Below are positions 1 to 64,000 of a DNA stretch of 64,000 bases, in pieces. The notes under the pieces were generated by a model. It searched no databases, was not told the DNA's origin, and was given only the letters and a program-made list of their open reading frames with translations. Both the position numbers and the translations under genes were made by a program. The stretch's first letter is position 1, and every line of letters starts with the position of its first letter. The DNA comes from Acidobacteria bacterium Ga0077534 (GTDB lineage: Bacteria; Acidobacteriota; Blastocatellia; Pyrinomonadales; Pyrinomonadaceae), in contig LNEI01000009.1 in the NCBI GenBank assembly GCA_001464455.1, positions 79,784-143,783 of the forward strand, given 5' to 3'.

Positions 1-1
1 T

Positions 2-1009
2 TTCGGATATCGAGGCTTTATCCAGCGAAGCGACCGAAATCTATATATGGAACTTGCGGCGGGCGGCCGAACGGCTGATTATCGAGCAGATGTTGGCTTT
101 ACCAGCCGCACGGATACTAATTCGCTTAACTCTTTCGTCCGATACGAAACCAATCGAACGCCAAAGAATGCGATCATCTTCAAGCGTCTGTTTAACCAGT
201 CGAATATCGTTTATGACTGGAAAGGGCGGTCGCAGGGGGCTCAATCTAACACGCAGGGTATGCTCGCATTCCAGCGGCAGGTATTTGTCGGCGGTGGATT
301 TGAGTGGGGCTACGAACGTGTTTTTGAACACGAATTCGGCCCCCGACGTTCTGCGACGCGTCAAGGAGCATTCTTTGGAAATAGTGGCGAACGCTCGGCT
401 CATCGGAAGGAAGGCTATGGATTCATCGAGGCTTCGCCGGCAAAGCAGTGGTTTCTACTTTTTGTTTTGAGCCAGAACTACGGCAGCCTGGATTACGATT
501 TTGGGGCGGGGCCGAAGTATCCGCGTGTGTCGGCGCCTTATGTTCAATGGTTTGAGACGTGTGGCCAGTTCGGGGCTCTGTGCACGACACCAGCCCCGCG
601 GCAAGACCCAGGAGCCGGAAACCTCACGTATATCGAGTCATCGGTAAGATATCAGCCGACGACCTCATTCCAGATACAGGTCAACTATAACCGCTCGCGA
701 TTGACCCGCAACGATACGGGGCGGGTGGCATTTGACGATAATATTTTCAGCGTTCGCTCCACCTATCAATTTACCCGCAATGTTTTTGCCCGTATGCGGC
801 TTGATTATTCGAATATCTCGACACGCATTCGGCCTCAATTTGTCTTCGGTTGGACGCCAAGCCCTGGCACCGCTATCTACGCTGGGTACAATGACGATCT
901 GAATTACAACGGATTTAACCCCTACACCGGCCAACGCGAACCGGGCTTTAGCGGCAACGGGCGAAGCTTCTTTATTAAGATGTCGTATCTTTTTCGAAGG
1001 AGCTTTTAA
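2..1009 (+). CDS. C-terminal part of a DUF5916-like outer-membrane beta-barrel protein (partial)
   Basis: The reading frame is open from the window edge to a TAA stop, so only the C-terminal ~335 residues are present; the first internal Met at 47 is not the real start. The sequence alternates aromatic and polar residues in short strands typical of a transmembrane beta-barrel. It ends with NGRSFFIKMSYLFRRSF, whose final Phe resembles a BAM recognition signal. The pattern NYNGFNPYTGQ followed by NGRSFFIK is what I recall from the C-terminus of DUF5916 proteins, which carry an N-terminal carbohydrate-binding family 9-like domain and are common in Acidobacteriota. The function of that family is unknown; a role at the outer membrane is inferred. 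A TonB-dependent receptor is the main alternative, and the missing plug region would decide. Confidence 0.7.
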   Translation, partial: FGYRGFIQRSDRNLYMELAAGGRTADYRADVGFTSRTDTNSLNSFVRYETNRTPKNAIIFKRLFNQSNIVYDWKGRSQGAQSNTQGMLAFQRQVFVGGGFEWGYERVFEHEFGPRRSATRQGAFFGNSGERSAHRKEGYGFIEASPAKQWFLLFVLSQNYGSLDYDFGAGPKYPRVSAPYVQWFETCGQFGALCTTPAPRQDPGAGNLTYIESSVRYQPTTSFQIQVNYNRSRLTRNDTGRVAFDDNIFSVRSTYQFTRNVFARMRLDYSNISTRIRPQFVFGWTPSPGTAIYAGYNDDLNYNGFNPYTGQREPGFSGNGRSFFIKMSYLFRRSF

Positions 1010-1039
1010 GCCAAATCACTAAATCTAGATAGTAAGCAG

Positions 1040-1090
1040 CACGAATAGACACGAAGCGGATCAATTCGATTTGTTTCGTGTCTTTTCGTG
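1040..1090. repeat. Intergenic palindrome of the CACGAA type
   Basis: Two 16-nt arms at 1040-1055 and 1075-1090 are inverted copies with one mismatch, enclosing a 19-nt spacer. The words CACGAA and TTCGTG recur in other gaps of this window (17369-17437, 37981-38159, 63881-63960). It sits between the barrel gene and argD, so it could terminate or process transcripts, but no U-run follows the second arm. I read it as a member of a dispersed repeat family. Confidence 0.6.
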
Positions 1091-1169
1091 TTGTTTCGAG
1101 GTTGCCTCAAGTTTTTTCTACGGGTACTGTGAACTATACTATTTTCAACGGTTTCGCCGTTTTAATATC

Positions 1170-2333
1170 GTGAACTTTGAACAGATCAAGACTATAGAAG
1201 ATCAATTTCAGGTCGAGACCTATGCAAAAATGGGTATCTCGGTCGAGCGCGGTTCCGGACCTTGGGTATGGACAAGCGAAGGCGACAGATATCTCGACCT
1301 CTACGGCGGCCACGCGGTTTGTGCGACCGGGCATTCGCATCCGCACGTCGTGAAAGCGATACAGGAGCAGGCAGAAAAGGTGCTCTTCTACTCGAACCTC
1401 GTTTACTCGGGAATTCGAGCGCAAGCCGCTGAAAAACTCGTTTCTGTCGCCCCGGATTCCCTCACGAAGGCCTTTTTCTGTAACTCAGGAACCGAAGCCA
1501 ACGAGAATGCCATGCGAATGGCCAGAATGGCGACGGGGCGTGAAAAAGTGATCACGTTTACGGGCGGCTTTCACGGCCGGACGGCAGACTCCATATCAGC
1601 GACATTCCTAGGCAAATACCGTGAGCTCGGAAAACCCAATGTTCCAGGCCACGTTTCCGCCGTCTTTGGCGATATCGAGAGCGTAAAAGCGGTCGCAGAC
1701 GAACAAACCGCCGCGATAATGCTGGAACCGATCCAGTCGATGGCCGGCGTTGCCGAAGCTGATCCGGGTTTTTTCCGCGAGCTGAGAAATCTCTGTTACG
1801 AACTCGGAATTGTGCTCATTTTCGACGAGGTTCAAACCGGGATTGGCCGCACCGGAAACTGGTTTTTCGGCGCCAGCAAACTCGCTGACAACGTCCAACC
1901 CGACATCATCACGCTCGCCAAATCTCTCGGTAGCGGTGTTCCGGTCGGAGCCTGTCTTGTAAATGATTGCGTCGCGGAAGGCATCAAGCTCAACGATCTC
2001 GGTACAACCTTCGGCGGCGGAATGCTCGCGATGGCGGCGGTAGTTGCGACCCTCGAAGCGATCGAATCGGACGATATGATCAAGAACGCAAGCAACGTCG
2101 AGCATCATCTCCGCGACTCACTGAGCGGCGTTGCGGGCGTTGTTGCGATCCGCGGAAAAGGATGTTTGCTCGGAATAGAATTCGACGGGCCGTGCTCTCC
2201 GGTTCACAAGAAGCTGCTGGCTGAAAACATAATTACTGGCACATCCAGTAATCCGAATGTGCTCCGTCTGCTGCCGCCAATGTGCGTCAGCGTCGACGAA
2301 ATAAACATGATGGTCGAGGTGCTATCGAATTGA
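1170..2333 (+). CDS. argD: Acetylornithine aminotransferase
   Basis: This 387-residue fold-type I PLP aminotransferase converts N-acetylglutamate semialdehyde to N-acetylornithine in cytoplasmic arginine synthesis. Visible family marks are the PLP phosphate site CNSGTEANE (about 104-112), the FHGRT segment near 134-138, the cofactor Asp in IFDEVQTG (217-224) and the Schiff-base lysine K251 in LAKSLGSG. I chose the GTG at 1170 because homology-like sequence begins there; the frame runs open further upstream to a TTG at 1071, but that stretch crosses a palindromic repeat and has no protein character. The next gene starts inside its stop codon, so the two are translationally coupled. Other class-III aminotransferases (ornithine or succinylornithine) are hard to exclude, but the partner gene supports ArgD. 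Confidence 0.88.
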   Translation: MNFEQIKTIEDQFQVETYAKMGISVERGSGPWVWTSEGDRYLDLYGGHAVCATGHSHPHVVKAIQEQAEKVLFYSNLVYSGIRAQAAEKLVSVAPDSLTKAFFCNSGTEANENAMRMARMATGREKVITFTGGFHGRTADSISATFLGKYRELGKPNVPGHVSAVFGDIESVKAVADEQTAAIMLEPIQSMAGVAEADPGFFRELRNLCYELGIVLIFDEVQTGIGRTGNWFFGASKLADNVQPDIITLAKSLGSGVPVGACLVNDCVAEGIKLNDLGTTFGGGMLAMAAVVATLEAIESDDMIKNASNVEHHLRDSLSGVAGVVAIRGKGCLLGIEFDGPCSPVHKKLLAENIITGTSSNPNVLRLLPPMCVSVDEINMMVEVLSN

Positions 2334-3328
2334 AGAATTATCTAGTTACAACTGATTTCTCGACCGAGTATCTCAACGGATTGATCGAATCCGCCTTGAA
2401 GATCAAAAGCGGTGAAGTCCGAAACAAACCGCTAGACGGCAAATCGATCGCGCTTGTATTTTTCAATCCATCGCTTCGCACGCGTGCGTCGATGCAGGTT
2501 GGTATTTACGAACTCGGCGGTAACGCCGTGATCCTTGAACCCGGCGGCACTTCGTGGACGCTTGAGCATCGCGATGGCGTTGTCATGGATGGAAACAAGA
2601 CTGAGCATCTCGCTGAGTTTGTTCGCGTGCTCGAACGTTATGTTTCGGCCATCGGCGTTCGTACATTTGCGGAGCTAAAAGACTGGGAAACCGAACGCAC
2701 CGACCCGATCCTAAACGCCTTCGCCAAATACGCCACCGTCCCGATCATCAATCTCGAATCCGCGATGCATCACCCATGTCAATCGATGGCGGATATGATG
2801 ACGATCCGCGAAAAGCTTGGAGCTGGCCGGAAAAAAGTACTGATGACGTGGGCGTGGCATCCTAAGCCGTTGCCGATGGCGGTGCCAGACAGCTTTGCAC
2901 TCGCCGCGGCACAATTCGGTCACGACCTTCGGATCGTCCATCCGAAAGGGTATGAACTGGATGATGCATTGATCGCTGAGATCGAAAAACAATCGGCTGC
3001 GAATGGCGGCAGCGTTGAATTTACCAACGATGTTCATTCTGCATTTGATGACGTTGAGGTTGTTTACGCAAAAAGCTGGGGTGGAAAGCAGTTTTACGGG
3101 GACACCGATAAAGACATTGAATTTCGAACGGGTCTGAGAAACGACTGGATCGTTGACGAACAGAAAATGGCACGAACCAATAACGCATCATTCATGCATT
3201 GTCTGCCCGTGCGGCGAAATGTCATCGTGACGGATGGCGTGATTGACTCGGCAAATTCGGTGGTGATCGACGAGGCCGAGAACCGGCTTCATATTCAGAA
3301 GGCGATCATGAGTGAGTTGATAAAGTAG
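2330..3328 (+). CDS. argF': N-acyl-ornithine carbamoyltransferase (ArgF' type)
   Basis: This 332-residue transcarbamylase has the carbamoyl-phosphate motif SLRTR (48-52), an HPCQ motif, and a HCLPVRRN motif late in the chain. It resembles the argF' family that uses N-acetyl- or N-succinyl-ornithine rather than ornithine: VVMDG followed by TEH, MTWAWHPKPLP, and LHIQKAIM near the C-terminus, whose lysine matches the modified lysine of acetylornithine transcarbamylase as I recall it. The start is a TTG at 2330 that overlaps the argD stop (TTGA), with GAGGTG about 9 nt upstream. At the position known to separate acetyl- (Glu) from succinyl-specific (Pro) enzymes I align Thr91, so the substrate stays open. 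The 3' end overlaps the convergent gltD by 23 bp. Confidence 0.85.
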   Translation: MKNYLVTTDFSTEYLNGLIESALKIKSGEVRNKPLDGKSIALVFFNPSLRTRASMQVGIYELGGNAVILEPGGTSWTLEHRDGVVMDGNKTEHLAEFVRVLERYVSAIGVRTFAELKDWETERTDPILNAFAKYATVPIINLESAMHHPCQSMADMMTIREKLGAGRKKVLMTWAWHPKPLPMAVPDSFALAAAQFGHDLRIVHPKGYELDDALIAEIEKQSAANGGSVEFTNDVHSAFDDVEVVYAKSWGGKQFYGDTDKDIEFRTGLRNDWIVDEQKMARTNNASFMHCLPVRRNVIVTDGVIDSANSVVIDEAENRLHIQKAIMSELIK

Positions 3329-4790
3329 CTGACGATCCTTCGGGTTGAGAGAGAAAATCGTGGACGCTTTCGGCAGCTTTTCTGCCGTCCGCGATCGCCC
3401 ATACAATTAGCGACTGGCCGCGTTCGCAATCTCCGGCAGCGAAGATGTTGTGGACGCTGGTTTGTTTTCTTTCGCCGACGGTGACGATATTGTTTTTGTC
3501 GGTTTTGACCCCCAGATCGTGAAAAAATGACGTGTCCTCGCCGCCGGTAAAGCCCAGCGCGAGGAAAACCGTATTGACCGGCCAGAATTTTTCTGTTCCG
3601 ACGATCTCGTTCAATTGCCCCGCATCCCAGCTTACTGCGACAGTTTCGAGGCCGTTGAGATTGCCTCTTCCGTCGCTAGTAAACCGTTTGGTCAACACAG
3701 AATATTCTCGTGGGTCGTCACCAAATACGGCCTCAGCTTCGCTTTGTCCGTAATCGACTTGAAACGTCCTAACCGTACTAAGCCAGCCGTCGTGCGTCGC
3801 TGTTCGATCTGCCGGACGTGGCATTATTTCGAACTGAACGAGGCTTTTACAGCCTTGTCTGAGTGAGGTTCCAACGCAGTCCGTTCCCGTGTCGCCGCCA
3901 CCGATTACGATGACGTTTTTGTCTTTTACGTCGATCGGGGAAATTGCTCTTTCAGCCATCAGCGTTTGGGTCGAATGTGTCAGGAATTCCATTGCGAAAT
4001 GGATCCCGCTGAGTTCCCTTCCTTCAATGTTCAGATCACGCGGTTTCGGAGCACCGCAGCAAAGGACGATGGCATCGAATTCCTGGTTTAATTCGCCTAC
4101 AGAAATATCTCGTCCGACACTAATATTCGTCCGAAACTCGATGCCTTCCGCCGCGAGCAGATCGACGCGTCTTTGGACGAGCGATTTTTCGAGCTTCATG
4201 TTTGGAATGCCGTACATCAACAGGCCGCCGATTCGGTCTTCGCGTTCGAAGACGGTGACGGTGTGGCCGTGTTTGTTGAGTTCGTCGGCACAGGCTAGGC
4301 CGGCTGGTCCGGAACCGATTACTGCAACGCTTTTGCCCGATCGTGTTTGAGGTGGACGCGAGACGATCCAGCCCTCGGCGAATGCACGGTCGACGATTGA
4401 GACCTCGATCTCTTTGATCATTACTGGATCTGCGTTGATGCCCAAAACGCATGACGATTCGCACGGTGCCGGGCAGACGCGACCGGTGAATTCCGGGAAA
4501 TTATTCGTCAGAGCGAGCCGCTCGTATGCCTCTCGCCATTTGCCGCGATAGACGAGGTCGTTCCATTCGGGGATCAGATTGTGCAGCGGGCAACCGATCG
4601 TCGCACCGTTCATCATCGTGCCGGTGTGACAAAACGGAATGCCGCAATTCATGCACCGAGCACCCTGGTTTTGCAGTTCGATATCGGAAAGATGATCGTG
4701 GAATTCGGCCCAGTTCCCGATACGCGAGCGAGCATCACCGAGGATCGGCAGCGTGCGGGAATATTCGAGAAATCCGGTCACTTTACCCAT
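3306..4790 (-). CDS. gltD: Glutamate synthase small (beta) subunit
   Basis: This 494-residue flavoprotein feeds electrons from NAD(P)H to the large subunit for glutamate synthesis from glutamine and 2-oxoglutarate. The N-terminus carries the Fe-S cysteines: CMNCGIPFC (46-54) and CPAPCESSC (about 106-114). A FAD Rossmann motif VIGSGPAGLACA follows near 155, and an NAD(P) motif VIGGGDTGTDC near 295. The C-terminus has the usual FAD-binding AAGDCERGQSLIVWAI. Its ATG overlaps the gltB stop as TAATG, so gltB-gltD form a coupled operon. Its last 23 bp overlap the end of the convergent argF' gene, which leaves no room for a separate terminator between them. Confidence 0.95.
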   Translation of the reverse strand: MGKVTGFLEYSRTLPILGDARSRIGNWAEFHDHLSDIELQNQGARCMNCGIPFCHTGTMMNGATIGCPLHNLIPEWNDLVYRGKWREAYERLALTNNFPEFTGRVCPAPCESSCVLGINADPVMIKEIEVSIVDRAFAEGWIVSRPPQTRSGKSVAVIGSGPAGLACADELNKHGHTVTVFEREDRIGGLLMYGIPNMKLEKSLVQRRVDLLAAEGIEFRTNISVGRDISVGELNQEFDAIVLCCGAPKPRDLNIEGRELSGIHFAMEFLTHSTQTLMAERAISPIDVKDKNVIVIGGGDTGTDCVGTSLRQGCKSLVQFEIMPRPADRTATHDGWLSTVRTFQVDYGQSEAEAVFGDDPREYSVLTKRFTSDGRGNLNGLETVAVSWDAGQLNEIVGTEKFWPVNTVFLALGFTGGEDTSFFHDLGVKTDKNNIVTVGERKQTSVHNIFAAGDCERGQSLIVWAIADGRKAAESVHDFLSQPEGSSATLSTHS

Positions 4791-7700
4791 TACGCCGACA
4801 CCTCCTCGAACGTCGCGAGTTCGGCGTCCTCTTTCGATAAACCATGCGCGATCATGCGTTTTTGTGCATCAAGGACCACACGGTAATCGGTCGGAATAAC
4901 CCGAACGAACTTTGGCAAGCTGTTTTCCCAATCCAGCAGTATCGCCGTTGCAAGCGAGCTGCCGGTCAGCTCGATGTGGCGGAAGACCTGGTCTTTTACA
5001 AACTCGATCTCGTCCGCATCCTCGATCACCTTCAACTCGACCATTTGCTTGTTGCACAGATCTGGAAACTCGCCGGATTCGTCAAAAACATAGGCAATAC
5101 CGCCCGACATCCCCGCCGCAAAATTCTTTCCCGTCTGGCCGAGAATGACGACGGTTCCGCCTGTCATGTATTCGCAGGCGTGGTCGCCGACGCCCTCGAT
5201 GACGAGATCGACACCGCTGTTTCGAACCGCAAAACGCTCGCCGCTAACTCCGGAAATATAAGCCGAACCGCTAGTCGCGCCGTAAAATGCAGTGTTGCCG
5301 ATGATGATGTTGTCCTCAGGTGCAAAGGTCGCGGCCTTTGACGGAAACACGACGATCTTCCCGCCCGAAAGGCCTTTGCCGATGTAATCGTTCGAGTCGC
5401 CTTCGAGCGTCAGCGTCATCCCGTGGGGTACAAACGCTCCAAAACTTTGTCCGGCTGAGCCAGTAAAATGAAGCTTTATCGTATCGTCGGGCAGGCCTTT
5501 CGCGCCAAACTTTCGCGAGATATGGCTGCCGACTATCGTTCCAACAGCTCGATCAGTGTTTTCGATTCTTAGGCTCGCTTCGACCTTGGCATCGTGCATC
5601 AGTGCGGGAAGGCAGATTTCGAGCAATTCACGTTTATCCAGCGTATTCTCAAGCCCAAAGTCCTGCTGAGTCTCCTGAAAATGCGGCGTGTCCGCAGATA
5701 TTTCTGGTGTGAACAAGATCTTTGAAAGATCGAGTCCGCTTCCTTCCGTTTCCTCTAGAGCATCGACGCGGCCGACCATTTCGTTGATAGTGCGGAAGCC
5801 AAGTTCTGCCATCAGTCCCCGCATTTCTTCGGCGATGAACTGCATGAAATTGACTACGTATTGCGGGTCGCCGGAGAACTTGGCCCGCAGTCGCGGATCC
5901 TGCGTCGCGACACCGACCGGGCAAGTATTGAGATGACAAACGCGCATCAACACGCAGCCGAGCGTGACGAGCGGAGCGGTCGAGAAGCCATATTCTTCGG
6001 CACCTAGTAAGGCGGCGATGACGACATCGCGTCCGGTCATCAACTGTCCATCGGTTTCGAGCCGAACGCGGCCTCGAAGTTTGTTTCGCAACAAAGTCTG
6101 ATGCGTCTCCGCCAGGCCCAATTCCCACGGCACACCCGCGTGCTTGATGCTCGTCTGTGCCGCTGCACCGGTTCCACCGTCGTGGCCGCTGATGAGAATG
6201 ACTTCGGCTTTTGCTTTTGCAACTCCGGCGGCAACGGTTCCGACTCCGGCTTCGGATACGAGTTTTACGCTGATCCGTGCCCTTTCATTGGCGTTCTTTA
6301 GGTCGAAGATGAGCTGCGACAGATCTTCGATCGAGTAAATATCGTGGTGCGGCGGCGGCGAGATCAATCCAACGCCTGGTGTCGAGTGTCGCGTTTTTGC
6401 GATCCACGGATAGACTTTGTTGCCAGGAAGCTGGCCGCCTTCGCCGGGTTTTGCTCCCTGGGCGATCTTGATCTGTAGCTCTTCGGCATTGACGAGATAG
6501 TGGCTCGTGACACCAAAGCGGCCGGACGCGACCTGTTTGATCTTGCTGATCTTGTTGTCGCCAGTTTCGGCGGGCGTGTAACGATCCTCATCCTCGCCGC
6601 CTTCGCCGGTGTTACTGCGGCCGCCGATGCGGTTCATGGCGATGGCGAGCGATTCGTGAGCCTCGGCACTGATCGAGCCGTACGACATCGCTCCGGTTTT
6701 GAAGCGTTTTAGGATTTCTTCGACCGGTTCGACCTCGTGGATCGGGATCGCGTTAGTCGCGGTCTTGAACTTCAAAAGCCCGCGCAGAGTTCCTTGCTGC
6801 TTCGTTTGATCGTTGAGCAATTCGCTGTATTGCCGGAAAAGTGAGAAATCGCCCGTTCGACAAGCCTTTTGCAGCAAATGGATCGACTGCGGGCTGTAGC
6901 GGTGAGCTTCGCCAGCAGCTCGCCATTGATAGTTCCCGCCGGGTTCGAGGTTTTTGCCGTTGGCGTCGGGGAAGAATGCACGATCATGCCTTTCGAGCGA
7001 TGCGGCCGCGATCTCATCAATGCCGATGCCGCCGATCCGCGTTGGTGTGCGAGTAAAATATCGTTTGACGAAGCTCTTTTCGAGCCCGAGAATTTCAAAA
7101 ACCTGTGCCCCGAGGTAGCTTTGAATCGTTGAAATACCCATCTTTGACAGGATCTTAACAACGCCCTTATTCACGGCTTTCGTGTAGTTCTTTTCCGCTT
7201 TCGCTTCATCGATCTCAAGCTCGCGATTGAGGATCTGGTCGCGGATGGTTTCGAACGCCAGATATGGATTTATCGCCGTGGCACCATAGCCGAGGAGCAA
7301 TGCAAAATGATGCACCTCGCGCGGTTCGCCGCTTTCGAGGACGAAGCCGCAATGCGTCCGCGTGCCTTCGCGGATCAGGTGGTGATGAACGGCGGAAACG
7401 GCGAGCAATGCCGGGATCGGCACTCGGTATTCGCTCATCTGGCGGTCGGAGAGGATCAGGATGTCATAGCCGTCTTCGATCGCTTTGCTCGCGAGATGGC
7501 ACAGTCCGTCGAGAGCCCATTCGAGGCCTTGGGCTCCGTGTTCGCGGTCGAAAAGCATTGGGAGCGTGATCGATTTGAAGCCGAACTTGCCGAATTCGCT
7601 CTCAGATTCGCCAAGCAGCCGTAGTTTTTCGAGCTCGACGTTGTTGAGAATGAAAGAATTGAGCTTGATCTGCCTCGCACACGCTGGAACCGGTTCGAGC

Positions 7701-9367
7701 AGGTTATCCTCGGGGCCGATCGTGGTGTCGGTCGATGTGACGATCTCCTCGCGAATGGCGTCGATCGGCGGGTTGGTGACCTGAGCGAAGAGCTGTTTGA
7801 AATAGTTATAGATCAACTGCGGCTTTTTGGACAGCACGGCTAAAGGCGTGTCGTTGCCCATCGATCCGATCGCTTCCTCGCCCTTTTCAAACATTGGAGC
7901 CAGCAATATCCGAAGTTCTTCGTCCGTGTACCCAAACGCCCTCTGACGAGCCAAAACCGTCTCGTGATCAGGTTCGTGAACGAACGGCGGATGCGGTATG
8001 TCGTTTATGCTTATCAGGTTATCGTCGAGCCATTGACGATAGGGCTGGGCGACCGCGACCTTATGTTTGATCTCTTCGTCATCGACGATGCGGCCAGCTC
8101 GCGTGTCGATCAGGAACATTTTCCCGGGTTGAAGGCGGCCCTTTTTCACGATCTCAGCCTGATCGATCTCAAGCACGCCCGTTTCCGACGCCATCACTAC
8201 CAGGCCGTGTTTCGTCACGCAATAACGCGAAGGCCGCAGGCCGTTTCGATCAAGCACACCGCCGATGATCTCGCCGTCGGTGAAGGTGATCGACGCCGGC
8301 CCGTCCCACGGTTCTATGAGGCAGGAATGAAACTCATAAAACGCCCGTTTTTCATCGCTCATCCGGTCGCCGTCGAACATCGGTTCCGGGATCATCATCA
8401 TGATCGCGTGCGGCAATTCGCGGCCCGCGAGCGTGAACATCTCGAGCGAATTATCGAACGCTCCGGAATCGCTCGTGTCGTCATCCACAACATGCAAAAC
8501 CTTAGCCAGATCGTCGCCAAACAGCGTCGAACGCATTCGCTTTTCGCGGGCGTGCATCCAATTAACATTGCCGCGAAGCGTGTTTATTTCACCATTGTGA
8601 GCGATGTAACGCAGCGGCTGCGCACGGTTCCAGTTCGGTAGAGTATTCGTGCTGAAACGCGAATGAACAAGTGCCAAACCGCTTTCAAAGCGTTCATCAA
8701 GCAGATCGGGATAAAATTCGCGGACTTGCTCGGTCGTCAGCATCCCTTTGTAAACGATGGTCTTCGAAGAAAAGCTTGCCGCGTAGAACCGCTCAGCCAG
8801 ATCTCTTTCTGCGCGAGTTATCAACTCTTTCGCCCAACGGCGAATGACGAAGAGTTTGCGTTCGAAATGGGCATTATCGGAGATGCCGTCGCCTTTCCCG
8901 ATAAAGATCTGACGGATGAACGGCTGCGAACCCTTTGCGGTTTCGCCGAGCGTTGAGTTGTCAGTCGGTACATCACGCCAACCGATGAATCGCTGGCCTT
9001 CTTCCTCGATCGTCTTGAGAAGGATGTTCTGGCATAGCGTCCGCTTTTCCTCATCCTGAGGCATGAAGAACATTCCGACGGCGTAGTCGCCCGGATGAGG
9101 CAAAACGATGCCGAGACGAGAGCATTCGTCAGCGAAGAATTTATGTGGAATTTGGGTAAGGATTCCGGCGCCATCGCCAGTGTTTTCTTCGGCACCGCGG
9201 GCTCCGCGATGTTCCATGCGGCAAAGGATGCTGAGGCAATCTTTTACAATTTGGTGGGATTTGCGGCCGTGTATATCCGCAATTAGGCCTACGCCGCAAG
9301 AGTCGTGTTCAAATTGCGGATCGTATAAGCCAAAGTCATCGGTGAAAGTCAGGTCGCTTTCGAGCAT
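4790..9367 (-). CDS. gltB: Glutamate synthase large (alpha) subunit
   Basis: The 1525-residue protein has the full length of bacterial GltB. An N-terminal propeptide of 23 residues precedes Cys24 in DSCGVGLI, the catalytic nucleophile of the class-II glutamine amidotransferase once the propeptide is removed. The central and FMN-binding synthase domains follow, including [10 protein letters not shown] and SGHDGGTGA, then the 3Fe-4S cysteines in [12 protein letters not shown], and a glycine-rich C-terminal beta-helix ([21 protein letters not shown]). It makes glutamate from 2-oxoglutarate and glutamine with GltD. The gap upstream (9368-9670) must hold its promoter, but I saw no convincing -35/-10 pair and no Shine-Dalgarno sequence. 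Confidence 0.97.
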
Positions 9368-9670
9368 TAAATAAAGGTAATAATTTTGGCTGGTCTAAGC
9401 TTCATTTTCCACGAATCGATCTCTCGATAATAACCTTATAGCATGGAGATTTCATAAATCCAAGTAATAATGTTATCGAATACATAAGCATACATTATTG
9501 TAGGATTTCAATTTCAATCTGATTTCTTTGCGGCTACCTTGCGTCTTGGTGGCTTTGTGGGAGGTGAACAAGTTCCCGCAAAGCCGACAAGGAAGCAGAG
9601 TTCGCAAAGTTGATACTTGCAGTGCTCGAAATAGCGGTTTGCGTCAAAAACTGCTAAATTACGAAAGCTT
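9368..9670. other. Divergent intergenic region gltB / argB with a hairpin repeat
   Basis: This 303-bp gap separates the divergent gltB and argB genes. The gltB-proximal part is AT-rich and probably holds promoters, though no clear consensus is visible. The argB-proximal part contains a degenerate repeat built from TTTGCGG/CGCAAAG words (9524-9609). Within it, arms at 9551-9561 and 9575-9585 form an 11-bp stem with one G-T pair. No open frame with protein character is present. Confidence 0.6.
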
Positions 9671-10561
9671 ATGGATCAGGAAAAATTAGATCTGCTTCGC
9701 GAGGCTCTTCCCTACATACAACGATTTCAGGGCAAGACGTTTGTCGTTAAATTCTCGGGTAAGGTGACCGAGGACCGGGAAAACCTCGCATCACTTGCTG
9801 AAGAACTCGCGCTGTTACACGAAGTTGGGATTCGGGTCTGCGTCATTCACGGCGGAGGCAAGCAGTTAACCGAACTCGCGAGAAAACTCGGGGTCGTGCA
9901 AACCGTAATTGAGGGCCGTCGGGTGACCGATGACGACACGCTTGACCTTGCAAAGATGATCTTTCGCGGGAAGATCAATACCGAGATACTGGCTCAATTT
10001 CGGCGACGTGGAATAAGAGCTGTCGGTCTATCGGGCGTTGATGGCGGTGTTGTAAAAGCGATAAAGCGTCCGCCGAGAGATGTCCTGAACAAAGAAACCG
10101 GGGAAACAGAGACGATAGATTTTGGTCACGTTGGCGATGTGGTTGAGGTGGACGCAAGGTTGATCAATACTCTGCTCGATAGCGGCTATCTTCCGATCAT
10201 CTCCTCGCTTGGAGCAGACAATGAAGGTAAGATATTCAACATCAATGCAGACACCATAGCATCGGAGATCGCTGCAAGCCTTGGCGCCGAAAAATTGATC
10301 TTGCTCTCTGATGTAAACGGTATCTACCTTAATGCAGGCGACGAAGACACGAAACTTTCCCGCATCACCGTCGATGACGCTCGCCACATGATCGCCTCGG
10401 GGCGTGCGACTGGCGGCATGATCCCAAAACTCGAGAGCCTGATCAACCTCCTCAGTCGCGGCGTGAAGTCTGCTCATATCGTGAGCGGAACAACCCGCAA
10501 CGCGACGCTTGCGGAAGTGTTTACGGATCAGGGAACTGGCACGATGATCGTCGAAAAATAG
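9671..10561 (+). CDS. argB: Acetylglutamate kinase
   Basis: This 296-residue amino-acid-kinase-family protein is assigned as the enzyme that phosphorylates N-acetylglutamate, the second step of arginine synthesis. The phosphate-binding lysine is in VVKFSGK (about 24-30), the glycine motif is VIHGGGKQL, and the acceptor region has DTLDLAKMIFRGKIN. Later come NINADTIASEIA, LLSDVNGIY and ATGGMIPKLES, all typical of ArgB. The usual YGG after the first lysine is FSG here, and HGGGKQ replaces the common HGGGPQ. This resembles the kinase-like half of acetylglutamate synthases, but no GNAT domain follows, so kinase is favoured. It lies alone on the plus strand, and a terminator follows about 65 bp downstream. 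Confidence 0.87.
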   Translation: MDQEKLDLLREALPYIQRFQGKTFVVKFSGKVTEDRENLASLAEELALLHEVGIRVCVIHGGGKQLTELARKLGVVQTVIEGRRVTDDDTLDLAKMIFRGKINTEILAQFRRRGIRAVGLSGVDGGVVKAIKRPPRDVLNKETGETETIDFGHVGDVVEVDARLINTLLDSGYLPIISSLGADNEGKIFNINADTIASEIAASLGAEKLILLSDVNGIYLNAGDEDTKLSRITVDDARHMIASGRATGGMIPKLESLINLLSRGVKSAHIVSGTTRNATLAEVFTDQGTGTMIVEK

Positions 10562-10627
10562 ACTGGAGGCCAAGTAGCTTGCTTGCTACCGGATAGAGCG
10601 AGCGAGATTCTCATCTTCAAGGAAAAA

Positions 10628-10656
10628 GAAGCCGTCCTTATCGGACAGCTTCTTTT
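10628..10656 (+). terminator. Bidirectional intrinsic terminator after argB
   Basis: Arms at 10628-10637 and 10643-10652 pair over ten positions with one mismatch around a 5-nt loop, followed by TTTT. On the opposite strand the same hairpin is followed by five T residues, so it can also end transcripts of the tRNA-Leu and secG side. It sits exactly between the two convergent units. Confidence 0.75.
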
Positions 10657-10662
10657 CTAATA

Positions 10663-10747
10663 TGGTGCTCAGGGGGGGACTCGAACCCCCACGGATTGCT
10701 CCACACGCCCCTCAAACGTGCGCGGCTACCAATTACGCCACCTGAGC
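10663..10747 (-). tRNA. tRNA-Leu (anticodon GAG)
   Basis: The minus strand folds into a complete class-II tRNA. The acceptor stem is GCTCAGG with CCTGAGC, the D arm contains AATTGGTAG, and the anticodon stem CACGT/GCGTG frames the loop TTGAGGG with anticodon GAG. A long variable arm (GGA-GCAA-TCC) fits leucine, and the T arm is GGGGG-TTCGAGT-CCCCC. Discriminator A and CCA are encoded at 10663-10666. It lies 15 bp after secG on the same strand and may share its transcript. Confidence 0.95.
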
Positions 10748-10762
10748 TTACTTTTCAAAAAA

Positions 10763-11239
10763 CTACTTATTTGCCGCCGGTGCCGCTGGAGGAAGAACTG
10801 CCGTTGCTGAGTTCCCCGCTGGTGCTGCATTGGAATTGGCATTAGCAGCAGGAGCATTTGCGGCAGGAGCAGTGTTAGCGTTTGAATTTGCATCTGCTGC
10901 GGGGGCCGCGTTCGTATTTGCATCAGCCGGAGCGACATTGGCGTTAACATCCGTGTTAGCAACCGGGGTTTCGACTGGAGCTTCAGGGTTGCTCGACAGT
11001 ACAGAGACGTTCCCGGTCAGTGCGGGCATCGCCAGCAACAGCGCCGAGACCATGAATGTTGTCGCTGCAACGATCGTGATCTTCGAAAGGACCGTTGCGG
11101 TTCCACGCGGTGCCATTGCCGAGCTGGAAACATTGCTCGTGAAAAGAGCACCCGCGTCCGTTTTACCTGGCTGCAGCAAGACCGCCGCGACCAGGACGAG
11201 ACACGAAAGAAAGAAAAGTGCGTACAAAACGTAAACCAT
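10763..11239 (-). CDS. secG: Preprotein translocase subunit SecG with a long Ala/Asn/Pro-rich tail
   Basis: Residues 1-75 are a normal SecG: two membrane helices (about 2-22 and 52-72) separated by the conserved cytoplasmic loop LLQPGKTDAGALF and a serine-rich turn. SecG assists SecYE during protein export at the inner membrane. From about residue 80 the protein continues as a low-complexity tail of Ala, Asn, Pro and Asp, mostly repeats of the NANAAPA kind, to a total of 158 residues, where a plain SecG is about 75-110. The tail has no domain I recognise. Placement after tpiA and before tRNA-Leu suggests one transcript; tpiA-secG linkage is common in bacteria. Confidence 0.9.
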   Translation of the reverse strand: MVYVLYALFFLSCLVLVAAVLLQPGKTDAGALFTSNVSSSAMAPRGTATVLSKITIVAATTFMVSALLLAMPALTGNVSVLSSNPEAPVETPVANTDVNANVAPADANTNAAPAADANSNANTAPAANAPAANANSNAAPAGNSATAVLPPAAPAANK

Positions 11240-11277
11240 TATTAGCTTGGGATAGTGGTCACCAAGGATGACTTTTA

Positions 11278-12036
11278 CTATCTGTCAAAATTTACAATGC
11301 GAGCGAAGCTTTCCGCCTCGAGACTCGCTCCCCCGACCAACGCACCGTCGACATCCGGCTGAGCCATGATCGACGCTATATTGTCAGGTTTTACCGAACC
11401 GCCATAGAGGATTCGAACGCGATCAGCAATATCCCTTCCATGCATTGAGGCGACCGTTTTTCGCACCGCCACGTGCATATCTTGAGCCTGTTCGGGCGAG
11501 GCGGTTTTACCCGTACCAATTGCCCAAACAGGCTCGTAAGCGATTATGATACGTTCCATGTCAGCGACTGTCAAACCTTCGAGCCCGCTTTTAAGCTGGG
11601 CCTGCACGACAGCTTCGGCATTACCGGCTTCCCTTTCAGCCAGCATTTCGCCTACACAAACGATCGCCGCTAAGCCTGCCGCGAGTGCTGCTTTTGTCTT
11701 TTGATTGACCGACGCATCAGTCTCGCCGTAAAACTGGCGACGTTCGGAGTGTCCAATTATAACGTACGAACAACCGACGTCCTTCAGCATTATCGGAGCG
11801 ATCTCGCCCGTGTGGGCCCCAAAATCGTTCTGAGCCGCACAGTTTTGTGCAGCGACCTTAATATTCGAACCCTCGAGCCGGTCAGAAACCGTCTTGAGCG
11901 CCGTGAATACCGGAGCTACGATCACTTCGCAGTGATTCGCGTTAGCGACCAGCGGCTTTAGCTCAAGGGCCGTGTCAACAGCCTGGGCCAGCAGCTTATA
12001 CATCTTCCAGTTTCCGGCGATTACGCGTTTTCTCAT
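11278..12036 (-). CDS. tpiA: Triosephosphate isomerase
   Basis: This 252-residue TIM-barrel enzyme interconverts dihydroxyacetone phosphate and glyceraldehyde 3-phosphate. It starts with the family signature [13 protein letters not shown] (the lysine is catalytic). The electrophilic His lies in VIIGHSERR near residue 96, and the catalytic Glu in [12 protein letters not shown] near 168. The phosphate-gripping segments [10 protein letters not shown] and VGGASL are at the C-terminal end. It is transcribed on the minus strand upstream of secG, 38 bp apart, probably as one unit. Pgk and Gap are encoded a few kilobases away on the same strand but not adjacent. Confidence 0.97.
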
Positions 12037-12150
12037 AGGTGCCTGATCAGAATTGAAAGTTTAAGTTATCAAAAGATGACGCACGATGCGAAGCCATAGG
12101 GAATATTTCTCGGCGGTGATATTCTCAAAGCAACAACAAGGGGTTAATCT

Positions 12151-13425
12151 ATGCTCGCAAATTATTCACGGCCACGTCGCGTAGTCATTACCGGTATCGG
12201 ATGCGTTTCGCCGATAGGTGTCGGACGCGATGCTGTCTGGAACTCGTTCGCCGATGGCACGAGCGGAGTTCGTCGCATCGAAAGCTTCGATGTTTCTAAT
12301 TCGCCGGTCAAGATCGCCGCTGAGGTTGCTTATTTTGATTGGCAGGCCGAGCTAGACCCAAAAGATCGAAAACACGTTCCACGTACCGTGCCGCTAGCAT
12401 TAGCCGCAGCAAAACAAGCGGTAAAGGATGCGGGGATTGATGTCACCACCTTGGATCTGGAAGAGCGGAGGCGAATCGGCGTACAGATCGGGACGGGCGG
12501 CGGCGGGTTGGCGTTTGCCGAGAAGCATTACGAATACTTCTACCTCGGCCCAAAAACCCACGCAAGCGTATACATAATTCCGGCCTCGACGCACGGCGGC
12601 TTGTCGTCTGAGATATCGATGGCGTTCGGTCTGCGTGGGCTTTCGCACGTCGTTTCGACAGGGTGCACGAGCTCAACGGACGCAATTTTCTACGCGGCTG
12701 AGCATGTTGCTCTCGGGCGGCAGGACATTATGATCGCAGGCGGTGTAGACGCTCCGCTCGCTCCTGGTATCTTCGCCGGATTTAACCTGATGACCGTACT
12801 TACCCGGCAGTGGAATGACGAACCTCCCCGCGCATCACGACCGTTTGATAAAGATCGTTCGGGTATCGTTTTAGCTGAAGGTTCCTATTTATTTGTTCTC
12901 GAATCCCTGGAATCGGCACAGGCTCGAGGAGCGAAGGTCTATGCGGAGATCGCTGGATACGGTTCGACTTGCGATGCGTATCACCGCGTGCGGCTCGACG
13001 ACAGCGGGATCGAACCCGCGAGGGCGATGTCCCTCGCTCTGGAAGATGCGGCGATGGAATCTGGCGAGATCGATTATGTCAATCTGCACGGGACATCGAC
13101 TCAGCTAAACGACCGCATTGAAACAAAGGCCGTGAAGATCGCACTTGGCGATCGGGCGTACGAGATACCAATGTCGGCAACGAAATCACAGGTCGGCCAT
13201 CCGCAGGGGGCGAGCGGTGCAGCTGGGCTTCTCGCAACACTTTTCGCCTTCGATACAGAAATTATCGCGCCAACGATCAATCTTGACGATCCCGATCCCG
13301 AGTGTGACCTTGACTATTCGCCGGTGCCGGGACGAAAGGCTGAGATAAATGCCGCGCTGTGCAACTGCATCGGTTTCGGTTCGAAAAACAGCGCCCTTGT
13401 GCTGAAGCGGTATGCAAATGTTTGA
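12151..13425 (+). CDS. Beta-ketoacyl-ACP synthase II-like ketosynthase
   Basis: This 424-residue thiolase-fold condensing enzyme carries the complete KAS active site: Cys172 in STGCTSSTDA, His313 in LHGTSTQLND, Lys345 and His350 in KSQVGHPQG. The N-terminal RRVVITGIGCVSPIG and C-terminal ALCNCIGFGSKNSALVLKR match the FabF/KAS II family, which extends acyl-ACP with malonyl-ACP. AAGGGG sits 7 nt upstream of the ATG. There is no acyl carrier protein, FabD, FabG or FabH next to it. Instead a methyltransferase and an FAD oxidoreductase follow with overlapping frames. That context suggests a dedicated role, such as a polyketide-like or modified fatty product, rather than the housekeeping FabF, but this is inference. 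Confidence 0.85.
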   Translation: MLANYSRPRRVVITGIGCVSPIGVGRDAVWNSFADGTSGVRRIESFDVSNSPVKIAAEVAYFDWQAELDPKDRKHVPRTVPLALAAAKQAVKDAGIDVTTLDLEERRRIGVQIGTGGGGLAFAEKHYEYFYLGPKTHASVYIIPASTHGGLSSEISMAFGLRGLSHVVSTGCTSSTDAIFYAAEHVALGRQDIMIAGGVDAPLAPGIFAGFNLMTVLTRQWNDEPPRASRPFDKDRSGIVLAEGSYLFVLESLESAQARGAKVYAEIAGYGSTCDAYHRVRLDDSGIEPARAMSLALEDAAMESGEIDYVNLHGTSTQLNDRIETKAVKIALGDRAYEIPMSATKSQVGHPQGASGAAGLLATLFAFDTEIIAPTINLDDPDPECDLDYSPVPGRKAEINAALCNCIGFGSKNSALVLKRYANV

Positions 13426-14089
13426 GCGATTTAGGACCAGAACTGAAAAGCTCGAACGGATCGATACCGGCGACTACACTCCCGCCGAATACGCCCGGTG
13501 GCAGCGGGAAATGGTGTTCATCCATTGCTGGTTCGGCGAAACACGAGCACTTCGGCGGACACTCGCTGATAAGGTCACGACAACCACGGCGATATTGGAC
13601 GTTGGGGCAGGATCGGGAGAACTACTCAATACCCTTCGCGAGTTATCTGTGCAGAACGCCCAACTTCTTTGTGGAGCGGACATAGAATTCGAAGCCGCCC
13701 GCACTATCTCGGAACGAGGTTTTACACCGCTCATTTGCACCGGCGTTGAACTGCCCTTCGCCGATGATTCATTCGATCACGCTGTCAGTTCGCTAGTATT
13801 TCATCATCTCTCAAGTGACGTTGCGGTTAAGGTTTTGCGTGAAATGATGCGAGTTTCGAGGCATGAAGTTTTTGTATTCGACCTTAGACGAAGCGTAGCA
13901 GCCTATTTTGGCTATCGCCTGCTTGCTTTCTTTCTTTTCCAGAAACTTACACGCGAAGACGGCTCGCTCTCGATACTGCGTTCCTATACTGACAACGAAT
14001 TGATAGAGATCGGTAAAAAAGCCGGTCTTCGTGATGTAAAGGTCGAGAGATCTGCTCTTTTCAGGCTGATCCTTAGCGGAAAGAAATGA
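13412..14089 (+). CDS. Class I SAM-dependent methyltransferase
   Basis: This 225-residue protein has a Rossmann-type SAM-binding domain: motif I is ILDVGAGSGE (about 63-72), an acidic end of strand 2 (GADIEFEAA) follows, and ELPFADDSFDHAVSSLVFHHL is the motif II/III region of UbiE/COQ5-like enzymes. The C-terminal third contains a hydrophobic helix (YRLLAFFLFQ) that may hold a lipid substrate. The ATG lies inside the ketosynthase 3' end (14-bp overlap), and its own stop overlaps the next start, so the three genes are translationally coupled. The substrate is unknown; methylation of the condensing enzyme's product is a reasonable guess. Confidence 0.85.
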   Translation: MQMFERFRTRTEKLERIDTGDYTPAEYARWQREMVFIHCWFGETRALRRTLADKVTTTTAILDVGAGSGELLNTLRELSVQNAQLLCGADIEFEAARTISERGFTPLICTGVELPFADDSFDHAVSSLVFHHLSSDVAVKVLREMMRVSRHEVFVFDLRRSVAAYFGYRLLAFFLFQKLTREDGSLSILRSYTDNELIEIGKKAGLRDVKVERSALFRLILSGKK

Positions 14090-15237
14090 GGAATGCTAAG
14101 ACTACTTACGATGTTTTAATAGCGGGAGCGGGCCCGGCCGGATCTTCGCTCGCTATACGTCTGGCAGGGGCGGGGCTAAAGGTCGCGCTTACCGAGCAAA
14201 AGAAGTTTCCGCGTCACAAACTGTGCGGTGAGTTTGTCTCGCCGGAATGCGTCGAACATTTCGCCGAGCTTGGCCTTACCGCAACTATAGAATCGGCGTG
14301 CAGGGCAGAGCTTCGGGAAACGGTTTTCTATTCATACTCCGGCCGTTCGGTCAGTATCAGGAGCGACGTATTCAGTAACGGGGAGAGTTCTGCGATCGGC
14401 CTCAGCCGTTCCCGGATGGACGAGCTGCTGTTTGAGCGGGCACACCAGGCCGGAGCCGAGGTTCTGCGCGAGACCACCGCGAGCAGGGTGATCGTGAATG
14501 GTAAGAAGGTAATGGGTGTGGAAGTGACCGATGCGAATGGAAATAGGTCTGAGATCAACGCGCGGTTAACTATCGATGGTACCGGCCGCTCCCGCCAATT
14601 AGTCAGAATGGTTATGCCTCTCGTTAAGTCTCGGCCAACATTGACTGCATTCAAGACCCATCTAGCGGGGGCTGAGCCTGATGACGGGGCTTGTGAGATC
14701 TACTCATATCCCGGGGGCTATGGCGGGCTAAATTCCGTGGGCGACAGGTTCAATCTTTGCTTCGTCGTCGCGTCGGATAAAGTTCGCGCGACAGGCAACG
14801 ATCCTGAACTGCTAATGCGGGAGATAGTTATGAGGAATCCGAGAGCCGCTCAGACCCTTAGAAATGCCCGGGCTGTCGAACCGTGGCTGGCTGTTGCGAT
14901 CGACCGCTTTGGAACGGTGGAACCTGCACCCGTCGAGGGACTGATCTCGATCGGCGATGCGGCATCGTTTATCGATCCGTTTACGGGTAGCGGAATGCTG
15001 ATGGCTCTCGAAAGCTCCCGCGTCGCGGCCTCCGTCATTCCTGACAATATCGCCGACCTATCAGCTCTACGGGAAGAGTATCTTGAGGTATACGGCCGCA
15101 AGTTCGCGAAGCGCCTTCGATATTCAAATATTCTGAGGTTTGCTTCAAGTTCTACACGAGTCGGAGAGATCGCCGTTGCCGCATTACGGTCGAGCAGGTC
15201 GTTAAGGGCTCAAGTTGCGAGACACACCCGTAATTAG
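14086..15237 (+). CDS. FAD-dependent oxidoreductase, geranylgeranyl-reductase / halogenase-like
   Basis: The 383-residue flavoprotein begins with a classical FAD fingerprint, DVLIAGAGPAGSSLAIRLA (about 9-27). The RHKLCGEFVSPE segment near 41-52 is typical of the geranylgeranyl reductase and UbiH-like group, and the GDAASFIDPFTGSGM motif near 290 is the second FAD motif. Such enzymes reduce isoprenoid or hydroxylate aromatic substrates; I cannot choose between them. The start overlaps the methyltransferase stop as ATGA. The 3' end overlaps the convergent YitT gene by 4 bp. The combination ketosynthase, methyltransferase, flavoprotein recalls small clusters that make modified polyketides or lipids. 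Confidence 0.82.
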   Translation: MRNAKTTYDVLIAGAGPAGSSLAIRLAGAGLKVALTEQKKFPRHKLCGEFVSPECVEHFAELGLTATIESACRAELRETVFYSYSGRSVSIRSDVFSNGESSAIGLSRSRMDELLFERAHQAGAEVLRETTASRVIVNGKKVMGVEVTDANGNRSEINARLTIDGTGRSRQLVRMVMPLVKSRPTLTAFKTHLAGAEPDDGACEIYSYPGGYGGLNSVGDRFNLCFVVASDKVRATGNDPELLMREIVMRNPRAAQTLRNARAVEPWLAVAIDRFGTVEPAPVEGLISIGDAASFIDPFTGSGMLMALESSRVAASVIPDNIADLSALREEYLEVYGRKFAKRLRYSNILRFASSSTRVGEIAVAALRSSRSLRAQVARHTRN

Positions 15238-16097
15238 TGCATCACTTTCCGTTTTAGCAGCCCGCCCTGTACGTCAGATAGCGTGTGCTGCGTTATGAAG
15301 GCCTGGTCGTCGATATCGATAACGACCGATTTAACGGCCCCGATCTCAAGGCGGGTGACGACACAGTAAAGTATCTCTCTATCTTCATCGCTGACGCCGG
15401 TGCTTCCCATTCCCCCCTGGCCTCTGAAGACTGTTACGCCGCGTTTTAACCGATTGATTATCGCCTGCTTTATGTTCTCGCTCTTGGTAGAAATGATCAT
15501 TATCGCCGTGTACTCTTCCACGCCGTGAAGGATAAACTCGATCGTCTTCGAGGCCGCAACGTAGGTAAGGATGGAATACATCGCGGACTCAGGTCCCAGA
15601 AAGAAGGCGGCCGCAATGAAGATGAAAACGTTTAGGATCAAAATGATGTCGCCGACTCGCAGGAGGTGGCTTTTGCGGCTGATCAGCAGCGCCGCGATCT
15701 CCGTTCCGTCCAGAACAGCTCCGCTTCGAATGGCGAGGCCTATTCCTGCTCCGATAAAGAGTCCGCCAAAAATTGCGGTAAGGAGTTTGTCTGGAGTGAC
15801 GTCTGGAAATGAGACAAAAAACAGGCAGAGTGCGAGCCCAGTGATCGCCAAAGCACTCTTAGCAGCGAATTTTTTTCCGATCTGCCGGTAGCCGATGGCT
15901 ATAAACGGTACGTTGATCGCAAAGATCAACACAGCAAGAGGCAAACCGAGAATTTCGGAAAGGAGCATCGAAACACCCGTCACGCCGCCATCGATAAAGC
16001 GGCTGGAGAGCAGAAACCCCTTCAAGCCGAACCCCGCGCAAAATATCGCGATGACGATCAGAACTATGTCCTTTATTTCGGTGACCGTCTTTTTCAT
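15234..16097 (-). CDS. YitT family membrane protein (DUF161 / DUF2179)
   Basis: This 287-residue protein starts with five to six membrane helices in its first ~170 residues, including the glycine-rich FCAGFGLKGFLLSSRFIDGGVTG-type beginning (about 18-40) and GGLFIGAGIGLAIRSGAVLDGTEI (about 115-138). A soluble C-terminal DUF2179 domain of about 90 residues follows (GVTVFRGQGG, ILYCVVTRLE). This layout is that of YitT-family integral membrane proteins, whose function is unknown. The gene is convergent with the FAD oxidoreductase (4-bp overlap) and lies 9 bp downstream of pgk on the same strand, so it may be cotranscribed with pgk. Confidence 0.9.
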   Translation of the reverse strand: MKKTVTEIKDIVLIVIAIFCAGFGLKGFLLSSRFIDGGVTGVSMLLSEILGLPLAVLIFAINVPFIAIGYRQIGKKFAAKSALAITGLALCLFFVSFPDVTPDKLLTAIFGGLFIGAGIGLAIRSGAVLDGTEIAALLISRKSHLLRVGDIILILNVFIFIAAAFFLGPESAMYSILTYVAASKTIEFILHGVEEYTAIMIISTKSENIKQAIINRLKRGVTVFRGQGGMGSTGVSDEDREILYCVVTRLEIGAVKSVVIDIDDQAFITQHTLSDVQGGLLKRKVMH

Positions 16098-16106
16098 TTT
16101 GTGAGC

Positions 16107-17336
16107 TTATCGGTCGTCTAGTGCTGCGACACCGGGCAGTTCGTCGCCGGCTAAAAATTCAAGCGTTGCACCGCCTCCGGTAGAAATATGGCTGATACGA
16201 TCCTGCACGCCCGCTTGATTTACAGCCGATACTGAGTCACCGCCACCGACGATCGATGTCGCCCCAGCATCCGTCGCCGCAGCTACGGCTTTGGCTATTG
16301 CAACGGTGCCCTCATCGAAAGGCTTTTCTTCAAACATGCCCATCGGGCCGTTCCAGACGATCGTCTTCGCACCCTCGAGAGCCTTTTCAAATATCGCCGC
16401 AGTTTCAACTCCGATGTCCAGCCCTACCAGGCCTGCGTTTGTGAAATCTATCGGGATCGTCTTTCGAGAATTTAGCGGATCGAACGAATCTACGACCTGA
16501 TGATCGGTCGGCAGCAGCAATTCCACGCCCGCGTCCTTTGCCATCTGCTCGATCTCCAAGGCCTTAGACATCATATCGTCTTCGACGAGCGACCTCCCTA
16601 TCGTAAAGCCTTGTGCTTTGAAAAATGTATACGCCATCGCACCACCGATAAGTAATTTATCGACATTTCTTTTGATCAGGGATTCAATCACCGGTATCTT
16701 ATCCGAAACCTTTGCACCGCCGAGTATTGCCACAAATGGGCGGTCCGGGGCGTTAAGAGCCTTGCCGAGAAAGTTAAGTTCTTTTTCCATTAGCAAGCCC
16801 GCAACACAATGATCGATGTAGTGGGTGATCCCCTCGGTCGATGCGTGGGCACGATGTGCTGTGCCAAAAGCGTCGTTGACGTAAACATCGGCGAGACTCG
16901 CGAGCTGTTTGGCAAATTCTGGATCGTTTTTCTCCTCGCCTGCGTGCAGTCGAAGATTTTCTAAAAGAAGTACCTCGCCATCGTTCAGTTCCGCAGCCTT
17001 ATCCGATGCTGCTTCGCCTATACAGTCTTCTGCGAAAGCTATCTTAAAACCACCGGTCTTAAGAAGATGATCGTAGACGGGCTGTAGCGAATATTTTGAG
17101 GCGTCGTACGGTTGTCCCTTCTCTTCCGCTTTCTTTTTATCCTTTAGTGGACGCCCGAGATGGGATGCGAGTATGACCTTGGCTCCCTTCTCGACCGCAT
17201 AACGAATTGTCGGCAGAGCTCCTAGGATCCGCGTATCGTCAAGTATCTCACCGCCTTTTATCGGAACGTTAAAATCTACACGGATAAAAACCCGTTTACC
17301 GCCGATCTCGACGTCTTTTATTGTTTTCTTGTTCAT
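16107..17336 (-). CDS. pgk: Phosphoglycerate kinase
   Basis: This 409-residue glycolytic kinase shows the N-domain substrate signature [11 protein letters not shown] (about 14-24), basic substrate residues in ASHLGRP, and the hinge regions. The nucleotide site lies in the C-domain with [20 protein letters not shown] and GGGDSVSA near residue 366. It makes ATP from 1,3-bisphosphoglycerate. The length is normal. YitT lies directly downstream, and a palindromic repeat occupies the 115 bp upstream, where I would expect the promoter or the terminator of the upstream lipoprotein gene. Confidence 0.97.
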
Positions 17337-17368
17337 CTTAAAACTTAATCAAGGTTATGTTTAATAAA

Positions 17369-17437
17369 AACCACGAAACTTCACGAAAAAACCACGAAAC
17401 GTTACCTGTTCGTGTCCATTCGTTCAATTTCGTGGTT
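17369..17437. repeat. Intergenic CACGAAA palindromic repeat
   Basis: Direct copies of AACCACGAAA start at 17369 and 17390, and an inverted copy, TTTCGTGGTT, lies at 17428-17437. TTCGTG words occur between them. The element fills most of the gap between the lipoprotein gene and pgk and belongs to the same word family as the repeats at 1040 and 37981. Confidence 0.65.
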
Positions 17438-17451
17438 GCAAGTCTTGCGTT

Positions 17452-17838
17452 CTACTTTAAACCAACTTGTGATTTTGACATCACCTTATCGTTTCGAAAC
17501 GAGAGAATGATTGACTGAAAGCGTTCGCCCTCCCATTTATTTACCGAAAATTTGACTCCGCCGCCGACCGAACTGCTGATCTCTGTGCCTTTGCCGCCGA
17601 GAGTGTTTTCAACCTCGGCCCGCGGCATACCAACCTTGATCTTGTTGTACTTCTCGAGCGAAAGCGAGTAGTCGCCCTTGGATGTTACTGGCGTCGAAGC
17701 CGGCGTTGAGCCCGGCGTACTTCTCGGAGCCGGTGTCGAACGATCTTCGGTCAATTCTCGAAGTCGGTTCGGACACGAACAACCAAGTACCACAAGAACA
17801 AGGGCGATAAGACTGAGATTGAGCGAGTTTTTTGACAT
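17452..17838 (-). CDS. Small lipoprotein with a DUF3862 / BamE-like domain
   Basis: The protein is 128 residues if it starts at the ATG at 17838, which overlaps the stop of the upstream gene as TAATG; a start six codons earlier is possible. The N-terminus is a lipoprotein signal: a hydrophobic run LIALVLVVLG is followed by the lipobox cysteine in LGCSC. A Thr/Pro/Ser-rich linker follows, then a globular domain with YNKIKVGMPRAEVENTLGG, and FSVNKWEG, ending IILSFRNDKVMSKSQ. That pattern is what I recall for DUF3862, a BLIP/SmpA-like fold. It is probably anchored in the outer or inner membrane. It is coupled to the crystallin-like secreted gene; function unknown. Confidence 0.75.
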   Translation of the reverse strand: MSKNSLNLSLIALVLVVLGCSCPNRLRELTEDRSTPAPRSTPGSTPASTPVTSKGDYSLSLEKYNKIKVGMPRAEVENTLGGKGTEISSSVGGGVKFSVNKWEGERFQSIILSFRNDKVMSKSQVGLK

Positions 17839-18818
17839 TAGAAGATCGTTCTCCAAACCCGGATGTAGGACATTCTGTCGTTGTAACGAAGATTACGCGA
17901 GCCGGGGCCGTACTCTTCGCACTGGCCGCTGCCGCGTGAACTTCCATCGTTGTCGCAAATACGGACACGATAGCCGCGCGGCACGTAGATCGAGGTTGCG
18001 TCATCATTCTTGATGTTGCCGAGGCCGCGCTGATCATTACGGAAGGTTCCGACGCCGAACGATTGTTCGTCTCCTCGCTGATCTCGTTCGGAATAAACGA
18101 TGACCATGTTGCCTGAGCCTCCGCCGGAGTTGCCGCCGCCCCATCCGCCGCCGCCCCAACCGCCTTCACGACGGACCTCGATATACGACGCTTCGTCATT
18201 CAGGCGAAGATTGTGACGGCCTTCGCCTAGTTCTTCACACTGGCCACCACCGTTGCCCGTGCCTTCACTTTCACAAAAACGAACACGGAAACCTCGCTCG
18301 ACGATCACGGACGAAGCTTCATCGTTGCGGATCGCTCCAAGAGAGCCGGTATTGTTAAGGTAACGCCCAGGACCAAAGGTCTGCGAACGTCCCCGAAAAT
18401 CGCGATCGTCGTAAACCGTAACTCCACGGCCGCCAACTGAGCCGCCGCCCCATCCGCCGCCAATGGTCCAGACTCGAATGTACGATGCCATCCGTTGATA
18501 GCGAAGGTTATGATAGCCGGGCCCGAATTCCTCGCACCGGCCAGTGCCGTTTCGGCCCTCATTTTCACAGAATCTGACGCGGTAACCATCGGCAACATGA
18601 ACTGACGCCGCCGAATCGTTTCTGAGTGACCCGAGCTGGCCACGGTTATTCTGGAATTCTCCGATCGAGAATGACTGGCTTCTGCCGCCGCCATTTTGCT
18701 GATCGTAAACCACAACCGGGCCTTCGCCCCAGGCCTGAGCAGCGGAACGCTCGACCGCGACTAAAACAAAAGATACTGCAACCGCAAAAATAATAAAGAT
18801 AGACCTGAATGTTCTCAT
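17838..18818 (-). CDS. Secreted protein with three beta/gamma-crystallin-like domains
   Basis: The 326-residue product has a signal peptide (hydrophobic residues 6-22, cut after SAAQA near 29). It then carries three homologous blocks of about 85 residues (roughly 34-115, 128-215, 238-326). Each block opens with VYxxxxxxGRSQSF or a close variant, continues with LGSLRNDSAASV-like and GYRVRFCENEG-like segments, and ends with LRYxxxxSYIRV. Paired cysteines in each block (RFCENEG...RCEEFG) could form disulfides. This is the pattern of beta/gamma-crystallin and I36-like domains, which often bind calcium or inhibit proteases. Glycine-rich linkers separate the blocks. A strong Shine-Dalgarno GGAGG lies just upstream of the ATG. 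Translation is coupled to the downstream lipoprotein. Confidence 0.85.
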   Translation of the reverse strand: MRTFRSIFIIFAVAVSFVLVAVERSAAQAWGEGPVVVYDQQNGGGRSQSFSIGEFQNNRGQLGSLRNDSAASVHVADGYRVRFCENEGRNGTGRCEEFGPGYHNLRYQRMASYIRVWTIGGGWGGGSVGGRGVTVYDDRDFRGRSQTFGPGRYLNNTGSLGAIRNDEASSVIVERGFRVRFCESEGTGNGGGQCEELGEGRHNLRLNDEASYIEVRREGGWGGGGWGGGNSGGGSGNMVIVYSERDQRGDEQSFGVGTFRNDQRGLGNIKNDDATSIYVPRGYRVRICDNDGSSRGSGQCEEYGPGSRNLRYNDRMSYIRVWRTIF

Positions 18819-18850
18819 TTATCCTCCTTTGTTAGGCGGCTCGAAGCCGC

Positions 18851-19951
<1,101 letters not shown>

Positions 19952-20001
19952 TCAGTCGCAGATAGTTGAAACAAAGCCATTTTGAAAGTCGTAGTATGGA
20001 T

Positions 20002-20029
20002 TTGAGTTTTTCTCAATAACTAATAAAAT
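20002..20029 (+). promoter_or_regulatory. Putative sigma-70 type promoter for the TolC-like gene
   Basis: TTGAGT at 20002-20007 and TAAAAT at 20024-20029 are separated by 16 bp, in the 198-bp gap between the divergent gap gene and the TolC-like gene. The ATG lies 27 bp after the -10 box, with GGAG about 8 nt before it. The call rests on similarity to the consensus only. Confidence 0.4.
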
Positions 20030-20056
20030 CAGGTACTTACGTCGGAGCCCTTTATA

Positions 20057-21871
20057 ATGCCATTTTTGCGATTTCGCTTTCTTACAACTTTCGCCCTGAT
20101 CGTCGCTGGTTCGGCGGTTGCGGCTCTGGCTGCGCCGCAGGAAGTAACGCAGGTAGCAAAGATAACTCAGGAACCTCAGTCAACCAAGGTCCTTGAGAAG
20201 CCTGATACTGAAGTGGCGAAAGCCCTGAACACGAAGACCGAGCCGCCGAAGCTTTCGCGCATCGGCGTACAGTCGGCCCAAACCCTAACGTTGACACTCA
20301 ATGAGGCGATCCGCAGATCACTCGAGAGTAATAACGATATCGAGGTTTCTCGAGATGACGTTCGCTTTCAGGAAACGCAGGTCCGATCGATTCTCGGTAT
20401 CTATGACCCGGTGTTTTCGATCAATCCCAACTACTCGAGAAATTCGACGACCGGATCGTCGGCGACAAATGATTTCCGTGTGAATTCGAGCTTCTCAAAG
20501 AACCTCGAACGGGGCGGGGGAAACTATCAAGTCTTCTTTAATAACCAGCGAACGGAGAACGCCTTTGCCCAGGCTCAGGTGAGTTCCGGATCTCTTTCTA
20601 GCAGCGGAAGTGCGATATATTCGTCATCTTTCGGGATTCAGTACATCCAGCCGCTCGCCCGGAATTTTCGTATCGACAACACGCGGCGTCAGGTGACGAT
20701 CGCAAGAAAACGACTTGAGCAGACCGATGCAGACTTTCGGCTCCGGGCTACGGAGACGATCACTGCAGTACAGCGTGCTTATTGGGATTTCGTTTTCGCT
20801 CTTAGAAATCAACAAAACCAGGTCGCCAACGTAAATCTCGCCCGCGAAAATTTGCGCCAGGTCGAAGCGAGGATCGAAGCTGGGGCTGCTGCCCCGCTCG
20901 CCAAAGCCGAGATCGCAACAGAACTTGCAAACCGCGAAGGTGAACTGTTACTTGCCACGCAGACGGTCGCGAGCTCTGAAAATGCTCTGAAGCAGCTGAT
21001 GCTAAAAGACCCAAGCTCACCCGATTGGTCTCAGTCGCTGGTGCCGACGGACAGTCCCGTAATAACGCCCGGACCGCCGAGTCTCGATGAAGCGATGAAA
21101 GATGCGATGGACAATCGCTTCGAACTACGTCGCCTAAAACTCCAGCGGGACATCAACGATGAGGATATAAAATACTTTCGAAATCAGACGAAGCCACAGA
21201 TCGATCTAAACACCACGTTCTCGCTCGACGGACTAGCGCGTAGCGGAAGTAGCTCGACCGTGACGACGAATCTGATCACTTCGCAGGGCGAACTGCTGCT
21301 GCTCAACGGATTAAACTCAACCCGTGCATCGCTGGGACTTCCGTTGATCACCAATCCAAGCGTTGTGATCCCGGCGTCGCCTGGTTACCTTTTTGGCGGA
21401 TTTGGCCGCTCGCTTGCTAATCAGTTTCGGACAGACTCGCCGAACTTCTCGGTAGGTGTCACGATCTCGTTCCCACTGAGAAACCGCACTGCGAAGGCAG
21501 ATCTCGAAGGAGCACTGATCACCGAAAATAGACTTCAGGCACAGACTCGCGGCCAGGAACAGGCAGTTATCGTTGAGGTTCGAAACGCCGTGCAAGCGGT
21601 CGAAACTACACGACAGCGAGTCTTTACGGCTCGCCGGGCTCGCGAAAACGCCGAGATCCAGCTGGAAGGCGAACGAAAGCTCTTTGATGCCGGTCGCTCT
21701 ACGACCTTCTTACTTTTCCAACGCGAAAACGCTCTAACGAATGCACGAAATGCCGAGATTCGTGCCGAAACTGACCATAACAAAGCCATTGCCGATATCC
21801 AGCGTGTGACATCGACGGTGTTCCGTGCGAACAACATCACGGTCAATTCGCCGGTTCCGATCCCGAGGTAG
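20057..21871 (+). CDS. TolC family outer-membrane channel protein
   Basis: This 604-residue protein has a signal peptide ([18 protein letters not shown], cut before APQ) and two outer-membrane efflux repeats. The first covers about 80-340 ([46 protein letters not shown]) and the second about 345-590 ([68 protein letters not shown] in part). Long coiled-coil helices alternate with beta-strand segments, as in TolC trimers that span the outer membrane and periplasm. Between repeats is a low-complexity Ser/Asn/Gly stretch. The protein is longer than E. coli TolC. No inner-membrane pump or adaptor gene is next to it; a glycosyltransferase operon follows, so an export partner must be elsewhere. Confidence 0.9.
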
Positions 21872-21909
21872 ATTTCCGCTTTCACCGGAAGTCTGCGAAA
21901 ATCTTCCGG

Positions 21910-22665
21910 ATGAAGATCTCGGCAAAGATCATTGTTCGCAATGAGGAACACAACGTTGCAGCCGTATGCGAAACGGTCGACTGGGCGGATGAGATCGTGA
22001 TCGTAGATTCCGATTCGTCGGATAAAACGGTCGAGATCGCCCGGAAATACACCGAGAAGATCTTCAACCGTGAATGGAACGGCTATAAAGACAAGCACGA
22101 GTTTGCTGATTCGCAAACTTCGGGCGACTGGATATTCTGGATCGACGCCGATGAACGGGTAACCCCTGAACTTCGAGCGTCGATCGAGCGTTTGCGAACG
22201 CTTCCCACCGAGGAACTGGCAGCGGGCTATCGGATCAAACGAAAGACCGAGTATTTGGGAGCCTGGATATTGCATTCGGGTTGGTACCCCGACTATCAGA
22301 TGCGGCTCTACTGTAAGGATAAGAGCTATTGGGACGGCGTCGCACCGCATCAGACGGCACGAGTCAATGGAACGGTAGAAACGCTTTCCGGCGAACTTCT
22401 TCATTACACAAAACGCGATTTGAGCGAGCATCATAGGGTGACCGATTCGTACGCAAGCCTGGCGGCCGAACATTTGGTCAATTCGGGGAAGACCGTAGGT
22501 TCTGCGGGCATTCTCGGTAAAGCTATCGCCGCCTTCATTCGAACGTACATTCTTAAACAAGGATTTCGGGACGGTGTTCGAGGTATGATAATCGCGGGAA
22601 TGACGGCGTACGGTGTTTTCCTTAAGTATGCCAAGGTCTGGGAGCTAAATAACGACAAGAAATGA
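21910..22665 (+). CDS. Family 2 glycosyltransferase, WaaE/KdtX-like
   Basis: This 251-residue GT-A enzyme has the start [14 protein letters not shown], the first DxD-like acidic site in [12 protein letters not shown] (about 30-41), and FWIDADERV (about 76-84) as the metal site. The [10 protein letters not shown] and HHRVTDSYA segments match the group that glycosylates the LPS core or lipid-linked sugars. A hydrophobic C-terminal region ([28 protein letters not shown]) suggests membrane association. Its stop overlaps the next start (ATGA), so it is coupled to the sugar-nucleotide genes. Confidence 0.85.
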
Positions 22666-23360
22666 AAGCTGTCATTCTATGCGGCGGACGTGGTACACGG
22701 CTCGGTGAGCATGGCCGCTCAGTCCCCAAAGCCCTGGTGCAGATCGGTGGAAAGCCGATAATCTGGCACCTTATGAGCATTTTTGCTCATTATGGCGTAA
22801 CTGAGTTTGTGCTGTGTTTAGGGTATTTAGGTGACGAGATCCGCGATCATTTTGACCGACTTGACCACGATTGGACGATCGAATGCGTCGAAACCGGACT
22901 CGACACTAACACCGGTGGTAGACTGAAGCGAGTTCAGAGCATGCTCGACGGCGAGAGAGACTTTTTCGTGACTTACGGTGACGGTCTGGCTGATGTGAAG
23001 ATCGACCGTCTGCTGCAATTTCATCGGGAACACGACCGAACCGCGACGATAACAACGGTTCATCCGTATTCGAATTTCGGCATCGTCGATATTGACGACG
23101 AAGGCCATGTCGTACGCTTTCGCGAAAAACCGCTTTTGAGAGAATGGATAAACGGCGGTTATTTTGTCTTTGATCAACGAATATTTGACGTTCTAGGCGA
23201 AGATTCAATACTCGAGCGAGAGCCCTTTGAACGACTCGCCAATGACGGGCAGATGCTCGCATTTCGGCACGAAGGGTTCTGGAAATGCATGGACACGTTC
23301 AAGGACAATCTGGAGTTTGAAGAGATATGGCAGCGATCAGCGCCGTGGAAGGTTTGGTAG
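22662..23360 (+). CDS. rfbF: Sugar nucleotidyltransferase, glucose-1-phosphate cytidylyltransferase-like
   Basis: This 232-residue NTP-transferase begins with the nucleotide-binding signature [16 protein letters not shown] and has [15 protein letters not shown]. The segments [19 protein letters not shown] and INGGYFVF, and the C-terminal [12 protein letters not shown] with APWKVW, match RfbF, which makes CDP-glucose from CTP and glucose 1-phosphate. It is about 25 residues shorter than the classical RfbF. The next gene is a dehydratase-like SDR, which fits a CDP-sugar route to a deoxyhexose for a surface polysaccharide. Confidence 0.82.
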
Positions 23361-23363
23361 AAA

Positions 23364-24338
23364 ATGAGCGAATTTTGGAAGAATAGGATCGCGTTTGTTA
23401 CTGGTGCGAGCGGCTTTGTCGGGGCAAATCTTGTCTTGGGCCTCGTCGAAAAAGGTGCGAGCGTAGTTTGCCTGGAACGTGATGAAACGCAGCGAAACTC
23501 TCTAGATCTCTTAGGTTTACGCGACCGAGTGACGGTCGTTCGCGGCTCGGTCGAAGACCTGCCCCTGATGTCTCGCATACTAAACGAGTACGATGTTGAC
23601 GCCGTTTTTCATCTCGCCGCTCAGGCACTAGTCGGAGCCGCAAACCGGTCGCCCGTCTCCACTTTCGAATCGAACATTCGCGGAACGTACCTACTGCTCG
23701 AAGCCTGCAGGCTGAGCCCGACCGTAAAGAGGATCGTTGTAGCGTCTAGTGACAAAGCGTACGGGTCGCATGACCAACTTCCCTACTCCGAAGACTTCAA
23801 GCTCAACGCGGTCTTCCCATACGATGTCTCTAAGGCATGTACCGATCTGCTGACGACATCCTATGCCAAGACATTCGAGCTTCCAGTTGCAACGACCCGC
23901 TCGGCAAATATTTACGGGCCTGCCGACGGAAATCTCTCGCGGATCATTCCCGGGACGATCCTGTCCGTTCTTGCCGGCGAACGGCCTATCATTCGCTCTG
24001 ACGGCACGCCGGTTCGCGACTTTATCTATACGACCGACATTGTCGCAGGTTACATGCTTCTCGCTGAAAACATCGAGAAAGCTGCGGGCGAAGCATTCAA
24101 TTTCGGTTCGGGCGAGCCGATCTCGATGCTCGATCTCGTCAACAAGATCGTCGAGCTAATGGGCCGATCTGCCGATCTGTCGCCTGAAATACTGCTCGCT
24201 ACGAAGATCAAAAATGAGATCGACGCTCAGTATTTATCGTCAAAGAAGGTCTCCACCCACTTTGGCTGGCGGCCGCTCGTCGATATCGAAACAGGCCTCG
24301 CGAAGACGATCGAGTGGTATAAGGCTCGTTGGAGATAG
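23364..24338 (+). CDS. rfbG: NAD-dependent epimerase/dehydratase, CDP-glucose 4,6-dehydratase-like
   Basis: The 324-residue extended SDR has the NAD motif [12 protein letters not shown] (about 13-24), [10 protein letters not shown] (about 78-87), the catalytic Ser region [10 protein letters not shown], and the YxxxK pair in [13 protein letters not shown] sugar-binding segment follows in [19 protein letters not shown] and [10 protein letters not shown]. The pairing 3 bp downstream of the RfbF-like gene suggests that it converts CDP-glucose to CDP-4-keto-6-deoxyglucose. A UDP- or GDP-sugar epimerase cannot be ruled out from motifs alone. Confidence 0.78.
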
Positions 24339-24424
24339 GCTCCGACAATAATGCAACGCGGTCGAAAGCTCTCACATCATAGCCATTGGATTAAGCCACG
24401 TTTTTTGCTATATTTCGGAGTGTA

Positions 24425-25039
24425 ATGAAAAGATTTTTCCCGATCATCTCGATCATGCTTTTTTCGGTAGCCGTCTTTGGCCAGAAGGGCGTGGACAGTC
24501 AGACCAAGACCATCAAGGAAGAAGGCAATAAGGTCACAACCCGCGGGAACGATGTGACTCGAGCTTTCGACTGGGGAAAGGGAAAAACTCAGGTCCGAGC
24601 TCAGCTTCCCAACCCGTACAAACTGACTTCGAGGCGTGACGTTTTGATAGGTATGGTGGCTGACGTTCTTCGCGAGAAAAAGCTTGTGGTAGACGAAGCT
24701 TCGTCGCGTCCAAAAGATGGCGTCATCATAACGCAGCCTTTCGTGTTTGCAAAGGGTGCGGTCATTACCCAAAATGAGCTGAACCGATATGGAATTCTGG
24801 AGAATTCGTACTCTTCCTGGACCCGAGCACAATACACTCTGATCATTGAGGTACAGGCGATCGATGGTATACAGAACAACGTATCGGTCAATGCCAAGGT
24901 TGAAGGCCGAGCCGGAAATGGCCTGACTTCTGAATGGGTAACCGTCAGAAGCTCTGGAGCGGCCGAAGACGAGTTTCTGGCGAAACTAGTGGAAATGGTC
25001 ACGGGCCAGTCGCCCGACCCAGTTCCGGATAAACCCTAG
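24425..25039 (+). CDS. Secreted protein of unknown function
   Basis: The 204-residue product has a signal peptide (PIISIMLFSVAVFG, probable cleavage before QKGVD). The mature part is soluble and mixed alpha/beta, with FDWGKGKTQVRAQLPNPYKLTSRRD and later YTLIIEVQAIDG. I recognise no domain. The GGAG about 8 nt upstream of the ATG supports the start. It opens a run of three secreted proteins on the same strand, each 9-24 bp apart, ending with a VWA protein, so they are probably cotranscribed and may act together outside the inner membrane. Confidence 0.7.
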   Translation: MKRFFPIISIMLFSVAVFGQKGVDSQTKTIKEEGNKVTTRGNDVTRAFDWGKGKTQVRAQLPNPYKLTSRRDVLIGMVADVLREKKLVVDEASSRPKDGVIITQPFVFAKGAVITQNELNRYGILENSYSSWTRAQYTLIIEVQAIDGIQNNVSVNAKVEGRAGNGLTSEWVTVRSSGAAEDEFLAKLVEMVTGQSPDPVPDKP

Positions 25040-25048
25040 GATTTTTGG

Positions 25049-25591
25049 ATGAGAAACAGCAACATACTAGTCTCGATCCTATTCTTTACAGCGCTGCTAT
25101 TCGCGAGCGGACCCGCATATTCGCAAAGCGCGGATAATGCGAGCCGGATAATTCCCAAAACCGAAGACGATAATACCGATCAGCCAAAAAGCTTTCGAGA
25201 GACGCTTGTCAAGCTGCGCATCGACAAGGAAAAGAAAGACTTTGCGGAGATGATCGAGCGCGGTGAAGAAGCTCTAAGGCTAACGAAAGAGGTCGAAAAG
25301 GCATACGCGAGTACCGGCCGTCTCGATCCAATGCAGCTTAACAAACTCAACTCGGTCGAAAAACTGGTGAAAAAGATCCGCAGTGATCTCGGCGGAGGCG
25401 ATGATGATGACAAAGATCTGCCGTACAGTTCGGCTCCGGAAAAAGGCGAGGTAGTCAAAACGTTCAAATCGACAACAAAAGACCTGCTTGAAGAACTAAG
25501 AAAGACCACCCGATTTACGGTCTCGGCGGCAGCTATTCAAGCATCTAACGCGGTCCTTAAGATCGCGAGGCTGCTGAAATTATCAAAATAG
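25049..25591 (+). CDS. Secreted helical protein of unknown function
   Basis: The 180-residue product has a signal peptide (ILVSILFFTALLFASGPAYSQ). The mature part is charged and helical: FRETLVKLRIDKEKKDFAEMIERGEEA and LNKLNSVEKLVKKIRSDLG are heptad-like, followed by an acidic glycine patch (GGGDDDDKD) and a C-terminal amphipathic region TVSAAAIQASNAVLKIARLLKLSK. No domain is recognised. It lies 9 bp after the preceding secreted gene, supporting an operon. Confidence 0.68.
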   Translation: MRNSNILVSILFFTALLFASGPAYSQSADNASRIIPKTEDDNTDQPKSFRETLVKLRIDKEKKDFAEMIERGEEALRLTKEVEKAYASTGRLDPMQLNKLNSVEKLVKKIRSDLGGGDDDDKDLPYSSAPEKGEVVKTFKSTTKDLLEELRKTTRFTVSAAAIQASNAVLKIARLLKLSK

Positions 25592-25615
25592 CTACGTCCT
25601 CCCTCGCTTTTATAA

Positions 25616-26518
25616 ATGAGGCCTCTCAGAGTACAACTGCTCTCTCTTTTCTTTTTACTGACTCTCATAACTTCCGTCTTCGCGCAAAAAGACGATGAGA
25701 TAATTTCGGTTGACTCATCGATCGTCGTAATGAATGCAACCATCACTGACGGGGCGGGAAAGGCGGTGAGTGGGTTGTCACAGAAGGTTTTCAGGGTTTT
25801 TGAAGACGGCGTAGAACAAGAGATAGTTTCCTTTTCTTCAGAGGAGACTCCTTTTGCCGCCGTTATTTTGATAGATACCTCCGGAAGTATGGAGCAGCGT
25901 GTCAGCCTCGCCCGTTCGGCCGCGATCCAGTTTCTAAACGGACTGCGCATCGATGATAACGCGGCGATCTATAATTTTGACTCGAAGGTCACAATGGTTC
26001 AGGATTTCTCGAACAGCCGGGATCTGCGAGATAGTTTCTACGATCTTAAGGCCGACGGAATGACTGCGTTAAACGATGCAATATTCCTTGCGGCCGAGGT
26101 TCTTTCAAAACGCGAAGAACGCCGCCGGGCTATCATCGTCCTGTCTGACGGTGCCGACACTATCAGTAAGAAAAATTCGGACAAGGCCCTGCAAGCTGCA
26201 TCAGCCGTTAACGCGACGATCTACACGGTTGACATGTCATCGCCAAACGACCGGAGCAGCGGTCGGCCGCAAAATCAGGGAGCCTTAAAGAATTTTGCTG
26301 AGAAAACCGGTGGCAGATTCGTTGCCACGCCCGGCGGAGTTGCGATGCGGGATGCGTTCAAGCGGATTGTCGAGGAGCTTGGCTCTCAGTACACGGTAGC
26401 ATTTCATCCCGCCAATACAAAGAAAGACGGAAAATGGCGGTCCCTCGAAATGCGGGTCGAGAGACCAAACCTTACGATCAGGACGCGCAAAGGATACAAG
26501 GCGCCCAAGTCCAGCTAG
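25616..26518 (+). CDS. Secreted VWFA-domain protein (acidobacterial VWFA-related type)
   Basis: This 300-residue protein has a signal peptide (LLSLFFLLTLITSVFAQ) and a short N-terminal strand region with SSIVVMNATITDGAGK and VFRVFEDGVEQEIVSF, which is the lead-in of the VWFA-related family common in Acidobacteriota. The VWA domain follows at about 78-285 with the MIDAS motif DTSGSM (about 84-89), a conserved Thr in GMTALNDAI, and the late Asp in VLSDGADT. Such domains bind ligands through a metal ion. The C-terminus YTVAFHPANTKKDGKWRSLEMRV also matches that family. It is the last gene of the three-gene secreted run and is convergent with ddl, 8 bp away. Confidence 0.85.
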   Translation: MRPLRVQLLSLFFLLTLITSVFAQKDDEIISVDSSIVVMNATITDGAGKAVSGLSQKVFRVFEDGVEQEIVSFSSEETPFAAVILIDTSGSMEQRVSLARSAAIQFLNGLRIDDNAAIYNFDSKVTMVQDFSNSRDLRDSFYDLKADGMTALNDAIFLAAEVLSKREERRRAIIVLSDGADTISKKNSDKALQAASAVNATIYTVDMSSPNDRSSGRPQNQGALKNFAEKTGGRFVATPGGVAMRDAFKRIVEELGSQYTVAFHPANTKKDGKWRSLEMRVERPNLTIRTRKGYKAPKSS

Positions 26519-26526
26519 CAAAATAT

Positions 26527-27645
26527 TTATCGCTGCGTTTGATTACGCTGCTTGTCCTTGTGTCTCTCGATTGCCAGATCGATCAGCCGGTCAATGATCT
26601 CGGTGAACGATCTGCCGCTGCCGGCCCACATTTTTGGAAAGCCCGAAGCATCGGTAAGGCCGGGAAGAGTATTTATCTCGTTTAAGAGAAGAGCTCCGTT
26701 GTCGTTACGCAGAAAAAAATCGACACGAGCCAGGCCTGAACCGTCGATCGCCTTAAAGGCCTTGACCGCCATCTTCTGGATCCTCGCGGATAATTCGTCG
26801 GAAACTGGAGCAGGAACGACGAACTCATTATTCCCTGTTCCCGAATACTTTTCGGTATAGTCAAGGAACTTCTTGCTCTCGTCCCGAATGATATACTCTC
26901 CCGGCAGGCTAGCCTCAGGATCATCATTTCCGATAACAGCACATTCTATTTCGCGCATTTCCAGACCTTCTTCGATTATTATCTTCCGGTCGTAGCGGGC
27001 GGCGATGTCAATGGCATTGGCAAGGCTAGCTGTGTCGATCGCTTTTGAGACGCCGACGGACGAACCGAGATTCGCAGGTTTTACGAAGGCAGGAAAGCCC
27101 AGCTTTGCCTCAACTTGGGTCAAGACTGTCTCGCGATTGCTTTCCCATTCCTCACGCAGAAACCAGACGTAGTTGCACATCGGCAGATCTGCATCGCGAA
27201 AGAGTGTTTTCATGAAGACCTTATCCATCCCGCACGACGACGCGAGCACGCCGCAGCCGACATACGGAAGGTCGGCCATTTCGAACAAGCCCTGAATGGT
27301 CCCATCTTCACCAAAAGTGCCGTGCAGCACTGGGAAAATAACGTCGAGCGCCAGCATTTCATGGCCCTCGACCGATATCAAACCCCTGATCTGCGAATCG
27401 CCCGAGAGACAGAAACGCGTTGCCGAAGGCGGGCCGGATCTTTCGATGAAACTCCCACGAGTTGGCTCATCAAAAAGATCCAGCGAATCTGCCGGGCTTA
27501 ACCAAACGCCATCTTTTGAGATCGCGATCGGTACGACCTCGTATTTATTCGGATCGATCTGTTTGATCACGGTTCGGGCGGAACGGACGGATACCTCATG
27601 TTCACCCGAACGCCCGCCAAAAATGATGCCTACACGAGTCTTCAT
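26527..27645 (-). CDS. ddl: D-alanine--D-alanine ligase
   Basis: The 372-residue ATP-grasp enzyme joins two D-alanines for peptidoglycan. It begins MKTRVGIIFGGRSGEHEVSVRSA, the typical Ddl N-terminus; I chose the ATG at 27645, which overlaps the arginase stop as ATGA, over a start 13 codons upstream. ATP-grasp marks include PAFVKPANLGSSVGVSKA (about 180-197), the Glu of EEGLEMREIECAV, and metal ligands in LARVDFFLRNDNGALLLNEINTLPGLT. It is the last gene of a minus-strand operon that begins upstream with regulatory genes. Confidence 0.95.
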   Translation of the reverse strand: MKTRVGIIFGGRSGEHEVSVRSARTVIKQIDPNKYEVVPIAISKDGVWLSPADSLDLFDEPTRGSFIERSGPPSATRFCLSGDSQIRGLISVEGHEMLALDVIFPVLHGTFGEDGTIQGLFEMADLPYVGCGVLASSCGMDKVFMKTLFRDADLPMCNYVWFLREEWESNRETVLTQVEAKLGFPAFVKPANLGSSVGVSKAIDTASLANAIDIAARYDRKIIIEEGLEMREIECAVIGNDDPEASLPGEYIIRDESKKFLDYTEKYSGTGNNEFVVPAPVSDELSARIQKMAVKAFKAIDGSGLARVDFFLRNDNGALLLNEINTLPGLTDASGFPKMWAGSGRSFTEIIDRLIDLAIERHKDKQRNQTQR

Positions 27646-28583
27646 AAGATCGTTTTTCCTAAAGCAGAAAGAATGAGCTCGCAAGCCAATTCAACGGTGA
27701 TATTGCTTTGATCGAGCAGCGGATTAACTTCGACGATCTCAAAAGATCTCATTAGGCCGGTCTCGGCTATCATTTCCAGGGTCAGGTGAGCCTCGCGGTA
27801 AGTTGCACCGCCTCGGACCAGCGTTCCGGAACCGGGAGCGAAACGCGGATCTATCCCATCGACGTCAAATGTGACCGCAAATCCGCCCGGGGCCTGCGAG
27901 GCGATCGCGATCGCATCCGCAACACAGGCGCTCATCCCGCGTCGGTCGATGTCGCTCATCGTAAAGAAATTATTTCGCAGGCCAAGCCTTTCTACCTGTT
28001 CACGCTCACCGACATCGATGTCGCGGGCTCCGATGTGGGCGAGATACTTCGGATTCAATTTTGGAAATGCTCCACCTAGACCGGTTAATTCTTCATGGCC
28101 GTGACCAAGCAGAACTGCCAGTGGCATTCCGTGAATGTTTCCGGAAGGCGACGATTCAGGCGTATTGATATCAGCATGAGCGTCAAACCAGATCAGGCCT
28201 ATTTCTTTGTCATTCCGCCGGTAATGTGCCGAGATCGCCGAAAACGTCGGAATTGCGATGGAATGATCACCGCCAAGGATCACCGGAATGGCTCCGGTGC
28301 TAAGTATCTCATCGAGGGCACCCATGATGTTCCCGCTTGACGCGAGCATCTCGGAAAGATGCTTTGGATTCTTGATGTCGGTATCGTCGTCGGGCTGAAC
28401 GATCTTTGCATCACCGTGATCGGCTACGTTATAACCGAGCTCGCGAATGTGCTCGGCCAGATTGTGCCCCCGTATTTTCGAAAGGCGCATCGCGTTCACA
28501 CCTAGCTCGCTGCCGGTCTTACCGGCCCCGAAGCCCAGCGGAACGCCCAAAATCCCAACGTGTTTTCCAATTCCTGGCTGCAT
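27642..28583 (-). CDS. rocF: Arginase (ureohydrolase family)
   Basis: This 313-residue manganese enzyme hydrolyses arginine to ornithine and urea. The three metal motifs are all present: ILGGDHSIAIP (about 102-112), WFDAHADINTP (about 131-141) and FDVDGIDPRFAPG (about 238-250). The N-terminal VGILGVPLGFGAGKTGSELG is arginase-like rather than agmatinase-like, as is the C-terminal VEVNPLLDQSN. It lies between ddl (ATGA overlap) and HPr (5 bp), an unusual place. The same window also makes arginine, so the enzyme probably recycles or degrades it. Formiminoglutamase or agmatinase activity is less likely. Confidence 0.88.
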   Translation of the reverse strand: MQPGIGKHVGILGVPLGFGAGKTGSELGVNAMRLSKIRGHNLAEHIRELGYNVADHGDAKIVQPDDDTDIKNPKHLSEMLASSGNIMGALDEILSTGAIPVILGGDHSIAIPTFSAISAHYRRNDKEIGLIWFDAHADINTPESSPSGNIHGMPLAVLLGHGHEELTGLGGAFPKLNPKYLAHIGARDIDVGEREQVERLGLRNNFFTMSDIDRRGMSACVADAIAIASQAPGGFAVTFDVDGIDPRFAPGSGTLVRGGATYREAHLTLEMIAETGLMRSFEIVEVNPLLDQSNITVELACELILSALGKTIL

Positions 28584-28588
28584 AAAAA

Positions 28589-28861
28589 TTACAATTCGCC
28601 GAAACCCTTTCTAAAAAGTGCCTCGATCGCCGAAACAGCTTCTTCTTCATCGGCACCATCGGCGATCAGGGTGATCTCTGTTCCCAGCGGAGCCGCGAGG
28701 TGCAAAACGCTTAGAATGGACTTTGCGTTTGCTTCGATCCCCAGATCTTCCCGAACGATGGTTATCGTACACGCGAACCCGGCTGCCAGCCGGACAAGCT
28801 GAGCCGCAGCTCTGGCGTGCAGGCCCAGCGCGTTAACGATCGGTACGGACCGGCTAACCAT
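28589..28861 (-). CDS. ptsH: HPr phosphocarrier protein
   Basis: This 90-residue protein carries the HPr active-site His15 in NALGLHARAAAQ and the regulatory serine (Ser48, equal to Ser46 of classical HPr) in ANAKSILSVL. It accepts phosphate on His from enzyme I and can be phosphorylated on Ser by HPr kinase, which is encoded two genes upstream. Its start overlaps the EIIA gene by 8 bp. There is no sugar permease nearby, so it likely serves a regulatory PTS. Confidence 0.93.
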   Translation of the reverse strand: MVSRSVPIVNALGLHARAAAQLVRLAAGFACTITIVREDLGIEANAKSILSVLHLAAPLGTEITLIADGADEEEAVSAIEALFRKGFGEL

Positions 28862-29279
28862 CTTTTGAGATCTTCTGCGGCGAAAGCAGGATACTAGCCC
28901 TGCAGATCGCCTCCTTTCCCTGTTCCTCGACTTCTTTTGCGAGTTGCTGAAGAGTCATCTCGCGGTTGCTCGAAGCAACCTTGATAACCATCGGAAGATT
29001 CACGCCGGTCACGATCTCAACTTCGCTGTCCTTTAGAAACATCGCTGCAATGTTCGTAGGGGTTCCACCAAACATGTCAGTTAGCAGCAGAACTCCGGCA
29101 CCGGACGAAACCGTCTTTATCGCACGCCTGATCTCGTTCTGGGCCATCTCAACGTCATCATGCCAACCGATGGAGACCGCCGCGAGGTCAGTTACATCAC
29201 CTACTACCGCCTCGGCCGCCGCAACAAGTTCATTTGCAACCTGACCATGCGAAATTATGACTGCTCCTATTCGTTTCAT
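28854..29279 (-). CDS. PTS EIIA component, mannose family (regulatory)
   Basis: The 141-residue protein begins MKRIGAVIISHGQ; the ATG at 29279 is preferred because an upstream in-frame extension of 38 residues overlaps rapZ and has no family character. His10 in ISHGQ is the phospho-acceptor, and LLLTDMFGGTPTNIA is the second family signature. It lacks a linked EIIB, EIIC or EIID, so it probably acts as a phospho-switch on other proteins. It sits between rapZ (5-bp gap) and ptsH (8-bp overlap). Confidence 0.9.
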   Translation of the reverse strand: MKRIGAVIISHGQVANELVAAAEAVVGDVTDLAAVSIGWHDDVEMAQNEIRRAIKTVSSGAGVLLLTDMFGGTPTNIAAMFLKDSEVEIVTGVNLPMVIKVASSNREMTLQQLAKEVEEQGKEAICRASILLSPQKISKDG

Positions 29280-29284
29280 ATCCG

Positions 29285-30184
29285 TTATTTCTGAATATCG
29301 CGATGACTCACAGCTGTGTCGAAACCCTCTTTGCGCAGGGCTTTTCGCAGGCTGTTTGCTACCATCACAGAACGGTGCTTGCCGCCGGTGCATCCCACGC
29401 CTATGGTCAAATACGATTTGCCCTCGCGCTGATACTTCGGGAGTAAATAAAGCAGAAGGTCAGTAAATCGATCTATCGTTTCGGTTACTTCCGGCTTTTC
29501 CAGTAGAAACTTAACAATCTTAGCGTCATCGCCTGTCAGATGTTTCAGATCTTTGTTGAAATATGGATTTGGCAGATGTCTGACGTCAAACATAAGGTCG
29601 ACCGCCCGCGGATTGCCGTACTTGTGGCCAAAACTCATCACCTCGACCTTCATCGGCACGCCATCATCAAATCCGCTAAACTTCTGAACGAGAAAGTGGC
29701 GAAGTGTATGTACCGTGTGGTCCGACGTGTCAATTATCAGGTCGGCTAGTTTGCGTATCTCCTTTAAGGCCCGCCTTTCACCGCGGATGGCGCTAAGCAG
29801 GCCTTTACCCGTGTCAGCCGGGTGCGGACGACGCGTTTCCGAGAAACGTCGCTGCAAAACCTCGTCGGAAGCCTCGAAAAATACGACGAACGGCGTCAGA
29901 TTTCGCTTTGCTAGTTTCTTTAGTTCACCCGGAAAGTCGTTGAGGAAATGCCTTTCTCGAATGTTGATGACGAGGGCCGCCTTTTCGATCGACGGATTTC
30001 GCCGGTCGGCAGGGACGAGAAGACGACCAAAGGTCGATAACATCGACAGCGGCAAATTATCGACGCAAAAATATCCCAGATCCTCGAGCGCGTCGGTAGC
30101 CGAACTCATGCCCGAACCGCTCAGCCCCGTGATTATCACGAAGGCCGGAAGATCACGGTTGTCACCTTGCTTTCTTGCCGCCAT
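29285..30184 (-). CDS. rapZ: RapZ / YvcJ family RNase adaptor
   Basis: This 299-residue protein has the N-terminal P-loop domain and the RapZ C-terminal domain. The DALEDLGYFCVDNLP segment near 31-45 and GVGCTGGKHRSVMVANSL near 270 are family signatures. In other species it binds small RNAs and guides RNase E, or hydrolyses nucleotides. The Walker A is GLSGSGMSS: the lysine is Met26 (ATG codon, 30107-30109). An Arg or other residue occurs at this site in some actinobacterial homologues as I recall, so loss may be tolerated. The gene lies between hprK and the EIIA gene, the common rapZ setting beside PTS-Ntr and rpoN. Confidence 0.93.
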   Translation of the reverse strand: MAARKQGDNRDLPAFVIITGLSGSGMSSATDALEDLGYFCVDNLPLSMLSTFGRLLVPADRRNPSIEKAALVINIRERHFLNDFPGELKKLAKRNLTPFVVFFEASDEVLQRRFSETRRPHPADTGKGLLSAIRGERRALKEIRKLADLIIDTSDHTVHTLRHFLVQKFSGFDDGVPMKVEVMSFGHKYGNPRAVDLMFDVRHLPNPYFNKDLKHLTGDDAKIVKFLLEKPEVTETIDRFTDLLLYLLPKYQREGKSYLTIGVGCTGGKHRSVMVANSLRKALRKEGFDTAVSHRDIQK

Positions 30185-30197
30185 AAATTGGGTTCGA

Positions 30198-30659
30198 TCA
30201 ATGAGACCTTATAAATGCCTCTGAGGCACCGATCTCCTCAACAAAAGTAGTGAGCTCGCCATCTCTATCGGGCTGATGGTCATAAAACAGCACTGGAAAG
30301 CCATAAAAGTCTTCAAACCGTCGTTCCCTTTTCTCATCATTTGTAGGCGTCAGCCTTATGACGATATCGATAGGAGAACTCTCGGCTACCGCAGTTATTC
30401 CAAAGGCCAGCCTGAGGTCGACGAGGCCGAGCGGTCTGACGTTCGCGACGCCGCCGAAGCCATCGGGAGGATTGCCGACCAGTCCTCCATCCTTAACCCT
30501 TAGTTCGATCACATCGTCCGCTATGAGTTGATGTCCGGCCGCAATAAGCCTCAGAGCACAGCTGGTTTTCCCCGTTCCCGAGTCACCGATAAGTAAAATC
30601 CCGGTTCCCGAAACCCGAACCAGAACACCGTGTATCGTCCTAAGGCGAGACGAGGCCAT
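30198..30659 (-). CDS. hprK: Short HPr kinase/phosphorylase (C-terminal catalytic domain only)
   Basis: This 153-residue protein corresponds to the catalytic half of HprK. It opens with RTIHGVLVRVSGTGILLIGDSGTGKTS-like sequence, whose Walker A is GDSGTGKT with Lys31, and continues with GHQLIADDVIEL and GLVDLRLAFG. The N-terminal ~130-residue domain of Firmicute HprK is absent, and I cannot see the classical C-terminal signature. Short forms like this are known in alphaproteobacteria. Its target is probably the HPr encoded two genes downstream. Its start overlaps the end of hpf by 20 bp. Confidence 0.85.
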   Translation of the reverse strand: MASSRLRTIHGVLVRVSGTGILLIGDSGTGKTSCALRLIAAGHQLIADDVIELRVKDGGLVGNPPDGFGGVANVRPLGLVDLRLAFGITAVAESSPIDIVIRLTPTNDEKRERRFEDFYGFPVLFYDHQPDRDGELTTFVEEIGASEAFIRSH

Positions 30660-31173
30660 AGTGCCCGTCCTTTCGACGAAAGATCACTGAAACGCCGTTG
30701 ATCTCGGTGTTTCGAAATACGACAAACTGTTGATCGCTGCCGTCAAGTGCCGCAGCCGCCTCGTCGGGCGACATCGGCTTGCTGTCGCGGCCATCGACCT
30801 CAATTATCTCGGGACTAAACGGCGCTGCGAGATCAGCAGTATCGCTCGGAGCAGTGACCGAGGCGACTCTTTTCGCTTTATGCGATTTATCGATGACTTT
30901 GTCCTTTAGCTTTCGAGCCTGTTTCTCGATCTTGCCGATGGTCTGCGACAACGACTGATACATGTCGGAGACGCTCGTTTCGGCCGTGAGCACCTCGTTT
31001 CGCCAATTGATCACGATCTCCGAACGATGTTTACCACGTTCAACCTCGATAATGACGTGTACTTTCGGTGGCCGGCCGTCGAAAAGATGCTCTATTTTTT
31101 CAAAATGCTCTTCAACATGAGCTTTCAGTGCTGGTGTGAAATCTAGGTGTCTTCCGGTGAATTCAATTTTCAT
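30640..31173 (-). CDS. hpf: Ribosome hibernation promoting factor, long form
   Basis: The 177-residue protein has the N-terminal ribosome-binding domain (MKIEFTGRHLDFTPALKAHVEE, and EVERGKHRSEIVINW) and a C-terminal domain after an Ala/Pro/Ser-rich linker (SPDEAAAALDGSDQQFVVFRNTEINGVSVIFRRKDGHYGLV in parts). Long forms dimerise 70S ribosomes into inactive 100S particles. It is translationally coupled to rpoN (4-bp overlap), as in many bacteria, which suggests control together with the sigma-54 regulon. Confidence 0.93.
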   Translation of the reverse strand: MKIEFTGRHLDFTPALKAHVEEHFEKIEHLFDGRPPKVHVIIEVERGKHRSEIVINWRNEVLTAETSVSDMYQSLSQTIGKIEKQARKLKDKVIDKSHKAKRVASVTAPSDTADLAAPFSPEIIEVDGRDSKPMSPDEAAAALDGSDQQFVVFRNTEINGVSVIFRRKDGHYGLVSP

Positions 31174-32753
31174 ATAACGGTCTTTCGCTCCCTCGAGCCA
31201 GGGATGTTCATCTGGTCTCGATATTTGGCCACGGTCCTCCTGGACAATTTAACTCCTTCTTTGATCAGTATCTTTGCGATCTGATCGTCAGTAAGTGGTG
31301 ATTTCGTATCTTCGTCCTCCACCATTTTCTTTATTCGCAGTTTGAGGATGCGTGTCGATACTTCTTCGCCTTCCTCATTAAGCATGCCCTCGCTAAAAAA
31401 CCGGCGAAGTTCAATAACGCCCTGCGGCGTATGGGCATACTTGCGATTAACGACGCGGGAGATCGTCGATAGATGCATGCCGATGTCTTCTGCGACATCT
31501 TTCAGCATCATGGGTTTGATGAATTCGACTCCTTTGTCGAGAAAGTCTCTCTGTCGCGACACAATGCATTCGACAACCCGATAGATCGTCTGGCGTCGAT
31601 GCTCAATGTTTCGGAGCAGATCTACAGCCGAACGAACCTTTTCCTTAATGAAGTCCTTGGTTTCTTTCGTCGTATCGGCCTGATCGAGCATGCTGTGATA
31701 GGTCTGGCTTATTCGCAGCCGCGGACTACCATCATCTGCGAAATAGATAACGTAGTCGTCGTCCAATTTTTCGACGTACACCTCGGGCGAAACAAAGATC
31801 GAATCCTCGGATGCGTGCCGACGCCCTGGAAACGGGTCTAGCTTTCTGATCTTTCCTATCTCGGCATCGAGTTTGTTTACGTCAATGCCCGTTGCTTTTG
31901 AAAGGTGCTGGAGACGCGAAGGATGCAGGTCTTCGAAATGATTTTTAACGAGATCACAAGCCAGCGAATCGACCTCGCCGATCGCGGCAAGCTGGGCGAG
32001 CAGGCATTCGTTGATGTCAAAGGCTCCGCAGCCAACCGGGTCGAGCTGCATTACTGCATTGCGTGCAGCCTCGGCCCGTTCGATCGAGCAGCCGACCGAT
32101 TCAGCTATGTCCGCGACCGTCGTACCCACCAGCCGGCCGTCTTCGTCCAGATTGCCGATAACCTCGATCGCAGCCTGTTCCGAAACCTCATCAAGGCTCA
32201 GCAGATTAAGCTGCCACTCGAGATGCTCGCTTAAAGATGGTGAGTGAGAGAGAAACTGCTCAAAGCTCGGAGCGTCATCCTTATACTCGATCTCCTGTGT
32301 TCGATATCCAGGGTCGAGATAATCCTGAAATTCCCGTCCGTAATCGATCTCGTCAAAGGCATCCGCAGTTTCCGGGTGCATGTCATCATCGCCGTCGAGA
32401 TCGCTGCCTGAACCTTCTTCATTCCCATTGAGCCCCGCGCCTTCACGAACAGACCCTTCGAACTCGCCCAACTGGTCAGTTCTGGCCTCGGATACGGCGT
32501 CGGCAGACCTGTCGGCATAATTATCCAGCCCTGCGTCCTCACCGCTCGAGTTCTGATCAAGGATGCTCGAACCGATCTCCTGCACCTCTTCGCCGGGCTG
32601 AACCTCTTCGAGAACTGGATTTGCGACGAGTTCGGTCTCGATCAGGTCGTTCAGTTCGAGAGAGTTCATCTGAAGCATCTCGATGCGCTGCCGCAACTGC
32701 GGCGTGAGCACCATTTTCTGCTGAAGCTGAGCGGTTAATCTTAGGGACGACAT
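31170..32753 (-). CDS. rpoN: RNA polymerase sigma-54 factor
   Basis: The 527-residue protein shows all three sigma-54 regions. Region I is LRLTAQLQQKMVLTPQLRQRIEMLQM (activator-interacting, residues 4-30, given here in parts). An acidic region II spans about 50-170, and the core-binding and DNA-binding regions follow. The C-terminal RpoN box reads LSRRTVAKYRDQMNIP. It recognises -24/-12 promoters and needs enhancer-binding ATPases. The gene heads the regulatory operon with hpf, hprK, rapZ, EIIA and HPr. A 107-bp gap with no evident structure separates it from lptB upstream. Confidence 0.96.
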   Translation of the reverse strand: MSSLRLTAQLQQKMVLTPQLRQRIEMLQMNSLELNDLIETELVANPVLEEVQPGEEVQEIGSSILDQNSSGEDAGLDNYADRSADAVSEARTDQLGEFEGSVREGAGLNGNEEGSGSDLDGDDDMHPETADAFDEIDYGREFQDYLDPGYRTQEIEYKDDAPSFEQFLSHSPSLSEHLEWQLNLLSLDEVSEQAAIEVIGNLDEDGRLVGTTVADIAESVGCSIERAEAARNAVMQLDPVGCGAFDINECLLAQLAAIGEVDSLACDLVKNHFEDLHPSRLQHLSKATGIDVNKLDAEIGKIRKLDPFPGRRHASEDSIFVSPEVYVEKLDDDYVIYFADDGSPRLRISQTYHSMLDQADTTKETKDFIKEKVRSAVDLLRNIEHRRQTIYRVVECIVSRQRDFLDKGVEFIKPMMLKDVAEDIGMHLSTISRVVNRKYAHTPQGVIELRRFFSEGMLNEEGEEVSTRILKLRIKKMVEDEDTKSPLTDDQIAKILIKEGVKLSRRTVAKYRDQMNIPGSRERKTVI

Positions 32754-32860
32754 ATTCCGTGCGAACGTACTTCTACCGGAAATCGCGTTGGGGGCTGCAA
32801 TTACTTTCCTAAGCCAAATTATAACGATTTCAGTAAGAAAAGGAAAAGACTAGCTGACGG

Positions 32861-33637
32861 CTAAAGCGTAAATCTTTCACCCAGATACAGCCTTCGAACG
32901 TCAGGGTCGGCTATGAGCTCATCAGGATTACCGTCCTTCAGTATCTGACCGTCCGAGAGGATATAAGCACGGTCTGTAATGTCGAGTGTTTCGCGGACGT
33001 TGTGATCTGTAATAAGGATCCCGATGCCCTGCTGCTTCAAATAGAGTATGATCTCGCGGATGTCGTCGATGGCGATCGGGTCGATGCCGGCGAACGGCTC
33101 GTCGAGAAGAATGAAGCGCGGTGACGTAGCCAGACAGCGAGCGATCTCGACACGGCGCCGTTCGCCTCCGGACAGAGCGTCGCCCCTTACCTTTCTTACA
33201 TGGGTGATGCCGAACTCTTCGAGTAACTCCTCTAGTCTAGCAAAACGTTCCTGACGCGACAATTGCGTAGTTTCGAGGACGGCAAGTATATTTTGCTCGG
33301 CTGTGAGTTTGCGAAATACAGAAGGCTCCTGCGGAAGGTAACCCAGGCCGAGCCGGGCCCGTAGGTACATGGGTAGTTTGGTAACATCGAGTCCATTTAG
33401 GTCGATGGAACCTTTTTCGGTCGACTCTAGCCCGACCAGCATGTAAAACGTGGTGGTCTTACCGGCTCCGTTCGCCCCGAGGAGCCCGACAACCTCGCCC
33501 TCGTGCACGATGATATTCACATCGTCGACTACACGCCGGCGGCCATAAGTTTTTTGCAGATGCGCGGCTGATAGAGCTCCGGCCTGGCGTTCGGAGTGTG
33601 ATCCGTTTGACGCGGCGTTACCGTTAGAACTGGTCAT
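32861..33637 (-). CDS. lptB: LPS export ABC transporter ATPase
   Basis: This 258-residue ABC ATPase has Walker [10 protein letters not shown] (about 55-63), the Q-loop LPQEPSVF, the signature [16 protein letters not shown], and Walker [14 protein letters not shown] followed by the H-loop [10 protein letters not shown]. The sequence matches LptB, which powers LPS movement from the inner membrane with LptFG and LptC. Its start overlaps the lptC/A-like stop as TGATG, so they are coupled. The first 20 residues are an Asn/Ser-rich extension. Confidence 0.95.
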
Positions 33638-36276
33638 CAGGGCTTAGATTCCTTAATTTTATGAACGGAACGATTTCGCGTCGGCGTTGACGATTTTGTT
33701 TTTGCCTCGGAAACAAGTTTATTCTCGCGCATCGAGAGGGTTATCTGCCCGCTCTGCGTCGAGCCATTTTCCTGATCTGAAACGGTTGCCGGGCTGCCTC
33801 GTAAAACAGCCGTTTCAAGCTCAGCCGAATACTCGGCCCAGTCTCCCGACGCCCTACGGTTAGCCTGGGTTATCGTGACCTTATTCTGGGCAATGGTCTT
33901 TATCAGGTCGTTTGATTCGTTCAGGTAAACGTCGGCCGATTCGGCAGTGATTCGATCGGTTCCCTGTCGAATATCGACGGCAGTTCGGTACTGTAGCACA
34001 CGCTGATTTCGATCAAAAGCGAGCGATCCCGCGGACGCCGATGTCGGAACGTCGCTTTCTTTTCCCTTTTGTCTGAGCTTCGCCGTGTAGATCTGGCTCT
34101 GAACGTTGCCCTGGGCAAGAAATGTCCCCTTTCGCTGGTCGAGCATTAGGCGGTCGCCGCGCACATAGTTATTTTCCTGCCAACTTCTCGCATTGCCGGT
34201 GTAAACGGCTGTTTCAGCTCGGTGGTCAAATTCCGCGGCGTCGCCGGTCAGAAATATCGGAGTATCGTTTTTGCTGAACGGCGTCGATTGCCCGATCTGC
34301 TTTCTACTGTAATAGGTCGTGCTTACTCCGCCGCGAAGGGCGGATCTCTCGTTCCGCGTATCGATGTCTATCTCACGAGCTTTCGCCCTTCCTCGGTTAT
34401 CCCAAACCGTCGGTTCACCGCCTCTGAGCCGGATAATCTCATCAGCCTGGGTAAAACTCATTTCCGCCGCTAGGCCGTTGCGATCAAGCTCGTTGTATTT
34501 GGAGTTACCACTCGCTTCCAGTACAGCGACGTCGTTCGACTTCGGGCTGAAACGGGCTATCAGCACCTCAGAGGTAATAGTCTGGGCACCTTTACCATCG
34601 ACCGCAACCGAAGGCGTTCTGACCGCTTTTACTTTCTTCGATGCGGTGCAGAGTTCAGCGTTATTGCCGCTCTGAAAGAAGTCGCAGTCAAATCGCGGAG
34701 CATTGATCGCAGTTCTATAATTTCGAGCGTTCGCCGCTATCGGTTCGATCAAAAGCTCAGCGTTCCCAACAGCTTCGGCTTTCTTGATGTCCTTTCCGTT
34801 CACGGCGAAAGTAGTCTTTACAGCATCTGCCGAGAGTTTCTTGTTCGCCGAATCAGGCTCTCGAGCAGGGACATTTAGTTGGATCGTAGTACGGCCGTCG
34901 GTGCGGAATGTATCCATGAGTTCGCCCGCTTTGAACAGAATTCCGATCCCGCGTCCCGCATCCGCAATGACGCTCGTATAGGACGCATCGGTGAGCGGCG
35001 TCATCTGGGCGCGACTTGCTCCGATAGCGTTCGCGTTCTGCGGATCGCCGTTTTCGGCAAAGTCGGCATTAAGCTCGGGAGCGGAAATATCGAGCACAGA
35101 TTCTTTCGAAACCTGCTTGCCCGAAGCATTACCGCGCGCGATGGCACTCTTTATCTTGCGGCTGGCATACAGGTCTGCAAAGATATTGCTCCCCTTTAGG
35201 AAATCGTCGCCCTGAACTACCTCAGCATTTCCGGTTAACGCAATTTTCAACGCAGTCTGTTCATAGACCGCTTCATCCGCGTTAAGCTTTGACGTTCGCT
35301 CGCCGGATGTCAGCTCGATTCGGGCGCTTTGCTTCAATTCGTACCTGTCGGCTGGCTTGTCGTAAAGAGCATAGCCTGATTCCGTTGTAGCGGACGAGCC
35401 AGTGGCATCTTTCGAAACGATACGGACACTGTCGAATAGTTCGAATGTTCTTAGGCTGCGATCCTCGTCCGAAGATGCTATGAAGTTGACCGACGCTCTT
35501 GCAGAATTGATGTTCGTGGAGCGTCCGACGGTGTCGACCTTGATCGCGACGTTAGAATCCAGATCGATCCTGTTGGCTATTTGATCGAACATCGCGTGGC
35601 CAGAGTTCATCTGCGCGTACTTAACGCGAGTTTCCGCAGTATTTCCGCCCTCAAAAGTCTCGATCTGTACGTCCTGAGCAAGATCGAGCCGTTTTTCATT
35701 TAGCAGAGCGGTCGCACCGGTCGAGTGTCCGCGAACATTATCGCGCTCGAACTCCAGTTTCCCTGTGACCTCTGCCTTGCCGTCTCGCGTGGAATAGGAA
35801 AGGTCCTCGGCTTTTAGCTTCAACCGATCACGCGTTTCGATGTTTACGTTACCTTTTAGATATGCGTGAAAGTTCTTTTCTTCTTCCGGGATGTAAAGGC
35901 CTGATTCGCCGGACATGTTGTAATCCTTAGTTCCGGCCTCGTCGTAGAGTTCAAAATACACATTCTGTAGTTCAAGATGCTGATCCGAAAATGTGCGGGC
36001 GAAATCGGCCTTGATCAGGTATTTGGCGACCCCGTTTTCAGACTCAAGACGTTCGTAGCCGCTGACTTCTGAAACGACATCGGTCGAGAGTTTTGTGTGC
36101 TCGCTTTTTAGATTGAATGCGGCCCTCGAGCGTTCGCGATAGACGCCGATCACAACTACGCCGATCGCGATCAGGATAGCGATCACAGCACCCACGCGAA
36201 AAAAGAGCGGCATCTGTGAACGCACTCGATACTTCGCTTTTAAGTTGTTGGGTTTTGAAGCTGCCACCTTGGTCAA
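33637..36276 (-). CDS. Large LptC/LptA-like LPS transport protein
   Basis: The 879-residue protein starts at a TTG (36276) that overlaps the recJ stop. One membrane helix near 27-47 ([19 protein letters not shown]) anchors it in the inner membrane. An LptC-like region follows to about 200 with [21 protein letters not shown] and [19 protein letters not shown]. The C-terminal part is LptA/OstA-like, with [36 protein letters not shown] and [11 protein letters not shown]. The region between is built of repeated beta-strand turns of the same jellyroll kind. Classical LptC and LptA are 180-190 residues each, so this single chain could form a long periplasmic bridge. LptFG and LptD are not in the window. 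Confidence 0.85.
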
Positions 36277-37988
36277 TTATCTGCTCTTAAATCCTCGACT
36301 ACAAGTTGCAGACGGGTGTTTCCCTGCCACGTATTCGCCTCTGCGACGTAGGCTAATTCGATGCGTGAACCAGGTTTGAGAGTTTGCCCCTTTGATTTCT
36401 CGACGCCATCCCACCAGACGGCTTCGAACACTCGATCGTCCTCGCCGGTAAGCATCATCTTAAGATGCTTTTCTTTCATCACGTAAGGTTCGTTACGAAG
36501 AACGAGGTCGCGCGTGACGAATATCGGCTTCGGATTCCCCGCACCAAACGGCTCGAAATCAACAAGGCTCTCGACGAGGTCGATCCCGAGCGTTCGACTG
36601 GTGACCAGCGCATCGATCTTCAATTCAGGAGTCAGTTCTTCGCCCGCAAGCTTCTCCGCAGCGTATGCATTGATCTTTTCTTGGAGAGCTGGGATGTTCT
36701 CGATCTTGATCTTCATACCGGCCGCTGCGGCATGGCCGCCGTATTGTTCGAAAATATCCGAACAGCTATCAAGAGCCTCGAGCAAATGAAAACCCGGAAT
36801 ACTGCGAGCGCTTCCGTGTCCAAAACCGTCCTTGATCGATAAAACTATCGTCGGACGATAAAGTTTCTCCGCGATCCGCGAAGCCGCGAGCCCGATCACG
36901 CCCTGATGCCAGCCTTCGCCCGCAACGACGACGAAATGCAGTCCGTCCCGATTCGCTGTCTCGGCTAACGCGAGTTCAGTGATCTTCTGCTGTACCTGCT
37001 GGCGTTCGCGGTTGCGGCTGTCGAGCAGGTTGGCGAGTTCCCTTGCCTTTCCAAAATCCGGAGCCTCGAAAAGCTCGACAACGTGCCGTGCAATGTCCAT
37101 CCGGCCCGCGGCGTTAATTCGCGGACCGATTCGGAAACCGATATGGTAGCTCGTCATGTCCGAACGGCAGTCCGCGACTTCCATCAAGGCCTTGATACCA
37201 AAACTCGGGGTCTTCGGCAGATCGATGAGTCCGAGACGAACGATCGCACGGTTTTCGCCGGTCAGATTCATCACGTCTGCGACAGTGCCGATGGCGGCGA
37301 TCTTGAGAAACTGCGGAAATTCGGCTTCCATTCCGTTCTCACGGAGCAGAGCGTGAGCGAGTTTGAACGCGACGCCGACGCCGGCGAGGTTTTTGTCGGG
37401 ATATTCGCAGCCGGTTTGGTTGGGATTGACAACGGCGACGGCAGGCGGATTGCCGCGGATCTCGTCGGAAAGGTGATGATCGGTCACGATGACATCGAGT
37501 CCGTTATCACGTGCCCATTCGAGCGGATCAAAGCTCCGAATGCCGCAATCCACGCTGATCACAAGCGAAACGCCGTCCTTCTTCGCCTGTTCCAGAGCAG
37601 GAATGTTGATCCCATAACCCTCGGTAAAGCGATTCGGAACATGAAACGTCGATTCCGCACCGAGCAGCGACAGCATTTTGCGCAGCAGAACAGTTCCGGT
37701 CGTCCCGTCCACGTCATAGTCGCCCCAGATCATGATCTTCTCGCCGTTATCTACCGCTTTCTGGATGCGATCGACCGCCTCTCGCATCCCTTTGAGAAGA
37801 AACGGTTCGTGGAGATGCTCTATCGAGGGATTTAGGAACGTTATCGCCTTCTCAGCCGTATCATGCCCGCGTGCAATAAGAAGCGCGGCGATCAGCGGCT
37901 TAACCTGCAACTCACTCGCAAGCCTATTCACCGCCTCGGCGTCGTGTTTACGTATTGTCCAGCGTTTTTTCACAAGAAGTTTAGCCAC
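36273..37988 (-). CDS. recJ: Single-stranded-DNA-specific exonuclease RecJ
   Basis: The 571-residue DHH-family nuclease degrades single-stranded DNA 5' to 3' in repair. Motifs visible are the DYDVDGTTGT motif (about 92-101), VISVDCGIRS and IVTDHHLSDE (about 140-173), and the later GGHAAAAGMKI DHHA1 signature. The start is a GTG at 37988 in GTGGCTAAACTT, and this GTG lies within the palindromic repeat at 37981-38070. A second GTG five codons on, at VKKRW, is also possible. No clear Shine-Dalgarno is visible. The stop overlaps the lptC/A-like start (TTGA). Confidence 0.94.
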   Translation of the reverse strand: MAKLLVKKRWTIRKHDAEAVNRLASELQVKPLIAALLIARGHDTAEKAITFLNPSIEHLHEPFLLKGMREAVDRIQKAVDNGEKIMIWGDYDVDGTTGTVLLRKMLSLLGAESTFHVPNRFTEGYGINIPALEQAKKDGVSLVISVDCGIRSFDPLEWARDNGLDVIVTDHHLSDEIRGNPPAVAVVNPNQTGCEYPDKNLAGVGVAFKLAHALLRENGMEAEFPQFLKIAAIGTVADVMNLTGENRAIVRLGLIDLPKTPSFGIKALMEVADCRSDMTSYHIGFRIGPRINAAGRMDIARHVVELFEAPDFGKARELANLLDSRNRERQQVQQKITELALAETANRDGLHFVVVAGEGWHQGVIGLAASRIAEKLYRPTIVLSIKDGFGHGSARSIPGFHLLEALDSCSDIFEQYGGHAAAAGMKIKIENIPALQEKINAYAAEKLAGEELTPELKIDALVTSRTLGIDLVESLVDFEPFGAGNPKPIFVTRDLVLRNEPYVMKEKHLKMMLTGEDDRVFEAVWWDGVEKSKGQTLKPGSRIELAYVAEANTWQGNTRLQLVVEDLRADN

Positions 37989-38159
37989 GAATTAACACTA
38001 ATGGCACGAATAAGAGGAAGAACAAAAAGCCAATTCGTGCAATTCGTGTTCATTTGTGGCAAATCTCACTTTAGCCACGAATTAACACTAATGGCACGAA
38101 TAAAGAAAGAACAAAAAGCAAATTCGTGTAATTCGTGTTCATTCGTGGCAAATCTCACT
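37981..38159. repeat. Two tandem ~90-bp palindromic repeats filling the recJ-uppP gap
   Basis: Copy A (37981-38070) and copy B (38071-38159) are almost identical and abut each other. Each starts TTAGCCACGAATTAACACTA and ends TGGCAAATCTCACT; within a copy the CACGAA words at the left are inverted at the right (ATTCGTG, TTCGTGG), so each can fold into a long imperfect hairpin. The pair occupies the whole space between recJ and uppP, and overlaps both: the recJ GTG start and the uppP TGA stop lie in repeat sequence. Confidence 0.9.
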
Positions 38160-39048
38160 GCACGACCGGATCGATCACGCCCTGCCACAGCAGGACGAGG
38201 ATAACGATGCCGAGGATTATCCTGTAAGCGATAAAAATACCGGTTGTGTTCTTCTTAAGGAATGACATCAGGAACCAGATCGCGAGGTAACCGACTACGC
38301 CAGCGACGATCGTGCCGACGAGGAGCGGTACAAAGCTTTCATCGGGCAGAATGTGCCACGCTTCTCTAAGCTCGAGCAGTCCGGAAGCCGTGATCGCGGG
38401 TATTGAGAGGAGAAATGAGAACCGTGCGGCGGTTTCGCGGGTTTGGCCGGCAAAAAGCCCGCCCATTATCGTCGAACCGGAACGGCTCGCTCCGGGCATG
38501 AGCGCCAAAACCTGTGCAAAGCCGACGATCACCGCGTCCCAGATTCCCAGATTCCGCATCGTCTTTCGCTGTGAACCGAGCCATTCGGCGAGCGTCAGCA
38601 GAAGTGCCACCGCGATCAGCATTGTCGCGATAAACCACAGATTCTTTGTCCCAGGACCCTCGATAAAGTCTTTAAATAGCAGACCGACGGTTCCAATAGG
38701 AATAGACCCGATGATTATCAGCCACCCAAGCCACGCTTCCGGTGAAAGGAAGATCGGGCGGCTGCCGTCGGTGCCGGAGAATCTCATTTTCCGGCGGTTA
38801 AAGACAAAGTTCCAATGATCGCGAACAAACGCCGACGAGATCCCCCAAACATCGCTCGCAAAATAGACAAACACGGCGGCAAGGGTTCCTAACTGAATAA
38901 CAGCCATCGTCGCCGTCGTCATCGCGGCGTCGCCGTTGTACAGATTTGTATACCGGCTAGCAAAAACAAGATGCGCGGTCGAGCTGATCGGAATAAATTC
39001 CGTCAGCCCCTGAACGATCCCCAGAATAATGGCTTGAAGCAGATTCAT
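38155..39048 (-). CDS. uppP: Undecaprenyl-diphosphatase
   Basis: This 297-residue polytopic enzyme removes a phosphate from undecaprenyl diphosphate, recycling the lipid carrier for peptidoglycan and other envelope polymers. It starts with the BacA/UppP signature QAIILGIVQGLTEFIPISSTAHL and has the second conserved loop MPGASRSGSTIMGGLFAG near 183-200; both contain catalytic residues. About eight membrane helices are seen. The TGA stop falls inside repeat copy B. Ddl in the same broad region also serves wall synthesis. Confidence 0.95.
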   Translation of the reverse strand: MNLLQAIILGIVQGLTEFIPISSTAHLVFASRYTNLYNGDAAMTTATMAVIQLGTLAAVFVYFASDVWGISSAFVRDHWNFVFNRRKMRFSGTDGSRPIFLSPEAWLGWLIIIGSIPIGTVGLLFKDFIEGPGTKNLWFIATMLIAVALLLTLAEWLGSQRKTMRNLGIWDAVIVGFAQVLALMPGASRSGSTIMGGLFAGQTRETAARFSFLLSIPAITASGLLELREAWHILPDESFVPLLVGTIVAGVVGYLAIWFLMSFLKKNTTGIFIAYRIILGIVILVLLWQGVIDPVVQ

Positions 39049-39098
39049 CGCGAGGCAAAGGAAGATTGTCGGTCATCAAACCCGATTTGGCAATTTTC

Positions 39099-39136
39099 AA
39101 GATCAAAGATCAAAGGCCAAAGTTCAAAGATCAAAA
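39099..39136. repeat. Short direct repeats of the GATCAAAG / CCAAAG type
   Basis: In the 166-bp gap between the divergent uppP and the next gene, the words AAGATCAAAGATCAAAGG and AAAGTTCAAAGATCAAA follow one another. They look like a slippage-prone A-rich intergenic repeat. No frame or promoter is evident. Confidence 0.5.
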
Positions 39137-39214
39137 ACCCGCGTGCCATCTGATACAGATACCCTCCAATAAACGCCTTAGATATCGACGGCCAATTTCT
39201 TTCCGCGAGGTTTT

Positions 39215-39715
39215 ATGAAAATTTCAATGATGATCCTATGGATATTCGTTACTCTGCTGAGTATCGAGATCGGAGCGGGGCTTTATGAGACGTTTGTGGT
39301 GATCCCGATGTGGATGGGCGGGGCGCCGGACTCGGTGGTCAAGTATTTCGAACTCTATCAGGCCAATCCGCAGTTCGCTTTACGTGCGGGGCCGAAGTTT
39401 TGGATATATATGACGCCGCTCGCAGGGCTTTTCGCTCTCGCGACGCTCCTTACCAGCTTTAATACGTCGCCGCAGCATCGCAAATGGCGTCTTATCGGCA
39501 GCGGAATGTCAGTTTTCATTGTCGCGGTGACCTTTGCGTGGTTCGTACCAAACATCATGCGGCTCACCTACGACATCCCCGCAATGTCCGCCACCGAGAT
39601 CACAACCACAGCAAACTGGTGGGTCAGCCTAAACTACCTCCGCTGCATCCTGGGAGTCACCGCACTCCTCTGCACCTTCCGCGCCCTCAGTTTACCCGAC
39701 GAAAGCCCGCGTTAG
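39215..39715 (+). CDS. Small integral membrane protein (DUF1772-like)
   Basis: The 166-residue protein has four predicted membrane helices (about 2-22, 64-84, 92-112 and 138-158). The first contains ILWIFVTLLSIEIGAGLYET, a pattern of DUF1772/anthrone-oxygenase-like proteins as I recall. GAGG lies about 10 nt before the ATG. Immediately after its stop a 21-bp tandem repeat begins in the same frame, but only after the TAG codon, so the repeat is not part of the protein as read. Function unknown. Confidence 0.68.
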   Translation: MKISMMILWIFVTLLSIEIGAGLYETFVVIPMWMGGAPDSVVKYFELYQANPQFALRAGPKFWIYMTPLAGLFALATLLTSFNTSPQHRKWRLIGSGMSVFIVAVTFAWFVPNIMRLTYDIPAMSATEITTTANWWVSLNYLRCILGVTALLCTFRALSLPDESPR

Positions 39716-39720
39716 CGGTT

Positions 39721-39993
39721 CCGGGAGCACTTGCAGACGCTCTGGGAGCACTTCCAGACGCCCCGGGAGCACTCCCAGACGATCCGGGAGCACTCCCAGA
39801 CGCTCCGGGAGCACTTCCAGACGCTCCGGGAGCACTCCCAGACGCTCCGGGAGCACTCCCAGACGTTCCGGGAGCACTCCCCGACGCTCTGGGAGCAGTT
39901 CCAGACGCTCTGGTAGCACTTCCGGACGCTCTGGGAGCACTTCCGGACGCTCTGGGAGCACTTCCGGACGCTCCGGAAGCTCTTCCGGACGCT
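39721..39993. repeat. 13-copy 21-bp minisatellite
   Basis: Thirteen contiguous units of exactly 21 bp run from 39721 to 39993, with consensus CCGGGAGCACTTCCAGACGCT; units differ mostly at positions 2, 11-13, 15 and 20. Most contain a small inverted repeat (GGGAG-CA-CTCCC or CCGGAAG-CT-CTTCCGG in the last unit). Since 21 is a multiple of 3, several frames stay open on both strands and encode 7-residue repeats (for example GALPDAP forward, VLPERLE reverse). None has a start, ribosome site or neighbour context that supports translation. The units contain no unique spacers, so this is not a CRISPR. Confidence 0.92.
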
Positions 39994-40089
39994 CCTTTTG
40001 TTGAGGTGGTGTGTCTGCTACGCGTTTAGGGCATGAATTCTCCTTGAATGACCTGCGAGGAAGTCGTGTAGAATGGTTCGTACACGAAC

Positions 40090-40563
40090 ATGACTACTAT
40101 CTTGCAGCGAATAATGGCGAGCAATGCTCCGGCGGCGACGGTCTTGGTGCGGTTTATTGTGGGAGTTGTTTTTGTTTCGGAGGGATTTCAGAAGTTTCTG
40201 TTCGCGGACGAGGTCGGGGCGGGGCGTTTTGCTAAGATACCGATCGCAAATCCTGACGTCGTGGCTCCGCTGGTTGGGGTTTTTGAGATAGTTTGCGGGG
40301 CGCTCGTGCTTTTTGGGCTGCTGACGCGAGTTGCTGCGGTTCCGCTGATCGCGATAATGCTCACGGCGCTCTTCACGACCAAGCTGCCGATTCTTCTGGG
40401 CCACGAATTCCTCGGTTTTAGCCTCAGAAAGGTCTCGTATTATGGCGTTTGGGGCTTTCTGCACGAGTCGCGGACCGATCTGGCAATGCTGTTCAGCTCG
40501 ATCTTCCTGCTGATAGTCGGCGCAGGCAGGTACTCGCTCGATGCGATAGTGCGCCGGAAGTAA
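40090..40563 (+). CDS. DoxX family membrane protein
   Basis: This 157-residue protein has four membrane helices. The N-terminal LVRFIVGVVFVSEGFQKFLF and the later GVFEIVCGALVLFGLLTRVAAVPL are the two conserved DoxX signatures. DoxX-like proteins are linked to redox or sulfur metabolism but most have unknown function. It stands between the minisatellite and chrA on the plus strand. Confidence 0.88.
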   Translation: MTTILQRIMASNAPAATVLVRFIVGVVFVSEGFQKFLFADEVGAGRFAKIPIANPDVVAPLVGVFEIVCGALVLFGLLTRVAAVPLIAIMLTALFTTKLPILLGHEFLGFSLRKVSYYGVWGFLHESRTDLAMLFSSIFLLIVGAGRYSLDAIVRRK

Positions 40564-40565
40564 AT

Positions 40566-40602
40566 GCTCTGCGTCCTAATCTCCGCGGGCTCTGCGAGGA
40601 AT
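40566..40602. repeat. Short CTCTGCG-type intergenic repeat
   Basis: The gap between doxX and chrA holds CTCTGCGTCC, CTCCGCGG and GCTCTGCGAGG in succession. Such strings resemble a common family of degenerate intergenic repeats. I see no promoter or terminator consensus. Confidence 0.4.
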
Positions 40603-40671
40603 CTTTGTTCGTGGTAATTCAGGAATAATTCTTGCGGAGTTCGTCGACCGAAGACGCAGACGTTGATCAAC

Positions 40672-42021
40672 ATGAAAGATGAACCGCGATCCGATGTCCA
40701 GAACGTCCCTTTTGCCGAGGCTTTTCGGTTTTGGCTGAAGCTGGGGTTTATTTCCTTCGGCGGGCCGGCCGGGCAGATCGCGATCATGCACAAAGAGCTG
40801 GTCGAAAAGCGTCGCTGGATGGGCGAATCGCGGTTTTTGCACGCTCTGAACTACTGCATGCTGCTTCCCGGCCCAGAGGCTCAGCAACTCGCCGTCTATA
40901 TCGGCTGGCTCATGCACAAAACGCTCGGCGGCATCGTCGCGGGCGTGTTTTTCGTCCTGCCGTCGGTGATAATTCTGCTCGTACTGTCGTATATTTACGC
41001 CGCATTCGGGCACTTGCCCGCCGTCGACGGAGCTCTTGCCGGTTTTAAACCCGTCGTCGTCGCGATAGTCGTCGAAGCGCTGTTGAAAATAGGCAAAAGG
41101 GCCTTGAAACGCTGGGTTCATTACGGCATTGCGGCCGCTGCCTTCGTCGCGATCTTTGTTGTCAATGTTCCCTTCCCGTTGATCGTCTTCGCCGCCGCGA
41201 TTGTAGGGCTCGTGGGAATGCATTTTCTGCCCGCGTCGTTCATTGCCGCGGAAAAGAAGCCAGATGCCACCGATATTTCACCGGAAGCGGACCGGAAACC
41301 GATACTTTCGGACGACACCGTTCAGGACCACACCGTTCCGAATAGGTTTCGGCTGTTCAAGATACTCGGCGTCGGCGCCATTTTGTGGATACTTCCCTTT
41401 CTGGCACTTATCGCGTGGAACGGATCGCAGAATCTGCACGTCGAGGAGTATAAATTCTTCTCGATATCGGCACTCGTGACCTTCGGCGGAGCGTACGCCG
41501 TGCTCGCATACGTGACCCAGGCCGTAACGGCCGCGCCGTACAATTGGATAACACCGACCCAGGCCGTCGACGGCCTTGCACTTGCCGAAACAACTCCGGG
41601 GCCTTTGATAATGGTGCTGCAGTTCGTTGGATTTATGGCCGCGTGGAACAATCCTGTCGCCGGAATGTCGCCGCTGGTAAGCGGGATCGTCGGAGCTCTG
41701 GTGACGACCTACGCGACTTTCCTGCCGTCGTTCCTATTTATCTTCGTCGGTGCACCGTATATCGAGAAGCTTCGAAACAGCCGCCTGCTGACCGGCGCTC
41801 TTTCGGGCGTCACCGCTGCGGTCGTGGGCGTGATCCTAAACCTCGCGCTCGTTTTCGGCCTCGCCGTTATCTACGACAGCGGGCCGGGCACGCTAAATTG
41901 GTTCGCGGTCGCCGTCAGCGTCGCGGCGTTTGTGGTTTTGTACAGATTTAAGGTCGATGTCCTGTTGGTGGTGCTCGGCGGGGGGCTGCTGGGCATCATT
42001 TATACGTTTGCAGCCGGTTAA
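40672..42021 (+). CDS. chrA: Chromate transporter, two-domain ChrA
   Basis: The 449-residue polytopic protein has two homologous halves. The first opens [21 protein letters not shown] with GGP as the conserved motif, then [15 protein letters not shown]. The second contains [29 protein letters not shown], where TPGPL is the family mark. ChrA exports chromate across the inner membrane. The ATG at 40672 is preferred over a TTG three codons upstream. A soluble linker (about 185-225) joins the halves. No chrB regulator is adjacent. Confidence 0.93.
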
Positions 42022-42022
42022 A

Positions 42023-42049
42023 AGGCCCGGCAGTAACGCGACCGGGCCT
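42023..42049 (-). terminator. Hairpin between chrA and the SDR gene
   Basis: Arms at 42023-42030 and 42042-42049 (AGGCCCGG and CCGGGCCT) form a perfect 8-bp stem. On the minus strand the hairpin is followed by TTTTAA, so it can terminate the SDR transcript. The SDR stop lies within its first arm. On the plus strand it follows the chrA stop directly but has no T-run. Confidence 0.55.
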
Positions 42050-42818
42050 ATTCGCGGTAACGTGCCCTGCCCGCGACGTTGTCGTAGAGCCACGCGGGCA
42101 TTATTCGGCCTAGCTTTACGACCCACGAGAGTGGGAACGGGAACGCGTGGAACTTCTTTTTCTGTTCGATGGCCGAGATGAAATGCGGAATAGCTTCGTC
42201 GAGTTCGAGAATGAACGGCATTTTGTTCGAACGGCCCGACGTGAGCGGCGTTTTGATGAATCCGGGCTGGATTATCGTCACGTCGATGCCGTTTTTGGCG
42301 TGGTCAAGCCGCACGCTTTCGAAAAACGCGGTCATCCCGGCTTTGCTCGCGGAGTACGCGGCCGATTTTGGAAGCCCGCGAAAGCCCGCGAGGCTCGAAA
42401 TTGCTACGAGATGGCCGTTTTTACGCTCGATCATGTCGCCGATGACCGCGTGGATCGAGTTTACGGCCCCGAGCAGGTTGATATCGATCAATTTCTTGAC
42501 CGAATCGGGCTCATAGGCACGCGTCTTCTCGTCATTACCGCCAATGCCGGCGTTTGCGATCATGATGTCGATATGTCCGAACTCTTCGCGAAACCGCCTT
42601 GCGGCGTCTTGGATCGCAAGCGGGTCGACTACGTCGCAAGGCAGAGCAACTGCCTTACCGCCAGCCGCTTCGCATCGTGTTTTCAGGTCGTTGAGCAGCT
42701 CTTCGCGACGGGCCACAAGCCCCAGCGTGGCTCCTTTCTTCGCAAGCGCAATCGCGAGCGCTTCGCCGATGCCGCTCGACGCTCCGGTTAGGAAAACTTT
42801 TTTGGTGTTCCAGTTCAT
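42048..42818 (-). CDS. Short-chain dehydrogenase/reductase
   Basis: The 256-residue classical SDR has TGASSGIGEALA (about 11-22) for cofactor binding, NAGIG near 90, the catalytic Ser in SSLAGFRGLP and the YSASK pair (about 155-159). The C-terminal region has a hydrophobic patch typical of membrane-associated SDRs. Substrate unknown. It lies downstream of a small secreted gene on the minus strand (15 bp), so the two may be cotranscribed. Confidence 0.88.
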   Translation of the reverse strand: MNWNTKKVFLTGASSGIGEALAIALAKKGATLGLVARREELLNDLKTRCEAAGGKAVALPCDVVDPLAIQDAARRFREEFGHIDIMIANAGIGGNDEKTRAYEPDSVKKLIDINLLGAVNSIHAVIGDMIERKNGHLVAISSLAGFRGLPKSAAYSASKAGMTAFFESVRLDHAKNGIDVTIIQPGFIKTPLTSGRSNKMPFILELDEAIPHFISAIEQKKKFHAFPFPLSWVVKLGRIMPAWLYDNVAGRARYRE

Positions 42819-42833
42819 TCGAAAATCTCTCGC

Positions 42834-43226
42834 TTATCTGCCCGCACCGCAGCCCAGCTCGTTTCGACAGCGTTTCAGGAGAACGCCGGCGAGGATCGCA
42901 CCACCGACGGCTGCTCCGACGATGCCGATTATCGCCCCTGTGCTCAGCCCCTTCCGCGGGCGTTTGATGGAATCAACCTCGGTGAACTTAAAAGCTTCCG
43001 CAACAGACGTTTGCTCTATGATCGCCGTAAACGATTCCTGTTCGACGGTAGTTATCCTTCCCTTTGTCCGGATTCCGGAGAGGAGACTAATTTCTACCGA
43101 TCTGTCGCCCTTATTAAGTGATTCATTTGCCGCCTTTCTCAGCTTATCTATTTTGGAAGTTTGGGCGGGAACGGCAACTGTGGTGAATAGTGAGAGTAAA
43201 ACAAAGAGAGTAATAGTACGTAACAT
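42834..43226 (-). CDS. Small exported protein with a glycine-zipper helix
   Basis: The 130-residue product has a signal peptide (TITLFVLLSLFTTVAVPAQ). The mature part has a beta-rich Sm-like stretch (SVEISLLSGIRTKGRITTVEQESFTAII in parts), and a C-terminal glycine-rich helix LSTGAIIGIVGAAVGGAILAG. The C-terminal RCRNELGCGAGR has two cysteines. I do not recognise the family. It lies 15 bp downstream of RNase J on the same strand. Confidence 0.65.
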   Translation of the reverse strand: MLRTITLFVLLSLFTTVAVPAQTSKIDKLRKAANESLNKGDRSVEISLLSGIRTKGRITTVEQESFTAIIEQTSVAEAFKFTEVDSIKRPRKGLSTGAIIGIVGAAVGGAILAGVLLKRCRNELGCGAGR

Positions 43227-43241
43227 GGTTAGCTCCTCGTA

Positions 43242-44903
43242 TCAGATCTCGACGACGGTCGTTACGATAACAGGTTTCGATCCGAGTTCTTTTTGCACGA
43301 AACGCTTGAGATGAACCCGTAGGTTTTCCTTGAACATCGTGCGGTCGCGGACGTGCTCGGGCTTCATGTTAGTGATGGCTTTGACAATAGAATCTCGAGC
43401 TTCCTTGCCGAACCCATTTATCGGGTCGATGCCGGCGACGCCTTCGAAAGTGATCTGCGGGTCACCGAGTATTTTTGTCGTATTCTTCTCGAGGGCAACG
43501 ACCAACGAGATGGCGCCGCCATAGGCGAGTTTCTTTCGCTCGCGAACGGTTTCGTACTCGATCTCTTCCATCGACTCTTCGTCGATGAAGGTCTTATAAA
43601 GTTCGCGTTTCTCGACGACCTGACAGCTCAGCTCGTCGATCTCGAGGACATTGCCGTTTTCGATGAGCACGATGTTGTCGTCATTGTATCCGGCGACGTG
43701 GTTTTTGATAAATTCCTTTTGGCGGAAGAGCATTCGGTATTCGCCGTGGATCGGGATGACGAATTTGGGCTTCGAGGTCTCAACCATGATGCGAATATCT
43801 TCCTGCGAAGCGTGACCCGAGACGTGGACGAGCCGGCGTTTTTCCTCGATGATATTCGCACCTCGTTTGTAGAGATTGCCGATCAGGCGGCTGATGCTCT
43901 TTTCATTGCCGGGAATGATCCGGGCAGAAAGCACGACCGTGTCGCCTTTCTCTACCTCCATCCCTTTGTAAACGCCGGTAGCGAGATTCCAAAGGGCAGC
44001 CCGCATTTCGCCCTGCGAACCCGTTACGAGATAACAGATCTCGTCGTCATCGAGCTTGCGTGCGTCGCTAAGTTCGATCATCGTGTCGCCGACAATGTTC
44101 AGAAGCCCCATGCCCGACGCTATCTCGACATTCTTCTGCATCGACCGCCCGAGCACACAAACGCGTCGTCCGTACTTGCGAGCAATGTCAAAAACGATCT
44201 GAAGCCGATGAAGCGAGGAAGAAAAGGTCGAAACGAACAAACGCCCTTCCGTTTGCTCAAATATCTCTTCGAATGCAGGAATTACCGCCTGTTCGCTCGG
44301 AGTTCGACCCGGGACCGTGGCGTTTGTCGAGTCGCAAAGCAGAGCAAGAACGCCTTCGTCACCAATGCGGCCGAGCATTTCGAGATCGTAGGGCTTCCCT
44401 ATCACCGGCGTGTCGTCGATCTTGTAGTCGCCGGTGTGGATGATCGTTCCGACAGGCGTATGGATGGCGAGCGAAAAACATTCGACCAGCGAATGCGACG
44501 CATGGATGAACTCGATCTCAAATACGCCGATCTTGATTCGGTCTTTGGCCTTAACGCGATGCAGGAGCACATCGTTCATCATGTTGTACTCATCCAAGCG
44601 CTTCTCAGTCAGAGCCAAAGTGAAGCGCGAAGAGTAAACTGGCAGGTTAAATTTCTTGAGAATGTAGGACAGCGCCCCGATGTGGTCTTCGTGGCCGTGT
44701 GTCAGAATGATAGCGGTAAGATCGTCGCGATATTCTTCGAGAAAATCAAAATTCGGTATCGAAATATCGACCCCGTAAGGCGTTTCCTCAGGAAAACCCA
44801 TGCCCGCATCAACGACGATCATTTCGCCGCCGTAACGGATTCCCATGCAGTTCATCCCAAATTCGCCAATGCCGCCAAGCGGTATGATCTCTATTTTGCC
44901 CAA
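43242..44903 (-). CDS. rnj: Ribonuclease J
   Basis: The 553-residue metallo-beta-lactamase / beta-CASP nuclease has the metal motif ILTHGHEDHIGAL (about 67-79), the second motif IHTGDYKID, and DSTNATVPGRTPSE. Beta-CASP features include FSSSLHRLQ and VSGHASQEDI near 365. RNase J acts as a 5'-3' exonuclease and endonuclease in RNA decay and rRNA maturation. The start is a TTG (44903), with AGGAG about 6 nt upstream. An antisense frame of 520 codons covers almost the entire gene and is rejected as a shadow. Confidence 0.95.
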   Translation of the reverse strand: MGKIEIIPLGGIGEFGMNCMGIRYGGEMIVVDAGMGFPEETPYGVDISIPNFDFLEEYRDDLTAIILTHGHEDHIGALSYILKKFNLPVYSSRFTLALTEKRLDEYNMMNDVLLHRVKAKDRIKIGVFEIEFIHASHSLVECFSLAIHTPVGTIIHTGDYKIDDTPVIGKPYDLEMLGRIGDEGVLALLCDSTNATVPGRTPSEQAVIPAFEEIFEQTEGRLFVSTFSSSLHRLQIVFDIARKYGRRVCVLGRSMQKNVEIASGMGLLNIVGDTMIELSDARKLDDDEICYLVTGSQGEMRAALWNLATGVYKGMEVEKGDTVVLSARIIPGNEKSISRLIGNLYKRGANIIEEKRRLVHVSGHASQEDIRIMVETSKPKFVIPIHGEYRMLFRQKEFIKNHVAGYNDDNIVLIENGNVLEIDELSCQVVEKRELYKTFIDEESMEEIEYETVRERKKLAYGGAISLVVALEKNTTKILGDPQITFEGVAGIDPINGFGKEARDSIVKAITNMKPEHVRDRTMFKENLRVHLKRFVQKELGSKPVIVTTVVEI

Positions 44904-44976
44904 TTTAACTCCTAAAAGCTGAAGGAAGAGAATAACATTTTTAACCGTGCTTCGTGCGAGTATCTACGAATTATAC

Positions 44977-45006
44977 TTGACAAAAAAGTCTTGATTGAAA
45001 TATTCT
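44977..45006 (+). promoter_or_regulatory. Sigma-70 type promoter upstream of the manganese riboswitch
   Basis: A perfect -35 box TTGACA lies at 44977-44982 and a -10-like TATTCT at 45001-45006 (18-bp spacer). The aptamer begins five bases later, so the leader transcript would start very near the riboswitch P1 helix. The site sits between the divergent rnj and terB-like genes. Confidence 0.65.
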
Positions 45007-45010
45007 CTTT

Positions 45011-45119
45011 TAGGTTCGGTAGGGGAGTAGACGCCTTGCAGTAAAAAAAGGCTTCCTGATGTCGTCAATACGTTGGCTTTTGTTAGCTGACCGGCGTGGG
45101 AAATAAGTTTCGAGACCTA
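45011..45119 (+). promoter_or_regulatory. yybP-ykoY-type manganese riboswitch aptamer
   Basis: The leader contains the hallmark GGGGAGTAG (45022-45030) and a second conserved block CTGACCGGCGTGGG (45087-45100), which I recognise from the yybP-ykoY aptamer. The P1 helix pairs TAGGTTCG (45011-45018) with CGAGACCTA (45111-45119), with one bulged G. The 3' strand of P1 is shared with the 5' arm of a downstream terminator, so aptamer and terminator exclude each other. In characterised members Mn2+ stabilises the aptamer and turns expression on. The downstream TerC-like gene is a classical target of this riboswitch. Confidence 0.85.
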
Positions 45120-45156
45120 TCGCGGTAACACATCCGCGATGGGTCTTTTTCCTTTT
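45113..45156 (+). terminator. Riboswitch-controlled intrinsic terminator
   Basis: Arms at 45113-45125 and 45134-45146 form a 13-bp stem with one G-T pair around an 8-nt loop and are followed by five T (45146-45150) and another TTTT. The left arm overlaps the 3' side of aptamer P1 (45111-45119). This gives a transcriptional ON switch when the metal-bound aptamer forms. The TerB-like start lies 34 bp downstream, preceded by AGGAGG at 45175-45180. Confidence 0.85.
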
Positions 45157-45189
45157 CGCGGATAGAGAACGCGTAGGAGGACGAAACTT

Positions 45190-46179
45190 ATGGAAGCTTA
45201 TGTTAAAGCTGGGCTAGATGCGTACAAGAGACGCAGGCAAGCCGAGCAGGAATTTCTGGAACACACCGAACGTGTCAAATGCCTTTTGGGTCTCGAAACC
45301 CATGAAAGGCATGAGACCGCACTGCTTTTCTTGTCACCGCTCGTATCGATCGCGTGGACCGATGGTCGCGTGGCTCGACATGAACAAGACTACATTTTGC
45401 GGGCTGCTGAGATATACGGCTTACTCGAAAACGAGTCTGCGTATGCGGTTCTAATGCAGCGACTGCACTCCAAACCACACCATCGCGATATCGAGGTTTG
45501 GTGGGATGAGATCACGGACGTCTGCCGCATGATGGATTCGGGCGAATGTGCCGCACTTGTATCTCACCTGTATCAGCAGATCAAGTTCATCGGCGAATTT
45601 AGTGAGAAATATACATTTGGCCTCTGGCGAGCTCACCGCCTCGGCGAAAACGAGCAGGAAACGCTCGATCAGTCAGAAAAGCGTATCGCTGAGATCCTTA
45701 CCGATCAGGCTCGCATTTCGTCTGACGGCATCAGCGATTCCGAGTTGCTGCGTTTGGTGCCGCTAGTGCGAGTAGCATGGGCAGATGGGAGGGTTACTAA
45801 GCGCGAGCGACAGATGATCTTCTCCTCTGTCGTTGATATGCACATACCCGAATCTGAACAGAATCTCCGCACGCTTGCCCGTTGGCTTGATATACGTCCC
45901 GAGGACGAATTCTTTAAGGCGGCTCTTCACGGCCTCCGTGATCATTTGGCGAGTCATCCCGAAGATGAATCACGTTCGGCCAAGTACGACATCCTTTCGC
46001 GATGTGCAACCGTCGCCGAAATGTCGGGCGGAAACGGCACTTTCGAGGCTGGGGGTGAGCGCATCTGCGAAGAAGAGATCGACACGGTAAAACACATTGC
46101 AAAGATCCTTACTGACGTTATGGCAGACCCAGATCAGGTCAAACCAAATTCAATAGCGAAAGGAGGCGAAAGGGTTTAA
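45190..46179 (+). CDS. Protein with two TerB-like domains
   Basis: This 329-residue cytoplasmic protein carries two copies of a helical TerB-like unit. The first is around 40-130 with LLFLSPLVSIAWTDGRVARHEQDY in parts, the second around 180-260 with LLRLVPLVRVAWADGRVTKRERQ. The DGRV element is the conserved Asp-containing metal-linked motif of TerB and DjlA-like proteins. A linker and a C-terminal tail of ~50 residues complete it. The Shine-Dalgarno AGGAGG is strong. It is the first gene after the manganese riboswitch, 40 bp before the TerC-like gene. Function unknown; metal sensing or a chaperone-like role at the membrane is inferred. Confidence 0.8.
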   Translation: MEAYVKAGLDAYKRRRQAEQEFLEHTERVKCLLGLETHERHETALLFLSPLVSIAWTDGRVARHEQDYILRAAEIYGLLENESAYAVLMQRLHSKPHHRDIEVWWDEITDVCRMMDSGECAALVSHLYQQIKFIGEFSEKYTFGLWRAHRLGENEQETLDQSEKRIAEILTDQARISSDGISDSELLRLVPLVRVAWADGRVTKRERQMIFSSVVDMHIPESEQNLRTLARWLDIRPEDEFFKAALHGLRDHLASHPEDESRSAKYDILSRCATVAEMSGGNGTFEAGGERICEEEIDTVKHIAKILTDVMADPDQVKPNSIAKGGERV

Positions 46180-46219
46180 CTGAGCTCGTTTGAGCACTCA
46201 CTAACCTTAGGTAATTACT

Positions 46220-47239
46220 ATGAATCTATTTCCTTTTGCAGAATATTGGTGGTTTTACGGGGCATTTCTCGTCTTTGTCCTGCTGATGCTCGCGCTCGAC
46301 CTGGGCGTCTTTCATCGCAAAGCACACGAGGTTTCGTTTAAGGAGGCGAGCATCTGGAGCGTAGTCTGGGTATCCCTCGCGCTCGTCTTCAATTTCCTTT
46401 TATATAGATACGCCCTCTGGAAATTCCCTCAGGACGAGCGTTTACTCGCTAATCCGGCATTTGTTCCGGATCTAGCAGCTTGGAACGTCTCGCTCGAGTT
46501 CCTGACCGGATATATCGTCGAAAAATCGCTCTCGGTGGATAACATCTTTATCTTCGTGATGGTCTTCGCGTATTTTGCGATACCCCCGAAATACCAGCAC
46601 CGCGTCCTTTTCTACGGCATTCTCGGGGCATTGATATTCCGCGCGATCTTTATCGCTATGGGTTCTGCTCTGATGCAGTTTCACTGGGTTATCTATCTCT
46701 TCGGAGCGTTCCTGATCATTACCGGTATAAAGATGTTCTTCGCTCATAATGAGGAGATCGAACCGGAAAAGAACTTCCTGATCAGGATATTTCGAAGGTT
46801 CATGCCAGTTTCGCCTAGACTGGACGGCAAGAACTTCTTCTCAAAGATCGACGGCCGCTGGCACGCGACACCGCTTTTTATCGCCCTGCTTTTCCTTGAG
46901 GCGACGGATATCATTTTCGCCGTCGACAGTGTACCTGCGATCTTTGCCATTACCAGCGAACCGATGATCGTTTTCACCTCAAACATCTTCGCGATCCTTG
47001 GCTTAAGGTCGATGTACTTTATGCTTGCCGGTGTGATCGATAAGTTCTACCTCCTAAAATACGCACTCGCGATAGTGCTCGTATTCGTTGGGCTTAAAAT
47101 GGTTTGGCTCAATGATGCGTTCGGCGGGAAATTTCCCATCTCGTATTCGCTGGGCTTTATCACTGTAACAATTTTCCTCTCTATCATCCTGTCACTCATC
47201 TTTCCACGTTCTGAAAAACTCGCCGAGGAGAGTAACTAA
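46220..47239 (+). CDS. TerC / Alx family membrane protein, probable manganese exporter
   Basis: The 339-residue protein has about eight membrane helices. Family marks are ALDLGVFHRKAHEVSFKEA near 26-44, SLSVDNIFIFVMVFAYFAIP near 103-122 with the Asp-Asn pair in a helix, and EATDIIFAVDSVPAIFAIT near 227-245, which repeats the same polar helix pattern. TerC-type proteins in other bacteria export or load manganese. The riboswitch upstream supports a manganese role here. It ends 22 bp before a strong hairpin. Confidence 0.9.
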   Translation: MNLFPFAEYWWFYGAFLVFVLLMLALDLGVFHRKAHEVSFKEASIWSVVWVSLALVFNFLLYRYALWKFPQDERLLANPAFVPDLAAWNVSLEFLTGYIVEKSLSVDNIFIFVMVFAYFAIPPKYQHRVLFYGILGALIFRAIFIAMGSALMQFHWVIYLFGAFLIITGIKMFFAHNEEIEPEKNFLIRIFRRFMPVSPRLDGKNFFSKIDGRWHATPLFIALLFLEATDIIFAVDSVPAIFAITSEPMIVFTSNIFAILGLRSMYFMLAGVIDKFYLLKYALAIVLVFVGLKMVWLNDAFGGKFPISYSLGFITVTIFLSIILSLIFPRSEKLAEESN

Positions 47240-47260
47240 CTCCTCTTTGTCCTTTCAAAC

Positions 47261-47297
47261 GCGTCGCGGTTTCAAAAAATATTTGAAACCGCGACGC
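47261..47297 (+). terminator. Perfect 16-bp hairpin after the terC-like gene
   Basis: The arms at 47261-47276 and 47282-47297 are perfect inverted copies around a 5-nt A/T loop. The stem ends the terB-terC unit. A T-run (TTTT) appears only about 13 nt further on, so it may be an intrinsic terminator of weak type or an RNA stabiliser. Confidence 0.6.
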
Positions 47298-47350
47298 CTT
47301 CGCGCGCGTCTTTTACGTGACAATAAGCCAAAAGGGCTCTGAGGTATACG

Positions 47351-48037
47351 ATGAAGAATAAACTTACGGACGAGCAGATCGACATGGTGTTGACCAGATT
47401 GATGGCCGATACGGTAGTCGATGAATCGGTCATTGAGGAGATCTCGACCTCTCCCACCACATGGTGGGCCGTAAAAAGAAATATCGCGCAGAATTCACCT
47501 GCGGCCTCTCCTTGGCCGCCTACATCATTATGGCGCCGCTTCTTTCCATTCGCGGTACCAGCCCTCGCGGCTCTCGTAGTTGCCGTAGGCATGGTCTGGA
47601 TCTCGTCAGATCGTACCGCACTGAAGAATGAGATAACGGACGCAAGGCCAACCTTTGCGGAAAAGAAGGATGAAAATCTCAGTGGGCCGACCGTTTCTAA
47701 TGACCAAGTGCGATCGGAAAATTCGGTTAGCACGACCGGAGAAGCCCCGATCAACAAGCGTGTGGTCAAACAACCGCAAAGATCAGCAGGTTACGCGAAA
47801 GCGAAAAGAACGATCGAATCCAAGGCGGGTGAGACAGAGAAGGTTTCGACGGAATTCATCGCTCTCAGCCACGCTGGCGGACCTGAAAGCGGGCAGGTAA
47901 TTCGTGTAAAAGTTCCGAGTTCCATGATGGTCAGTCTAGGCGTGGTACCAAACGTCGATAAGCCGTCGAGCCTGATCGATGCCGAGGTCGTGGTGGGCGA
48001 TGACGGGCAAACCCACGCGATCCGCTTTATAAGATAG
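47351..48037 (+). CDS. Single-pass membrane protein, possible anti-sigma-like factor
   Basis: The 228-residue protein has a short cytoplasmic N-terminus (TDEQIDMVLTRLMADTVVDESV), a Pro/Trp stretch, a membrane helix near 65-83 (AVPALAALVVAVGMVWI) and a charged periplasmic domain ending with VVGDDGQTHAIRFIR. No zinc-binding HxxxCxxC motif is seen. The layout and the location two genes before an RNA polymerase sigma factor hint at an anti-sigma role, but nothing in the sequence proves it. It starts 23 bp upstream of the EF-hand gene. Confidence 0.55.
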   Translation: MKNKLTDEQIDMVLTRLMADTVVDESVIEEISTSPTTWWAVKRNIAQNSPAASPWPPTSLWRRFFPFAVPALAALVVAVGMVWISSDRTALKNEITDARPTFAEKKDENLSGPTVSNDQVRSENSVSTTGEAPINKRVVKQPQRSAGYAKAKRTIESKAGETEKVSTEFIALSHAGGPESGQVIRVKVPSSMMVSLGVVPNVDKPSSLIDAEVVVGDDGQTHAIRFIR

Positions 48038-48059
48038 ACCGGTGTTAGGAGTTTTAATT

Positions 48060-49202
48060 ATGAAAAGACGATCAATATTTTTCACTTTAGTTCTAGTGTT
48101 TCTAACAACGGGCATTTTGGCACAGCGTCCCGACCGGCCGCAGCGGCCAGGTCCGCCTGAACCACGTCAGCCCGGAGGCTGGGTGGCCTCGATAGATACG
48201 AATGGTAACGGCAGTATCGAGGCTGAAGAGTTCGAAGCGGCCATTGAACGCACTTTCACCGCCCTTGATCGCAACGGTAATAAGACGCTCGACCAAGGCG
48301 AGGCAAAGCGGCCCGGTGGTGTGCCAGGACAGCCCCCGCCGCGGCCGTCCGATGACGGCAAGAGAATGCTGCCTCCATTCTTCTTCAACGATATAGCGGA
48401 TCCGAACGGCACTTTCAGTCGAGAGGAATTCGAACGGATCGTCCGGAAGGTCTTTGCAGATATGGATAAGAATGGTGATGGCCGCCTGAATGAACCTGAG
48501 ACTCGCCGCCTACCGCCGCGGCCCGACGGACCGAAACCGCCGCCGCCGCCCGAGGCTCCAAATGCACGTTTCATTGGTGCTGAAGCTAGATTTGGAGACA
48601 GGCTTGTCAAGGGTGCTCCGTTCTCCGCTGAAACGGTTATCGAAGATACCAAAAGACTTTTCGACGGAACCACCGCGACTAAGGAGCGACGAGGAGCTTT
48701 CTATCGCGACGGCGAGGGACGCACGCGGCGTGAACAGCCGCTTGAACACGTCGCGGGATTTTCCGTGGTCGGACCGGATAACAAGCCGCAGACGTTGATC
48801 TTTATCAATGATTTCTCAGTTCGGCAGCAGATATTCCTTGATGTTAATAACAAGGTCGCTCGACGAAGCCCGCTGGGGCCAGGCCCAGGCCCACTAGACC
48901 TTAGGCCTGGAACCAATGAAGAAAGCCTCGGCACAAAAACCATCGAAGGCATCGCCGTCGAAGGGACTCGAACCTCCTTCGAGATACCGGCCGGCCGCTT
49001 TGGAAATGACAAAGCGATGAAAGCCTACACAGAACGTTGGTTTTCAAAGGAACTACAGGTGATGGTCATGTCGCGAAGTCTTGACCCTATCGCCGGTGAG
49101 CATGTATTCAAGCTTGTCAACATCAAACTCGGCGAGCCGAACCCGAACCTCTTTACCGTACCAGCGAACTATAGACTCGAAGGCCCAGGACGACCGCGTT
49201 GA
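48060..49202 (+). CDS. Secreted EF-hand protein
   Basis: The start at 48060 is preferred because it gives a clean signal peptide (RRSIFFTLVLVFLTTGILAQ); a start six codons upstream is less likely. Calcium loops follow: DTNGNGSIEAEE, DRNGNKTLDQGE and DKNGDGRLNEPE, plus a degenerate one (DPNGTFSREE). Proline-rich linkers separate them. The C-terminal ~200 residues have EGIAVEGTRTSFEIPAGRFGN and RWFSKELQVMVMSRSLDP, a pattern I recall from exported acidobacterial proteins of unknown role. It likely binds calcium in the periplasm or outside. Total length 380 residues. Confidence 0.82.
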   Translation: MKRRSIFFTLVLVFLTTGILAQRPDRPQRPGPPEPRQPGGWVASIDTNGNGSIEAEEFEAAIERTFTALDRNGNKTLDQGEAKRPGGVPGQPPPRPSDDGKRMLPPFFFNDIADPNGTFSREEFERIVRKVFADMDKNGDGRLNEPETRRLPPRPDGPKPPPPPEAPNARFIGAEARFGDRLVKGAPFSAETVIEDTKRLFDGTTATKERRGAFYRDGEGRTRREQPLEHVAGFSVVGPDNKPQTLIFINDFSVRQQIFLDVNNKVARRSPLGPGPGPLDLRPGTNEESLGTKTIEGIAVEGTRTSFEIPAGRFGNDKAMKAYTERWFSKELQVMVMSRSLDPIAGEHVFKLVNIKLGEPNPNLFTVPANYRLEGPGRPR

Positions 49203-49238
49203 TACGGGTACTTTGAACATAAAGAGATTTAAACGAAA

Positions 49239-49883
49239 ATGCTCGACGAGGTTCTAAACATTTCAGTGCAGACGAACGCAGAATATCTCGGGATCGAGAT
49301 GCACGACAACGACATAACGTCCGATGAGATACTCGTCCAGCAAGTGCTCGCAGGCGACGGATCGGCGTATGAGCAGATCTTTGAAAGGCACCGACGGACG
49401 ATCACGCGGATAGTTGCAAAGTTTTTTCGGGAGAAAGCGGACATCGAAGAGGCGGTGCAGAAGGCGTTTACGAAAGCGTATTTCTCTCTCAGTCGCTTTC
49501 GTGGCGGCGATTCATCGCTAAAAAGCTGGCTCGCAAAGATAGCTGTAAATGTTTGTTACGACGAGTTTAGAAGACGGCGGCGCAAGAGCGAAAGTCTCTT
49601 TGCCGAGATGAGTGACGAGGAGGCGGAGTTTGTTGAAACGATCGCCGACGGCCGAACGGCGTCCGCGGATAATTCACTGATCGCCGAGCAGCTAATAGAC
49701 AAGATGATGGCCGGACTAAATCCGGAAGATCGCGTCGCTCTCTCGCTCGTTTATTCGCAGGAGTATTCGCTCGACGAGGCGGCCGAGGTCATCGGTATCT
49801 CAACAAGTAACCTGAAATCAAGGCTTTTTAGGTGCCGCAACCATTTGCGGAAAAGATTTGGACATTTTTTCAGCCCTAAGTAG
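49239..49883 (+). CDS. RNA polymerase sigma factor, sigma-70 family (ECF-like)
   Basis: The 214-residue protein has region 2 (AYEQIFERHRRTITRIVAKFF, and AFTKAYFSLSRFRGGDSSLKSWLAKIAVNVC in parts), which binds core enzyme and -10 DNA, and region 4 with a helix-turn-helix (EYSLDEAAEVIGISTSNLKSRLFRCRNHLRKRF). Between them is the short linker of ECF factors. A later start at MHDND (20 codons in) is possible. It lies 36 bp after the EF-hand gene on the same strand, with a putative membrane regulator two genes upstream. Confidence 0.88.
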   Translation: MLDEVLNISVQTNAEYLGIEMHDNDITSDEILVQQVLAGDGSAYEQIFERHRRTITRIVAKFFREKADIEEAVQKAFTKAYFSLSRFRGGDSSLKSWLAKIAVNVCYDEFRRRRRKSESLFAEMSDEEAEFVETIADGRTASADNSLIAEQLIDKMMAGLNPEDRVALSLVYSQEYSLDEAAEVIGISTSNLKSRLFRCRNHLRKRFGHFFSPK

Positions 49884-49942
49884 GGCGAGACGAGGATAGC
49901 AGCAAGGAAATAGCAGCGGATTTCACCGCTCGTGGAGGTTGA

Positions 49943-52159
49943 ATGAGATACATCAAGATATCGATGTTAGTTATAATTGTGTGCCTTTTTGCCGGCTTTC
50001 ATATGATGAAGGTCAGCAAAGTAAAAGGGCAGACCACAAGTTTATCGGCGCCTGGTGGACTTACGGCTTCGGACAACTCTTACAATTTAAAGATCGGCCT
50101 CCACTGGGATCCCGTCCTTAATGCAACCATCTACCGTGTGTTCAGGGCAGCGACTCTTGATATCTCATCAGCGACCGAGGTCGGCATCACCCCGGCGAAC
50201 ACATTCTTTGATCTCGGAGCACCCGCTGGACAGCAGTTGTTCTATTGGGTGCGTGCTGAAAACGGAGCTGTCGTGAGTCAGTTCAGCGATTCCGACGCGG
50301 GCAGCCGCACTGGTACCGCACAGCAGGGCCCGGTCCCTGCGCTAGAACCACCGCCGATGCCACCCGGCAATCCGGTTACCGCGGCTAAGACATTTCTCGG
50401 AAAGGCCCTGTTTTGGGACGAGCAGCTATCATCGACCGGAACTGTTGCCTGCGGAACGTGTCATCATGCGGCAAATGGCGGCACGGATCCGCGATCGGTC
50501 ACCCTCGCCGCTGCTTCGACGCATCCCGGCCCCGATGGCACTTTGAATACTGGAGACGATATTCGAGGCTCGGTAGGCGTGCCTTCGAACAACTCAGATG
50601 GTACCTATTTCCAATCGGAGTTCGGGTTGAATGAGCAGGTCACGAACCGAAAATCGATGTCCCATATCAATTCGGCGTATCCAAATCTGCTTTTTTGGGA
50701 TGGCCGGGCAAATAACGTATTCCGCGATCCGATAACGAATGCGATCATCCTGAATAACGGGGGAGCACTCGAAAACCAGGCAATGGGCCCTCAAACATCA
50801 ACCGTCGAAATGGCACACAGTGGGCGTACATTAACCGATGCCGCCGCGAAGATAGCCCTCTCGAAGCCACTCGCTCTTAGTTCCTCCGTCCCGACCTCGC
50901 TATCCAACTGGCTTAGCGGCCGAACATATCCTGAGTTGTTTCAGGAGGCTTTTGGAACACCGGAAGTAACCCCGGCCCGCATCGCTTTAGCAATAGCAAC
51001 TTATCAGCGAACACAATTCAGCGACCGAGCGCCCATTGACTTAGCAAACGCCGGCATCGCTCCTCTGACCGATCAGGAGCAAAGAGGGCGCGGCGTTTTT
51101 AATGCGAGCAGCTGTAACGTCTGTCATGCGGGAAATCTCTTTACCGACAATTCCTTCCGATATATCGGTGTGCGACCACAAAATGACGATCTGGGGCGTT
51201 TTGAGGTAACGGGCAACAACAATGACCGCGGGTCATTTCGCGTACCGAGTTTGAGAAACGTCGAACTGCGTGGATCGTTCTTTCATAACGGCAGATTCAC
51301 GACACTAAACGAGGTCGTTGCTTTTTACAATCGGGGCGGCGATTTTAACGCACCAAACAAGCCTGTCGCACTGATCAGGCCACTGGGCCTCAACGCCAAT
51401 CAGCAGGCTGACCTGGTCGCCTTTTTGCGGCGGCCGCTCACCGATCCCCGTGTGGCAGCAGAAGCGGAAAGATTCGATCGTCCGATACTTTATATGGAAT
51501 CGGACCGAAAGCCGACCGTTACCGGCAGTGGAAGAGCGGGCTCGGCATCGATCACTCCGCAGATCAAGGCCATTTCGCCCCCAATTGTTGGAAATACGCA
51601 GTTCACGGTCTCTCTATTTGGAGCTCTTGGAAATGCGCCGGCAACTCTTGTTATTGATTCGGCAGATCCGGGTCTGGGTGCAAGCGTTCCAACGACCGGC
51701 AGCTTTGCGAGAGTTGAGACGAATACTCAGAACACAGGTGCCGGAAACGGATGGGCCTCAGTTGTTGTGGCTATTCCGAATAGCACAACGGTACAGAACC
51801 AGACCTATTTCGCAAGATGGTATGTTCAGGATCCCGGGGCGATAGGTGGTTTTTCTGTAAGTCCCGCGGTGCAATTCACTGTATTTGGAACCGCGACGGA
51901 AAGTTCTGCGATAACGATCTCGGGCAGGGTGTTTACACCTGAAGGACAGAGCCTTCGGAACGCAACCGTCGCTTTGACAGATCCCGCCGGAGCAACCCGC
52001 CGCGTTACGACGAGTTCGTTTGGTGTTTACGCGTTCGAAAGTGTTGTCCCAAACCAGACGTACATTGTTTCAGTGGCTTCGAAACGCTATCGCTTTGGCG
52101 CCCAGGTCGTCACGCCAGCGACGAATCTTGCTGAGCTTGATTTCGTTGGGCTGCAATGA
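49943..52159 (+). CDS. Exported di-haem cytochrome c peroxidase-like protein with extra domains
   Basis: The 738-residue protein has a signal peptide (MLVIIVCLFAGF). Residues ~37-120 form a fibronectin-III-like domain (LHWDPVLNATIYRVFRAA). Residues ~130-510 are a MauG/CcpA-type core with two haem motifs, CGTCH (C170, C173, H174) and CNVCH near 393. FRVPSLRNVELRGSFFHNGRF is a typical segment. The C-terminal ~95 residues (ITISGRVFTPEGQSLRNATVALTDP, FGVYAFESVVPNQTYIV) look like a carboxypeptidase-regulatory fold. The core reduces peroxide or oxidises protein residues. The stop is immediately next to the convergent rsmA stop. Confidence 0.87.
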   Translation: MRYIKISMLVIIVCLFAGFHMMKVSKVKGQTTSLSAPGGLTASDNSYNLKIGLHWDPVLNATIYRVFRAATLDISSATEVGITPANTFFDLGAPAGQQLFYWVRAENGAVVSQFSDSDAGSRTGTAQQGPVPALEPPPMPPGNPVTAAKTFLGKALFWDEQLSSTGTVACGTCHHAANGGTDPRSVTLAAASTHPGPDGTLNTGDDIRGSVGVPSNNSDGTYFQSEFGLNEQVTNRKSMSHINSAYPNLLFWDGRANNVFRDPITNAIILNNGGALENQAMGPQTSTVEMAHSGRTLTDAAAKIALSKPLALSSSVPTSLSNWLSGRTYPELFQEAFGTPEVTPARIALAIATYQRTQFSDRAPIDLANAGIAPLTDQEQRGRGVFNASSCNVCHAGNLFTDNSFRYIGVRPQNDDLGRFEVTGNNNDRGSFRVPSLRNVELRGSFFHNGRFTTLNEVVAFYNRGGDFNAPNKPVALIRPLGLNANQQADLVAFLRRPLTDPRVAAEAERFDRPILYMESDRKPTVTGSGRAGSASITPQIKAISPPIVGNTQFTVSLFGALGNAPATLVIDSADPGLGASVPTTGSFARVETNTQNTGAGNGWASVVVAIPNSTTVQNQTYFARWYVQDPGAIGGFSVSPAVQFTVFGTATESSAITISGRVFTPEGQSLRNATVALTDPAGATRRVTTSSFGVYAFESVVPNQTYIVSVASKRYRFGAQVVTPATNLAELDFVGLQ

Positions 52160-52942
52160 TCACTGATATTGGTCAATGGCGGAACAGAGTTGCTTCCATT
52201 CCGCCAGCGTTAAGGTTTCCGCACGTCGGATCGGCTCAATGCCGGAGAGTTGCAAAAGCTCTCCGGCATTTGGCGAATAGGTCTTGAGATTGTTCAGGAT
52301 CGTCTTACGCTTCTGCGCAAATGCCGCACTTAGCAGTGGCGACAACTTCGCATGATCGCTAATGTCCACTCCCGTCGGTATCAGGCTCATTACCGAACTC
52401 CAAACCTTAGGTGCTGGGAAAAATGCCTCGGGCGGAACATCGAAGAGATGCTTAGTCTTGAACGAATTCTCCGTAAGTACGGTAATGAAGCCGCGATGGC
52501 TGTTTCCCGGCTCAGCGGTCAGCCGTTCGACAACTTCCCGCTGCAGCATCAACACGGCACGATCGAAACGAGCGCCAAAGGTGATAAGTCGCTGAATTAT
52601 CGGCGTGGAAATATAGTAAGGAAGATTGCCAACGATCTTTAGCCGTTCAGGCGGGATAGAACCTATAACGGCGTCGACATCAACCGTTAAAAAATCAGCT
52701 TCGATAACCTGAAATTTGTCTTTGTCCGCAAATCTCCGCTCCAAAACAGGGATCAGTTCCCGGTCGATCTCGACCGCGACTATCGATGCTCCGGTTTCGA
52801 CGAGCCGCTCGGTCAAAACTCCGCGTCCGGGACCGATCTCGACGACTGTGTCGTCGGGCAAAATATCGAGCGAGGCGACGATTCGCCTAACTACGTCGTC
52901 ATCCCTGAGAAAATTCTGGCCGAGAGATCTCTTTGGTCGCAT
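52160..52942 (-). CDS. rsmA: 16S rRNA dimethyladenosine transferase
   Basis: The 260-residue KsgA-type enzyme dimethylates two adenines in the 3' helix of 16S rRNA. It has SLGQNFLRDDDVVRRIV (about 5-21), the SAM motif VVEIGPGRGVLTERL (about 33-47), and NLPYYISTPII near 108 (NxPY catalytic motif). The C-terminal small domain is present. It lies 9 bp after ribD on the minus strand and abuts the convergent peroxidase gene. Confidence 0.96.
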   Translation of the reverse strand: MRPKRSLGQNFLRDDDVVRRIVASLDILPDDTVVEIGPGRGVLTERLVETGASIVAVEIDRELIPVLERRFADKDKFQVIEADFLTVDVDAVIGSIPPERLKIVGNLPYYISTPIIQRLITFGARFDRAVLMLQREVVERLTAEPGNSHRGFITVLTENSFKTKHLFDVPPEAFFPAPKVWSSVMSLIPTGVDISDHAKLSPLLSAAFAQKRKTILNNLKTYSPNAGELLQLSGIEPIRRAETLTLAEWKQLCSAIDQYQ

Positions 52943-52951
52943 CTTATGGGG

Positions 52952-54061
52952 TTAAAACGACGGATATCCCGTCAGCACAACGTCACGACCAACGTTCTCA
53001 ACAAAGAGATCGTTTAAGTGAAGCGCGGTTTCCAAAGATCGTGCGCCGTTTCCGCCGATAGCGACCGGAGCGGTATGGCCGCCGACAATAAATGGAGCGG
53101 CGATCAGCGTAACCTTATCGATCAGGCGAGCATCAACAAATGCGCCGGCGATCTCGGTTCCGCCTTCAACAAGGACGCTTTGAATGTCCATTTGCCTCAG
53201 CGATTCAAGAACAAACTTCAGATCGCGAGCACCAGTTTCGCTCACGATCACCGAAACTCCTTTTTCAGTGAGCTCATCGATCTTTCTGCCATCTTCACTG
53301 TTCGTAAAGATAATGGTCGGAGCAGCTGCGGTCGTGCTCGCAACAATCGAATCGACGCTCGTTCTAAGCCTGTTGTCCAGGATAACGCGGACTAAGGGAC
53401 GGCGTCGCTTTTTTCCGCTTCGGTCAGTGAGACTCGGGTTGTCGACCGCTGCTGTGTTTCCACCGACAAGGATCGCGTCGTGCGAATGCCGAAGATCCTG
53501 AACACGAACCCCCGCTGCTTCGCTCGAGATCGCGGTCGAGACACTTTTCCCTAGCGAAATTCGCCCATCGAGCGACATTGCGAGTTTTAAATGCACAAAC
53601 GGGCGTTTCTTCTGATGCCAGCAGATAAACTGCTCGTTTAGGCGAGCGGCCTCGTCGGCTAAAAGTCCCGTTACAACATCAACGCCAGCCTTACGCAGCG
53701 TTTCAAAGCCTCGCCCGGATACTAACGGATTCGGATCTTCGATCGGGCAGACAACGCGTGCTATGCCGGCGTTGATCAGGGCCTCGGTACACGGCGGAGT
53801 CTTGCCGTGATGGTCGTGGGGCTCGAGAGATACAAAGGCGGTCCCGCCGCGGGCCTTCTCACCCGCTTTTTCCAGCGCGATCGCTTCGGCGTGGATAAGG
53901 TTGTCGTAGATATACGTCCCCTCACCGACGATCTCGCCGTTCCTGGAGGTTATTACACATCCTACAAGCGGATTCGGCGAGACGTGGCCAATTCCCTCGG
54001 CCGCTCTATCCAGCGAACGCCGAGTCATCTCAAGGTGAAATTCTTCAGTCTCAGTCAGCAA
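52952..54061 (-). CDS. ribD: Bifunctional riboflavin deaminase/reductase RibD
   Basis: The 369-residue protein joins an N-terminal pyrimidine deaminase (1-145) to a C-terminal reductase (150-369). Deaminase marks are GHVSPNPLVGCVI and HAEAIALE (H58, E60). The usual PCxH zinc segment reads LEPHDHHGKTPPC: the first zinc Cys is His82, while Cys91 remains. Reductase marks are RPFVHLKLAMSLDGRIS and VLVEGGTEIAGAF. The start may be the TTG at 54061 or the ATG at 54028 (11 codons in). It lies 6 bp after ftsY in a minus-strand set with rsmA. Confidence 0.92.
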   Translation of the reverse strand: MLTETEEFHLEMTRRSLDRAAEGIGHVSPNPLVGCVITSRNGEIVGEGTYIYDNLIHAEAIALEKAGEKARGGTAFVSLEPHDHHGKTPPCTEALINAGIARVVCPIEDPNPLVSGRGFETLRKAGVDVVTGLLADEAARLNEQFICWHQKKRPFVHLKLAMSLDGRISLGKSVSTAISSEAAGVRVQDLRHSHDAILVGGNTAAVDNPSLTDRSGKKRRRPLVRVILDNRLRTSVDSIVASTTAAAPTIIFTNSEDGRKIDELTEKGVSVIVSETGARDLKFVLESLRQMDIQSVLVEGGTEIAGAFVDARLIDKVTLIAAPFIVGGHTAPVAIGGNGARSLETALHLNDLFVENVGRDVVLTGYPSF

Positions 54062-54067
54062 ATCGGA

Positions 54068-55102
54068 TCAATTGAACAGTCCGTTAACATAGCTTTCCGC
54101 GTCAAATACCATCAGGTCTTTGACCTGTTCGCCGATGCCGACGTAGCGGATGGGCAGGTTTAATTCTTTTGCGATCGCAACGGCGATGCCGCCTTTTGCG
54201 GTGCCGTCTAGTTTTGTCAGAGCTATTCCCGTGACGTCGGCGGTTTTCATGAATTGGCGTGCTTGTTCGAGGCCGTTTTGTCCCGTGACAGCGTCAATCA
54301 CAAGCAGAGTTTCGTGTGGAGCACCCGCGACCTCGCGGCCGGCGATGCGTTTCATCTTTTCGAGCTCTGCCATCAGGTTCGCCTTGTTGTGCAAACGTCC
54401 TGCCGTATCTACGATCAGTACATCTGATGACCGGGCCTTCGCGGCGGCGAGTGCGTCAAAAAGTACCGCCGCAGGATCAGTCCCCTGCTTCTGCTGCACG
54501 ATCTGAACTCCTGCACGATCCGCCCATATCTCGAGTTGGTCGCTTGCGGCGGCTCGGAAAGTGTCAGCAGCGCAGATCAGAACGTCATTTCCCTCGTCCT
54601 TGATCCGTTGAGCGAGCTTACCGATCGTGGTCGTCTTGCCGACGCCGTTGACGCCGACTACCATCAGCACGTACGGCTTGATCGATGCATCTATCGTGCG
54701 TTCATCCGCAACTCCTTTCTCCGTCGATGTTTGCAGAATGCCGAGAAGCTGCTTCATCATCTCACGCTTCAAAGCGTCGAGATCATTGATCTCCTGACGA
54801 GAAACGCCCCGGCGAATACTGTCAAGGATCTGCACCGTCGTCGCTACGCCGATATCGGTCGAGATAAGCATCTCTTCGAGTTCGTCGAGAAACGCTTCGT
54901 CGATCTGTTTCCGCCCCTCGAAGATCGTGTCGAGGCGATTATTTATCGAATGCCGCGTCTTCTCGATCGCCTTCGAAAAGCGGATCGACAACTCCCGCTC
55001 AACCGCCTCCTCCTGTGCCTTCAGTTCCTCGACCGACTTGTCGAGACCCAGCACCGAACTCGAAAACTTATCTTCTTTGTTCCTACGCCAAAAAAAAGCC
55101 AT
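54068..55102 (-). CDS. ftsY: Signal recognition particle receptor FtsY
   Basis: The 344-residue GTPase starts [16 protein letters not shown]; the ATG at 55102 fits the family, while a longer reading frame upstream has no support. The N-terminal helix is charged, followed by the NG domain: G1 [16 protein letters not shown] (about 145-160), G3 [14 protein letters not shown]4 [10 protein letters not shown] and [11 protein letters not shown] at the end. It docks SRP-ribosome complexes at the membrane. Secretion genes are otherwise elsewhere, such as secG at 10.8 kb. Confidence 0.96.
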
Positions 55103-55180
55103 ACAGATAACCCGACCGCACCATCCGCAAACTAAAGAGTATAGGAAAATATTGACCGGTGGACAACGAGTGCTATTACA

Positions 55181-55250
55181 CAAGCCCGCGCACGAGCGTG
55201 CCCGATAAGCATTCTGTGTGGCGTAGCGAGCTCGCTTAACTGCGGGCTTG
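55181..55250. repeat. REP-like structured intergenic element
   Basis: Outer arms CAAGCCCGC (55181-55189) and GCGGGCTTG (55242-55250) enclose two smaller palindromes: GCACG-AG-CGTGC (55190-55201) and the perfect AGCGAGCTCGCT (55225-55236). Together they can fold into a three-way structure in the 161-bp gap between ftsY and the next gene. No transposase is near. Confidence 0.65.
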
Positions 55251-55263
55251 GGAAGTTTCGAAA

Positions 55264-56874
55264 CTATCGAGCAAGCTTCAATTTCTCCGCCGATCTATAC
55301 AACGCGAATCCGAGTACGCACGAAAATACGATGGAGAAATAGAATCCGAAGAGGGCTCCGATCGCGGATGCGGGGATATTTCCGACCCGCGGCATGGCGA
55401 AAGGAGCAAGGACGGCATTCAGAACGCCGCTTATGAAGCCGACCGCGATGGCGATGATCAGGGCCATTACCAGGATCTTGATATAGTCGACACCGAGCCG
55501 CTTAATAGTATCCAGCCCGACCGTTGGGTTAATAGTTGCGGCGAACGAACGAGTATAACCGGCAACGGCGCACGCTGCCGGGAAGTAGAATAGTCCCCAC
55601 AACAAGCAGATGCCCGCGACGGCGAGCAACACGAGGCCGCGGCCGGCGATCATCTGAATGAACGCCATTTGGTCGGCTGCTTCGGTCTCCGGCGACTTCC
55701 CCACGACCGATTCCAGTTGTCCTTTTCGGTGTTCCTGGATGATATTCTCGAGCTGCCGAAATTCCTCTTCTTCAGCATCGATCAAAGCCTGGCGGGTCGC
55801 AAGCTCGTCAGTGGGTGTTTCGCCCGCCTCGATCGTTTCGACGAGTTGTTTTTGCCGGTTAGCATCATTGTTGACCAATTCACGAACCTTTTCGCTCTGA
55901 CGAGCAGCGTTGGCCGCGAAGGGCAGTTCCGAATTCACTGAGGTCAGTGCCTTCTTCTGAGCCTCATTTATCTCATCCCTGACCGGTGCGACTATAACAA
56001 AGAATCCAATGATAATGACCGCGATCAATGGCCCGAAGGACGATAAGTAAGCGCCGATCATCAGGAAAAATGGATGCACCACGTCTTCCCACAGCGAGAA
56101 GTCGTCAAATGACGGCATGAAATTCTCGCCGATCTTGCCCTGCGAGAAGTTTTCTACCGTATTTGCAAGGATGCCGAAGGTCAGAGTGTTCGCAACCAAG
56201 GCACACGCGATCGCTCCCCACATCATAAAGATGCCGCCGACCGAGGCGACCGTCTGCCCGACGGAAAGGAACATGAACATTATTGCGCCCATTACGAGAC
56301 TCGGCATAAACTTGAACGGATATCGAAGAGCTTCGCCAAAATCGTCAAACCCGAACTTTCCTACGGGTGCATAGTAGACCTCTTGCGGCTGGCTTGTTTC
56401 CTGCTTCGCGATCGGTTCACACATCGCACCGCAAAACGGGCAGATCTTGACCGTACCGCCGTAAGAATTCGGGCACGTTTTGCAGAAGTTGTTAAAGCAG
56501 GTCTTGCAGGCGAATACAGCAGGAAGGTCAGCGTGCATGCTGCAAACCTGTTCGCCGGGAGTACTTGTCGTTATTTGCGAGTGAGCCTGACTGTTAAAAG
56601 TTGATGACGCTGAACCTGGTACAACCGTCGGGCCGAGCTTTGTCGTCGAAACGACCGGCGGTGATACGGGCTGGCCGTTATCTTTCGCGTTAAAGACCGC
56701 CATCAGCGACGGCACTTTACCGGCCTCGATCCAGCGCAGATTTCCCTTTCTGACACGATCGATCCGAAGCAGCGAGCCGTCGATGATCCATTCGGTCATT
56801 TCGGCAAAACTTGCTTCAAATATCTGGCCGTTTGCCTCGACTTGCCAGACCTCTTGTACCTGCTCTTCGCCCAT
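55264..56874 (-). CDS. Multi-pass membrane protein with GYF-like N-terminus and zinc-binding domain
   Basis: The 536-residue protein starts at an ATG (56874) with [21 protein letters not shown]; an upstream in-frame extension overlaps the HD-GYP gene and is rejected. Residues 1-60 resemble a GYF_2-like domain ([24 protein letters not shown]). Residues ~105-155 are cysteine-rich, with [13 protein letters not shown] and [10 protein letters not shown] (B-box or zinc-ribbon like). From about 170 a YIP1/DUF4013-like region with five to six membrane helices follows, interrupted by a long charged coiled-coil near 290-380. It lies 10 bp downstream of the HD-GYP gene. Function unknown. Confidence 0.7.
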
Positions 56875-56884
56875 GATTTTCAGA

Positions 56885-58699
56885 TCATGCGACCAGCCTG
56901 ACGGCCGGCTTCTGCTCTTCTTCTGCCGCGGCGGCCCGGATCGCTGCCATTTGGCGCACAATTCCATTCGCGACCTCTCCTGCACTGCATGCCCGGATCA
57001 GCGCCTCGACAACGTCAGACTGATAACGCGTTCCGACAAAACTCCGGAGCTGCTCCAGTGCGGGCTGCAGTTCCATGCCCTTGGAGTACGGACGGTCGAT
57101 CGTCATCGCGTCAAAAGTATCGGCTACCGAAACGATCTTGGCCTGAAGCGGTATTTCTTCGCTGGTCAGCCCCTGCGGATAACCTTTTCCGTTCACCATC
57201 TCATGGTGCATGTACATACCCGGCAAAAACTCCTTCATCGCCGGGATCTGCGACATGATTTTATAGCCCTTCTGCGGATGGGTCTTCATGATCTCAAACT
57301 CTTCGTCGGTTAGGGCCGCCGGCTTTTTGAGGATCGCATCGTCGATCGCGATCTTGCCCACATCGTGAAGAAGTGCGCTGATCCGCAGCGTTTCGAGTTC
57401 ATCAGCGGGTAAGCCCATCTGTCGGCCAATAGCGACCGAGATCCGCGAAACACGCTCGGAATGGCCGCGTGTATATTTATCTTTACCGTCGATCGCGGCA
57501 GCCAGAGCCTTTACCGTACCGACGAAAAGCTCGCGGTTCTCCTCGGCAGCCTTGGCAAGCTTTGCGATCTGCTCCTCGACCTTGTCGGTCATGAAGTTAA
57601 ACGATTCGCCGAGCGTTCCGATCTCCGAAAGGCTGCTCGTCTCGACCCGAGTGGAGAAATCACCTGCGGCAATGAGCTTGGCTGCGTTCACGAGACGTAA
57701 CACCGGCGTCGTCATGACCTTCGCCCCTACAAAGCCGACGATCAATGCTAGTACCGCAAACGCCATGCTGATAAGCCACGCCTGCGTACGCATCTCGCCA
57801 ACCGATGCGAGAGCACGAGCCTCATCCTGCATAACGATCACACCGACGTTATAGCCATCTGCAAGATGTGCTGTCGAATATGCCCCGATCATGTCGCTGG
57901 AACTCCCGTTCAGAACCGCCGAGAATGGAACCAAAGCAGACTGGATCTGCAAGCCCGATTCAAGCCACTCCTGAACGATCTTTAGTTCGCCCATCGGCCG
58001 CCTAGCGGCGGTGACGGCAGGATCCGGATGAAATAGAGTTTCCCCTGCCCGATCGACCACAAAAACGATCGGAAGCCCCGCCTTTATCAAGTCTTCTTCT
58101 TTTGCCGTACCCGACCCGACGATGCTTTGTGAAACTGGTTGCAGAGACGCGATCGCTACGATCGTAGCCGCCGGAGCTCCATTTATGGATACTTCGCTGG
58201 TAAACGGCATGACGAACTGCCCGGAACCAGTGACCTTCATCGGCTCGCCGACGCGCACCCGAGATCTGCCTTCTGTTTCCGTGGCCCGGGCAGCGATCGT
58301 TTCGACATCGTTTCGCGTCAGGTGTTCAGCCCGGAATACGATCAGTGACTCTTCACCCGCCGGCTTCAGGTACAGTGCGACGACGTCGGGATTCTCGCGG
58401 AGCATCGCACCGAGCTTCTTCTCCGTCTGCGGAGCTGAAACGACCTTAAGGTCGCCAGCGATCTCGAGACCGTTCGCCAGGCTGGCAACTGTCGAGCTGA
58501 CCCGTTGGCCAAACATTTCGATCTGCCTTGCTTTCTCTTGTACCAGTTGTATCTGATAGCGATTCTCGGCGGAGCGCAATTCTTTACCGCTCTTATCTGA
58601 AAGCAGCCAACCAGTGAACAACAATGGTACCAACCCTACGAAAAGCAGGGTAACAATGACCAGGAAGATCAAACTAACTTTCTTCTTTAAATACGGCAT
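56885..58699 (-). CDS. HD-GYP domain receptor (putative c-di-GMP phosphodiesterase)
   Basis: The 604-residue protein has an N-terminal membrane helix (IFLVIVTLLFVGLVPLLFTGWL), a periplasmic sensor region of ~230 residues (dCACHE-like), a second helix near 300-320, a HAMP segment, a coiled linker and an HD-GYP domain at about 390-565. HD residues are in ALLHDVGKIAIDD, and the GYP motif appears as MHHEMVNGKGYPQGL, complete for family members. Such proteins hydrolyse c-di-GMP in response to an external signal. A short 10-bp gap links it to the zinc-ribbon membrane gene. Confidence 0.9.
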   Translation of the reverse strand: MPYLKKKVSLIFLVIVTLLFVGLVPLLFTGWLLSDKSGKELRSAENRYQIQLVQEKARQIEMFGQRVSSTVASLANGLEIAGDLKVVSAPQTEKKLGAMLRENPDVVALYLKPAGEESLIVFRAEHLTRNDVETIAARATETEGRSRVRVGEPMKVTGSGQFVMPFTSEVSINGAPAATIVAIASLQPVSQSIVGSGTAKEEDLIKAGLPIVFVVDRAGETLFHPDPAVTAARRPMGELKIVQEWLESGLQIQSALVPFSAVLNGSSSDMIGAYSTAHLADGYNVGVIVMQDEARALASVGEMRTQAWLISMAFAVLALIVGFVGAKVMTTPVLRLVNAAKLIAAGDFSTRVETSSLSEIGTLGESFNFMTDKVEEQIAKLAKAAEENRELFVGTVKALAAAIDGKDKYTRGHSERVSRISVAIGRQMGLPADELETLRISALLHDVGKIAIDDAILKKPAALTDEEFEIMKTHPQKGYKIMSQIPAMKEFLPGMYMHHEMVNGKGYPQGLTSEEIPLQAKIVSVADTFDAMTIDRPYSKGMELQPALEQLRSFVGTRYQSDVVEALIRACSAGEVANGIVRQMAAIRAAAAEEEQKPAVRLVA

Positions 58700-58871
58700 G
58701 GCGGGGAGGCGAGGGAAACGCCTTACCGTTAGTTTACGCGATAGAACGGAGGATGGTCAACAAGTTTTAACGTGTAGGAAATCACCGTTCGATCAGCCTT
58801 ACCTCGTCGTCCACTTTCGAACGATCGAGGAGCAGACGTGGGGCAAACGAGCCGCAGAATAGCGAGAGAGA
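58700..58871. other. Gap between HD-GYP gene and phosphatase gene
   Basis: The 172 bp hold no repeat, hairpin or frame that I can support. It probably carries the promoter of the HD-GYP gene, but no consensus is clear. Confidence 0.4.
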
Positions 58872-60542
58872 TCAAAGTCGCTTTACGATAACCAACGTAA
58901 TATCGTCATTAGGAGCCGCAGTCCCGGTAAAGTCAGAAAGAGCGCTTTCCACGCGGTCGCGAATGCCTGAAGCCGAACGAGAAACATTGGTGCTGATGAC
59001 CTGCTTCAAACGATCCATTCCGAATTCGTCCTCGTTTAGGTTATTCGCCTCTGATACGCCGTCGCTATAAATAAACAGAACGTCGCCGGGGTTAAGCTTT
59101 GCGTGGCCGACATCATACTCGGCAAAATCCATCAGTCCGAGCGGAAGCCCGCCGGATTCGACCAGTTCGATGCTGCCGTCTGCTCTGCCGATGAGCGGTG
59201 AATTATGTCCGGCATTAATAAACGTGAGTTCACCAGTTGTCGGTTCAAGCTCCGCCACAAACAATGTGATGAAGCGGTTTGTAGGCGTATTATTCGTGAG
59301 ATAAACGTTAACGGCCGTAACCAGTTCGGCAAGCGGCGTTTTGGCTGCGACCTGTGCGTGGATCGCCGCGTGGAGGCTCGACATCAAGAGCGAAGCGGAA
59401 GTGCCTTTTCCAGAAACGTCTCCGAGTGCGACAAGCATCCGCCCGTTATGCCGAGGGATAAAATCGTAATAATCGCCGCCGATCTCATAACAAGAGAAGG
59501 ATATACCCTGAAAGTCGTATCCCGCGATAGTTGGCGGCCCATCCGGCTGAAACCGCTGCTGGATCTCAGTCGCCAACTCTAATTCGCGCTCCATTCGCTC
59601 ACGATTGATTCGCTCGTCGATCAGGCTCGCGTTCTCGACCCGGATCGATGCGACCGAGGCGAGTGTAGTAAGAATATTTAAGTGATCGCTGGTAAATGTC
59701 GACTGCGTCGTCGGGCTGTCGGCATAAATGATACCGAAAACGTGCCTTTCGTCGACACACATTGGAACCGCCAGGACTGAGCGGATTCCTTGCAAAATGA
59801 TCGTCTGACTCGCGAAACGCGGGTCTTGCTGAGCGTCCGAAGTCAGGACCGACTTCCCGTTTTCCATGACCTCGCTCAGGATCGCACGGCTGACGCGAAC
59901 CTCGCCGATCTTCGTGTCGCTGCCACGATGACGAGCGACCTTGATGACCATTTCTTCATCACTCTTTTCATCGCGAAGCATTATCACCACACGTTCTGCC
60001 GGGACGGCCTCAAAAACAAGGGTCGCTACCTGATTGAGCGTGTCATCAAGCCCGCTTGACGAAAGAAGCGCAATTCCAACCTTACTGATGAGCCCGAGCA
60101 GATTATTCCGGCTGCCCATCGATGCAGACATCGAGGAATCGAGTATCTCAGTCGTCGGATTGCGACGGCCCATGAACGAGATCGTCTGGGACGGGTCAAG
60201 CGACTGCGTTCCATCTGAGATCAACGTCGAACTAAAGCTGATCGGGGGCCTAATGTCGCTTTCAAAAACGATACGAGTTTCACCGATCTGGATCTCGCTA
60301 CCCGATTGCAACGGCAAGGTTCCATTAACCGGCGTGCCGTTTAGGCGGGTGCCGTTGGCTGAACCAAGATCGATGAGCCAGAAGTTATCCCCTTCCTGCC
60401 GCACCTCCGCATGCAGCCGCGATGCAAAAGCGTCAGCTATGCAGAGATCCGCCCTAGCCGACCTTCCGATCGTTGTGCGGAGCCTTGCTATCGGGAATTG
60501 ATCCGAACTTCCGTTGGCATGTTTGACGACGAGATGGGCCAT
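58872..60542 (-). CDS. FHA-GAF-SpoIIE protein phosphatase
   Basis: The 556-residue protein has three parts. An FHA domain covers 1-95 (TIGRSARADLCIADAFASRLHAEV in parts, then LIDLGSANGTRLNG). A GAF-type sensor is at about 150-305. A SpoIIE/PP2C-like phosphatase follows at 345-556 with GGDYYDF, LGDVSGKGTSASLLMS and FIYSDGVSEANN, which carry the metal-binding aspartates. It may dephosphorylate phospho-Ser/Thr partners such as those made by the kinase encoded two genes upstream. The FHA domain could read phosphothreonine on them. Confidence 0.9.
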   Translation of the reverse strand: MAHLVVKHANGSSDQFPIARLRTTIGRSARADLCIADAFASRLHAEVRQEGDNFWLIDLGSANGTRLNGTPVNGTLPLQSGSEIQIGETRIVFESDIRPPISFSSTLISDGTQSLDPSQTISFMGRRNPTTEILDSSMSASMGSRNNLLGLISKVGIALLSSSGLDDTLNQVATLVFEAVPAERVVIMLRDEKSDEEMVIKVARHRGSDTKIGEVRVSRAILSEVMENGKSVLTSDAQQDPRFASQTIILQGIRSVLAVPMCVDERHVFGIIYADSPTTQSTFTSDHLNILTTLASVASIRVENASLIDERINRERMERELELATEIQQRFQPDGPPTIAGYDFQGISFSCYEIGGDYYDFIPRHNGRMLVALGDVSGKGTSASLLMSSLHAAIHAQVAAKTPLAELVTAVNVYLTNNTPTNRFITLFVAELEPTTGELTFINAGHNSPLIGRADGSIELVESGGLPLGLMDFAEYDVGHAKLNPGDVLFIYSDGVSEANNLNEDEFGMDRLKQVISTNVSRSASGIRDRVESALSDFTGTAAPNDDITLVIVKRL

Positions 60543-60553
60543 ATTTCCGTGAT

Positions 60554-61039
60554 CTATAACTGTGTCTTTCTCCCGCGAATAACAACCGTGCCGGACAAAA
60601 TATCGTGCAGGCTACGCCCGGAAGTATTTAGCGCCGCAATGAGAAATCCGATGCCCGCTGTTCCGGCCGTGACTAGATAACCCAGCGTATTTCTGAACAA
60701 AAGCTTGCCCGGCCGAACCTTTGTACCGTCAATATTAACGACCGTCAAACCCGTTAAAAGTTTCCCGAGCGATCGCCCGGTCGCGAGCGGAAAGATCAAA
60801 AAGTTGGCAACAAAAACGATGATCGCCACGCTCCAAACCGTAGTTCCGATGCCGCCTGTCGTCGAAGCACCCAGCATCAACCACGCTGCAGGCAAGAAAA
60901 CCAGCAGCATATAATCGATACTAAACGCGGCACATCTCAACAGGAACGGTGCTTTAAGTTCTTCTACCGAAAAACCTACTATTGTTTCTGAGCCAGGCGT
61001 TTTATCTTTTGAAATTGTCGCTTTCGCGGCTGAAGGCAT
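60554..61039 (-). CDS. RDD family membrane protein
   Basis: This 161-residue protein has the RDD start APFLLRCAAFSIDYMLLVFLP, where the Arg and Asp residues sit in the first helix, and GRSLGKLLTGLTVVNIDGTKVRP as the conserved linker. Three membrane helices are predicted, at about 36-60, 65-85 and 120-140. The role of RDD proteins is unknown; some affect transport. It sits between the phosphatase (11 bp) and the kinase (19 bp). Confidence 0.88.
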   Translation of the reverse strand: MPSAAKATISKDKTPGSETIVGFSVEELKAPFLLRCAAFSIDYMLLVFLPAAWLMLGASTTGGIGTTVWSVAIIVFVANFLIFPLATGRSLGKLLTGLTVVNIDGTKVRPGKLLFRNTLGYLVTAGTAGIGFLIAALNTSGRSLHDILSGTVVIRGRKTQL

Positions 61040-61058
61040 ATTTAATCCGAAAAACGTC

Positions 61059-63110
61059 CTAACTCATCAAAAAATGTAATGTCGTGTCACCAAGCCGCAG
61101 CCGGTCGCCGCTCGCAAGCGGGTGAGGCTGCCGCGGAATCAGGCGAATGGAATCATGCATGCCCGCAAGCAGTAATGTTCCGTTGGACGAGCCAAGGTCC
61201 TCGACCATAAAGTTCCCGCCATCCCGCCAAATACGGGCGTGGCGCCGCGAGATCTTTGTTTGTGGGTCGTATTTAGAAAGATCAACCTCGGGGAAGATAT
61301 TCGACTGTGGATCTCGCCGTCCGAGAAGATTCTCGTTTCGCTCGAGCGAGAACACCGGCGCGTCCAGTTCTGAAGTTCCGTCGATAACAAGCTTGGCCGT
61401 AGCTCCGGTTCGAGGATAGATGTCCGCGTGAACGCCTTGTTGAGCGATAGGCTGCTTTGCTCCGCAAAACGCGCAAAATAGATCCGTCGCGACGATCTGC
61501 TGCCCGCAGAAACCGCAGAAAACAAACTGATTAGCAAGACTGACCGACGCCGGAGCTTCCGAGATGCCGAAAGTTACCTGTCCCGCCTTAAGATTATCCA
61601 AATGTTCAACGAGAGCCCGCTTCAGAGCATCGGCACTTGGGAAACGGCTTTCTGCCTTGTATTCGACCGCCCGCATCAATATCCGCTCCATTTGGTCGGA
61701 CATTTGCGGATTAATTTGGCGCGGGCGCGGGTTCTTTTGAAAATCAAAGATCAGCAGCGGATTATTCTGCGGATCGGCTCCCGTCATGAGGTGAAACATC
61801 GTCGACCCAAGACTGTAAATGTCTGAACGAGGTTCGACCTGGCCGGAAAACAGCTCGGGAGGAGCGTAGCCCATCGTCCCGACCGCTGTCACTCCCTTTT
61901 CTGCCTGATTGATGGAGCGAGCAATGCCAAAATCGATCAGCATGACCCTGCCCGTCGAGCCGTCGAGCATGATATTCGAGGGTTTCAGGTCGCGATAGAC
62001 GATGGTGGCCGGCAGATTGTGAAGATAGGAGAGAACGTCAGCGACCTGTATCGCCCATTCTGTGACCGTCTTCTCGTCGATCCGTCCGCCAGGTGTTGAA
62101 CGCAGCCTTCCAGCAAGGTCGCCGCCGGAAATGTATTTCATCACGAGGTAAAAGCGGCCCTCGTAATGGTCAAAGAAGTAATCGTAGATCGTTGGAATCG
62201 AAGGATGGTCGAGGGTCGAAAGTATGGTCGATTCCCTCTTAAAATCTTCGACCGCCTTATTTTGCTGCTCTTCCTCGATGCTTGACTGCACCATTTCCTT
62301 TACGGCCCGTTCGACGCCGCCTAAGTTTTGGTCACAGGCAAGATAAACCGCACCCATCCCGCCGCCACCGATCTTGCGCACGATCTGATAACGCGAATTG
62401 AGCACCGTTCCTTCCGCCAACGGCTTTAGCGCAGATTTTTTCCCGCTCGTCGAGCCGCCAAGGGAATGTGCGGTCTGTATCGCGCTCTCATCCGCTGTCG
62501 GGATCGTTTCGTTGTCCAAACCCTCGAAATCACTCGTGCTAACTTTGGCCGGATCGGGAGCGTTTTCTAGGTCAGCCGCGGCAGCGAGCTCAATTTCCGG
62601 ATCCGCCGTCATTGGCTCGACAGCTTCAGGTGTTTCTATGGACCCGGACATCGCATCGCCCACATCAAGCGATGCTTCATCACGATCACTTTCCTTGGGA
62701 GCCGCCTCTAATTCCTGCTGCTCAGGCTCTTGTGTGTCAGGAGACGCGTGTATTTCCGGCTCCGATCCCGTCGCCTCATCAGTTTCCGGACCAAGTTCAT
62801 CCGAACTCTGTCCCTCGACGACCTGTTCCAGAGTCTTCTCTGTCGCAATAGTGGTCTCGTCCGAAACATCGACGACGTCGGTGTTCAGATCGATGTCGGG
62901 ACGCTCAACTGCTTCTTCCACACTGGAGGGCTCAATTATCGCTTCTGTTCGCAGCTCCTGCCCAGCAGCACTATCGAACATACGAGCCATCATTTCGTCC
63001 GGATCATCCGGAGCGACCGCCGGTTTATCAACATTAAGCATGGCTCCGCACATCGGGCAAAATCCCGATTCGTGCGCCAGCTCATAGCCACATTTATGAC
63101 AGAGTGCCAT
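61059..63110 (-). CDS. Serine/threonine protein kinase with zinc ribbons and C-terminal FHA domain
   Basis: The 683-residue protein starts with a zinc ribbon (CHKCGYELAHESGFCPMCG, residues 4-22). A low-complexity acidic segment (about 30-230) follows. The kinase domain (about 240-500) has GGGGMGAVYLACD, the lysine in ERAVKEMV, VYRDLKPSNIML (Tyr replaces His in the HRD motif), LIDFGIAR and GTMGYAPPE. A second zinc ribbon lies near 530-550 (CGFCGQQI, CAFCGAK), and the FHA domain is last (ISRRHARI, EDLGSSNGT). It is a Hanks-type kinase without a membrane helix. It probably signals to the adjacent FHA protein and to the FHA-PP2C phosphatase. Confidence 0.92.
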   Translation of the reverse strand: MALCHKCGYELAHESGFCPMCGAMLNVDKPAVAPDDPDEMMARMFDSAAGQELRTEAIIEPSSVEEAVERPDIDLNTDVVDVSDETTIATEKTLEQVVEGQSSDELGPETDEATGSEPEIHASPDTQEPEQQELEAAPKESDRDEASLDVGDAMSGSIETPEAVEPMTADPEIELAAAADLENAPDPAKVSTSDFEGLDNETIPTADESAIQTAHSLGGSTSGKKSALKPLAEGTVLNSRYQIVRKIGGGGMGAVYLACDQNLGGVERAVKEMVQSSIEEEQQNKAVEDFKRESTILSTLDHPSIPTIYDYFFDHYEGRFYLVMKYISGGDLAGRLRSTPGGRIDEKTVTEWAIQVADVLSYLHNLPATIVYRDLKPSNIMLDGSTGRVMLIDFGIARSINQAEKGVTAVGTMGYAPPELFSGQVEPRSDIYSLGSTMFHLMTGADPQNNPLLIFDFQKNPRPRQINPQMSDQMERILMRAVEYKAESRFPSADALKRALVEHLDNLKAGQVTFGISEAPASVSLANQFVFCGFCGQQIVATDLFCAFCGAKQPIAQQGVHADIYPRTGATAKLVIDGTSELDAPVFSLERNENLLGRRDPQSNIFPEVDLSKYDPQTKISRRHARIWRDGGNFMVEDLGSSNGTLLLAGMHDSIRLIPRQPHPLASGDRLRLGDTTLHFLMS

Positions 63111-63141
63111 TGTCTCTTAGTTTCTAAACCGTTTTTCTAAG

Positions 63142-63717
63142 CTAATGCGAGATCTGAAATCGTAAAAAAGTCTTGCCGACGATCACTTCATCGCCGTCCT
63201 GTAAAAGCTGAGCATTTCCCGGTAAAAGTCGTCGACCACGATTAACATATGTACCGTTCGTCGAACCGAGATCTTCAATGTAGTACGAGCCGTTATTGCG
63301 AACGATACGGGCGTGTCGACGGGAGACCTTGGCATCCGAATCGTGTGCGTCGAGGTCGACGTCCGGAAAAACGCCATTGTCCGCATCCCAACGACCGATC
63401 GTTGATTCGTCATTTGTCAGTCTGAACTCGGTACCGGGCACATCGCCCCTTTCGATAACGAGCGACGCGTGGGCAACACCCGAGTTACCCCCCTTGGCCG
63501 GCATGATGGGCGTTGCGTTCTCCATTTCAAAAGCGACGGGAGGTATTCCGATCGAGGTAACGCTCACAGGCCGAGGAAACGATCCCGCCGAGGGAGGCGG
63601 AACATACGCAGGCGTCTCGCTCACCTCAACCGGGGCCGCGATCAATCGCGATCCGCATTCGTCGCAGAAACGAGATGTATCAAGATTTGCCGTCTGGCAT
63701 GAAGGACATCTGATCAT
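63142..63717 (-). CDS. Zinc-ribbon FHA-domain protein
   Basis: This 191-residue protein has an N-terminal zinc ribbon (CPSCQTANLDTSRFCDECG, residues 4-22), a Pro-rich linker and an FHA domain at about 95-185 with STIGRWDADNG, KVSRRHARIV and EDLGSTNGTYVN, the phosphothreonine-binding fold. It resembles the C-terminal FHA of the kinase downstream. It is likely an adaptor or substrate of that kinase, 31 bp apart. Confidence 0.87.
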   Translation of the reverse strand: MIRCPSCQTANLDTSRFCDECGSRLIAAPVEVSETPAYVPPPSAGSFPRPVSVTSIGIPPVAFEMENATPIMPAKGGNSGVAHASLVIERGDVPGTEFRLTNDESTIGRWDADNGVFPDVDLDAHDSDAKVSRRHARIVRNNGSYYIEDLGSTNGTYVNRGRRLLPGNAQLLQDGDEVIVGKTFLRFQISH

Positions 63718-63971
63718 GATCTTTATCGCTCACTTACCAAGTGCGGGCGTCTCAGAACTAAGCCGATATTTTACATCGGTTTAATATTCAGAGTAAATCG
63801 TAATTCTACCGCAATTTTACGTCAAACGCTGAATACGGAAGTAAAGCACCAAATCCACTAAAGCGAAAGCGCTCAAACTATTTCACGCATTTTGTGTCAT
63901 TCTGTGCGTTATTGACCATTTCGTGCGGAATAGCATTTCAATTTCGTGCGTGTTCATGTAGCGTCTTATGC
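63718..63971. other. Intergenic region with CACG/CGTG repeats and an inverted repeat
   Basis: This gap before the window edge has TTTCACGC, TTTCGTGCG and GTGCG words at 63881-63960, of the same kind as other palindromic repeats here. A perfect 10-bp inverted repeat pairs CGTGTTCATG (63949-63958) with CATGAACACG (63971-63980), overlapping a possible start codon at 63972. The divergent FHA-kinase operon must start from this region, but no promoter consensus is clear. Confidence 0.5.
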
Positions 63972-64000
63972 ATGAACACGTGTACCATTTGCAAGTCCCG
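63972..64000 (+). CDS. Possible start of a protein with a zinc-binding CxxC (partial)
   Basis: The frame ATG at 63972 reads MNTCTICKS, then leaves the window. The CxxC at the N-terminus is suggestive of a zinc ribbon, as in small phage- or transposon-like proteins that start with CTxC. No Shine-Dalgarno is seen, and the ATG lies in the arm of an inverted repeat. The evidence is too little for a function. Confidence 0.25.

Follow-up and report, generated by a model that had tools for sequence, protein, structure and literature searches.

The window, a stretch of 64,000 nucleotides, belongs to a genome of approximately 4.2 Mb whose close protein relatives are found in Pyrinomonadaceae (Acidobacteriota). 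In a short region of this stretch, a promoter-like site, an aptamer of the yybP-ykoY type, an intrinsic terminator and two genes follow one another, which together form an apparent operon whose genes are probably co-transcribed (Table 1). The first gene encodes a tandem TerB-like protein and the second a TerC/Alx-type membrane protein, with a gap of 40 bp between the stop codon of the former and the start codon of the latter. The RNase J gene (rnj) is divergently oriented to the left of the leader. The promoter-like site is weak evidence alone, as two such sites were found compared with a chance expectation of 2.1. Among 72 leaders of the same family, TTGAC was present within 60 nt upstream in 56, whereas 4.3 were expected from mononucleotide shuffles, the only control used for this count. 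Nothing relevant was seen among tandem repeats around the locus.

Table 1. Features of the leader and its neighboring genes (positions in the window)
Feature	Position	Strand	Details and basis
RNase J gene (rnj)	43242-44903	-	Divergent, left of leader
Sigma-70-like promoter	44977-45006	+	TTGACA 44977-44982, TATTCT 45001-45006
yybP-ykoY-type aptamer (putative)	45014-45125	+	R1 score 83.3 bits (E 3.4e-20); window leader included in the 25 used for training
P1 5' strand	45017-45023	+	CGGUAGG; pairs with 45116-45122
L1 core	45022-45030	+	GGGGAGUAG; read from sequence
P2 hairpin	45033-45052	+	GCCUU...AAGGC; folding
P3 arm	45053-45102	+	Folding, covariation; arm also recognized upstream of E. coli alx
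P3.1	45053-45058 with 45097-45102	+	Part of P3 arm
L3	45062-45071	+	UCGUCAAUAC; faces CCGG 45091-45094 (CGG 45092-45094); read from sequence
P3.2	45072-45077 with 45086-45091	+	Part of P3 arm
Candidate translational lock	45105-45112	+	AAGUUUCG; complementary to CGAAACUU, 45182-45189, just before start codon
Intrinsic terminator	45112-45150	+	14-bp stem 45112-45147, T-run 45146-45150
P1 3' strand	45116-45122	+	CCUAUCG; common to P1 and terminator 5' arm
Ribosome-binding site	45175-45189	+	AGGAGG 45175-45180, then CGAAACTT 45182-45189
Tandem TerB-like gene	45190-46179	+	329 aa; profile matches, repeat alignment
TerC/Alx-type membrane protein gene	46220-47239	+	339 aa; profile match, Alx alignment

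The original prediction placed a yybP-ykoY core in this leader on the basis of two motifs, GGGGAGTAG and CTGACCGGCGTGGG, which are located at 45022-45030 and 45087-45100, respectively. Both the L1 core GGGGAGUA(G) and the L3 core UCGUCANUAC, with CGG opposite and the conserved L3 adenosine, could be recognized. The L1 letters were identical, and the L3 adenosine was the same, in all 25 aligned leaders, a set picked in its entirety by a pattern that contains both elements. In the window, this adenosine is presumably position 45067. Folding of the 191-nt leader (45005-45195) yielded a z-score of -5.5, and none of 200 shuffled sequences was equally stable. Moreover, a plain MAFFT alignment of the 25 leaders, the window's included (A2), which had not been fitted to the structure being counted, contained 85.6% paired cells compared with 67.8% after shuffling, as well as 117 double-change cells compared with 34.8, and this covariation signal vanished once the pairing partners were slid. 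In P1, 80.6% of the cells across the 25 leaders are paired, with double changes in four of the seven pairs. The helices P1, P2 and P3 were conserved and covarying both in A2 and in the model-fitted alignment A4. The predicted core is upheld by its motifs, its covarying helices and a stability beyond that of shuffled sequences, which support the leader as an aptamer of the manganese-riboswitch type, with Mn2+ as its probable ligand.

On the other hand, the window lacks a P4 hairpin between P3 and P1, whereas solved members of the family form a four-way junction with P4 according to PMC6754395, which also describes the role of the L3 adenosine. The leader was therefore filed as a variant of yybP-ykoY. 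Within the tandem-TerB leaders G025, G030, G032 and G033, P1 has approximately 2-4 continuous pairs as judged by eye. Hairpins resembling P4 are visible by eye in the leaders of other families, such as G067 and G049.

A match to the yybP-ykoY covariance model of Rfam (RF00080), which the original prediction had asked for, was not obtained. RF00080 gave no match in the window at the gathering threshold, on 44880-45260 at E up to 10, or anywhere in the window's genome. With the limit set at E 5, it also found nothing at the 11 related loci searched, though seven of them hold such a leader. A match of RF00328 on 44880-45260 (E 8.9) was at chance level and was rejected. When applied to E. coli K-12, RF00080 gave no match at the alx leader and 41.6 bits at mntP, below its cut-off of 45. 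Because it misses alx and under-scores mntP, RF00080 is a weak test for leaders of this branch, and it was set aside as a judge only after the known member alx had also failed. Nevertheless, the lack of an RF00080 match, together with the absent P4 and the short P1 of the four leaders mentioned above, weighs against the preferred reading of the locus as a manganese switch.

Searching the 162 genomes of the class with a plain sequence pattern gave 27 rows, spread over 22 genomes; the reversed pattern gave none. Two rows were left out of A2 (L047, which is the same site as L031, and L042, a near-copy of L037) and 25 were kept. A new covariance model, R1, was built from 25 Acidobacteriota leaders, including that of the window, and contained no E. 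coli sequence. In a search of 119,511 bases, R1 matched the alx leader of E. coli K-12 in its P3 arm (E 9.5e-5, over positions 34-80 of the model), and mntP was at the edge of chance (E 0.91). At E up to 0.01, R1 detected 72 sites in 58 of the 162 class genomes, including a weakest match (G068:C10, E 0.0047) that lacks an expected target; it is possibly false but was kept in this and the following count. At the same threshold, RF00080 returned one match in these 162 genomes (18.7 bits, under its cut-off) and is thus nearly blind in the class. Over the phylum (396 genomes, counting class members), R1 matched 25 genomes with E no higher than 0.001, and two of the 25 lie outside the class.

The genes controlled by this leader family were then considered at 74 sites, comprising the 72 in-class sites and two outside the class, with the training leaders among them. 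The downstream DNA was compared by BLAST with a set of seed proteins drawn from the window and the same loci, so that target types without a seed count as none. TerC was found downstream at 55 of the 74 sites. Nothing else was recognized before or beside it at 37 of these, whereas it followed an M48 peptidase gene at nine, a tandem TerB gene at six and a universal stress gene at one; at two sites TerC came first and a TerB-like gene after it. Other targets include P-type ATPases (6/74), a CNNM/CBS transporter (1/74) and secreted-type proteins (9/74), namely DUF2490, carbonic anhydrase and a protein of 190 aa that no Pfam family matched over its cut-off; their signal sequences were judged by eye. 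Genes for M48 peptidases occurred at 11 sites, alone at two, and no target was recognized at one. The targets of the family are largely metal-handling genes, and since R1 selected sites by leader sequence and not by gene, the metal-transport targets support a metal switch. It has also to be considered that the leader is a diverged yybP-ykoY relative that senses a different ligand from Mn2+ or works chiefly via pH or Mg2+. The absence of P4 and the short P1 of several leaders would be compatible with this, but we regard it as very unlikely, as L1 and L3 are almost letter for letter those of E. coli alx, the L3 adenosine is kept in 25 of 25 (pattern-selected) leaders, and most targets are metal exporters.

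The intrinsic terminator, whose hairpin has a folding energy of -25.6 kcal/mol when folded alone, uses the 3' strand of P1 in its stem, and P1 and the terminator are therefore mutually exclusive. The bases originally said to be shared by the two structures do lie in both. All 72 in-class leaders have a hairpin of terminator type that overlaps the 3' strand of P1, compared with 13.5 expected from mononucleotide shuffles, again the sole control. It has been reported for L. lactis that the Mn2+-bound aptamer stabilizes P1.1, the 3' strand of which otherwise joins the terminator (PMC11087558). As the window has the same arrangement, it is predicted to hold a transcription switch that is turned on by Mn2+. 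At low Mn2+, the strand 45116-45122 would join the terminator, and transcription would end before the TerB gene. At high Mn2+, L1 and L3 would dock around the metal, P1 would close and the terminator would be blocked, allowing RNA polymerase to continue into both genes. We consider it reasonably probable that the locus is such a manganese-on switch, making TerB and TerC together when cytosolic Mn2+ is high. A finding that counts against this comes from the riboswitch-linked mneA and terC of Vibrio, where PMC13274385 describes Mn induction of terC and no drop in reads at the riboswitch.

A second level of control may exist in addition to termination. The 8-nt complementarity between AAGUUUCG and the segment before the start codon was found in the window and in G038, and was reached in none of 500 shuffles. 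It is weaker in G032 (6 nt, 9/500) and no better than chance in G025 (73/500), G030 (302/500) and G033 (222/500). Judging from these sequences, AAGUUUCG may act as a translational lock in this sub-lineage only.

The first gene product was assigned to the TerB family by Pfam, as the whole protein scored 31.4 bits with PF05099 (cut-off 24.4); it also scored 38.2 bits with PF04391 (DUF533; cut-off 29.6). In the six-frame genome search, a single stretch reached 23.4 bits with PF05099, just below 24.4. Two repeats cover approximately residues 45-96 and 186-237. The two halves align mutually (E 1e-8), each repeat carries the pattern W-x-[DE]-G-x5-E, and acidic positions are conserved at D58/E65 and D199/E206. 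With two repeats and both families over their cut-offs, the predicted tandem TerB-like protein between switch and exporter is supported. A whole-protein Foldseek search gave no match at E 0.001, a sequence search of solved structures with the TerB alignment gave only a chance-level match (E 2.4), and NCBIfam had no match over cut-off. No TerD-like protein was detected among the seven window proteins scanned, so the locus is not a classical ter operon. A scan of the class with PF05099 listed 28 places in 22 of 162 genomes but missed several diverged TerB genes beside TerC (such as those of G032 and G025), and was for this reason not used for adjacency counts.

The exporter-class target of the original prediction is likewise present. 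The TerC protein scored 402.6 bits with TIGR03718 (cut-off 246.4), is 47% identical to E. coli Alx over 306 columns, and keeps the acidic EKSL-VDN and D-IFAVDS-PA stretches, so that curated family and motifs agree; a sequence search of solved structures gave no match up to E 1. E. coli Alx is annotated as an Mn2+ exporter, and the TerC proteins MeeF and MeeY of B. subtilis have been linked to both Mn efflux and exoenzyme metalation (PMC10550928). By analogy with these proteins, we infer that the TerC of the window exports Mn2+ and would move it out of the cytosol. A different role, in which the main task of TerC is to supply secreted enzymes with Mn2+ at the Sec translocon and TerB serves as a cytosolic adaptor bringing metal or nascent protein, appears unlikely. 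The TerC-dependent metalation of exported enzymes in B. subtilis (PMC10550928) speaks for this role, as do the secreted-type genes (9/74) and M48 peptidase genes (11/74) preceded by the same switch family. However, Alx-type and YkoY (MeeY)-type TerC proteins are different subfamilies, and the window protein reached 78.6 bits with the YkoY (MeeY) family, below the cut-off of 138.5. Besides, this analysis provides no evidence for Mn use by these secreted enzymes. A related and still less likely proposal is a two-part delivery machine, in which the double TerB would be a cytosolic Mn carrier or gate and TerC would pass the metal to secreted enzymes under copies of the same switch (carbonic anhydrase, the DUF2490 barrel, the 190-aa secreted protein and the M48 peptidase). 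If true, this would give TerB a native job and imply a Mn-controlled envelope regulon.

The order of switch, TerB and TerC was examined across genomes. Among 79 genomes (the window's included), seven contain a tandem TerB, and six of these keep the order (G000, G038, G032, G025, G030 and G033, with TerC of G030 cut by the contig end), whereas the tandem TerB of G031 lies apart from TerC. Ten tandem-TerB loci (plus two weak partial matches) were found in named genomes, six of which are the loci of G038, G025, G033, G030, G032 and G031 again; switch and TerC accompany five of the ten, and both are missing at the other five. The predicted conservation thus holds for six of the 11 distinct tandem-TerB loci with context and fails for the other five, which have neither switch nor TerC and count against the preferred reading. 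In addition, 33 two-domain homologues were identified, most of which lie outside these 11 loci. Some are 48-55% identical to the window protein, closer than four of the six order-keeping TerB proteins.

Another reading is that the TerB gene came to lie between switch and exporter by accident. In four genomes (G004, G026, G005 and G037), a switch-TerC unit is kept beside rnj without TerB, and the TerB sequence changes quickly (between G032 and the window, identity is 41% for TerB and 90% for TerC). Such an accidental origin is nevertheless highly improbable in view of the order being kept at six loci, where TerB has an open frame in each even at identities down to 36%. An exchange of TerB/TerC cassettes was also considered when pairwise identities seemed conflicting, and was rejected because the trees do not conflict: the TerB tree already groups G000, G038 and G032 (support 69/73), and p-AU for TerC was 0.43. 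Separately, a conflict between the operon and rnj phylogenies was seen.

A further possibility is co-regulation without contact, in which TerB would be an independent cytosolic stress protein wanted at high Mn2+ that merely shares the operon. Distant tandem-TerB genes occur apart from TerC beside two-component-system genes (named by eye), some adjoin carbonic anhydrase or universal stress protein genes, and TerC driven by the switch mostly comes without TerB. On the other hand, single TerB-like genes are close to TerC, before or after it, at five further loci (G028, G116, G112, G031 and G054). The two of these genes that were scanned fall below the Pfam cut-offs (13.8 vs 24.4 bits for TerB in G028; 18.1 vs 29.6 bits for DUF533 in G031); what identified them was their resemblance to the window protein or to one another. 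Independent action of TerB is therefore conceivable but the less favored view of its role. As most switch-driven TerC loci have no recognized TerB, TerC does not need TerB.

Our best guess for TerB is a soluble protein that partners TerC. It might be an accessory in contact with TerC on the cytosolic side of the membrane, where D58/E65 and D199/E206 might hold or pass metal, or gate the exporter. For classical ter operons, PMC8779313 cites a TerC interactome study for the proposal that TerC and TerB form a complex at their core. That paper also reports that terB was dispensable for tellurite resistance when a Pseudomonas ter operon was placed in E. coli, which counts against the partnership.

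TerB and TerC were named for tellurite, a rare toxin. The position of TerB behind a manganese-type riboswitch and before TerC provides a concrete candidate for its native role and would tie TerB to manganese handling. A riboswitch combined with TerC is already known, and a search of the open literature by title found no description of a riboswitch-TerB-TerC operon. As far as open papers are concerned, the near-blindness of RF00080 toward this class and a TerB under a manganese-type switch appear to be new, as does the P4-less form, for which an earlier description of P4-less members is possible.

Compared with yybP-ykoY as modeled by RF00080, the window differs in the missing P4, the absence of a model match and the tandem TerB as first gene. 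It agrees with the L. lactis member, as described in PMC11087558, in having a P1 strand common to the terminator. The B. subtilis proteins MeeF and MeeY share the TerC family, and meeY is under a Mn-responsive riboswitch (PMC10550928); TerB does not occur in the main text of that paper (0 occurrences). The window TerC differs from E. coli Alx (TIGR03718) in sitting behind a tandem TerB gene, and its export activity is a prediction. The TerB protein belongs with both PF05099 and DUF533, although, unlike TerB of ter operons, it combines two repeats in one protein and has no TerD-like neighbor among the seven proteins scanned. The closest likeness is to the E. coli alx leader, which has the same L1 GGGGAGUA, the same L3 UCGUCANUAC with CCGG, the P3 arm and a TerC target.

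Among the 74 sites of the yybP-ykoY-type (manganese riboswitch-type) leader, 9 have a gene for a DUF2490 barrel, a carbonic anhydrase or a 190-aa secreted-type protein (signal sequences judged by eye) behind the switch, which suggests an envelope or bicarbonate regulon under manganese control. For the 197-aa protein behind the second switch of the window's own genome, no Pfam family was found over the cut-off, and an ORF downstream at this site looks, by eye, like the Sbt_1 bicarbonate transporter that was recognized at another locus (L159). In addition, an M48 metallopeptidase gene lies between the switch and TerC at 9 of the 74 sites, the position held by TerB in the window.

Different arrangements of TerB-like and TerC genes were also observed in related genomes. 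One cluster (L102, contig 85 of G028) carries two switches, in the order switch-TerC-TerB-like-switch-TerC. Another locus (L156, contig 1 of G031) contains Sbt-type transporter, carbonic anhydrase, TerB-like, TerC, DUF2490 and CNNM/CBS genes within approximately 11 kb; between its TerB-like and TerC genes, inspection by eye shows a degenerate, switch-like sequence to which R1, the covariance model built from 25 Acidobacteriota leaders, gives no score.

Downstream of TerC in the window (see table), the 228-aa protein could be assigned to no Pfam family, and its relatives also follow TerC in four related genomes (G038, G032, G033 and G004). No T-run directly follows the inverted repeat in the window sequence.

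Features and switch sites
Feature	Location	Context
Perfect 16-bp inverted repeat, GCGTCGCGGTTTCAAA...TTTGAAACCGCGACGC	window 47261-47297	after TerC
228-aa protein, EF-hand protein, ECF sigma factor, di-haem peroxidase	window 47351-52159	3' of TerC
Second switch in window's own genome (G000)	contig 18, 659171-659275 (L046, L109), outside window	upstream of secreted-type 197-aa protein
Switch with DUF2490, carbonic anhydrase or 190-aa secreted-type target	L083, L084, L086, L090, L096, L097, L104, L109, L118	
Order switch-M48-TerC	L091, L106, L117, L119, L128, L132, L135, L148, L155	

TerB evolves far faster than the adjoining TerC, with identities between the window and G032 of 41% and 90%, respectively, and the TerB tree shows a long branch to G000 and G038. 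Moreover, at the G038 locus (L094, L158) the TerC tree conflicts with that of RNase J, encoded by the divergent neighbor (rnj) of the window operon. For groups picked after the identities had been seen, the rnj tree rejects G000+G038+G032 (p-AU 2e-28) and the TerC tree rejects G038+G030+G033 (p-AU 1e-4). In-place exchange of the operon or its neighbor at the G038 locus is probable.

With regard to known switches, the Rfam 15 yybP-ykoY model (RF00080) does not detect E. coli alx, and almost every leader of the class escapes it as well, with matches in 1 of the 162 genomes versus 58 with R1.
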